From: a virus | Length of the DNA: 27,471 nt | IMG/VR virus record: IMGVR_UViG_3300027969_000359 | Coordinates: 1-27,471 of that record | Reading direction: 5' to 3' (one strand) | Shown: positions 1-27,471 of the stretch, piece by piece | Layout of the letters: each line of letters starts with the position of its first letter | How positions within the stretch are numbered: position 1 is the stretch's first letter | Notes under the pieces: model-generated | Told to the model about the DNA's origin: nothing | The model's input: the letters and a program-made list of their open reading frames with translations, nothing else | Databases searched by the model: none | Position numbers and translations under genes: made by a program

Positions 1-600
1 CTTGGCATACACAAGTCCATCATTTGATGGTACTACTAATGTAACTGCAACTGGAACATTAGCGAATACTGGTGTTGTTGCGAATACTTATGGTTCTACG
101 ACAACAATTCCACAGATTGCAGTTGATTCAAAAGGCAGAATTACTTCGGCATCCAGTGTTAGTGTTAATTTTAGTTCTCAAACAGTAGCATCGGCAGATA
201 AATTAACCAATGGAAGAACCATTGCCATTACAGGAGACTTGGCATACACAAGTCCATCATTTGATGGTACTACTAATGTAACTGCAACTGGAACATTAGC
301 GAATACTGGTGTTGTTGCGAATACTTATGGTTCTACGACAACAATTCCACAGATTGCAGTTGATGCTAAAGGCAGAATTACTTCGGCATCCAGTGTTGGG
401 GTTAATTTTAGTGCTGCTACTGTTGCCCAAGCAGACAAATTGACCACAGGTAGAACTATCGCTATTACTGGTGATTTGACTTATACAAGTCCATCTTTTG
501 ATGGTTCTTCTAATGTCACTGCAACTAGCACTTTAGCATCCACTGGTGTTACTGCGAATACTTATGGATCTGGTTCTCAAGTTCCTGTATTTGCAGTAGA
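1..600 (+). repeat. Tandem 237-bp coding repeat, three copies
   Basis: Copies begin at about 1, 238 and 475. The first two are identical over bases 1-126 versus 238-363 and stay nearly identical afterwards. The third is clearly diverged, though it keeps the same protein pattern. The unit is 79 codons, so copy-number change keeps the frame and would lengthen or shorten the fibre shaft. The first copy is cut by the window edge, so more copies may lie upstream. Confidence 0.9.
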
Positions 601-2734
601 TTCTAAAGGCAGAATTACTTCTGTTACTAATACAAGTATTACAGGAATCAATGCTTCTTCTGTTGCTGCTGCTGGTTCCAACACACAAATACAATTTAAT
701 GATAGTAATGTTTTTGCTGGAAATGCAAATCTCACTTTCAACAAAGTCACAAATACATTTGCGACTTCAATAATAACTGCCAATTCAATTACAATTGCTG
801 GGGATGGTTCTGCTCTTTATGGTCCAAATTCAACTTGGGGACAATATTTAAGAATTGGCGGAAACGGAAATGCAGATACGACAAATGCTTCTGTAGTTAC
901 AACCAATGGAAACCTACATATTGACGCAAAAACTGGTGCTTTTGGAACTTACATCAATTACTATAAAGGAACTGGTGGAGTAAACTTTGGTAATGGTGCC
1001 AGTGCTACTGTTGGGTCTGTAGATTCTTCTGGTAATTCTTCATTTAGAACAATAGCATCAACAGTAGCAACAGGAACTGCTCCACTTACAGTTACTTCTA
1101 CAACTCAAGTTAGTAATTTAAACTCAAATTACCTGAATGGTATTACTGCAACCCAGTTCTTCAATAATATGGGGAACAATCACAGTACCAGAACGGACTT
1201 TAACTCTAGTACTAATTTTGGATTTAACTATATTCAGGGTGCTACAAATGGTCCTGGAATTCCTAGTGTCACACAATATTATAATCTTTCAATAGGTCTC
1301 GGCAATGACTATGCATATTCACAATATGCAATGGAGTTTGCAATTCCAAGAACTCCTGGTGGAGGACTTCCATACCCTTCGGTAAGATTTAGAGAAGGTG
1401 GCACTTGGGGTTCTTGGAGTAAAATATATGCTGGATTTGCTGATTCTGCTACTAGTGCTACTAGTGCAACATTCCTAAACTCAGGAAATTATATTAATCG
1501 CAGGGGTGGTAGTGGAAATTATAATACAGACTTCCAAAATACTCCTGCGGGTTCAATGAGTCATCAAGGTGATGATTATTCATCTACAAATGGTCCTGGT
1601 GGGTGGTGGTTCATTGACAATTATCGTCATAGTAATGGTAGTAATTATTGGGGAACACAAGTTGCCTGGGGTTGGGAAGACAATGCTAATAGATTAGCAA
1701 CAAGAAATATAACAGCAGGTACTTTTGGTAGTTGGGTTTATTACTTAAATTCTTCAAACTATAATTCCTACGCTCCAACACTTATAGGAACAGGAGCATC
1801 AGGTTCTTGGGGGATTAATGTTACCGGTTCTTCTGCTTCTTGTTCTGGCAATGCTGCAACTGCAACTAACTTAAGTACAGGAAGAACTAATTGGTCTACA
1901 AATGGAACTATTACTGCTGTCGTTGGGCAACTTTCTTGGAAAAACTATGGAAACAGCCACACAATCTTTGATGCTTCTGCTAGCACTTCTCCTGATGGTG
2001 GAGCAGTAAATAATACCAACTCTCAAGTTGCTTGGTCTTCAACATACCCAACATTGATGGGTTGGAATGGTGCAAATACTTATGGTGTTCGTGTTGATTC
2101 TGCAAGAATTGCAGATACTGTAACTAGTCTTGTAAGTTTAACTGTAAATCAAACATCATATAGTTGTACGAATCCAATTACAACAGCGACTGGAAATACT
2201 ATCAATATTGCTTCTACTAGTAATGCTTATGGGACAAAATATGTCCAATCTACAGCACCTGCAAGTCCTTGTGATGGTGATGTTTGGTATGATACTAGTG
2301 GTGCCACTGCAACTGGATCAATAGATGCTATAGGATCAGCAAATCAAGTTTTATATAAAAATGCATCTAACCTTACAACCGGTTCTAATAATTTTCAATT
2401 TGATGGAACAAATCTTTTTGTGGCGGGGGATATTACTGCATATTATACTTCAGATCAAAGATTAAAAAATAATATCACACCAATTTCAAATTCATTAAAT
2501 AAAGTACTTTCAATTAGTGGAAATATATTTGATTGGGATAAAAAATCCGGAAAAACGGGAAGCGAATCTGGAGTTATTGCACAAGAAATACAAAAAGTTC
2601 TTCCCCAAGCAGTCATTGAAAGAGATGATGGTTACCTTGCAGTCAAATATGATCAGATAATTCCTCTTTTGATTGAGGCCATTAAAGACCTAAAAGAAGA
2701 AATAAATGAACTAAAAAAGGAAAAAAATAATTAA
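2..2734 (+). CDS. Tail fibre protein with C-terminal S74 chaperone (5' partial)
   Basis: This is the 3' part of a large phage tail fibre. The frame is open to the window edge. The apparent TTG start is not real: the same codon is an internal Leu in the next repeat copy (at 239), so the true start lies upstream. Residues 1-~205 hold three copies of a 79-residue fibre repeat (core SFDGTTNVTATGTLANTG, then AVDSKGRITS). The middle (about residues 390-580) has aromatic-rich segments with GTWGSW and GTFGSW that resemble pyocin-knob domains. Residues ~645-705 carry a module with NSQVAW, PTLMGWNG and YGVRVDSAR that I associate with marine phage fibres. The C-terminus is a peptidase S74 domain: SDQRLK supplies the likely catalytic Ser817 and Lys822, followed by GVIAQE and a terminal coiled coil. 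By family knowledge, S74 folds the trimer and then cleaves itself just before the Ser, releasing about 94 residues. Confidence 0.88.
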   Translation: MAYTSPSFDGTTNVTATGTLANTGVVANTYGSTTTIPQIAVDSKGRITSASSVSVNFSSQTVASADKLTNGRTIAITGDLAYTSPSFDGTTNVTATGTLANTGVVANTYGSTTTIPQIAVDAKGRITSASSVGVNFSAATVAQADKLTTGRTIAITGDLTYTSPSFDGSSNVTATSTLASTGVTANTYGSGSQVPVFAVDSKGRITSVTNTSITGINASSVAAAGSNTQIQFNDSNVFAGNANLTFNKVTNTFATSIITANSITIAGDGSALYGPNSTWGQYLRIGGNGNADTTNASVVTTNGNLHIDAKTGAFGTYINYYKGTGGVNFGNGASATVGSVDSSGNSSFRTIASTVATGTAPLTVTSTTQVSNLNSNYLNGITATQFFNNMGNNHSTRTDFNSSTNFGFNYIQGATNGPGIPSVTQYYNLSIGLGNDYAYSQYAMEFAIPRTPGGGLPYPSVRFREGGTWGSWSKIYAGFADSATSATSATFLNSGNYINRRGGSGNYNTDFQNTPAGSMSHQGDDYSSTNGPGGWWFIDNYRHSNGSNYWGTQVAWGWEDNANRLATRNITAGTFGSWVYYLNSSNYNSYAPTLIGTGASGSWGINVTGSSASCSGNAATATNLSTGRTNWSTNGTITAVVGQLSWKNYGNSHTIFDASASTSPDGGAVNNTNSQVAWSSTYPTLMGWNGANTYGVRVDSARIADTVTSLVSLTVNQTSYSCTNPITTATGNTINIASTSNAYGTKYVQSTAPASPCDGDVWYDTSGATATGSIDAIGSANQVLYKNASNLTTGSNNFQFDGTNLFVAGDITAYYTSDQRLKNNITPISNSLNKVLSISGNIFDWDKKSGKTGSESGVIAQEIQKVLPQAVIERDDGYLAVKYDQIIPLLIEAIKDLKEEINELKKEKNN

Positions 2735-2746
2735 TTGAATATCAAT

Positions 2747-2753
2747 CTAAATA
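2747..2753 (+). promoter_or_regulatory. T4-type late promoter box CTAAATA
   Basis: CTAAATA lies in the 45-base gap, 27 bases before the ATG at 2780. It matches the T4-like late -10 box (TATAAATA in T4, with related forms in cyanophages). No -35 is needed in that system. Spacing to the gene is nearly the same as for the boxes at 5392 and 14004, which supports the call. Confidence 0.55.
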
Positions 2754-2779
2754 TTTAAAATATTAAAATTTAATTTGTT

Positions 2780-3274
2780 ATGCCAACTTATGTTAGAAGT
2801 TCTGGTCAATGGTTGCCTGTATCTGGATCTAATGTTACAGGTACGGTTTTTCCTTCTGGAACTTTGATGTTGTTTCAACAAACATCAGCACCAACTGGAT
2901 GGACAAAACAAACTACACATAATGATAAAACATTAAGAGTTGTATCAGGATCTGCAAGTTTTGGTGGTTCTACTGCTTTTACTAGTGTCTTTACTTCTAG
3001 AACTCCTGCAGGTACTGTTGCTAATACTACACTTTCAGCATCTCAACTGGGCAATCACACTCACTATTATGTTGCTCCATCATCATATAATATAAAAGGA
3101 TATTATAGCTCAAGTTATAAATCCGGAGATGGGATAGTAATTCCTTCTGGAGTTGGTGCTAATACTGGAGGAATTGATCAAGGTTCTGGTAGTGCTCACA
3201 ATCACGGATTTACTGCGACTGCAATGGATTTTGCCGTTCAATATGTAGATTTGATTATTGCATCCAAAACCTAA
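2780..3274 (+). CDS. Tail-collar-like short fibre / receptor-binding protein
   Basis: A 164-residue protein whose pattern fits phage tail-collar and short tail fibre tips. Near the N-terminus it has PSGTLMLFQQTSAPTGW, typical of the collar domain, then LRVVSG. The second half has LSASQLGNHTH (His93, His95) and SAHNHGF (His140, His142). Paired HxH motifs like these bind iron along the trimer axis in T4 long-fibre tips. The end, MDFAVQYVDLIIASK, is the usual last beta-strand of this family. It is much shorter than T4 gp12 (527 residues), so it may be only the tip and attach through a partner, possibly the fibre encoded just upstream. No clear Shine-Dalgarno precedes the ATG. The role in receptor contact is inferred. 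Confidence 0.8.
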   Translation: MPTYVRSSGQWLPVSGSNVTGTVFPSGTLMLFQQTSAPTGWTKQTTHNDKTLRVVSGSASFGGSTAFTSVFTSRTPAGTVANTTLSASQLGNHTHYYVAPSSYNIKGYYSSSYKSGDGIVIPSGVGANTGGIDQGSGSAHNHGFTATAMDFAVQYVDLIIASKT

Positions 3275-3286
3275 TTGTGCTATAAT
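3258..3286 (+). promoter_or_regulatory. Sigma70-type promoter with extended -10
   Basis: The -10 hexamer TATAAT (3281-3286) is a perfect match to consensus and is preceded by TGC, forming an extended -10 element. A partial -35, TTGCAT (3258-3263), sits exactly 17 bases upstream, inside the 3' end of the previous gene. Transcription would start near 3293, about 16 bases before the ATG at 3309. This is a host-RNA-polymerase type of promoter, unlike the CTAAATA boxes elsewhere in the window. Confidence 0.65.
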
Positions 3287-3308
3287 ATTCATATTATTAT
3301 CTTTAACT

Positions 3309-3653
3309 ATGACTAAAATGAAACCAGGGAATTTTTGCCCTTTAATCAAAAAAGATTGTGTAGGGATTAAGTGTTCTTGGTACACACAAATGCGAGGAAC
3401 CAATCCAAATACAGGAGAGCCAGTTGATGAGTGGTCTTGTGCAATTGCTTGGATGCCTGTGATGGCAGTGGAGATTGCACAAAAATCAAATCAAACTGGT
3501 GCTGCTGTAGAAAGTTTTAGAAATGAAGTTGTAAAAGGAAATCAACAAAACCAACAACTTTACATTCAATCATTACAGCAAGGAATTATTCCAACGCAAG
3601 TAACCCCATTAAATCCACTACTTAATATTTTAGAATCAGGAGAAGAACAATGA
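3309..3653 (+). CDS. Small cysteine-rich protein, unknown function
   Basis: A 114-residue protein of unknown function. I chose the ATG at 3309. An in-frame TTG at 3258 would overlap the upstream gene and place the promoter inside the coding region. The N-terminal third has four cysteines, FCPLIKKDC then KCSW and EWSC (Cys10, Cys17, Cys22, Cys44), spaced as if to bind zinc or an iron-sulfur cluster. Conserved-looking Trp residues and EWSCAIAWMP lie next to them. The C-terminal half is Gln/Asn-rich and probably helical (QNQQLYIQSLQQG). It is the first gene after a sigma70-type promoter and overlaps the next gene by ATGA, which suggests translational coupling. Metal binding is inferred from residue spacing only. 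Confidence 0.72.
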   Translation: MTKMKPGNFCPLIKKDCVGIKCSWYTQMRGTNPNTGEPVDEWSCAIAWMPVMAVEIAQKSNQTGAAVESFRNEVVKGNQQNQQLYIQSLQQGIIPTQVTPLNPLLNILESGEEQ

Positions 3654-3991
3654 GACTTACATATATTAAATCGGATAAAAGTATAGGAATTGATGGTGCA
3701 TTTTTAACCGTTGATAATTCATCTTTTGATCAGGAAGTTGATGCAATTCAATGGTATGAAACTTATGGCGAAATTGAATTTATTAATCGCCAGCAAAAAA
3801 ATAATGAATTTTTTGAAGATATTAATTATATTCAACCACTAATTGATTTGTGGAATATAGAAAAAGAAAAACAAGATCAATTAATTGCTGAACAGGAAAA
3901 ACAGGCACAACAAGATAAATTAAATTTACCAGATATTCAACTTGAAAATCAAAAACTTTTAGATAAAATAAATTCTGATATTTCTACTTAA
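3650..3991 (+). CDS. Hypothetical phage protein with C-terminal coiled coil
   Basis: A 113-residue protein not recognised with certainty. The N-terminal ~60 residues look like a small beta domain (RLTYIKSDKSIGIDG, then VDAIQWYETYGEIEF). This layout occurs in short proteins next to phage tail fibre genes, some of which act as fibre-assembly helpers. The rest is strongly charged and Gln-rich (IEKEKQDQLIAEQEKQAQQ), so a coiled coil is likely. Its ATG overlaps the stop of the Cys-rich gene, and its stop at 3991 is 1 base before the sulfotransferase ATG, so the three are almost certainly one transcript. It could be an assembly chaperone for a neighbouring fibre or an unrelated part of the enzyme island; the sequence does not decide. 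Confidence 0.7.
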   Translation: MRLTYIKSDKSIGIDGAFLTVDNSSFDQEVDAIQWYETYGEIEFINRQQKNNEFFEDINYIQPLIDLWNIEKEKQDQLIAEQEKQAQQDKLNLPDIQLENQKLLDKINSDIST

Positions 3992-3992
3992 T

Positions 3993-4601
3993 ATGGAAAA
4001 GAAATTATACATCTATATTCACATCCCAAAAACAGCAGGAATGTTCATTAAAAATTTGCTTAAAATTCACAATCAAACTTCAAAAATACACGACCCATTT
4101 ACTGATGTAACTGATTTTTCAATTCCGGTTAAAAATGCTCCTACAATTGAATTTGTTAAAAGGGCATTGCCTGCAGCAAATTCTGATCAAGTTGGATTTT
4201 TTGTAATTGTTAGAAATCCATATGATAGAGTTCATAGTTTATGGAAATGGTCCAGACAACACGGACAAGCAAATAATCCAGATTTTCCAGAAGTTCCAGA
4301 AACTTTTGAAGAGTTTGTAAAAAAATTTGGAAATGGTGATTATAAAAAATATCATTTTATGCAGTCGCAAGTTAATTATGTAAATGGAGAAGATGAAAGT
4401 AATATTAAATTATTTAAATTTGAAAATATGGAATTAGTGAAAGAATTTTTAGTAGAGTGTAATATTGGATGGAGTGATTATCAAATTAATGCCATTCCGG
4501 GTCCAAATTATAAAGATGTTTATACACCAGAAATGGTAGAAATTATAAAAACTTATTGTATGGATGAATTTGAAAGATTTGAATATTCTACTGAATTGTG
4601 A
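3993..4601 (+). CDS. Sulfotransferase family protein
   Basis: A 202-residue PAPS-dependent sulfotransferase of the Sulfotransfer_2-like type, which moves a sulfate group from PAPS to a sugar or protein hydroxyl. The 5'-phosphosulfate loop is HIPKTAG at residues 10-16, right at the N-terminus as in cytosolic or phage forms; no signal peptide or membrane segment is seen. The 3'-phosphate motif is RNPYDRVHS at residues 74-82. The end, MVEIIKTYCMDEFERFEYS, matches the usual C-terminal pattern of the family (acidic DFE-F-Y). Both cofactor motifs look intact, so activity is plausible. It is compact compared with eukaryotic members, so the acceptor-binding part is reduced. The stop overlaps the oxygenase start (GTGA). 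The substrate is unknown: host surface glycan, phage fibre or a metabolite are all possible. Confidence 0.85.
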   Translation: MEKKLYIYIHIPKTAGMFIKNLLKIHNQTSKIHDPFTDVTDFSIPVKNAPTIEFVKRALPAANSDQVGFFVIVRNPYDRVHSLWKWSRQHGQANNPDFPEVPETFEEFVKKFGNGDYKKYHFMQSQVNYVNGEDESNIKLFKFENMELVKEFLVECNIGWSDYQINAIPGPNYKDVYTPEMVEIIKTYCMDEFERFEYSTEL

Positions 4602-5149
4602 TTAAAATATTCAAAAATTTTATCACATTAGAAGAATGTAAGCAATTATCAAAAATTGCCTTAAATGGTATTGAAGAGGGGTGGATTAATTTGGGAGTTT
4701 CACGAGGAAATCATCAATATAAAAAAAGATTAACCAGTAGAATGCATATGGAGGATAAAAAATACCCCGAACTTGTAATTGATATTTCAAATAGAATTCG
4801 TGAATTTATGGGAATATCCCATAGACCATTAATTATGGGTCACGGTAGTGAAGGTGTAGTTGTCTCTGTAACTTATCCTGGAGGTGATGTTTACAGCCAT
4901 CGTGATCCAAAAGCAGAAAATGGTTGGACTACATATCGTTGCAATATAATGTCTCAAACAACAGAAGAAGGTGCAGAATTATATGTGGATGATGAGTTAG
5001 TTGATATTAATGCTGGAGATTTACACTGTTATTATGCTTCAGAACAAACTCATTATGTAACTGAAGTGAAAGGAGAAACTCCCAGAATACTTTGGATGTT
5101 TGGGGCTCATCGCCCTTATGAAGATTTTATAATGGATCATACCCCTTGA
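4598..5149 (+). CDS. 2-oxoglutarate/Fe(II)-dependent oxygenase
   Basis: A 183-residue 2OG-Fe(II) oxygenase of the prolyl-4-hydroxylase-like type, the kind often seen in T4-like cyanophages. The metal triad is readable: HRD (His101, Asp103) in YSHRDPK, and distal His152 in EQTHYV. Arg163 in TPRILWMFG is placed to bind 2-oxoglutarate. GAELYVDDELVDINAGDL is the typical strand-turn-strand between the HxD and the distal His. The start is GTG at 4598, overlapping the sulfotransferase stop by 4 bases, so the two enzymes are coupled. Expected chemistry is hydroxylation of a protein side chain or small molecule using O2 and 2OG; the substrate is unknown. Its last codons contain the -35 of the next promoter. 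Confidence 0.85.
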   Translation: MIKIFKNFITLEECKQLSKIALNGIEEGWINLGVSRGNHQYKKRLTSRMHMEDKKYPELVIDISNRIREFMGISHRPLIMGHGSEGVVVSVTYPGGDVYSHRDPKAENGWTTYRCNIMSQTTEEGAELYVDDELVDINAGDLHCYYASEQTHYVTEVKGETPRILWMFGAHRPYEDFIMDHTP

Positions 5150-5174
5150 CAGGATCCAAAATGTGTGCTAGAAT
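5146..5174 (+). promoter_or_regulatory. Near-consensus sigma70 promoter with extended -10
   Basis: A perfect -35 TTGACA (5146-5151), a 17-base spacer and TAGAAT (5169-5174) preceded by TGC form one of the best host-type promoters possible (one mismatch in twelve, plus extended -10). It overlaps the oxygenase stop codon. The predicted start near 5181 gives a leader of only about 9-18 bases before the next gene. The -10 region (TGTGCTAGAAT) closely resembles the one at 3276-3286 (TGTGCTATAAT). Confidence 0.75.
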
Positions 5175-5198
5175 GAAAAGGACCACTGTGTGCCCATA

Positions 5199-5372
5199 AT
5201 GCAAATTGACCGTGAGACCCTACAAGAACTTCGTGAGTTGCAAGAAGATATGTCCTCCCATTTTGTGAATAAGAACTTTCCACTTACAGGAGAAACTTAT
5301 TGGACCTGTGTAGAAACATTTGCACAAGCAAAACTTGCTGAACTTCGTGGGGAATTAGTTTATACCGATTGA
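5199..5372 (+). CDS. Small hypothetical protein (57 residues)
   Basis: A small protein of unknown function, 57 residues from the ATG at 5199 (60 if the in-frame GTG at 5190 is used). The GTG has AAAGGA 7 bases upstream (5177-5182), but a transcript starting near 5181 from the promoter at 5146 would lack most of that site, so I prefer the ATG. Sequence: an amphipathic, charged N-terminal helix (IDRETLQELRELQEDM), a GETYW turn and a second helix (FAQAKLAELRGEL). There is no membrane segment or cysteine pair. It stands alone between a strong sigma70-type promoter and the late promoter of the giant fibre gene, which suggests early expression and a role separate from the virion. A small regulator or host-interacting factor is possible but not shown. 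Confidence 0.62.
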   Translation: MQIDRETLQELRELQEDMSSHFVNKNFPLTGETYWTCVETFAQAKLAELRGELVYTD

Positions 5373-5391
5373 GTGATGATTTATTAAGTGT

Positions 5392-5398
5392 CTAAATA
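5392..5398 (+). promoter_or_regulatory. T4-type late promoter box CTAAATA
   Basis: CTAAATA lies 29 bases before the ATG at 5427. It is flanked by a 5-base inverted repeat (TGTCT / AGACA, 5389-5403). Probably drives the long structural operon that starts at 5427. Confidence 0.55.
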
Positions 5399-5426
5399 AG
5401 ACAGAAGAAATATCTGTGCTTATAAA

Positions 5427-8400
5427 ATGCCACTCTCCAGGTTAGAAAATTTCCTAAAGAATGCTGAAGGTAACATTCTTTATGTTAATCCATCAGATTT
5501 TGATGCAACTGATAGTTATGAAAATAAGGGTAATAGTTTAGCCCGCCCATTTAAATCTATTCAAAGAGCACTAATAGAGGCAGCAAGATTTTCATATCAG
5601 TCAGGAAGAAATAACGATAGAATTGATAGAACAACCGTACTTGTATATCCTGGAACTCATTATATTGATAATCGTCCAGGATTTGCAATTGATACTACCG
5701 GAGCACTAAAGCAGAGAACTGGATCTGGTTCTGGAGTTTCTTGGGCAAGTGGTGTTACAATCAATGAACTTGGATCGGCATTTAATACAGATGTACTTGA
5801 CGCAAATAACGATTTATATAAATTAAACTCGGTAGATGGTGGTGTAATCATTCCTCGTGGTGTATCCATTATTGGTTATGATTTAAGAAAAACTAAAATT
5901 CGTCCATTATATGTTCCAGACCCACTAGACGATTATATTAACACTTCTTCTATTTTTAATGTAACTGGTACTTGCTATTTCAGTATCTTTACATTTTTAG
6001 ATGCAGATACTACAAAATTTTCTTATAAAAATTATAACAACACTACAAATTTCCCAAATTATTCTCACCACAAACTAACTGCATTTGCATATGCTGATGG
6101 TGTGAATAATGTAAAGATCAGCAACGTAGATAGTGGATTAACTGATCTGCAGATGTATTACCACAAACTTACTTTAGTTTATGGTAATAGTTCCGGAAGA
6201 CCAATTATAGATTATCCAGTTGGTCTTGATTTTGAACCAAGTGTAGATGAATATCGTATTGTTGGAAATCTAAACGCAAACAATCTTGGAATCACAAGTA
6301 TTCGTTCTGGTGATGGTGTAACCCCATCTTCATCTATTACTGTAACCACCAACGCAACTCACGGTCTTTTTGTTGATACTCCAATTTTAATGAAGGGTGT
6401 TGGTATTGATACCAGCATTTATAATGGTTCATTTGTCGTAAGTGGTATCGTAGGACTCACCACATTCACCTATACATCATTAGGATCTCCAACAAATCCA
6501 GTTCCAGATCCTGTTACTTATCTTCAAGATGCACAAGTTGTTATAGAAGCAGATAGCGTTTCTTCTGCTTCTCCTTATATCTTTAACTGTTCTATAAGAT
6601 CAGTTTATGGTATGAATGGTATACACGCTGATGGAAGCAAATCCACTGGTTTTAAATCAATGGTTGTGGCACAATTTACTGGGGTGTCACTACAGAAAGA
6701 TGATAATGCTTTTATTGATTATGATTCAACCAGCAAATCGTTTAAAGATAATAGTCAATCATCAAATTCCCCACTTCACACATATTCTGGTTCCATCTAC
6801 AAACCATCATACGAAAATAACCACGTAAAAGTATCAAATGGTGGTTTTATTCAGTGCGTATCTATCTTTGCGATTGGTTATGCTAGACAATTCTTAGCTG
6901 AAAGTGGTGGCGATATGTCCATTACCAACTCTAATAGTAACTTTGGTGCTGTAGCTCTTGAATCTGTTGGTTTCCGCAAAGAAGCATTTGATCGTGACAA
7001 TACTGGATACATTACTCATATTATTCCGCCAAGAGAAGTTATTACAAATGAAAATGAAGTTACTTGGTTATCATTAGATATTACAAAAACAATTTCAGCA
7101 GCAACAATCTCAAATCTATATCTTTATGGATATAACAGTTTAGATATTGCTCCACCGCATCAAGTTGATAGTTATCGTATTGGAGCAAAACAAAACGAAC
7201 TGTTAAATCTAACAGTAACTATTGGAACAGCACAAACAACTTATACTGCACCAGTCTTGATGCAGTCTCCTGGTGGTTCAGTATATTCCGCACAGAAAGT
7301 ATCTACTGTTGGTAGATCTGCTGGTATTAATAGCATTAGTAGTGATATTTTTACACTCACAGGTGCCCACAATTTTTATAATGGAGAAAAAGTAAGAGTA
7401 TTCAGCGATACTGCTGAAGCACCAAATAATGTAGAATTGAATAAAGTTTATTATATTTCTACAACTGGGTCTTCAAATCAAGTTAAACTTTCACCAACAT
7501 ATAGTGATGCAATTGCTGCAACACCAAGAACTATTAATGGAACCAATAATCTTGGAGGTATTCTTACTATTGTCAGTTCAGTAACTGACAAACAACCAGG
7601 AGATTTGGGGCATCCAATTCAATTTGATTCTACGAATTCAAATTGGTATATTATTTGTTCTAATTCCACTCAAGATAATACCATCTATAATGCAATTGTG
7701 GGATTGGGCACAACTGGATTAGGATTAGAATCTGGATCTACTTTCGTAAAAAGAAAATTAGATAATCGTTCATTAAATGAAAGAATTTATAAACTTCGTT
7801 ATGTAATTCCAAAAGAAGCAACAAATGCAAGACCACCAATTGCTGGTTACACTCTTCAAGAAAGTAGCACAACAACAATTGATAGTCCTGGAGTTTTGTC
7901 TGGAGATCTTTCTAATTCCATACAACTCAAAAATCCAAAAGTTATTACTGGAGCATCGTATTCTTCAAATGTAATTACCATTACAACTGAACTTCCACAC
8001 AATTTAAGTTCTGGTGACGGAATTAAGATACAAAATGTATTGAGTTCAAATAATCCAACTGGTTCAGCATCTTCAGTATTTAATGGTTCTTTCGCAATTG
8101 CATCAGTTCCAAGTAGCAAAACATTTACTATTTCTGGTATTGCTACTGATCCTGGTTCTTTTGCAAATATCACAAATCAAAGAACCACTTCACAACAAGT
8201 TGCAGCACTTCCAACTGTAATTAGAGAAAGATATTACGATACTTATTTCATCTATAGAATTGATGAAATAAAGAAATTTATTCCTGGTTCTTCAACAACA
8301 GGACAAGATGGTATCTATCATCTTACAGTAATGTCTTCGGGTGAATCACCAACACTTAAAAATGTTGGATATGGTATTAGTTATAAAAACTACAATCAAG

Positions 8401-11400
8401 ATGTTCGTAATCTTTATCCTCAATTGGATAGAGATAATTATAATGCAGATCCAAAGGCAACTACAACTTACGCAGATATTCAACCACTTGGAAAAGTCAC
8501 AACGGATGATAAGAGAAATTCAGTTACAAAGGAAGCTCTGGATTTATTTGTAAAAGAAAATACAATTGGTTTTGGTATTACTTATGCTGCTGTAACTGGA
8601 ACTGCTGTTACTTTCTATACAGATAGAGAACACAACCTGAATGCGATTTCTGCACTTTCATTAACTGCTACTGGTTCTGGTTATGGTTCAACAACTCTTT
8701 ATTCTGCTGCTTTGGTGGGTGGAACTGGAGCAGGAATTAATGCAACAGTTAAAGTTTCATTGTCTGGTGGAGTTCCAACAGATGTAAGTATTGTAGATGG
8801 TGGTAGTGCTTATGGTGTAGGAAATACAATGAGCATTGCGGGCGGAACAACACTCGCAACCGTACAAGTAACTTCTATCAATAATAATGTTGGTGATGCA
8901 ATTCAAATTGTTGGATTTGCAAGTGAAGGTTATAATGGTTTATTTAAAATTACAGCAATTCCTGGACCAAAACAATTTACAGTCTATAATGCAAATAATG
9001 TTGGTGTTTATACATCTAGAACTGATGGCAAGTTGCCTTATGCTGCAATTACGGCAGAAGGTTCCACAATTTCAACTTTAAACTTTACAAATATTAGGAC
9101 TGGAATTGCAACAGTTACTACATCTACATCTCACGGATTGCTTGTTGGTAATAAATTTACAATTGTTGGTACAGGAAAGGCAATCTATGATAGTTCATTT
9201 GTAGTTAAGAATGTAGTTGGTCTTACTACATTTACATTTAATGTTGGTGTCGTAACTGCAACTCAACCGTATGTGAGTGGTGGTACAGTCTTAAAACAAG
9301 GTATTGGAGTAAATGCTCTTCCAATTGGAGATGGGGAGAGCAATCTTGGTGGTCGTGCATCTTACATTTATGGTGGAATTTCTGTAACACTTGGAAGTTC
9401 TTTATCTCCTTCTGCAACTACAATTAATCTCTCAAGTCCAAATGGATTCAAAAAGGGCGATTTCATCCAAATTAATTCAGAAATTCTTCGTATCTTAAAT
9501 GATACTTGCACATCTGTAATTCGCGGACAATTTGGTACAATTTCAGCAGCAGCAGATAGCGGAACCCTTGTTAAGAAAATTCGTATCATTCCAATTCAAT
9601 TCCATCGTCCATCATATCTTCGTGCTTCTGGGCACACATTTGAATATGTTGGATACGGTCCTGGCAACTATTCAACTGGTCTTCCACAAAAGCAAACTAA
9701 AATTCTAAGTTCCGATGAAGTAATTGTTTCCCAAGCAAAAGAACAAGATGGGGGAACAATCGTTTATTCTGGTATGAATGATTTGGGTGAGTTTTATTCT
9801 GGTTCAAAGAAATTAACTTCCATCACTGGAGAAGAAGAACTCTTTGATGCTCCAATATTTACTTATACTGGGGATGATGCGAATACAGATTTAACCAAGA
9901 GATTGAGTGGATATTATGATGATATTGTAGTAAAAGAAAGAATTACGGTTGAAGGCGGCGAAAATAATAACCAAACTTCACAATTCTATGGTCCTGTAAA
10001 TTTCACACAGAAAATTACAAATACATCAGATAATGGAATTGAAACTAAAAACTTATATGTTAAAGGAACTTCTTCTCAATCAAAACTAATTACAGTTGGA
10101 ATTTCTACTCCAACTTCTGCAGTAATTTCTGGTGCTCGTTCTGGTGATATTTCTCTAATTTCCAGTCCAGTATCTGGTGGATATGTAGGTCACGTTTATG
10201 CTGATAGTGACTGGAAGAGATTTGGAATGATTAGTGTTGAGAAGGACTTGGATGTTCTTCGTTTAGATAGACTTGGAATTGGTCAAACAAACGCAACATT
10301 CCCATTCACAAATGAATTGGAAGTAAATGGAACTGCAAGATTCAAAAATCTTTATGTAACTGAATCAGTAACATTTGTTACACCTCAAACATTTAGTAGT
10401 GTTGCTTTTGAAGGAATCACAATTTATAATGGTGCAGTTTTCCCAGGAACAAATTCAGTTGGGGCAATCACAACTGCTTATACACAGAAACATACACAAG
10501 GCATTTCGCAACTTTATAATTTAGAAGTTACTGGTACTGGTGTTACTTTCTCTAATACTGCAAATATTAACGTTGGTAGTTCTTTCAATTCAACATATGC
10601 TGGTGTTTCTACATTTGCTGGAAAATTAAATGTAAGTTCTTCTACTATTAGTGCTCTTGCTGGTACTGCTGTAACTTATACTAGTGGTAACATCACTACA
10701 TTGACTGGCACTTATGCTTATCAAAATGTTGGCATAATTACAGCACTTGCTGGTACTGCTGTGACTTATACTAGTGGCAATATCACTACATTAAGTGGTA
10801 CTTATGCTTATCAAAATGTAGGAATTATTACAGCACTTGCTGGTACTGCTGTTACTTATACAAATGCTACAATTACCAATTTAAATAATACTGGAATTAG
10901 TACAGTTAGTACTTCTGGTATTGATTTTAAAGGAACTTCTGGATTTACTAAATTAGTAGCATCATCAACTGCAAGTGGAACTCTCACATTACCAGCAGCA
11001 ACAGATACACTAGTTGGTAAAAATACTTCTGATGCCTTAACTAATAAAACAATTGCTGCTGGTTCAAATACTATTACTGGATTGACAAATACCAATCTTT
11101 CTGGTTCTGCTGCAATTTCAAATGCAAATCTAGCAAATAGCACGATTTCTGGTGTTGCTCTTGGAAGTAACCTTGGGGATTTGACTCTCAATACCCATTT
11201 AAGTTATACAAGTGGTTCCACTTATAATGGAAGTATAGCAAGAGTACTTAATGTTGATGCAAAATCAACTTGGACTCTTGGTGACAATAGCGCAAGTATT
11301 GTTTCTAGAGATGTAAATGGTGATTTTGCTGCCCGTGATATTACAAGTAGAATTATTACTTCAAATATTGCAACAGGAACTGCACCATTTGTAGTGTCTT

Positions 11401-12176
11401 CCACTACACAAGTTAGCAATTTAAATGCTTCTTCTCTGCAAAGTTATCAGCCCGTAAGTACAAACACAGCAAGCAGTATTGTGCTTCGTGATGGTTCTGG
11501 TAACTTTAGTGCTGGTACAATTAGTGCTACCAATTTAAATGGAACTCTTCAGTATAGTGTTTCTACTGGAACTTACTTGTCTGGATCATTTAATAACTCT
11601 GCATCTGCAACTATTACAATAAATGCTACAAGTGCAAATACTGCATCTACAGTAGTTGCTCGTGATGCTTCAGGTAACTTTAGTGCTGGAACTATTACTG
11701 CAACTTTAACTGGTACGGCAAGTGCTCTTGTAACTGGAAATAATTATCAAGTTAATTCCTTCGGTGTTGGAACTGCTGCTTCGGGTACTGCTGGTGAAAT
11801 TCGTGCAACAAATGATATTACCGCATTCTATTCTGATTTGAGACTGAAAGAAAATATCAGTCCAATTGCAAATGCTCTTAATAAAGTATGTTCTCTTCGT
11901 GGAGTTACATATAATGCAAATGATGTTGCTGCTTCTTTTGGTTATACAAGAGAAGAACAAGTTGGTGTCATCGCACAAGAAGTAGAAAAAGTACTTCCAC
12001 AAGTTGTGAAAGCAGCACCATTTGATATTGATGTGGATGATGACGGAAATGAATATTCCAGAAGTGGTGAAAATTACAAGACTGTTAAATATGAAAAAAT
12101 TGTACCACTTCTAATTGAAGCAATCAAAGAACTTTCGGAAAAAGTAAGGAGGTTAGAAAATGACCCTACCAAGTAG
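5427..12176 (+). CDS. Giant virion structural / tail fibre protein with S74 chaperone
   Basis: A 2249-residue structural protein. Residues 1-~90 (MPLSRLENFLKNAEG, then LYVNPSDFDATDSYENKG and LVYPGTHY) start a pectin-lyase-like beta-helix that continues to about residue 560 (ITNSNSNFGAVALESVGF). Next come several copies of a beta module with a 'HGL/HNL ... yNGsF.V ... FTY' pattern (about residues 305-350, 850-910 and 1230-1290), a GSGYGSTT-type module near 1085, and an ASGHTFEYVG segment near 1400 that recurs in the gene at 14299. The last third is fibre shaft: 30-residue repeats at 1743-1818, then DTLVGKNTSDALTNKTI and NLSGSAAISNANL. The end is a peptidase S74 domain: SDLRLK (Ser2136, Lys2141), GVIAQE and a coiled coil. 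Self-cleavage would release about 114 residues. No good Shine-Dalgarno precedes the ATG. Confidence 0.88.
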   Translation: MPLSRLENFLKNAEGNILYVNPSDFDATDSYENKGNSLARPFKSIQRALIEAARFSYQSGRNNDRIDRTTVLVYPGTHYIDNRPGFAIDTTGALKQRTGSGSGVSWASGVTINELGSAFNTDVLDANNDLYKLNSVDGGVIIPRGVSIIGYDLRKTKIRPLYVPDPLDDYINTSSIFNVTGTCYFSIFTFLDADTTKFSYKNYNNTTNFPNYSHHKLTAFAYADGVNNVKISNVDSGLTDLQMYYHKLTLVYGNSSGRPIIDYPVGLDFEPSVDEYRIVGNLNANNLGITSIRSGDGVTPSSSITVTTNATHGLFVDTPILMKGVGIDTSIYNGSFVVSGIVGLTTFTYTSLGSPTNPVPDPVTYLQDAQVVIEADSVSSASPYIFNCSIRSVYGMNGIHADGSKSTGFKSMVVAQFTGVSLQKDDNAFIDYDSTSKSFKDNSQSSNSPLHTYSGSIYKPSYENNHVKVSNGGFIQCVSIFAIGYARQFLAESGGDMSITNSNSNFGAVALESVGFRKEAFDRDNTGYITHIIPPREVITNENEVTWLSLDITKTISAATISNLYLYGYNSLDIAPPHQVDSYRIGAKQNELLNLTVTIGTAQTTYTAPVLMQSPGGSVYSAQKVSTVGRSAGINSISSDIFTLTGAHNFYNGEKVRVFSDTAEAPNNVELNKVYYISTTGSSNQVKLSPTYSDAIAATPRTINGTNNLGGILTIVSSVTDKQPGDLGHPIQFDSTNSNWYIICSNSTQDNTIYNAIVGLGTTGLGLESGSTFVKRKLDNRSLNERIYKLRYVIPKEATNARPPIAGYTLQESSTTTIDSPGVLSGDLSNSIQLKNPKVITGASYSSNVITITTELPHNLSSGDGIKIQNVLSSNNPTGSASSVFNGSFAIASVPSSKTFTISGIATDPGSFANITNQRTTSQQVAALPTVIRERYYDTYFIYRIDEIKKFIPGSSTTGQDGIYHLTVMSSGESPTLKNVGYGISYKNYNQDVRNLYPQLDRDNYNADPKATTTYADIQPLGKVTTDDKRNSVTKEALDLFVKENTIGFGITYAAVTGTAVTFYTDREHNLNAISALSLTATGSGYGSTTLYSAALVGGTGAGINATVKVSLSGGVPTDVSIVDGGSAYGVGNTMSIAGGTTLATVQVTSINNNVGDAIQIVGFASEGYNGLFKITAIPGPKQFTVYNANNVGVYTSRTDGKLPYAAITAEGSTISTLNFTNIRTGIATVTTSTSHGLLVGNKFTIVGTGKAIYDSSFVVKNVVGLTTFTFNVGVVTATQPYVSGGTVLKQGIGVNALPIGDGESNLGGRASYIYGGISVTLGSSLSPSATTINLSSPNGFKKGDFIQINSEILRILNDTCTSVIRGQFGTISAAADSGTLVKKIRIIPIQFHRPSYLRASGHTFEYVGYGPGNYSTGLPQKQTKILSSDEVIVSQAKEQDGGTIVYSGMNDLGEFYSGSKKLTSITGEEELFDAPIFTYTGDDANTDLTKRLSGYYDDIVVKERITVEGGENNNQTSQFYGPVNFTQKITNTSDNGIETKNLYVKGTSSQSKLITVGISTPTSAVISGARSGDISLISSPVSGGYVGHVYADSDWKRFGMISVEKDLDVLRLDRLGIGQTNATFPFTNELEVNGTARFKNLYVTESVTFVTPQTFSSVAFEGITIYNGAVFPGTNSVGAITTAYTQKHTQGISQLYNLEVTGTGVTFSNTANINVGSSFNSTYAGVSTFAGKLNVSSSTISALAGTAVTYTSGNITTLTGTYAYQNVGIITALAGTAVTYTSGNITTLSGTYAYQNVGIITALAGTAVTYTNATITNLNNTGISTVSTSGIDFKGTSGFTKLVASSTASGTLTLPAATDTLVGKNTSDALTNKTIAAGSNTITGLTNTNLSGSAAISNANLANSTISGVALGSNLGDLTLNTHLSYTSGSTYNGSIARVLNVDAKSTWTLGDNSASIVSRDVNGDFAARDITSRIITSNIATGTAPFVVSSTTQVSNLNASSLQSYQPVSTNTASSIVLRDGSGNFSAGTISATNLNGTLQYSVSTGTYLSGSFNNSASATITINATSANTASTVVARDASGNFSAGTITATLTGTASALVTGNNYQVNSFGVGTAASGTAGEIRATNDITAFYSDLRLKENISPIANALNKVCSLRGVTYNANDVAASFGYTREEQVGVIAQEVEKVLPQVVKAAPFDIDVDDDGNEYSRSGENYKTVKYEKIVPLLIEAIKELSEKVRRLENDPTK
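10653..10880 (+). repeat. 90-bp tandem coding repeat
   Basis: A 30-codon unit (ALAGTAVTYTSGNITTL, then GTYAYQNVGIIT) begins at 10653, 10743 and 10833, exactly 90 bases apart. The first two copies are full and differ at only a few bases; the third diverges after about 16 codons. Being a multiple of three, copy changes keep the fibre frame. Confidence 0.85.
12146..12152 (+). promoter_or_regulatory. Full Shine-Dalgarno AAGGAGG
   Basis: A perfect AAGGAGG lies 7 bases before the ATG at 12160, inside the last codons of the upstream gene. It fixes the start of the glycine-rich gene. Several neighbouring structural genes have no visible site, so this one stands out. Confidence 0.8.
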
Positions 12177-13053
12177 TGGTGCTATTAGTTTCTCACAAAT
12201 TAGAAGTGAATTTGGTTCTGTTGGAAATGATGGATTGTCAAGTTATGGTGCATTAGATTCTGGAATTCCAGCAAGTGGTGCAACTATAAAATTTTCTAAT
12301 TTTTATAATAAAATATTAAACGCAACAAGAACGGTGAGTACAAATCAAACTAATTATAATGCTAGAACTGATTTTCAAAATGCAACAATTGTTGGAGGAA
12401 AGAAAACAACAGCAACTGTTTATAGTTCAAATCAAACAGTCAAATATTATTTAACTGTAGATAGTGGTATTGTGATAGGGGCTTCAGATACAGCAAATAC
12501 CGCTTTTGTTACTGGAAATTGGCCTGGCGGATCTTATTTTCAATTAAATAATGTTGGTTATATTGTTGGCGCAGGCGGAGCTGGTGCTGGTGATGCTGGT
12601 GGTGCTGGTGGTGCTGGCGGCAATGCATTAAATGCATTTTATAATTTAGCAATAAACAATACTGGAACAATTGCTGGCGGAGGCGGTGGTGGTGGTGCTG
12701 GATCTGATGGATATGCAAACGGTTGTCAACAAACTGGTTGTTGCCAACAAGAATGTTATACTGCTACTGCTGTTCACGGCGGTGGAGGTGGTGGTGCTGG
12801 TTTTCCTGCCGGTACAGGTGGGTATAATGCAGGAAGTTCTGGTTCTTTAACTGCTGGTGGTGCTGGTGGTGGTGGATACTGTAGCTCAAATGGAAATCAA
12901 ACTGCTTGTTCTACTTCTGGTGGATCTGGTGGTGCTTTAGGTGCCGTGGGTAGTGGTAGTGCTGGATCTGGTGGTGCAGCAGGAAACTATATAGTTGGTA
13001 ACTCATATGTAACTTGGTTAGCATATGGTAGTATAGCAGGAGGGGCATCATAA
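12160..13053 (+). CDS. Glycine-rich adhesin-like protein, probable polyglycine-II fold
   Basis: A 297-residue protein. Residues 1-50 (MTLPSSGAISFSQIRSEFG, then ATIKFSNFYN) match an N-terminal attachment motif I associate with short marine phage virion proteins. Residues ~55-136 form a beta region. Residues 137-276 are glycine-dominated, with runs such as GGAGGAGG, IAGGGGGGGAG, HGGGGGGAG and TAGGAGGGG broken by short non-glycine loops. This resembles the polyglycine-II sandwich of the gp38 adhesins at long-tail-fibre tips of some T4-like phages, where the loops contact the receptor (established for phage S16). Two loops carry cysteines (189, 194, 195, 199, and 241, 250), possibly paired. The end, GNYIVGNSYVTWLAYGSIAGG, resembles C-termini of other glycine-rich phage tip proteins. 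The gene overlaps the giant fibre gene by 17 bases, so it may cap that fibre (inference). Confidence 0.78.
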   Translation: MTLPSSGAISFSQIRSEFGSVGNDGLSSYGALDSGIPASGATIKFSNFYNKILNATRTVSTNQTNYNARTDFQNATIVGGKKTTATVYSSNQTVKYYLTVDSGIVIGASDTANTAFVTGNWPGGSYFQLNNVGYIVGAGGAGAGDAGGAGGAGGNALNAFYNLAINNTGTIAGGGGGGGAGSDGYANGCQQTGCCQQECYTATAVHGGGGGGAGFPAGTGGYNAGSSGSLTAGGAGGGGYCSSNGNQTACSTSGGSGGALGAVGSGSAGSGGAAGNYIVGNSYVTWLAYGSIAGGAS

Positions 13054-13394
13054 TGCCAACGGTTAAAATTGTAAGTATAGATGAAACTAGTAACAGTATT
13101 ATAGCAAAAATATGGGATTCGTCTTTAAATAAAAATATAGATGACTATCCCGCAATTGCTGTGGATTTGTCTCGTATAGATCTTGATGGTGATGTTACAA
13201 GTCAATTGGTAAATCTTCTTTTGGGGCAATTAAATTATCAAAAAAGTCTTGAGATTAATATTGAAGATCATCATTACAAAAAACTTGAATCTATGATTGG
13301 ATTAGAATTATCCCCAACTAAAGATGAGGGATTAGATATTTTAATTGATCCAACTAATCCAAATAGTCAGGAACAACTTAAAGAAAATTGGTAA
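13053..13394 (+). CDS. Hypothetical protein following the adhesin gene
   Basis: A 113-residue acidic protein with no recognised family. It opens with a beta-like segment (MPTVKIVSIDETSNSIIAKIWD) and continues with mixed helices (QLVNLLLGQLNYQKSLEINIED, seen here in parts, and HHYKKLESMIGLEL). It has no cysteines, signal peptide or membrane segment. A strong Shine-Dalgarno (AGGAGGGG, 13038-13045) lies 7 bases before the ATG, within the adhesin's end, and the adhesin stop overlaps the ATG by one base, so it is coupled to the adhesin. In T4-like phages, genes right after fibre tips often encode assembly helpers; that role is plausible here but rests on position only. Confidence 0.68.
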   Translation: MPTVKIVSIDETSNSIIAKIWDSSLNKNIDDYPAIAVDLSRIDLDGDVTSQLVNLLLGQLNYQKSLEINIEDHHYKKLESMIGLELSPTKDEGLDILIDPTNPNSQEQLKENW

Positions 13395-13400
13395 TTAATT

Positions 13401-13997
13401 ATGAAAGTTTTTAGAGATAGAGACAATAGACTCATTTTGACATATTGGGAAATGAATAAAAATGAAGAATTTTATACCTGTGATTTATCTACTATTCCAA
13501 AAGGAGAAGATGGAAAAATAGAAGATTATGGATGCACTTTTACCACTAGTGGCAAATTTACATATCAAGAATCTGGAAGTGATGTTATAGAAACTTCAAT
13601 AACTGGGGAAGCAAATAATAGAAGACCACAAAAATCAGTTAAGATGATAATGCTTGAAGATAATACTAAATTTTGCTATTGTTTGGGTTTTGATGCATTG
13701 TTGACCACAAATACTTGCTCCGGTCAAGGAGATATGATGAATTCATCAGCAAGAAAATTAATTGGTGAAAGTATTTTTGTTTCTTCTGGAATATTTTTAG
13801 ATATTCAGGATACAGAAAAAGATTTTTATATTACAAATCCACTTTTAAACTCAGAACCAAATACTATATCATACAAAAAAGAAAATTCAAATGATTTTAT
13901 TAATTTGGAATTTGGTAAATATTTAAAAATTATATCCGGAGAAACTATCACATTAAAATCAACACTTGACATTCACATTCCAAAAGTGTATTATTAA
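13401..13997 (+). CDS. Hypothetical protein, last gene of the adhesin cluster
   Basis: A 198-residue protein with no recognised family. The N-terminal part looks like beta strands (MKVFRDRDNRLILTYWEM). The middle has a Cys-containing stretch (KFCYCLGFDALL, TTNTCSGQGD). The end is again beta-rich (LEFGKYLKIISGETITLKS), which could be a cupin-like or jelly-roll sandwich; I cannot confirm this. It has no signal peptide or membrane helix. It starts 6 bases after the previous gene without a clear ribosome binding site, so it probably depends on upstream translation. It is followed by a new late promoter at 14004, so it closes the transcription unit that starts at 5392. A structural or assembly role is a guess from location. 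Confidence 0.68.
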   Translation: MKVFRDRDNRLILTYWEMNKNEEFYTCDLSTIPKGEDGKIEDYGCTFTTSGKFTYQESGSDVIETSITGEANNRRPQKSVKMIMLEDNTKFCYCLGFDALLTTNTCSGQGDMMNSSARKLIGESIFVSSGIFLDIQDTEKDFYITNPLLNSEPNTISYKKENSNDFINLEFGKYLKIISGETITLKSTLDIHIPKVYY

Positions 13998-14003
13998 TAG
14001 GTA

Positions 14004-14010
14004 CTAAATA
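14004..14010 (+). promoter_or_regulatory. T4-type late promoter box CTAAATA
   Basis: CTAAATA lies 26 bases before the ATG at 14036, in the 38-base gap. Spacing matches the boxes before 2780 and 5427. Confidence 0.55.
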
Positions 14011-14035
14011 ATCCCGTAGTTATTCTATATCACGT

Positions 14036-14221
14036 ATGAAACCACAAGAAATGCTTGAAAATTTGACTAAACAAGCAGAAGAACTTCGCCAAGATATTCT
14101 TCAAACCGAACAATCATTTATTCAAAAAAAAGAACAATTTATTCGTCTTCAAGGAGCCATTGAAGCACTAAATCTTGTCCTTCAAGAAGAAGCGCCAACA
14201 GAAGTCGTAGCAGCAGAATAA
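14036..14221 (+). CDS. Small coiled-coil protein
   Basis: A 61-residue protein that is almost entirely helical, with heptad-like spacing of hydrophobic residues (MLENLTKQAEELRQDILQTE, then FIRLQGAIEALNLVLQEE) and a short acidic tail. A coiled-coil dimer or trimer is likely. It has its own late promoter box 26 bases upstream and a strong terminator 30 bases downstream, so it can be made as a separate short transcript, probably at high level. No family is recognised. Candidates are a small virion component, a fibre-assembly helper or a scaffold-like factor; the sequence does not choose between them. Confidence 0.72.
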   Translation: MKPQEMLENLTKQAEELRQDILQTEQSFIQKKEQFIRLQGAIEALNLVLQEEAPTEVVAAE

Positions 14222-14243
14222 AAACCTACTTTAAAATTTAATA

Positions 14244-14250
14244 CTAAATA
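14244..14250 (+). promoter_or_regulatory. T4-type late promoter box overlapping a terminator
   Basis: CTAAATA sits directly against the left arm of the terminator hairpin (14251). Transcription from it would begin around 14256-14257, inside that arm, and would serve the gene at 14299 (49 bases downstream). A second weaker match, GTAAATA, is at 14279-14285, only 14 bases before the ATG. Confidence 0.5.
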
Positions 14251-14277
14251 AAAGAGGGATATATATCCCTCTTTTTT
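14251..14277 (+). terminator. Intrinsic (rho-independent) terminator
   Basis: Bases 14251-14274 form a perfect 24-base palindrome (arm AAAGAGGGATA) with a GAGGG/CCCTC core, and T residues continue to 14277 (six in a row from 14272). It lies 30 bases after the stop of the coiled-coil gene. It is the only strong terminator I see in the window. Confidence 0.85.
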
Positions 14278-14298
14278 GGTAAATACCGAAATCTATAA

Positions 14299-16155
14299 AT
14301 GAGCACACCGATTAGGATAAAAAGATCCTCTGTGCCTGGAAAACTTCCGGGTCTTGCGGATATACAACTAGGAGAATTAGGTCTTAATACTTATGATGCT
14401 GAACTTTATACCAGACGAGAAAGAACTGGTATAGGAACAGACATCATAAGATTGGGTGCTGGATCCACTGTTACTAATATTTTATATGTCACAAGAGACG
14501 GAAGCGACACAAACACAGGAAGAAGACTTGGAGACGCAAAAGCAACCATCGCAGGAGCAGTTGCAGTTGCAACAACAAGCACAGTTATTAGGGTTGCTCC
14601 TGGATCTTATGTAGAAAATAATCCAATCACTTTACCAAATCAAGTAAGTATTGTTGGAGATAGTTTAAGGGAAGTATCAATTTCTTTGCAAAATCAAGGA
14701 GACTTATTTTATGTTGGAAATGGAAATTATATTTCCAATATGTCCTTTGTGGGCGCAGCAAATACTGGTGCCATCTTTGCATTTAATCCAACTGCTCCAA
14801 GATACATCAATCAATCACCTTATATTCAAAACTGTACAAACTTTATTCCCAATAGTATTGGAATGAGAATTGATGGTAGGCATTCTATTGGACCTACAAA
14901 ATCTATGGTTCTTGATAGCTATACTCAATATAATCAAGGTGGTATTGGGGTTTCAATTACCAATGAAGGTTATGCTCAATTAGTATCACTCTTTACAATT
15001 TGCAATGACGTAGCAGTATATTGCGGAAGTGGTGGTGCCTGCGATTTAACTAACTCAAATTCATCATTTGGAAATTATGGATTGGTTGGTGATGGCGTAG
15101 GACCAAGCAAATATACTGGAATAATAACTTCTTATGCAAGTGCAAATAGTGATACATTTGTATTAAATTTAACTACTCCTACGTTAAATGTATCAAATGC
15201 GGTTTATACAAATACGACTGGCGTAACAACCATCACAACTTCATCTCCACACAACTTTAATGTTGGAATGGGTGTTTCAATATCTGGTCTTCAATTTACT
15301 TGTACTGGTATTGGCGGAACTGTAATATATCCAAGTGGTGATAAAGGATATATTTTTGAAATTGCAAGTACTCCAAGTTCTACTTCATTTTCAATTAATG
15401 TTGGAGTTTCTACAACACCTAATCAAGTTTATGTTTCGGGCGGAACAGTTAAAAATAATATAGTTCGTCCATATGATGGACAAGCAGTTTATTTGGATGG
15501 TCTTTTCTACACCTTAAATCGTGTTGTAGTAGGTTCTGGTGGAACTGGTTATACAACCACACCAACAGTCACTATCAGTCCTCCAAGTACTTCCTGGGGC
15601 GTTCAGGCACAGGCAGTTGCAGTAATTAGTAATGGAAGTATAACTGGATTTGAAATTATATCTAATGGTCGTGGTTACATCTCAATTCCAGCGGTTCAAA
15701 TTAGTGCTCCAAATGTTGGAATAAATACTGCTATAGCATCCATTGAATTATTACCAACTTATTATACAATTAAGAGTTCAACACCAATTTCTGCTGGAAT
15801 TTGTACTATTACTTTGAATGATAATGTTCCTTATGCTGTTGGTGTTGGTTCAACTGTTCTATTTTTCAAACAAAGTAGAGTACTAGCATCTGGTCATTCA
15901 TTTGAATATATTGGATCTGGAGTTACTATTTCAACTGCTCTTCCTTCTACTGGTGGAGTTCCAATACAAGACAATGAAACTGATGCTCGCAATGGTGGTC
16001 TGGTAGTTTTTACATCCACCGACCAATCAGGTAATTTTAGAATTGGTGATGGTGTTGCGATTAATCAACAATCAGGAACTATTTCTGGTAGATTTTATTC
16101 AAAGAGTTTATTTTCAACAATGACACCATTCATTCTAGCACTCGGAGGAGAATAA
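14299..16155 (+). CDS. Virion structural protein with beta-helix domain
   Basis: A 618-residue structural protein. The N-terminus (IRIKRSSVPGKLPGLADIQL, then GELGLNTYDAELYTRR) matches the short N-terminal fold found in many phage fibre and tropism proteins. From about residue 70 (NILYVTRDGSDTNTGRRLGD) comes a pectin-lyase-like right-handed beta-helix with VIRVAPGSYVENNPI and VSIVGDSL. ACDLTNSNSSFGNYGLVGDG matches the corresponding part of the gene at 5427. Later modules are an 'HNF ... SFSINVGV' unit, a GTGYTTTPTVTISPP unit (~residue 414) and, near the end, ASGHSFEYIGSG followed by VFTSTDQSGNFRIGDG, shared with 5427. There is no S74 domain. The ATG at 14299 has no clear ribosome binding site; the reading frame begins just after the terminator. 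A baseplate or fibre-base location is inferred. Confidence 0.82.
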   Translation: MSTPIRIKRSSVPGKLPGLADIQLGELGLNTYDAELYTRRERTGIGTDIIRLGAGSTVTNILYVTRDGSDTNTGRRLGDAKATIAGAVAVATTSTVIRVAPGSYVENNPITLPNQVSIVGDSLREVSISLQNQGDLFYVGNGNYISNMSFVGAANTGAIFAFNPTAPRYINQSPYIQNCTNFIPNSIGMRIDGRHSIGPTKSMVLDSYTQYNQGGIGVSITNEGYAQLVSLFTICNDVAVYCGSGGACDLTNSNSSFGNYGLVGDGVGPSKYTGIITSYASANSDTFVLNLTTPTLNVSNAVYTNTTGVTTITTSSPHNFNVGMGVSISGLQFTCTGIGGTVIYPSGDKGYIFEIASTPSSTSFSINVGVSTTPNQVYVSGGTVKNNIVRPYDGQAVYLDGLFYTLNRVVVGSGGTGYTTTPTVTISPPSTSWGVQAQAVAVISNGSITGFEIISNGRGYISIPAVQISAPNVGINTAIASIELLPTYYTIKSSTPISAGICTITLNDNVPYAVGVGSTVLFFKQSRVLASGHSFEYIGSGVTISTALPSTGGVPIQDNETDARNGGLVVFTSTDQSGNFRIGDGVAINQQSGTISGRFYSKSLFSTMTPFILALGGE

Positions 16156-16159
16156 AAAA

Positions 16160-16501
16160 ATGGCATTAGCACTTAACGTATTTAAGACAATTACCAAAGT
16201 TGCCACTACAAATGCGGTGGGAATTTATACAGCACCAGTTGGATATACTGCAGTAGTTCTTCTTGCACAGGCAACAAATATTGGCAATAATACACAAACA
16301 GTTTCTTTTTCCCACCAAAGATCAACTGCAGGAATCGCAGTCACAACGGAAATTGTAAAGTCATTTCCAATTTCCGCAAATGACACTGCAAATTTACTTT
16401 CGGGCAAACTGGTATTGGAATCTAGCGATATTCTTGTTTTTTCTGCAAGTAATGCAACTGATATTAAATTTCTTGGTAGTATCTTAGAAACACTCAATTA
16501 A
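16160..16501 (+). CDS. Small virion-type beta protein
   Basis: A 113-residue protein, probably one beta domain (TKVATTNAVGIYTAPVGYTA, then VSFSHQRSTAGIAVTTEIVK and SGKLVLESSDILVFSASNAT). Such 'small-molecule-free' beta domains are common between cyanophage structural genes; I know no tested function. It has a strong Shine-Dalgarno (GGAGGAG, 16144-16150), 9 bases before the ATG and overlapping the upstream stop region, and it ends 9 bases before the giant fibre start. This tight packing between two structural genes suggests a minor virion part, perhaps joining the neighbouring beta-helix protein and fibre. Confidence 0.72.
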   Translation: MALALNVFKTITKVATTNAVGIYTAPVGYTAVVLLAQATNIGNNTQTVSFSHQRSTAGIAVTTEIVKSFPISANDTANLLSGKLVLESSDILVFSASNATDIKFLGSILETLN

Positions 16502-16510
16502 TACTCAAAA

Positions 16511-19500
16511 ATGACCAAATTCCTAAGCGGCAGACAAAAAAATCTAAAGATTGGTATAACTTCTTATAGTGAAAATACACAAGTATTACAAGTTATTGGT
16601 CGTGTAGGAATTGGTTCAACAGTTTTTAGTGCTGATTATGATTTAGATGTTCGTGGCACTTCAAGATTTTCTGGCAATGTAACTCTTGGTGCAAATTTAT
16701 ATCCAGACACTGATGGGTTGTATGATGTAGGTAGAGCACCTCAAATTGGATTTGGAGCAAATCGTTGGAGAGATGCCAATTTTTATGGTAAAGGTACATT
16801 TGATGGTGGTGTAGACGCACACGATCTTGAACTTGGGGTGAGTTCTGCGAATTTAATTTATAGTACATCAGGAAATCTGGAACTAAATTCGCAAAGTGGA
16901 ACGACAAATATTGATGATAATGTAACAATTTCTGGTAATATTGGAATAGGAACGGTAAATCCAAAAGCAAAACTTCATTCTTATGGATACCCTACTGTGG
17001 GTGTGGGTTCAACAGAAATTTTTGGATTTCCAGTCAATACTTTAATAGAAGTTGGAAATGGTAATTCTTGGTCAATTGCATTTAGGAGATCTGATTTAGG
17101 ACCAAAATATGATGTAGCAGAATATATTGATAATGATGGAACATTTTATTTTTCATCTGGTATAGCATCAGATACTTATTATAATAATCTTGGGATCTCT
17201 ACAAATAATTTTAAAGTTTTTACTAATAACTCTGTTTCTTTTACAGTTGATAGTAATGCAAATAGTTTGGTTTATAATAAACTTCTTGTAGGAACTACAA
17301 CATTAACAGAAACAGCAAATCAAAATCTCCAAGTTACTGGTGGTGCTTATGTTTCTGGTAATACTGGTATAGGAACCACAAATCCAACATCAAAACTTAC
17401 AGTAACTGGTGATGTAAAAGTTTCTGGAGTTGTTACTGCAACTACATTCATCGGCGCATTAACTGGTATTGCTGCTTCTGCAACTCAATTAGTTACTCCA
17501 AGAACAATTTCACTTTCTGGTGACGTTGTAGCATCCCCAGTATTCTTTGATGGTACTGGGAATGTATCATTAGCAGCGACCATTCAACCCAATAGTGTTG
17601 GTTTGGGAACTGATACAACTGGTGATTATGTTCAGTCAATATCTGGAACTTCAAATCAGATTAGTGTAAGTGCAACTTCTGGAGAAGGTTCAACACCATC
17701 ATTAAGTATTCCAAGTCAATTTACTGCACCACAAGACGTAACAGTTACAAGAGACCTCCAAATCAATCGCAATTTGAATGTTACTGGAAACATTACGATT
17801 GGTGGAACAACTGCATTCATTAATGTTCAGCAATTACAAGTTTCTGACCCAGATATTGTTTTGGGATTTAGAACTGATGCATTTGGTAATGATGTTTCTA
17901 ATGACACAACTGCAAATCATGGTGGCATTGCAATTGCATCAACCGAGGGTAGTCCATTAATTCAACTTTATAATCCTGGTATTGGTGAATCTACAGTTGC
18001 CACATACAAGAAAATTATGTGGTTCAAGTCTGGTAGTTTCACTGGACTTGGAACAGATGCTTGGTTAATTAACTATGCTGTTGGTATTGGTTCTACTCAA
18101 TTTCCAACAGGCACTCGTCTTGCTGCTGGTTCAGTTCAATTCACACAAAATGATTTAGCAGTTGTAAGAAATATTAATGCAAGTGGTGTTGGTACGATTC
18201 CAACTCTATCAGGAACTACAGTAACTTATGCAACTGGTAATTTCACTACTGGTTATATCAATACTGGTATTGTTACGACTTTAACAAGCACCAACGCAAC
18301 TTTAACAAATATCAGTTCTTCTGGTATAAGCACTCTTGGTATTACATCAGCAACAAACTTAACAGCACAGCAACTGAATGTTTCTGGTATTTCCACATTC
18401 AATAATACACTTAATGTAGTTCCAATCTCAACTGGTATTGCTGGTCTCTTCTCTGGAACCACATCAGGTGATATGGTTCGTATTACTCAACTTGGTTCTG
18501 GTAATGCTCTTGTTGTTGAAGATTCTGCAAACCCCGATGCAACTCCTTTTGTTGTTAGTGCTTCTGGTCAGGTGGGTATAGGAACCACAAATCCAACATC
18601 AGCACTTACAGTTGTTGGTAATGTTTTAGTTTCTGGTGTCTCTACTCTTGGTATCACCACCGCCACAAACTTAACAGCACAACAACTTAATGTTTCTGGC
18701 ATAACAACAGTTGGTTTCTTAACAGCAACTAATATATCCGTTTCTGGTATTGTAACTTCTAACGCATATTATATTGGAACAACCCAAGTCATTAGTTCCG
18801 CAAGACAATTACAAAATATTGCTTCTCTTGATGCTACAACAACAGCAACAATTGAAACTGCTATTCAACAGGCACCTAATGACTTCACAAGTTTAAATAT
18901 CTCTGGCATATCAACACTTCGATCTACGACTTTAATTGGTGGTGGAACTTCTACAGGAACTGTAGGACAAGTTCTTCAAGTTGCTGGTATTAACTCAAGT
19001 GTTTATATTGGTGGTAATATTGGTATTGGAACCACAAATCCAACATCTAAACTTCACGTAGTTGGTGATGTATTAATTGTTGGTATCACAACATTAGGTA
19101 TCACATCAGCAACAAACTTAACCGCACAACAGTTAAATGTTTCCGGTATCAGTACTTTAGGTATTACAAGTACCACAAACTTAACATCTCAACAACTTAA
19201 TGTTTCTGGTATAACAACATTAGGTATAATAACAGCAGGTAATATTTATTCTACAGGAGTTATTACAGCAACTTCATTTAGTGGTAATGCTTCTAGTGCT
19301 ACTTATGCAACTAATGCTGGTATAGCAACTTATGCAACTAATGCTGGAGTAAGCACTTATGCAACTATTGCTGGTTATTCTACTTCATCTGGTATTGCAA
19401 CTTATGCTACTAATGCTGGAGTAAGCACTTATGCTACTAATGCTGGAGTAAGCACTTATGCAACTATTGCTGGTTATTCTACTTCATCTGGTATTGCAAC

Positions 19501-21103
19501 TTATGCTACTAATGCTGGTATAGCAACTTATGCAACTAATGCTGGAGTAAGCACTTATGCAACTATTGCTGGTTATTCTACTTCATCTGGTATTGCAACT
19601 TATGCTACTAATGCTGGTATAGCAACTTATGCAACTAATGCTGGTATTGCTACTTATGCTACTAATGCTGGTTATTCTACTTCATCTGGTATTGCTACTT
19701 ATGCTACTAATGCTGGTATTGCTACTTATGCTACTAATGCTGGTATAGCAACTTATGCAACTATTGCTGGTTATTCTACTTCATCTGGTATTGCTACCTA
19801 TGCAACCAATGCTGGTATTGCTACCTATGCAACCAATGCTGGTATAGCAACTTATGCTACAAATGCTGGAGTAAGTACCTATGCTACTAATGCTGGTATA
19901 GCAACTTATGCAACCAATGCTGGTATTGCAACTTATGCAACTAATGCTGGTATAGCAACAAACCTTAAGGGTGGTGTTATTGGAAATATTGCTTATCAAT
20001 CTGCTGCTGATACTACAGTATTCTTAATAAATGGTGGTAGCGGAACAGTACTACAATCAAATGGTGTTGGTAATGCTCCTACTTGGGTTCCTGCTGCTCC
20101 TTCTGGTGCTGTTACTGGTTTAGTTGTTAGGGATTCCAGTAATAATATTGTTGGTACATCAGGTAGTATAAGTCAATTAACTTTTAGTTCTGGACTTTCT
20201 GTAACTGGAACAACAGGAGCAGCAGGTATCGCTACTATTACTTTATCCAGTAATATTGTAGGAACTGCATTAAGTATTTCTGATATTTCTACTTTTACTA
20301 ATGGTCCTGTATTAATTGGTGGAGGAACTTCAACAGGGACTGCAGGTCAAGTTCTTCAAGTTACTGGTATTAACTCAAGTGTTTATATTGGCGGTAATAT
20401 TGGAATTGGAACCACAAATCCAACATCAAAACTTACAGTTCAGGGTGATGTATTAGTTTCTGGTGTTGTAACTGCAACTGCATTCTATGGTTCTGGGGCA
20501 TTCCTTACCAATATTCCATCATCATCAAATCTTGTTGGTATTTCTACATTAGGATTTTTTGGTGATAATCAAAATATTACTTCAAGTACAACACTCCCAT
20601 CAAATACATTATTATATACTGTTCATAAAAATATTAATGTTGCAATTGGATCCACAATCACTATAGGTTCTGGATCTACCATCATTATGGATCGTTTGAA
20701 TAATCTTGATGATGTTGTTGCTATATCATTCAAAGGTGATGGATCACAATTGACAGGTATTCCTGTTGGTGATTTATATGAGTTAGATCAAATCTCTTCT
20801 GCTGGTGGAGAGAATACATATACTCCAACATTTAATTATGATACTGTTTCGGTCACTGATCCATTTAGATTATTAATCAGTGTAAATGGTATTATGCAAT
20901 CTGCATATGTTCATAATACTGAATATGTATTCAATAACTCACTCTTGGCATCAAGAACTGGTTATACAATTGATTATGATGGTAAAATTAAATTTACTGA
21001 AGCACTGCCGGAAGGTAGTGAAGTTATGATTAAAACAACTGCTGGTACTACAAAATCTACCACCAGAAAATATCCATTTAATGCACTTGACATTCTTTTT
21101 TAA
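16511..21103 (+). CDS. Very long tail fibre with 9-residue repeat array
   Basis: A 1530-residue fibre-like protein. The N-terminus (MTKFLSGRQKNLKIGITSYS) leads into fibre modules. A 'GNIGIGTTNPTSKLTVTGDV' unit recurs about five times (near 16936, 17353, 18570, 19009 and 20391). A 'TLGITSATNLTAQQLNVSGI' unit recurs about four times (18328-19230). Residues 930-1146 are a regular array of GIATYATNA-type nonapeptides with GYSTSS inserts. The end has SVNGIMQSAYVHNTEYVF, GYTIDYDGKIKFTEALPEGS and a final YPFNALDILF, a C-terminus I associate with cyanophage structural proteins. No S74 domain is present, so folding must rely on another helper or on the C-terminal domain. The regular repeats fit a trimeric beta-structured shaft (inference). 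It starts 9 bases after the previous gene, with no clear Shine-Dalgarno. Confidence 0.85.
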   Translation: MTKFLSGRQKNLKIGITSYSENTQVLQVIGRVGIGSTVFSADYDLDVRGTSRFSGNVTLGANLYPDTDGLYDVGRAPQIGFGANRWRDANFYGKGTFDGGVDAHDLELGVSSANLIYSTSGNLELNSQSGTTNIDDNVTISGNIGIGTVNPKAKLHSYGYPTVGVGSTEIFGFPVNTLIEVGNGNSWSIAFRRSDLGPKYDVAEYIDNDGTFYFSSGIASDTYYNNLGISTNNFKVFTNNSVSFTVDSNANSLVYNKLLVGTTTLTETANQNLQVTGGAYVSGNTGIGTTNPTSKLTVTGDVKVSGVVTATTFIGALTGIAASATQLVTPRTISLSGDVVASPVFFDGTGNVSLAATIQPNSVGLGTDTTGDYVQSISGTSNQISVSATSGEGSTPSLSIPSQFTAPQDVTVTRDLQINRNLNVTGNITIGGTTAFINVQQLQVSDPDIVLGFRTDAFGNDVSNDTTANHGGIAIASTEGSPLIQLYNPGIGESTVATYKKIMWFKSGSFTGLGTDAWLINYAVGIGSTQFPTGTRLAAGSVQFTQNDLAVVRNINASGVGTIPTLSGTTVTYATGNFTTGYINTGIVTTLTSTNATLTNISSSGISTLGITSATNLTAQQLNVSGISTFNNTLNVVPISTGIAGLFSGTTSGDMVRITQLGSGNALVVEDSANPDATPFVVSASGQVGIGTTNPTSALTVVGNVLVSGVSTLGITTATNLTAQQLNVSGITTVGFLTATNISVSGIVTSNAYYIGTTQVISSARQLQNIASLDATTTATIETAIQQAPNDFTSLNISGISTLRSTTLIGGGTSTGTVGQVLQVAGINSSVYIGGNIGIGTTNPTSKLHVVGDVLIVGITTLGITSATNLTAQQLNVSGISTLGITSTTNLTSQQLNVSGITTLGIITAGNIYSTGVITATSFSGNASSATYATNAGIATYATNAGVSTYATIAGYSTSSGIATYATNAGVSTYATNAGVSTYATIAGYSTSSGIATYATNAGIATYATNAGVSTYATIAGYSTSSGIATYATNAGIATYATNAGIATYATNAGYSTSSGIATYATNAGIATYATNAGIATYATIAGYSTSSGIATYATNAGIATYATNAGIATYATNAGVSTYATNAGIATYATNAGIATYATNAGIATNLKGGVIGNIAYQSAADTTVFLINGGSGTVLQSNGVGNAPTWVPAAPSGAVTGLVVRDSSNNIVGTSGSISQLTFSSGLSVTGTTGAAGIATITLSSNIVGTALSISDISTFTNGPVLIGGGTSTGTAGQVLQVTGINSSVYIGGNIGIGTTNPTSKLTVQGDVLVSGVVTATAFYGSGAFLTNIPSSSNLVGISTLGFFGDNQNITSSTTLPSNTLLYTVHKNINVAIGSTITIGSGSTIIMDRLNNLDDVVAISFKGDGSQLTGIPVGDLYELDQISSAGGENTYTPTFNYDTVSVTDPFRLLISVNGIMQSAYVHNTEYVFNNSLLASRTGYTIDYDGKIKFTEALPEGSEVMIKTTAGTTKSTTRKYPFNALDILF
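19298..19948 (+). repeat. Nonapeptide (27-bp) repeat array with 99-bp superrepeat
   Basis: The array holds one leading 7-codon partial and 20 complete 9-codon units of the form G-I/V-A/S-T-Y-A-T-N/I-A. Five 6-codon inserts reading GYSTSS begin at 19373, 19472, 19571, 19670 and 19769, exactly 99 bases apart. Each superrepeat is one insert plus three nonapeptides. The last stretch (19787-19948) has six nonapeptides without an insert. Synonymous codons vary between copies (GCA/GCT, ACT/ACC). Confidence 0.95.
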
Positions 21104-21119
21104 AGTATAAAGTATAAAG

Positions 21120-21127
21120 TATAAATA
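21120..21127 (+). promoter_or_regulatory. T4 late promoter TATAAATA after a triple heptamer
   Basis: An exact T4 late -10 octamer, TATAAATA, lies 46 bases before the ATG at 21173. It ends a run of three AAAGTAT heptamers that starts right at the previous stop codon (about 21103-21123). The gene it serves also has a clear Shine-Dalgarno (GTAGAGGA, 21155-21162) separated from the ATG by a T-tract. Confidence 0.65.
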
Positions 21128-21172
21128 ACAATAAAGAAAGTATTTTAAACATAAGTAGAGGATTTTTTTTCA

Positions 21173-24100
21173 ATGGCAAGAAAAGTATTACTTGAGACTG
21201 GTTATACCTTTACCCCTTCAACCAAGACACTTATCATTCCTCGTGTAATACCAAGAGAGAGAATGGTATTAATCACGAATGTTACGACTAATCAAGTTAT
21301 CTATAATTTTTCTGATCCAAACTTAAAGGCAACTTCATATACAACTTCTGGTACTGCGAACGCTAATACCACAACAATTGTATTGAATTATAATACTGCT
21401 TCTATGAGCAGCACTGATAAACTTCAATTCACAATTGATGAGTATGATGAAAAGTTTACTCCATCTGAATCTTATGTTGATCCAGTTAATAAGTTTAGAG
21501 TTTCAACCGCTCAGGCACTGATTGATACTGACTTTGAATATGGTACTCAAACTACCAAGTGGGAAAATCTATCATTAATAAACAATAGACCTTCTGCATT
21601 CCAAGCACAAACAACAGTTTCAAACATTAGTTCTATTACCATGAATAATGGTTCTAGAACAGTTACTGTTGTTTTATCATCTGGAACTTTTGCTGCAAAC
21701 GGAACTACGATTTTTGTTCAGGATGCAGTGCTTCCATTTGCAAATGGTCTCTTTATGATTGAAAGTGGTGGTGGTACGGGAACCATTACTTATACTGCAA
21801 GAGCAATAAATACAACTGCTGTTACTGCTTTATTTGATTCAAACAAAACTCAGATTTTTGCTGGATCATTTTATGTTGGTGCTCAAATTGGTGCTGCCCC
21901 TTCCAACATTACAACTTCAGTAAATGCTGTTACTGTAACTACAACAGTTTCTCACGGACTTTCAATCGGTAATGAAATTCTTGTTACTGGTATTACGGGC
22001 ACAAACCCCCCAAATGGAAACTTCTTTGTTGCTGCAGTAACAAGTCCAACAGTATTTGTTTATTATTCGTTTGCTGCCGGTGTTCCTTCTGGTCTTTCAT
22101 TTGGATCTGCGGCAATTTATATGAGACCACAGGCACAATATCTTCACAGACCATTTGACGGTGGTGTAATTTTCAGTAGTAATGCCTCATCAAATAATAT
22201 ACAAGCAGTTCGTCAAACAAGAAGATATTTCCGTTATCAGTCTGGTAAGGGTGTTCAAATTAGTTCTGGTACAATTCTCAAACCAGGATTCCAAATTGAT
22301 TCACTTACTTCATCAGGAACAGCGTCTGGAAGTACAGTTACTGTTCAAACAAGAGAACCTCACAACAAACAAGGTATTGTACCTGGACTTTCAATTACAG
22401 TATCTGGTGCAAATGAATCTGGATATAATGGAACATTTACTGTTGCATCAATCACTGGACTGAATACCTTTACATACCTTTCAACATCTACTTTATCAAG
22501 TACTACAGCATCTGGTTCATATTATGTAAGTGTTAATTCCTGGAATGGATGTTCAAATAGACTTGGTGCATTTGATCAACAAAATGGATTATTCTTTGAA
22601 TTTGATGGTCAAACACTCTCTGCTGTTCGTAGAAACTCTACTTATCAAATTTCAGGTAAAATCAGTGTAAGTGCTGGCGCTAATACAGTCACTCAAACTT
22701 CTTCCGTATTCCCAACTGCATTCTCCAAGCAATTAATTCCTGGTGATTATATCGTCATTCGTGGAATGTCCCACAGGGTAGTTGATATTGCAAGTGATAC
22801 TTCTTTAACAATTAGTCCTTCTTTTAGAGGAGCAGCAAATATTACTTATGCTGTGGTATCTAAAACAGTGGATGTAAAAATTCCACAGTCATCGTGGAAT
22901 ATTGATAAATGTGATGGAACTGGACCTTCTGGATTTAACATTGATCTGACCAAAATGCAGATGTTTTATATTGATTACTCTTGGTATGGTGCTGGATTTG
23001 TTCGTTGGGGATTTAGAGGTCCAACAGGAGATGTAATTTATTGTCATAAATTAGTAAACAATAACTTTAATAATGAAGCATATATGAGATCTGGTAACTT
23101 ACCAGCAAGATATGAGTCAATTACAACTCCACCATCAACGATTATTACTGGAAGTGTAGGTACTTCTGATACAACTGTTGGTATTGCAAGTACTGCAGGA
23201 TTCCCATCATCTGGTACTGTTGTAATTCGTGATGCTACGAAGTATGAGTATGTAAATTATACTGGTATTACAACAAACTCACTCACTGGATTGACCAGAG
23301 CACAATCAGGAAATTCATCTCTTGCTCTGACTGTTTCTGCTGGATCTAATGTTGCAACAGCATCAACAACAAACTTGCAAGCTGGTCAAAGAGTAGCAGC
23401 AACTGCAATTCCAGATAATACTTGGATTACTTCAATTGGTTCTGGAACCTTCACAATGTCCAATGCTGCATCAACTGCAAACCCAACGGTATCTATTTCA
23501 CCTATGGGTGCTTCATCTGGACAAGCATTTACTTATTCCGCAACTGCTCCAGTCGCAGTTGAATATGCCTTCCCAACATTTGCTCCAACAATTTCTCACT
23601 GGGGAACAAGTTTTATAATGGATGGTAGATATGATGATGATAAATCACTGGTGTTTACATACGGACAAACGACATTCTCTACAATTGCTGCAGGCGTATC
23701 TAAAGCACTTTTCTCAATTCGTGTTTCACCTTCGGTAGATCAGGGTATTCCTGGTGCTCTAGGTGCAAGAGATCTGATTAATAGAATGCAGTTAGTTCTT
23801 CGTGCTCTTGATATTACAACTAAAACTGCAAGTTCGAACATGCTTGTAAGAGCATATCTTAATACAACTCCATCGGTATCTACTGCTTGGACAAATGCTG
23901 TTGGTAACGCTTCTGGACAACAGAACTCCAGTTTGGCGCAGATTGCTGATCATGGTACAGGTGCCGCAACTGTATCTGGTGGTGAAATTACTGCCGGTTT
24001 CCTTGTCGGTACAACACAAAGTATTGACCTTGAAGCAGTTCGTGATTTGGGTAACTGTATTCTTGGTGGTGGTGGTGCTAACTCAAACGTCAACATTTAT

Positions 24101-24199
24101 CCAGATGGACCAGATACACTTACAATTGTAGTAACAAATATTGGTGCTGCAAACGTTGATGTATTAGGTCGTATTTCTTGGACAGAAGCACAGGCATAA
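21173..24199 (+). CDS. Virion structural protein, baseplate/fibre type
   Basis: A 1008-residue structural protein. The N-terminus (MARKVLLETGYTFTPSTKTL) and the following DTDFEYGTQTTKWENLSLIN are patterns I associate with large cyanophage structural proteins. Two copies of the 'H ... NG.F.VA.I ... FTY' beta module occur (about residues 255-300 and 390-440), the same module found in the genes at 5427 and 14299. A region near residue 670 has DTTVGIASTAGFPSSGTVVI followed by YVNYTGITTNSLTGLTRAQS, a beta unit also common in these proteins. The end has RDLINRMQLVLRALDI and a last strand VDVLGRISWTEAQA. There is no S74 domain, no long simple repeat and no catalytic motif I recognise. An exact T4 late promoter box and a good Shine-Dalgarno precede it, so strong late expression is likely. 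Its position in the virion is not readable from sequence. Confidence 0.8.
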   Translation: MARKVLLETGYTFTPSTKTLIIPRVIPRERMVLITNVTTNQVIYNFSDPNLKATSYTTSGTANANTTTIVLNYNTASMSSTDKLQFTIDEYDEKFTPSESYVDPVNKFRVSTAQALIDTDFEYGTQTTKWENLSLINNRPSAFQAQTTVSNISSITMNNGSRTVTVVLSSGTFAANGTTIFVQDAVLPFANGLFMIESGGGTGTITYTARAINTTAVTALFDSNKTQIFAGSFYVGAQIGAAPSNITTSVNAVTVTTTVSHGLSIGNEILVTGITGTNPPNGNFFVAAVTSPTVFVYYSFAAGVPSGLSFGSAAIYMRPQAQYLHRPFDGGVIFSSNASSNNIQAVRQTRRYFRYQSGKGVQISSGTILKPGFQIDSLTSSGTASGSTVTVQTREPHNKQGIVPGLSITVSGANESGYNGTFTVASITGLNTFTYLSTSTLSSTTASGSYYVSVNSWNGCSNRLGAFDQQNGLFFEFDGQTLSAVRRNSTYQISGKISVSAGANTVTQTSSVFPTAFSKQLIPGDYIVIRGMSHRVVDIASDTSLTISPSFRGAANITYAVVSKTVDVKIPQSSWNIDKCDGTGPSGFNIDLTKMQMFYIDYSWYGAGFVRWGFRGPTGDVIYCHKLVNNNFNNEAYMRSGNLPARYESITTPPSTIITGSVGTSDTTVGIASTAGFPSSGTVVIRDATKYEYVNYTGITTNSLTGLTRAQSGNSSLALTVSAGSNVATASTTNLQAGQRVAATAIPDNTWITSIGSGTFTMSNAASTANPTVSISPMGASSGQAFTYSATAPVAVEYAFPTFAPTISHWGTSFIMDGRYDDDKSLVFTYGQTTFSTIAAGVSKALFSIRVSPSVDQGIPGALGARDLINRMQLVLRALDITTKTASSNMLVRAYLNTTPSVSTAWTNAVGNASGQQNSSLAQIADHGTGAATVSGGEITAGFLVGTTQSIDLEAVRDLGNCILGGGGANSNVNIYPDGPDTLTIVVTNIGAANVDVLGRISWTEAQA

Positions 24200-24229
24200 T
24201 ATTATTTCCATTCCATTTAGAGGAACCTT

Positions 24230-24925
24230 ATGGGTCTCAATCAACCAAGATTAAATCCAAATATTGCATTAACTATTGGCGCATTAAACGCCAATAATTC
24301 TACTGGCACTACTGGACAGTATCTGGAGTCAACTGGAACTGGAACCCGATGGACAACAGTTGATGTGAGTACTCTACGTTCTCCTACAATTACTGGAACC
24401 ATTACACTCTCAAATGGTGTTGGTACTAATGGTCAAGCATTAGTTTCAACTGTAACTGGAGTTCAATGGGGATCTGCTGGTGCTACATTAACTAATGATA
24501 TTACAACAAACACAACGTATTATCCAACACTTTCAAGTGCAACTTCTGGGTCTTATACAACTGCCTATGTTTCAAGCACAAAATTAACTTTTAATCCATC
24601 AACAGGTAATTTTGGAGCAACTCAATTTACATCATTATCAGATAAGACTCTAAAAACAAATATAAGACCTATTGAAGATTCTATTGCTCTTCTTCAAAAA
24701 CTTCGTGGTGTAAGATTTGATTGGTTAGAGAACAACAAACCCTCTCTTGGTTTGATTGCTCAAGAAGCTGAAGAAGTTACACCAGAAATGGTAGAAACTA
24801 ATGAAAATGGAATCAAATCAGTTTCATATTCTAATATGATCGGAATATTAGTCGAAGCAATTAAAGAACAGCAGAATCAAATAGAAGAATTAAAATCTGA
24901 AATAAATATCTTAAAGAATAAATAA
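24230..24925 (+). CDS. Short tail fibre with S74 chaperone (paralog 1)
   Basis: A 231-residue fibre-tip protein. The first ~85 residues are fibre-like (LNPNIALTIGALNANNSTG, then STLRSPTITGTITLSNGVGT). The middle has YYPTLSSATSG and VSSTKLTFNPSTGNFGATQF. The C-terminal part is a peptidase S74 domain: SDKTLK gives the likely Ser137 and Lys142, followed by VRFDWLENNKPSLGLIAQE and a coiled coil (QQNQIEELKSEINILKNK). Self-cleavage would leave a mature N-terminal piece of only about 136 residues, short for a fibre, so it may act as a tip or adaptor. Shine-Dalgarno AGAGGA (24219-24224) lies 5 bases before the ATG. It is followed by a paralog 21 bases downstream, so the pair looks like a gene duplication. 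Confidence 0.87.
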   Translation: MGLNQPRLNPNIALTIGALNANNSTGTTGQYLESTGTGTRWTTVDVSTLRSPTITGTITLSNGVGTNGQALVSTVTGVQWGSAGATLTNDITTNTTYYPTLSSATSGSYTTAYVSSTKLTFNPSTGNFGATQFTSLSDKTLKTNIRPIEDSIALLQKLRGVRFDWLENNKPSLGLIAQEAEEVTPEMVETNENGIKSVSYSNMIGILVEAIKEQQNQIEELKSEINILKNK

Positions 24926-24946
24926 CTAGAAAAGAAGTTACTACGA

Positions 24947-25672
24947 ATGTCTGAACTTAGAGTAGATAGAGTTATAAACAATGCAGGAACAGGTTCTCCT
25001 ACGTTCACTTATGGAATTACTGTCCCAAGTGGTCAAGTTCTTTCTGGTATTGCACAAACTGCACAAACACTACTTTCTACTTCAAGTATTAATACTACGG
25101 GTATTATTACTGCAAGTAGTTTTTCTGGATCACTTGCAGCATCTAATTTAACTGGAACAGTTCCTACAGTAAGATTAGCAAGTGGAACTGCTGATGGTAC
25201 AACTTTTTTGAGAGGTGATTCTACTTGGGCAACATCTGCGGTTACTATTACTGATGATACTTCAACAAATGCAACTAGATATCCAACATTTATTTCTAAC
25301 ACATCAGGTACTTTAAGTGCAGCAAACGTATCATCAACCAAACTTTATTTTAATCCATCAACTGGAGTATTAAACGCAACGACTTTCACCTCACTGTCTG
25401 ATAGAAATAAGAAAACAAATATACGACCTATTGAGAATTCTGTTGCTCTTGTGCAAAGACTTCAAGGAGTTAGATTTGATTGGATAGAAAACAATAAACC
25501 TTCTCTTGGATTGATTGCTCAAGAAGTTGAAGAAGTGATTCCAGAACTTGTAGAGACAGGTGCTGATGGGACAAAGACTTTATCTTACGGAAATATCATT
25601 GGAGTACTCATTGAGGCAATCAAAGAACAGCAAATTAGAATTGAAGAACTGGAAAATAAATTAAATGCCTAA
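24947..25672 (+). CDS. Short tail fibre with S74 chaperone (paralog 2)
   Basis: A 241-residue paralog of the preceding gene. The second halves align well: RYPTFISNTSG, VSSTKLYFNPSTGVLNATTF, then SDRNKK with likely Ser151 and Lys156, VRFDWIENNKPSLGLIAQEV and a coiled coil. The N-terminal ~100 residues differ (ELRVDRVINNAGTGSPTFTY, GTADGTTFLRGDSTWATS), so the variable part is the mature fibre and the conserved part is the chaperone. This is the usual pattern when phages swap tips while keeping the folding domain. The gene overlaps the next one (RCC1 protein) by 8 bases, which suggests the RCC1 protein is made together with this fibre and may bind to it. Confidence 0.87.
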   Translation: MSELRVDRVINNAGTGSPTFTYGITVPSGQVLSGIAQTAQTLLSTSSINTTGIITASSFSGSLAASNLTGTVPTVRLASGTADGTTFLRGDSTWATSAVTITDDTSTNATRYPTFISNTSGTLSAANVSSTKLYFNPSTGVLNATTFTSLSDRNKKTNIRPIENSVALVQRLQGVRFDWIENNKPSLGLIAQEVEEVIPELVETGADGTKTLSYGNIIGVLIEAIKEQQIRIEELENKLNA

Positions 25673-26234
25673 TCAGTATTTTAGTCCTGAAGGAGATTTG
25701 GAGAATTATTTTGTAAGTGAGTATTGGTTAATTGACCAGTATATTGGTGATACTTTATGGACTTGGGGATATAATAGTAGTGGACAACTAGGAGACAATA
25801 CAACAACCGATAGATCCACTCCAGTCACCACATTTGCAGGAGGAACCAACTGGAAACAAGTTGCTGGTGGAGGTTTTCATACAGCAGCAATCAAGACTGA
25901 TGGAACCTTATGGACTTGGGGACGTAATAATTTTGGATCACTAGGAGACAATACAGCACCCAATAGATCCACTCCAGTCACCACATTTGCAGGAGGAACC
26001 AACTGGAAACAAGTTTCTAGTGGAGGTCTTCAGACAGCAGCAATCAAGACCGATGGAACCTTATGGACTTGGGGATATAATGGTGGTGGAGCACTAGGAG
26101 ACAATACAGCAGTCAATAGATCCACTCCAGTCACTACATTTGCAGGAGGAACCAACTGGAAACAAGTTTCTAGTGGATTTAATCATACAGCAGCAGTAAC
26201 ATCAGGAACTGATCCTACATACTTCATAGCATAA
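25665..26234 (+). CDS. RCC1-repeat protein, probable fibre-associated adhesin
   Basis: A 189-residue protein. Residues 1-30 (PEGDLENYFVSEYWLIDQYI) are an N-terminal module shared with the gene at 26898. Then come three RCC1-type repeats of 51 residues (LWTWG.N..G.LGDNT, RSTPVTTFAGGTNWKQV, then AAIKTDG), beginning at 25755, 25908 and 26061. RCC1 repeats form beta-propeller blades; classical members have about seven, so three is short for a closed propeller from one chain. Conserved frameworks with changing residues after WG and LGDNT suggest a binding surface. The last repeat ends in AAVTSGTDPTYFIA. The start overlaps the S74 fibre stop by 8 bases. Role in host contact is inferred; no RCC1-type exchange-factor role is implied. 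Confidence 0.82.
   Translation: MPNQYFSPEGDLENYFVSEYWLIDQYIGDTLWTWGYNSSGQLGDNTTTDRSTPVTTFAGGTNWKQVAGGGFHTAAIKTDGTLWTWGRNNFGSLGDNTAPNRSTPVTTFAGGTNWKQVSSGGLQTAAIKTDGTLWTWGYNGGGALGDNTAVNRSTPVTTFAGGTNWKQVSSGFNHTAAVTSGTDPTYFIA
25755..26213 (+). repeat. 153-bp RCC1 DNA repeats, first array
   Basis: Three consecutive 153-base units with long identical stretches. Bases 25911-25981 recur exactly at 27015-27085 in the second RCC1 gene. Confidence 0.93.
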
Positions 26235-26237
26235 ATA
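26231..26237 (+). promoter_or_regulatory. Weak T4-type late promoter box ATAAATA
   Basis: ATAAATA overlaps the stop of the first RCC1 gene and is only 12 bases before the ATG at 26249. Such spacing would give a leader of about 6 bases, so this may be chance in AT-rich DNA. Confidence 0.25.
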
Positions 26238-26248
26238 TTTCAAAAACT

Positions 26249-26911
26249 ATGTACGCACTTATTAACGGTCAAGAATTACTATTAGGACCTATTGGTTTTA
26301 ATGTTAGAATGATTAATTCTGAACTAGAAGAACTTGAACTTCCCGAAAGATTTAGAGTTTCTTCTTCTGATTATCAGAATGTTCCTTTATCAATCACTGA
26401 TGACGTAAAAATTATTCCTGCAAGAAATCAGTATCCAGAATTTGATTCAAAGTATGAGTATCTTTATGGTCCTGTTCACGAAATTAAAGAAGATGAAGTA
26501 GTCTTTAATTATTGGAAAGCAGATAGAACTTTAGAAGATATTAAAGCAGTATATAAGTTACAAGTAAAACCTGAAAGACAACGCAGAGAAAATACATCAA
26601 TTAAAGTTACTGTAAATGGTACTGAAATTGAAGTTTCTACTGATAGAGAAAATCGTTTAGCACTCGTATCAAAAGTAGTTTCAGGTGAAGGTTCATTTAA
26701 CTTTAAGTTTGATAATAGTGTATGGGTAGAAGTATCTAAAGTAGATCTTCAAACTATTATTTCTGCAATTGATGCAAAAGTTCAAGAAGCATATGATTGG
26801 GAACTTGCAAAACTTCAAGAGATTGATACCTGTGAAACCAAAGAAGCAGTTTATGAAGTTGAAATCACTCCTCCAGTTGTAAATCCAGTAACTCCAAATG
26901 CCCAATATTAA
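26249..26911 (+). CDS. DUF4376-like probable tail fibre assembly protein
   Basis: A 220-residue soluble protein. The C-terminal half (PERQRRENTSIKVTVNGTEI, then STDRENRLALVSKVV and WVEVSKVDLQTIISAIDAKV) has the layout of the DUF4376 family: a short beta part with a test of sequence-specific residues, then a long helix ending QEAYDWELAKLQEIDTCETK. In phages this domain is found in proteins next to tail fibre genes and is linked to fibre assembly. The N-terminal half (MYALINGQELLLGPIGFNVR, FDSKYEYLYGP) is less familiar. It lies between two RCC1 genes and its stop overlaps the next start by 14 bases, so it may help fold or attach the RCC1 proteins. Family assignment is from pattern only. Confidence 0.72.
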   Translation: MYALINGQELLLGPIGFNVRMINSELEELELPERFRVSSSDYQNVPLSITDDVKIIPARNQYPEFDSKYEYLYGPVHEIKEDEVVFNYWKADRTLEDIKAVYKLQVKPERQRRENTSIKVTVNGTEIEVSTDRENRLALVSKVVSGEGSFNFKFDNSVWVEVSKVDLQTIISAIDAKVQEAYDWELAKLQEIDTCETKEAVYEVEITPPVVNPVTPNAQY

Positions 26912-27471
26912 TCTCACAGGGTCTGATGGTGATTTAGGTAATCGTTTTATTAGCAAAGAATACTTGATGTCTGTGTATCCACAGATTGCTGGTCAATTAA
27001 TCACCCCAGAACTTTGGACTTGGGGACGTAATAATTTTGGATCACTAGGAGACAATACAGCACCCAATAGATCCACTCCAGTCACAACATTCGCAGGAGG
27101 AACCAACTGGAAACAAGTTTCTTGTGGAAGAGATCATACAGCAGCAATCAAGACTGATGGAACCTTATGGACTTGGGGTAGTAATTCTTATGGAGCACTA
27201 GGAGACAATACAATAATCAATAGATCCACTCCAGTCACAACATTCGCAGGAGGAACCAACTGGAAACAAGTTGCTAGTGGAGGTTATCATAATGCAGCAA
27301 TCAAGACTGATGGAACCTTATGGACTTGGGGTCGTAATAATAATGGACAACTAGGAGACAATACATCAGGAACCAATAGATCCACTCCAGTCACAACATT
27401 CGCAGGAGGAACCAACTGGAAACAAATTGCTAGTGGAGGTTATCATAATGCAGCAATCAAGACTGATGGAA
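26898..27471 (+). CDS. RCC1-repeat protein, second copy (3' partial)
   Basis: An open frame from the ATG at 26898 to the window end (191 codons, no stop yet). The N-terminus (SDGDLGNRFISKEYLMSVYP) is related to that of the gene at 25665 (GDL..-F.S..-L pattern). RCC1-type repeats begin at 27012, 27165 and 27318; the third has one extra residue in the loop after LGDNT. The protein is probably longer than its neighbour, so it could form a fuller propeller. It starts inside the end of the DUF4376-like gene (14-base overlap), which implies coupled translation. Role as in the gene at 25665: probable fibre-associated receptor-contact protein, inferred from context. Confidence 0.8.
   Translation, partial: MPNINLTGSDGDLGNRFISKEYLMSVYPQIAGQLITPELWTWGRNNFGSLGDNTAPNRSTPVTTFAGGTNWKQVSCGRDHTAAIKTDGTLWTWGSNSYGALGDNTIINRSTPVTTFAGGTNWKQVASGGYHNAAIKTDGTLWTWGRNNNGQLGDNTSGTNRSTPVTTFAGGTNWKQIASGGYHNAAIKTDG
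27012..27471 (+). repeat. 153-bp RCC1 DNA repeats, second array
   Basis: Units start at 27012, 27165 and 27318 and continue past the window. They share near-identical DNA with the array at 25755-26213. Confidence 0.92.

Follow-up and report, generated by a model that had tools for sequence, protein, structure and literature searches.

A candidate site of modular cargo among the fibre genes of a T4-like cyanophage, with a predicted host-type promoter ahead of a small conserved gene

Genes for a sulfotransferase and an oxygenase lie between fibre genes in a T4-like cyanophage, which raises the question of when such enzymes would be made and on what they would act. We analyzed a window of 27,471 nucleotides (the whole stretch of viral DNA under study, IMG/VR record IMGVR_UViG_3300027969_000359), in which five ORFs lie between a collar-type fibre gene (2780-3274) and the gene for a 2249-aa S74 fibre (5427-12176). 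The original prediction described a possibly early-expressed island of a sulfotransferase, a 2OG/Fe(II) oxygenase and three small proteins among fibre genes, and all five ORFs are present; its start had been placed at 3258, but the first gene begins at ATG 3309, and TTG 3258 sits 5' of the promoter. All parts of this locus described below are on the + strand. A near-identity search among isolates returned no close relative, and comparisons were made with a set of about 350 fetched loci, cited by codes such as L012.

Layout of the locus and its transcription signals

The first four genes overlap or abut as originally described, with an ATGA overlap at 3650-3653 (P3/P4), a 1-base gap at 3992 (P4/sulfotransferase) and a GTGA overlap at 4598-4601 (sulfotransferase/oxygenase). 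GC content is 0.28 across P4 to the oxygenase versus 0.33-0.40 in the surroundings. Searches of the window for RNA families and tRNAs found none, and leader folding revealed no unusual structure. The T4-type late boxes expected at the surrounding genes were located at 2747-2753 (CTAAATA, upstream of the collar-type fibre) and 5392-5398 (CTAAATA, upstream of the giant fibre), each a few tens of nucleotides 5' of a late gene; at the giant fibre, TAAATA stands 34-42 nt upstream of the start in 61/61 loci listed. No late box starts a gene inside the block. Because no + strand terminator was found between 2747 and 5427, late read-through from 2747 into the island is expected, and this box likely transcribes the island too. 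In S-SCSM1, a complete relative, late boxes are typical of virion genes (27/52 versus 20/223, p = 3e-11), and strong sigma70 sites tend towards non-virion genes (31/223 versus 2/52, p = 0.056).

Two sigma70-type promoters had been proposed to border the block. Both sites are present, but the second sits between genes 4 and 5 rather than at a border. This second site, the predicted host-type promoter of ORF60 (TTGACA-17-TGC-TAGAAT, 5146-5174), was the best-scoring site of the scan and matches the sigma70 hexamers at 11/12 positions, with TGn and a spacer of 17 nt (16-18 nt allowed); its -10 element (TGTGC-TAGAAT) lies at 5169-5174 with a perfect TTGACA 17 nt upstream, and the start it predicts near 5181 agrees with the position originally given. 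One + strand site of at least 11/12 plus TGn was seen versus 0.095 per shuffle. The first site, an extended -10 box (TGTGC-TATAAT, 3281-3286) ahead of P3, likewise predicts a start near 3293 as anticipated; its extended -10 is perfect, and its -35 (TTGCAT) matches only 3/6 positions. TGTGnTATAAT was seen once versus 0.13 per shuffle and arises by chance in 11% of shuffles. Similar intergenic boxes with TGn precede P3 in 11/40 distinct loci versus about 1.3 expected, and they recur where the preceding gene is P2, P4, the sulfotransferase or the oxygenase; one close relative that retains both enzymes lacks the site. The chance counts alone are modest. Conservation makes the 5146 site firm, and at 3281, where the box is kept in part of the relatives, it points to a candidate promoter. 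By this comparison, both sites count as promoter-like elements retained in evolution.

ORF60 (5199-5372, start ATG 5199 with GTG 5190 possible) encodes a 57-aa protein modeled as two helices (pLDDT 86.5) and represents a new phage family; matches to Pfam and PHROG did not rise above noise, and its model had no fold match in the PDB. In 66% of 29 distinct loci its promoter reaches a score of 12/14 or more, a level attained by 0.07% of shuffles. Across 58 distinct upstream regions, TGn occurs in 54, a site of at least 12/14 in 34 and a late box in 0, and the giant fibre lies 0.06-4 kb downstream of ORF60 in 50/58 distinct loci. DNA similarity between the window and the relatives L024 and L116 begins at ACCCCTTGACA, and therefore the ORF60 promoter and gene move together; both remain in L024 and L116, where the enzymes are absent. 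The second promoter cannot transcribe the enzymes, because it lies inside the block and its -35 overlaps the stop codon of the oxygenase gene, and from its position it is predicted to drive only ORF60. A further site at 13966 (TTGACA-17-TATTAT), ahead of another small ORF, was considered as a parallel case and set aside, as relatives of that ORF lack the site and carry late boxes only.

Fibre accessories, enzymes and their rearrangement among relatives

P2 (2780-3274, 164 aa) was assigned as a collar-type short fibre from neighbours annotated as fibres, and its homologues adjoin P3/P4 in most loci, which makes it their evolutionary partner as well as their left neighbour. P3 (3309-3653, 114 aa) carries four Cys residues that are invariant in the family comparison (C10, C17, C22 and C44); PDB sequence profiles gave nothing useful for it, and it also follows a fibre gene in the T7-like roseophage CRP-361. 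P4 (3650-3991, 113 aa) is a short relative of tail assembly chaperones. PF16778 (Phage_tail_APC) is matched by 19/22 members of the P4 family, and Phage_tail_APC relatives of P4 include CRP-361 gp41; the window P4 does not match this domain, which is C-terminal in its relatives, and by this comparison it appears to be a relative that lost or replaced it. The comparison assigns P3 and P4 to the module of the upstream collar-type fibre, as its accessories. The constant right-hand neighbour is the giant tail fibre (phrog_529, Pfam Peptidase_S74), whose N-terminal 291 aa are 99-100% identical in relatives carrying different cargo.

The sulfotransferase (3993-4601, 202 aa, phrog_3347) is assigned to the PAPS type by alignment, by the PAPS-binding motifs IPKTAG and VRNPYDR and by matches to Pfam Sulfotransfer_2 (25.1 bits) and Sulfotransfer_1 (23.1 bits), both just above the cut-off of 22. 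The oxygenase (4598-5149, 183 aa) had no match to a 2OG family of Pfam with an E value of 0.1 or lower, and PDB sequence profiles gave nothing useful for either enzyme. Its assignment as a 2OG/Fe(II) dioxygenase with a prolyl-4-hydroxylase (P4H)-like fold rests on the predicted fold and on residues: the HxD...H iron triad and the downstream Arg for 2OG (H101, D103, H152 and R163) are invariant in the alignment, including a 26% identical S-SCSM1 protein, and fall in a predicted double-stranded beta-helix. The AlphaFold model is moderate (pLDDT 72), and the top PDB match by Foldseek is the P. putida P4H (E 3e-6, probability 1.0). The window oxygenase shares this predicted fold and the HxD...H...R pattern with P. 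putida P4H, PBCV-1 vCPH and B. anthracis P4H, but at 15-17% identity. A collagen-like fibre was considered as the hydroxylation substrate and rejected, since the window fibres contain no GXX runs. One paper calls the function of phage sulfotransferases unclear (PMC10580990).

The original claim that the genes act as one unit is not supported by the relatives. Gene order is the same as in the window in three close relatives (L112, L114 and L011) and differs in L014; P3 is replaced independently in L114/L115, and L059 has the sulfotransferase without this oxygenase. At the same place, L024 and L116, which share the giant fibre with the window at 99-100%, carry cassettes that combine fibre genes with a Phage_tail_APC chaperone and a 2OG oxygenase unrelated to that of the window (PF13759, 7e-11). 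Among the next genes downstream of P3/P4 modules (n = 32) are 6 2OG-FeII_Oxy_3 genes, 1 JmjC_2 gene and 3 sulfotransferase genes. L012, a distant relative, has a sulfotransferase-oxygenase pair behind a perfect TTGACA-17-TATAAT, and a second perfect promoter begins at the end of the oxygenase gene; no fibre gene lies directly ahead of this pair, an arrangement that fits early host action as well. Across the loci compared, the sulfotransferase and the P4H-like oxygenase travel as a pair with or beside fibre modules.

Weighing explanations for the cargo

On balance, we consider it probable that this interval between fibre genes holds modular cargo (a collar-fibre module, an enzyme pair and the ORF60 unit) rather than one operon with a single purpose, with ORF60 expressed before the late genes and the enzymes late, for fibre modification. 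ORF60 would be transcribed by unmodified host RNA polymerase ahead of the late genes; the enzymes would be made by read-through from the late promoter at 2747, possibly with pre-late expression from the box at 3281. The oxygenase would most likely hydroxylate residues, and the sulfotransferase sulphate hydroxyl groups, on fibre proteins or the glycans they carry, with an effect on receptor binding, and an exchange would bring in the enzymes along with the fibre and chaperone that they act for. Fibre proteins or surface glycans are the most likely targets of the two enzymes. Counted against this account are the arrangement in L012, the lack of collagen-like repeats as an obvious substrate in the window fibres, the moderate oxygenase model with no direct Pfam 2OG match, and the closest oxygenase homologues (45-59% identical), most of whose neighbours on their contigs were not identified. 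The original reading, taken as a single early five-gene operon gained or lost as a whole, is very unlikely: the overlapping genes and the order kept in three relatives speak for it, but a separate promoter serves ORF60, which is also found where the other genes are missing, and the exchanged P3 allele, the altered order in L014 and the lone sulfotransferase of L059 are at odds with it.

How early the island is expressed divides by gene. Early expression is strongly predicted for ORF60 from its own conserved host-type promoter, and it is only possible for the enzymes: in L114/L115 the enzymes are kept at 92-93% identity although the search ahead of them found no host-type promoter, so they need not be expressed early. 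The enzymes could instead be moron-like cargo made early from host-type promoters and modifying a host surface or protein, for example to exclude other phages, which we regard as possible but rather unlikely. Besides the box preceding P3, this would suit the order in L012 (promoter, 59-aa Cys protein, sulfotransferase, oxygenase, promoter), the P. putida P4H, which was solved with EF-Tu, a host-type protein substrate, and S-SCSM1, where host-type promoters precede nblA and a small-ORF/cpeT/2OG/tRNA block in the structural region. Metabolic genes of P-HM2 peak in the middle, pre-late class (PMC5082946), which also accords with it; per-gene timing for P-SSM2 was not found in the literature text searched. 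The missing promoter in L114/L115, the repeated adjacency of the pair to fibres and the lack of a terminator between the pair and the late fibre transcript argue the other way. We give about the same limited credence to a fortuitous 3281 site, a TATAAT kept in an AT-rich gap by codon or spacing constraints, with all four genes simply late. The poor -35 and the shuffle frequency agree with this, as do TGnTATAAT sequences near P3 that are P2 codons for DVIICSK (P-SSM2, L038, L088, L120 and L126) and opposite-strand P3 relatives that use a late box (L003, L100 and L105); the excess of intergenic TGn boxes, kept behind unrelated upstream genes, does not.

Relation to known systems and meaning

In lambdoid phages, a moron is an inserted cargo gene that sits among late genes and brings along a host-type promoter. 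ORF60 resembles morons in these respects but has no terminator of its own and lies in a T4-like phage rather than a prophage context; we term it moron-like only, because its own terminator was not found. Variable presence and deviating composition are seen in the cargo, in which ORF60 itself is constant and the enzymes vary. The window P4, without PF16778, differs from its relatives among the tail assembly chaperones. The P-SSM2 locus (PSSM2_028 to PSSM2_033) has the same order of fibre, P3, P4-like gene, 2OG oxygenase (PiuC), small ORF and giant fibre, but it lacks the sulfotransferase, its P3 belongs to the kind that directly adjoins the fibre and has no intergenic box of its own, and its small ORF was not found to be an ORF60 homologue. 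In S-SCSM2R, gp5, a 2OG oxygenase, ORF60, tRNAs and cpcT stand ahead of the giant fibre. Cyanomyovirus cargo hot spots have been described "near gp5 with tRNAs" (Sullivan et al. 2010, PMC3037559) and share with the window variable non-structural cargo at a fixed place; the literature searched mentioned neither the conserved promoter-ORF60 unit nor the sulfotransferase-oxygenase pair.

A more speculative extension, which we hold with low confidence, is that ORF60 acts early, as a regulator or a peptide for host takeover, and that many cyanophages have its strong host-type promoter fixed within their late fibre region. Together, promoter and ORF60 would then form a constant boundary for swapping cassettes of fibres, chaperones and modifying enzymes, and receptor-binding modules would bring a hydroxylase and a sulfotransferase with them.

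Many 2OG oxygenases and some sulfotransferases of cyanophages have no known role, and the recurrent linkage of such enzymes to fibre and chaperone genes provides a testable case for fibre decoration. The patchwork suggests how phages exchange fibre-modifying genes, some of which may switch on before fibres are built. At the sequence level, ORF60 is a clear case of a conserved gene, probably pre-late, within a late structural region, useful for testing gene timing in cyanophages that lack MotA/AsiA.

Layout of the block and its two promoter-like sites

The window derives from a T4-like cyanophage (27,471-bp virus record), as judged from the relatives compared. Five genes lie between the collar-type fibre gene P2 (2780-3274) and the giant S74 fibre gene (5427-12176): the fibre accessories P3 (3309-3653) and P4 (3650-3991), a sulfotransferase (3993-4601), a 2OG oxygenase (4598-5149) and ORF60 (5199-5372), which encodes a 57-aa protein. 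The gene overlaps and the two host-type (sigma70-type) sites of the original prediction, TATAAT at 3281-3286 and TAGAAT at 5169-5174, each with TGTGC ahead, were confirmed in the window sequence. A -35 element (TTGACA, spacer 17) is present only at TAGAAT, where it overlaps the oxygenase stop codon; the box at 3281 has none. T4-type late boxes are located at 2747 and 5392, and neither a late box at the gene starts inside the block nor a plus-strand terminator between these two boxes was found. Within the window alone either site is mildly unlikely (an equal site occurs in ~1/10 shuffles), and it is conservation, rather than these chance odds, that decides on both. A TTGACA-17-TATTAT site at 13966-13994, which closely precedes a late box and a 61-aa ORF (phrog_580), was not conserved in relatives and is probably due to chance.

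Conservation of the sites upstream of ORF60 and P3

Many ORF60 relatives occur in IMG/VR (227 stretches), but hardly any in bacterial genomes (a single contig, from a Prochlorococcus single cell). Two isolates, S-SCSM2R and B23, carry the gene, and S-CRM01 gave a weak match. The protein has no known match and is predicted to form two helices. Among 58 distinct ORF60 upstream regions, the extended -10 motif (TGn) was present in 54 and a 14-point promoter score of at least 12 was reached in 34, with the -10 ending 22-32 nt before the start codon at sites scoring at least 11; a late box within 75 nt upstream was found in none of the 58. In a 29-region subset, 66% scored at least 12 versus 0.07% of shuffles. 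In 50 of the 58 the giant fibre gene follows at a distance of 0.06-4 kb; of the remaining eight contigs, seven stop within ~1.5 kb and the eighth is the single-cell contig. A TAAATA box precedes the giant fibre gene by 34-42 nt in 61/61 loci. Thus a host-type gene neighbours a late gene, and the promoter class of each is conserved. In a 1.05 Mb set of regions surrounding the giant fibre, 34 strong host-type sites lay on the sense strand and 7 on the antisense strand.

An intergenic extended -10 box also recurs ahead of P3, with TGn in 11 of 40 distinct loci versus ~1.3 expected, mostly at 12-17 nt from the start codon (22 nt in the window) and behind varying genes (P2, P4, sulfotransferase or oxygenase). 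The box is missing from several loci, five further TGnTATAAT sites are P2 codons, and P3 is served by a late box when it is on the opposite strand (S-B43; contigs including L100 and L105). The 3281 box is probably a promoter, but a weaker one. In L003 and L100-L106, P3 and the fibre genes are on opposite strands in a tail-to-tail arrangement, and P3 has its own late box where upstream sequence was read.

Exchange within the block

The proposal that the block acts as one unit is contradicted by several of the comparison loci. L114/L115 match the window at 85-93% in P4, both enzymes and ORF60, but their P3 is a different one (59%) that abuts P2 and lacks the box. In L024 and L116 the giant-fibre start is 99-100% identical to that of the window, and ORF60 is kept together with its promoter. 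Ahead of these, their fibre genes are not those of the window, and they carry a Phage_tail_APC chaperone and a 2OG oxygenase of another kind (the domain scan covered L116; the L024 ORFs are near-identical). The exchange point is just upstream of the ORF60 -35. L059 has the sulfotransferase without the window-type oxygenase, and L014 has the order P2-P4-sulfotransferase-oxygenase-P3. In L116, moreover, ORF60 and the giant fibre are separated by a NUMOD3/HNH-type homing endonuclease gene (4066-4866) that has an additional CTAAATA box to its left; a close relative lacks such a gene.

The T7-like roseophage CRP-361 (L191) also has P3 and P4 behind its fibre gene, and since this order is common to that phage and T4-like cyanophages, the fibre module crosses phage families. 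Four cysteines are invariant in P3, and a tail assembly chaperone domain matched by 19/22 P4 relatives is missing from the window P4.

Timing and role of the enzymes

Cyanomyoviruses lack MotA/AsiA, their early genes are thought to be read by host sigma70, and early and late promoters may be combined at middle genes (PMC2984593). In the complete relative S-SCSM1, late boxes show a strong association with virion genes (27/52 vs 20/223), and strong host-type sites lean to non-virion genes (31/223 vs 2/52, p = 0.056). In L012, whose oxygenase and sulfotransferase are 67% and 27% identical to those of the window, the enzyme pair follows a small gene that has a perfect host-type promoter upstream of it, and a second such promoter lies where the oxygenase gene ends. 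Because of these promoter classes and the L012 promoters, pre-late expression of the enzymes is plausible, and in some phages likely; it is not obligatory, since L114 keeps both enzymes with no host-type promoter found ahead of them. Past its enzyme pair, L012 (6542-7300) contains a perfect promoter, a 68-aa ORF, a Phd-like 57-aa ORF and tRNA-like sequences, followed by the giant fibre.

The sulfotransferase lies narrowly above two Pfam cut-offs and has both PAPS-type motifs. The predicted fold of the oxygenase is P4H-like, with P. putida P4H as the closest PDB structure (E 3e-6); its HxD...H...R motif is retained even in a relative at 26% identity. The 229-kb S-SCSM1 genome (L107-L111) has 24 genes annotated as 2OG-Fe(II) oxygenase superfamily, several of which flank collar-type fibres. 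Long collagen-like (GXX) fibres are encoded beside P3/P4 in L048 and L063, and these are possible substrates for the neighbouring hydroxylases in those phages.

The enzymes could possibly act on the host. Among 32 genes next after fibre-chaperone modules, however, 7 were 2OG-type and 3 were sulfotransferases, which is commoner than expected from the usual 1-5 oxygenase copies per cyanophage genome (PMC3037559), and the same slot is filled by different oxygenase families. We therefore favour a role in which the enzymes would modify the fibres or fibre glycans.

Follow-up and report, generated by a model that had tools for sequence, protein, structure and literature searches.

Fast-changing loops in RCC1-type propellers encoded beside the tail-fibre genes of a T4-like cyanophage

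Introduction

At the 3' end of IMG/VR virus record IMGVR_UViG_3300027969_000359, RCC1 modules follow one another with an almost constant framework and loops rich in replacement changes. The locus raises the question of what alters the loops while the framework stays the same, and what such proteins do for a phage. The sequence-only reading of this DNA named diversifying selection, shuffling of modules, and adenine-directed mutagenesis from an AAT-like template, as in diversity-generating retroelements (DGRs), as possible sources. The whole record, 27,471 bases in length, was analysed and is called the window below. Diversifying selection and exchange between modules explain the diversity. The reading preferred here, with a probability of about 0.6, is that the genes encode seven-bladed RCC1 propellers which act as tail-borne, host-binding adhesins and whose loops are diversified by selection and recombination.

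Gene layout and features

The window is a contig of a T4-like cyanophage. The nearest named relative is Synechococcus phage S-SRM01 (Kyanoviridae), and window proteins match tail-fibre, baseplate and virion-structural families of phages. The 3' end reads two Peptidase_S74 tail-fibre-type genes, RCC1 gene A, a DUF4376 gene and the cut RCC1 gene B (Table 1); the order in S-SRM01 is the same (tail fibre, RCC1, hypothetical, RCC1), with a third RCC1 gene farther along. The gene A product is 75% identical to its S-SRM01 orthologue over the match, and the DUF4376 protein is 63% identical to the S-SRM01 hypothetical protein. The PF00415 (RCC1) cut-off is passed by 6/6 modules of the window. The RCC1 proteins of the window match phrog_7220, phrog_4219 and phrog_16766, as does gp344 of S-SRM01. 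The leaders (the first 30-40 residues) were compared with a phage collection to see whether they are fused to other tail proteins; the sole matches were RCC1 genes of S-SRM01, and a role of the leaders in docking to the virion would be hypothetical. The six modules had been placed at 25755-27471; they do lie there, each 153 bp long and the last with one codon more, but not as a single array, since modules 1-3 belong to gene A and modules 4-6 to gene B, with the DUF4376 gene between them.

Table 1. Features at the 3' end of the window
Feature	Position	Strand	Evidence and remarks
Tail-fibre-type protein with C-terminal Peptidase_S74 intramolecular chaperone	24230..24925	+	PF13884 E 2.5e-14; tail PHROGs
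Second tail-fibre-type protein, Peptidase_S74 at its end	24947..25672	+	PF13884 E 1.2e-15; tail PHROGs; 8-base overlap with the start of gene A
RCC1-propeller gene A, 189 aa, start and stop complete	25665..26234	+	Pfam RCC1 x3; 30-aa leader, then 3 modules as assembled, against 7 in most orthologues
Module 1 (gene A)	25755..25907	+	Loop set A, codons 6-11 (25770-25787) and 16-21 (25800-25817); loop set B, codons 37-43 (25863-25883)
Module 2 (gene A)	25908..26060	+	Mosaic: loop set A equals that of module 4 (gene B) at the DNA level, loop set B differs
Module 3, final blade of gene A	26061..26213	+	Degenerate end
DUF4376 / tail-fibre-like protein, 220 aa, between the two RCC1 genes	26249..26911	+	PF14301 E 2.8e-7; phrog_10508 tail fiber E 2.1e-5; synteny with S-SRM01
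RCC1-propeller gene B, cut by the contig end	26898..27471	+	Pfam RCC1; 38-aa leader, 3 modules visible
Module 4 (gene B)	27012..27164	+	Loop set A in common with module 2
Module 5 (gene B)	27165..27317	+	Loop set B in common with module 6
Module 6 (gene B), cut	27318..27471	+	One extra codon in loop A

Other repeats and enzyme genes occur elsewhere in the window. A 27/99-bp tandem array of about 26 copies ('AGIATYATNAG...') lies at 19287-19959, within a 1530-aa frame (16511-21103) that has no Pfam match and probably encodes another tail-fibre-like repeat protein. A 237-bp tandem repeat of 2.6 copies (1-621) opens a 910-aa tail-fibre-like frame cut by the start of the contig. Among the tail genes, the stretch 3993-5149 holds a sulfotransferase-like gene and an adjoining 183-aa gene that may encode a 2OG-Fe(II) oxygenase; in S-SRM01, sulfotransferase, oxygenase and sugar genes are interleaved with the RCC1 genes.

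Module counts and propeller fold

A protein scan of IMG/VR yielded 67 related loci. The complete RCC1 genes of the relatives (n = 85) contain seven modules in 65 cases, 14 in five and 21 in two or three; these multiples of seven fit the seven-bladed propeller of RCC1, and the genes encode propellers of this type. The Pfam matches are to RCC1 and WD40_RLD. In L051 (13116-20546; also in L053, L054, L056 and L057) a single RCC1 frame, in which 40 modules were detected over at least 2477 aa, runs off the locus and is adjoined by a 14-module gene. The gene corresponding to gene A contains three modules in the window as assembled, five in L026 and six in the isolate S-SRM01. Three or six modules would not close a seven-bladed ring; the low number may reflect a real deletion or, for the contigs, assembly collapse.

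An AF2 model was made for a relative with seven modules (L007:10001-11206). The model is of modest confidence (pTM 0.73, mean pLDDT 65, many loops below 50) and is closest to UVR8 (TM 0.72-0.79), RCC1 1a12 (0.75) and BLIP-II. The modelled blade is a four-stranded meander made up of STPVTT, the turn AGGTN, NWKQV, loop B, HTAAIK, the turn TDG, LWTWG and loop A. Strands 165-170, 174-179 and 184-188 of the model place loops A and B together at one end of the sheet and the conserved turns (AGGTN, TDG) at the opposite end. Because the hairpins alternate ends, both variable loop sets are predicted to share one face of the propeller and the conserved turns to occupy the opposite face.

The phage BUCT-ZZ01 has the same architecture, with 14 modules, inside the gene cluster of its tail fibre protein, and the unannotated single-cell virus contig of marine virus AG-345-E08 (L102) has three RCC1 genes of about seven blades and about 390-407 aa. 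The two cases suggest that the scheme is wider than the group of the window. The framework of the marine virus is different (SSPVQIPGTTW).

Codon pattern of the modules

The constant framework and the replacement-rich loops noted from the sequence are real, and the codons given as changing (6, 8, 9, 11, 17-18 and about 37-42) were correctly listed; the full set of replacement codons in the window modules is 6, 8, 9, 11, 17, 18, 19, 36-38 and 40-43, and codons 1, 5, 25 and 27 show silent changes only. The minimum numbers of changes at replacement codons are 22, 11 and 3 at positions 1, 2 and 3. Pairs of window modules differ on average in the loops by 12.92 replacement changes per 34.5 sites and 0.42 silent changes per 10.5 sites. 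In the framework the figures are 1.75 per 79.4 and 3.38 per 25.8, so that silent change is the commoner per site, and module 3, whose end is degenerate, contributes part of the replacement value.

At codons 6, 8 and 9 all 12 distinct variants end in T, as had been observed (P = 0.003 under the codon usage of the window itself). Across 34 genomes the proportion is 78% at codon 6, 86% at codon 8 and 81% at codon 9, and one window module has AGA at codon 40; the T-ending of loop codons is a strong tendency, not a rule. It can be explained without a mutator, because replacement changes gather at the first two codon positions and leave the third base as it is, and because loop glycines are mostly GGT where framework glycines are GGA.

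Selection on the loops

The ratio pN/pS was determined per codon on 633 modules from 34 related genomes, with bootstrap intervals. Ratio and interval exceed 1 at codons 3, 6, 8, 9, 16, 17, 20, 37, 38, 40, 41 and 44, and the main loop codons reach 1.4-2.9 with intervals above 1. Most of the framework is well below 1, and the turns AGGTN (codons 28-32) and TDGT (codons 48-51) have values of 0.56 or less. The loops are hypervariable and rich in aromatic residues and in Ser, Gly and Asn. In the orthologue pair L007/L055, pS is 0.142 in the loops and 0.145 in the framework, and pN is 0.262 in the loops vs 0.025 in the framework; equal pS with a ten-fold higher pN in the loops speaks for selection and not for a local mutation hot spot. 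The suggestion of diversifying selection is supported both by the per-codon ratios and by the orthologues.

Exchange between modules

Shuffling of modules, the second source proposed, is also supported. Half-module mosaics, in which one loop set is identical in DNA and the other differs in at least three codons, were counted in 30 of 6265 module pairs within genomes and 7 of 193,763 pairs between genomes, which makes them about 130 times more frequent within a genome; short-read assembly errors could create some of them. Complete genes with a multiple of seven modules alone account for 18 of 3809 pairs, both in the same gene and in different genes, with identical stretches of 32-180 bases, and several of these are located in loci found identical in 2-7 assemblies. 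In the window, loop set A is common to modules 2 and 4, which have different B sets; for modules 5 and 6 the reverse holds, with B in common and A different. The 18 modules of the isolate S-SRM01 contain no strict mosaic, where fewer than one was expected.

Replacement of tracts is seen between L017 and L024, which are identical over 17 kb save for 67 differences, all of them in parts of two RCC1 genes and in the intervening DUF4376 gene. An exact donor was not found within 17-20 kb of the same genomes, and the best donor for a tract (59 of 60 bases) is a different phage, L007. Exchange of the DUF4376 gene at 11664-11973 of the two contigs involved the kind of tract also seen at the leader of RCC1 gene B, and gene and leader may co-vary. 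Single modules are also lost: L039 equals L072 minus one blade, and L011 equals L010 minus one blade, with the joint in the framework. Between L032 and the L046-type genomes, which are about 95% identical over 8.5 kb of flank, a blade resembles its positional counterpart no more than it resembles blades elsewhere in the array; the memory of blade position is lost. A RecA-family gene is present in 4/4 genomes tested. We infer that the exchange proceeds by homologous recombination via the constant framework.

Alternative explanations

A DGR requires a reverse transcriptase, a template repeat and adenine-specific change (PMC10743442). In this case the reverse transcriptase would copy the template repeat into the RCC1 modules with A-to-N errors; the high share of NNT codons at the three loop positions, above the prediction from codon usage, the nearness of the targets to tail genes and the clustering of replacement changes all agree with it. 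The evidence nevertheless contradicts this third proposal already, and its chance of being right is close to negligible. The 27-kb window fragment has no reverse transcriptase over the cut-off of the profile PF00078 (RVT_1), as had been stated, and the same holds for all 17 contigs searched (the window and 16 related ones, up to 247 and 258 kb) and for the complete isolate genomes S-SRM01 and BUCT-ZZ01. The lone sub-threshold match to PF00078 among the 17 virus records and three named phage records, on the L055 contig, scored 14.7 bits against a cut-off of 29.6. In S-SRM01 and the 258-kb genome no template repeat or other DNA resembling an RCC1 module was found outside the RCC1 genes, where short-word BLAST gave matches of 15-59 bases at chance level. 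Loop sites with a majority of A show no higher heterozygosity than those with C, G or T; in the framework, A sites vary as little as other sites, and the AAC, AAA and CAA codons are conserved. The recently replaced tracts of L017/L024 include third-position and non-A changes. Contigs of the same phage from different metagenomes have letter-identical arrays, in up to seven assemblies, so that there is no sign of continuous hypermutation.

If a single blade had recently been amplified and its copies had diverged in the ordinary way, the loops would only be tolerant of change, and neither special exchange nor positive selection would be needed. This would fit the known behaviour of beta-propellers, which are repeatedly amplified from single blades, RCC1 and BLIP-II included, with blade number varying among near-identical paralogues (PMC9218822). 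Blades within a genome are also somewhat more alike at silent framework sites than blades of different genomes (72% vs 65%). This account is unlikely, since loop pN exceeds pS rather than approaching it, also between orthologues with equal pS, and since it leaves aside both the half-modules that agree in one loop set but not in the second and the allelic replacement of tracts. The stretch of conserved framework that separates the loops has about the length of k-mers commonly used in assembly, and the ends of the window and of many related contigs fall within RCC1 genes. The mosaics, the module losses and the three-module gene A could therefore be mostly artefacts of short-read assembly, which would leave slow divergence of the loops as the only biology. 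However, the arrays recur letter for letter in independent assemblies, mosaics remain in the complete genes with multiples of seven modules, and neither the per-codon pN/pS nor the lost memory of blade position depends on any single join, which makes it quite improbable that artefacts account for most of the pattern. The name 'regulator of chromosome condensation' and the PHROGs category would make the proteins DNA-binding or nucleoid-compacting, a role also proposed for phage phAPEC6 from the domain name. Such a role is very improbable beside tail and baseplate genes in three phages and for hypervariable, aromatic-, Ser/Gly/Asn-rich loops under diversifying selection, which are unexpected for DNA contact; the RCC1-fold relatives UVR8 and BLIP-II are likewise non-DNA binders.

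Proposed function and mechanism

Freshwater cyanobacterial viruses carry propeller proteins beside their tail-fibre genes, with a constant scaffold and, on the one face predicted from blade topology, fast-changing loops; this pattern fits a surface for the binding of variable targets. RCC1 genes adjoin tail fibre and baseplate genes in the window, S-SRM01 and BUCT-ZZ01. For the jumbo phage phAPEC6, 11 RCC1-like proteins were described, and 'DNA condensation proteins' of 30-40 kDa were detected in purified virions by mass spectrometry (PMC7247149); according to our reading of the table in that paper, the latter are the RCC1-like ones. The position in the tail module of three phages, the pattern of selection, the loops on one face and the detection in phAPEC6 virions together favour a tail-borne adhesin, and a tail-associated adhesin role is most likely.

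The tail-borne adhesin would work as follows. The strands of the blade form a framework of conserved sequence whose DNA hardly varies within a gene, whereas the loop sets at codons 6-21 and 37-43, by blade topology on one face, would be free to vary under diversifying selection. New combinations of loops would arise by ordinary homologous recombination, that is, unequal crossing-over and gene conversion, between modules that lie in one gene, in sister RCC1 genes or in co-infecting phages, with the constant framework of about 40-60 bp between loops as the sites of exchange. The phage's own RecA-like recombinase would presumably carry out the exchange, and point mutations in the loops would supply further variants. 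The protein would be carried on the virion, where the loops would bind the surface of the host. More tentatively, and with the odds somewhat against it, the genes could form a combinatorial adhesin system free of retroelements, in which several tail genes, each a bank of 7 to 40 or more blades, serve as a reservoir and half-blade loop cassettes are continually recombined via the constant framework DNA into a repertoire of binding faces.

If the adhesin reading is right, widespread phage 'chromosome condensation regulators' filed under DNA metabolism are host-recognition proteins, and the way in which cyanophage host range is read from sequence changes. It would also provide a DGR-free route to antibody-like diversity, in which constant repeats are scaffold and recombination sites at once. 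The receptors of cyanophages are poorly known, and the RCC1 loops are concrete candidates that are testable with the isolate S-SRM01 and its Synechococcus host.

Comparison with known systems

No description of RCC1 propellers as hypervariable phage binding proteins was found in the literature searched, which took in few subscription journals, and nothing was found there that joins RCC1 with DGRs or with phage receptor binding. The paper on S-SRM01 does not mention the RCC1 proteins. In papers on Ostreococcus viruses, rumen phages, polar samples and Lake Baikal, 'RCC1' is part of strain or culture-collection names and not the protein.

PHROGs files phrog_7220, phrog_4219 and phrog_16766 under DNA, RNA and nucleotide metabolism, whereas the evidence given here points to a tail-associated binding protein; the genomic context argues against that filing, which probably comes from the name alone. 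In the T-even gp38-type long tail fibre adhesins (S16/T2 class), new combinations arise by recombination between conserved motifs. These adhesins also belong to T4-type phages, and it is already known that their hypervariable segments alternate with conserved motifs and that variation of the distal loops relates to host range (PMC6851490). However, they consist of a polyglycine sandwich in one adhesin domain, where the present phages have an RCC1 propeller and several genes with 7-40 tandem blades, and their adhesin role is demonstrated where that of the RCC1 proteins is proposed. The RCC1/BLIP-II/UVR8 superfamily has the same fold and blade motif, and its amplification from near-identical blades was described in a paper that does not discuss phages (PMC9218822). 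In contrast to the amplified bacterial members, the proteins described here show codon-resolved diversifying selection in loops predicted to share one face and intragenomic exchange of loops, at a phage tail locus. DGR targets such as Mtd and the tentaclins (PMC10743442) serve phages in host recognition, as is proposed for the RCC1 proteins, and likewise combine a fixed scaffold with codons rich in replacements, many of them NNT or NNC, but for the RCC1 system no reverse transcriptase, template repeat or adenine specificity was found in the genomes searched. The proposed recombination of loop cassettes in RCC1 blades may be likened to the repeat assembly of the variable lymphocyte receptors of lampreys.
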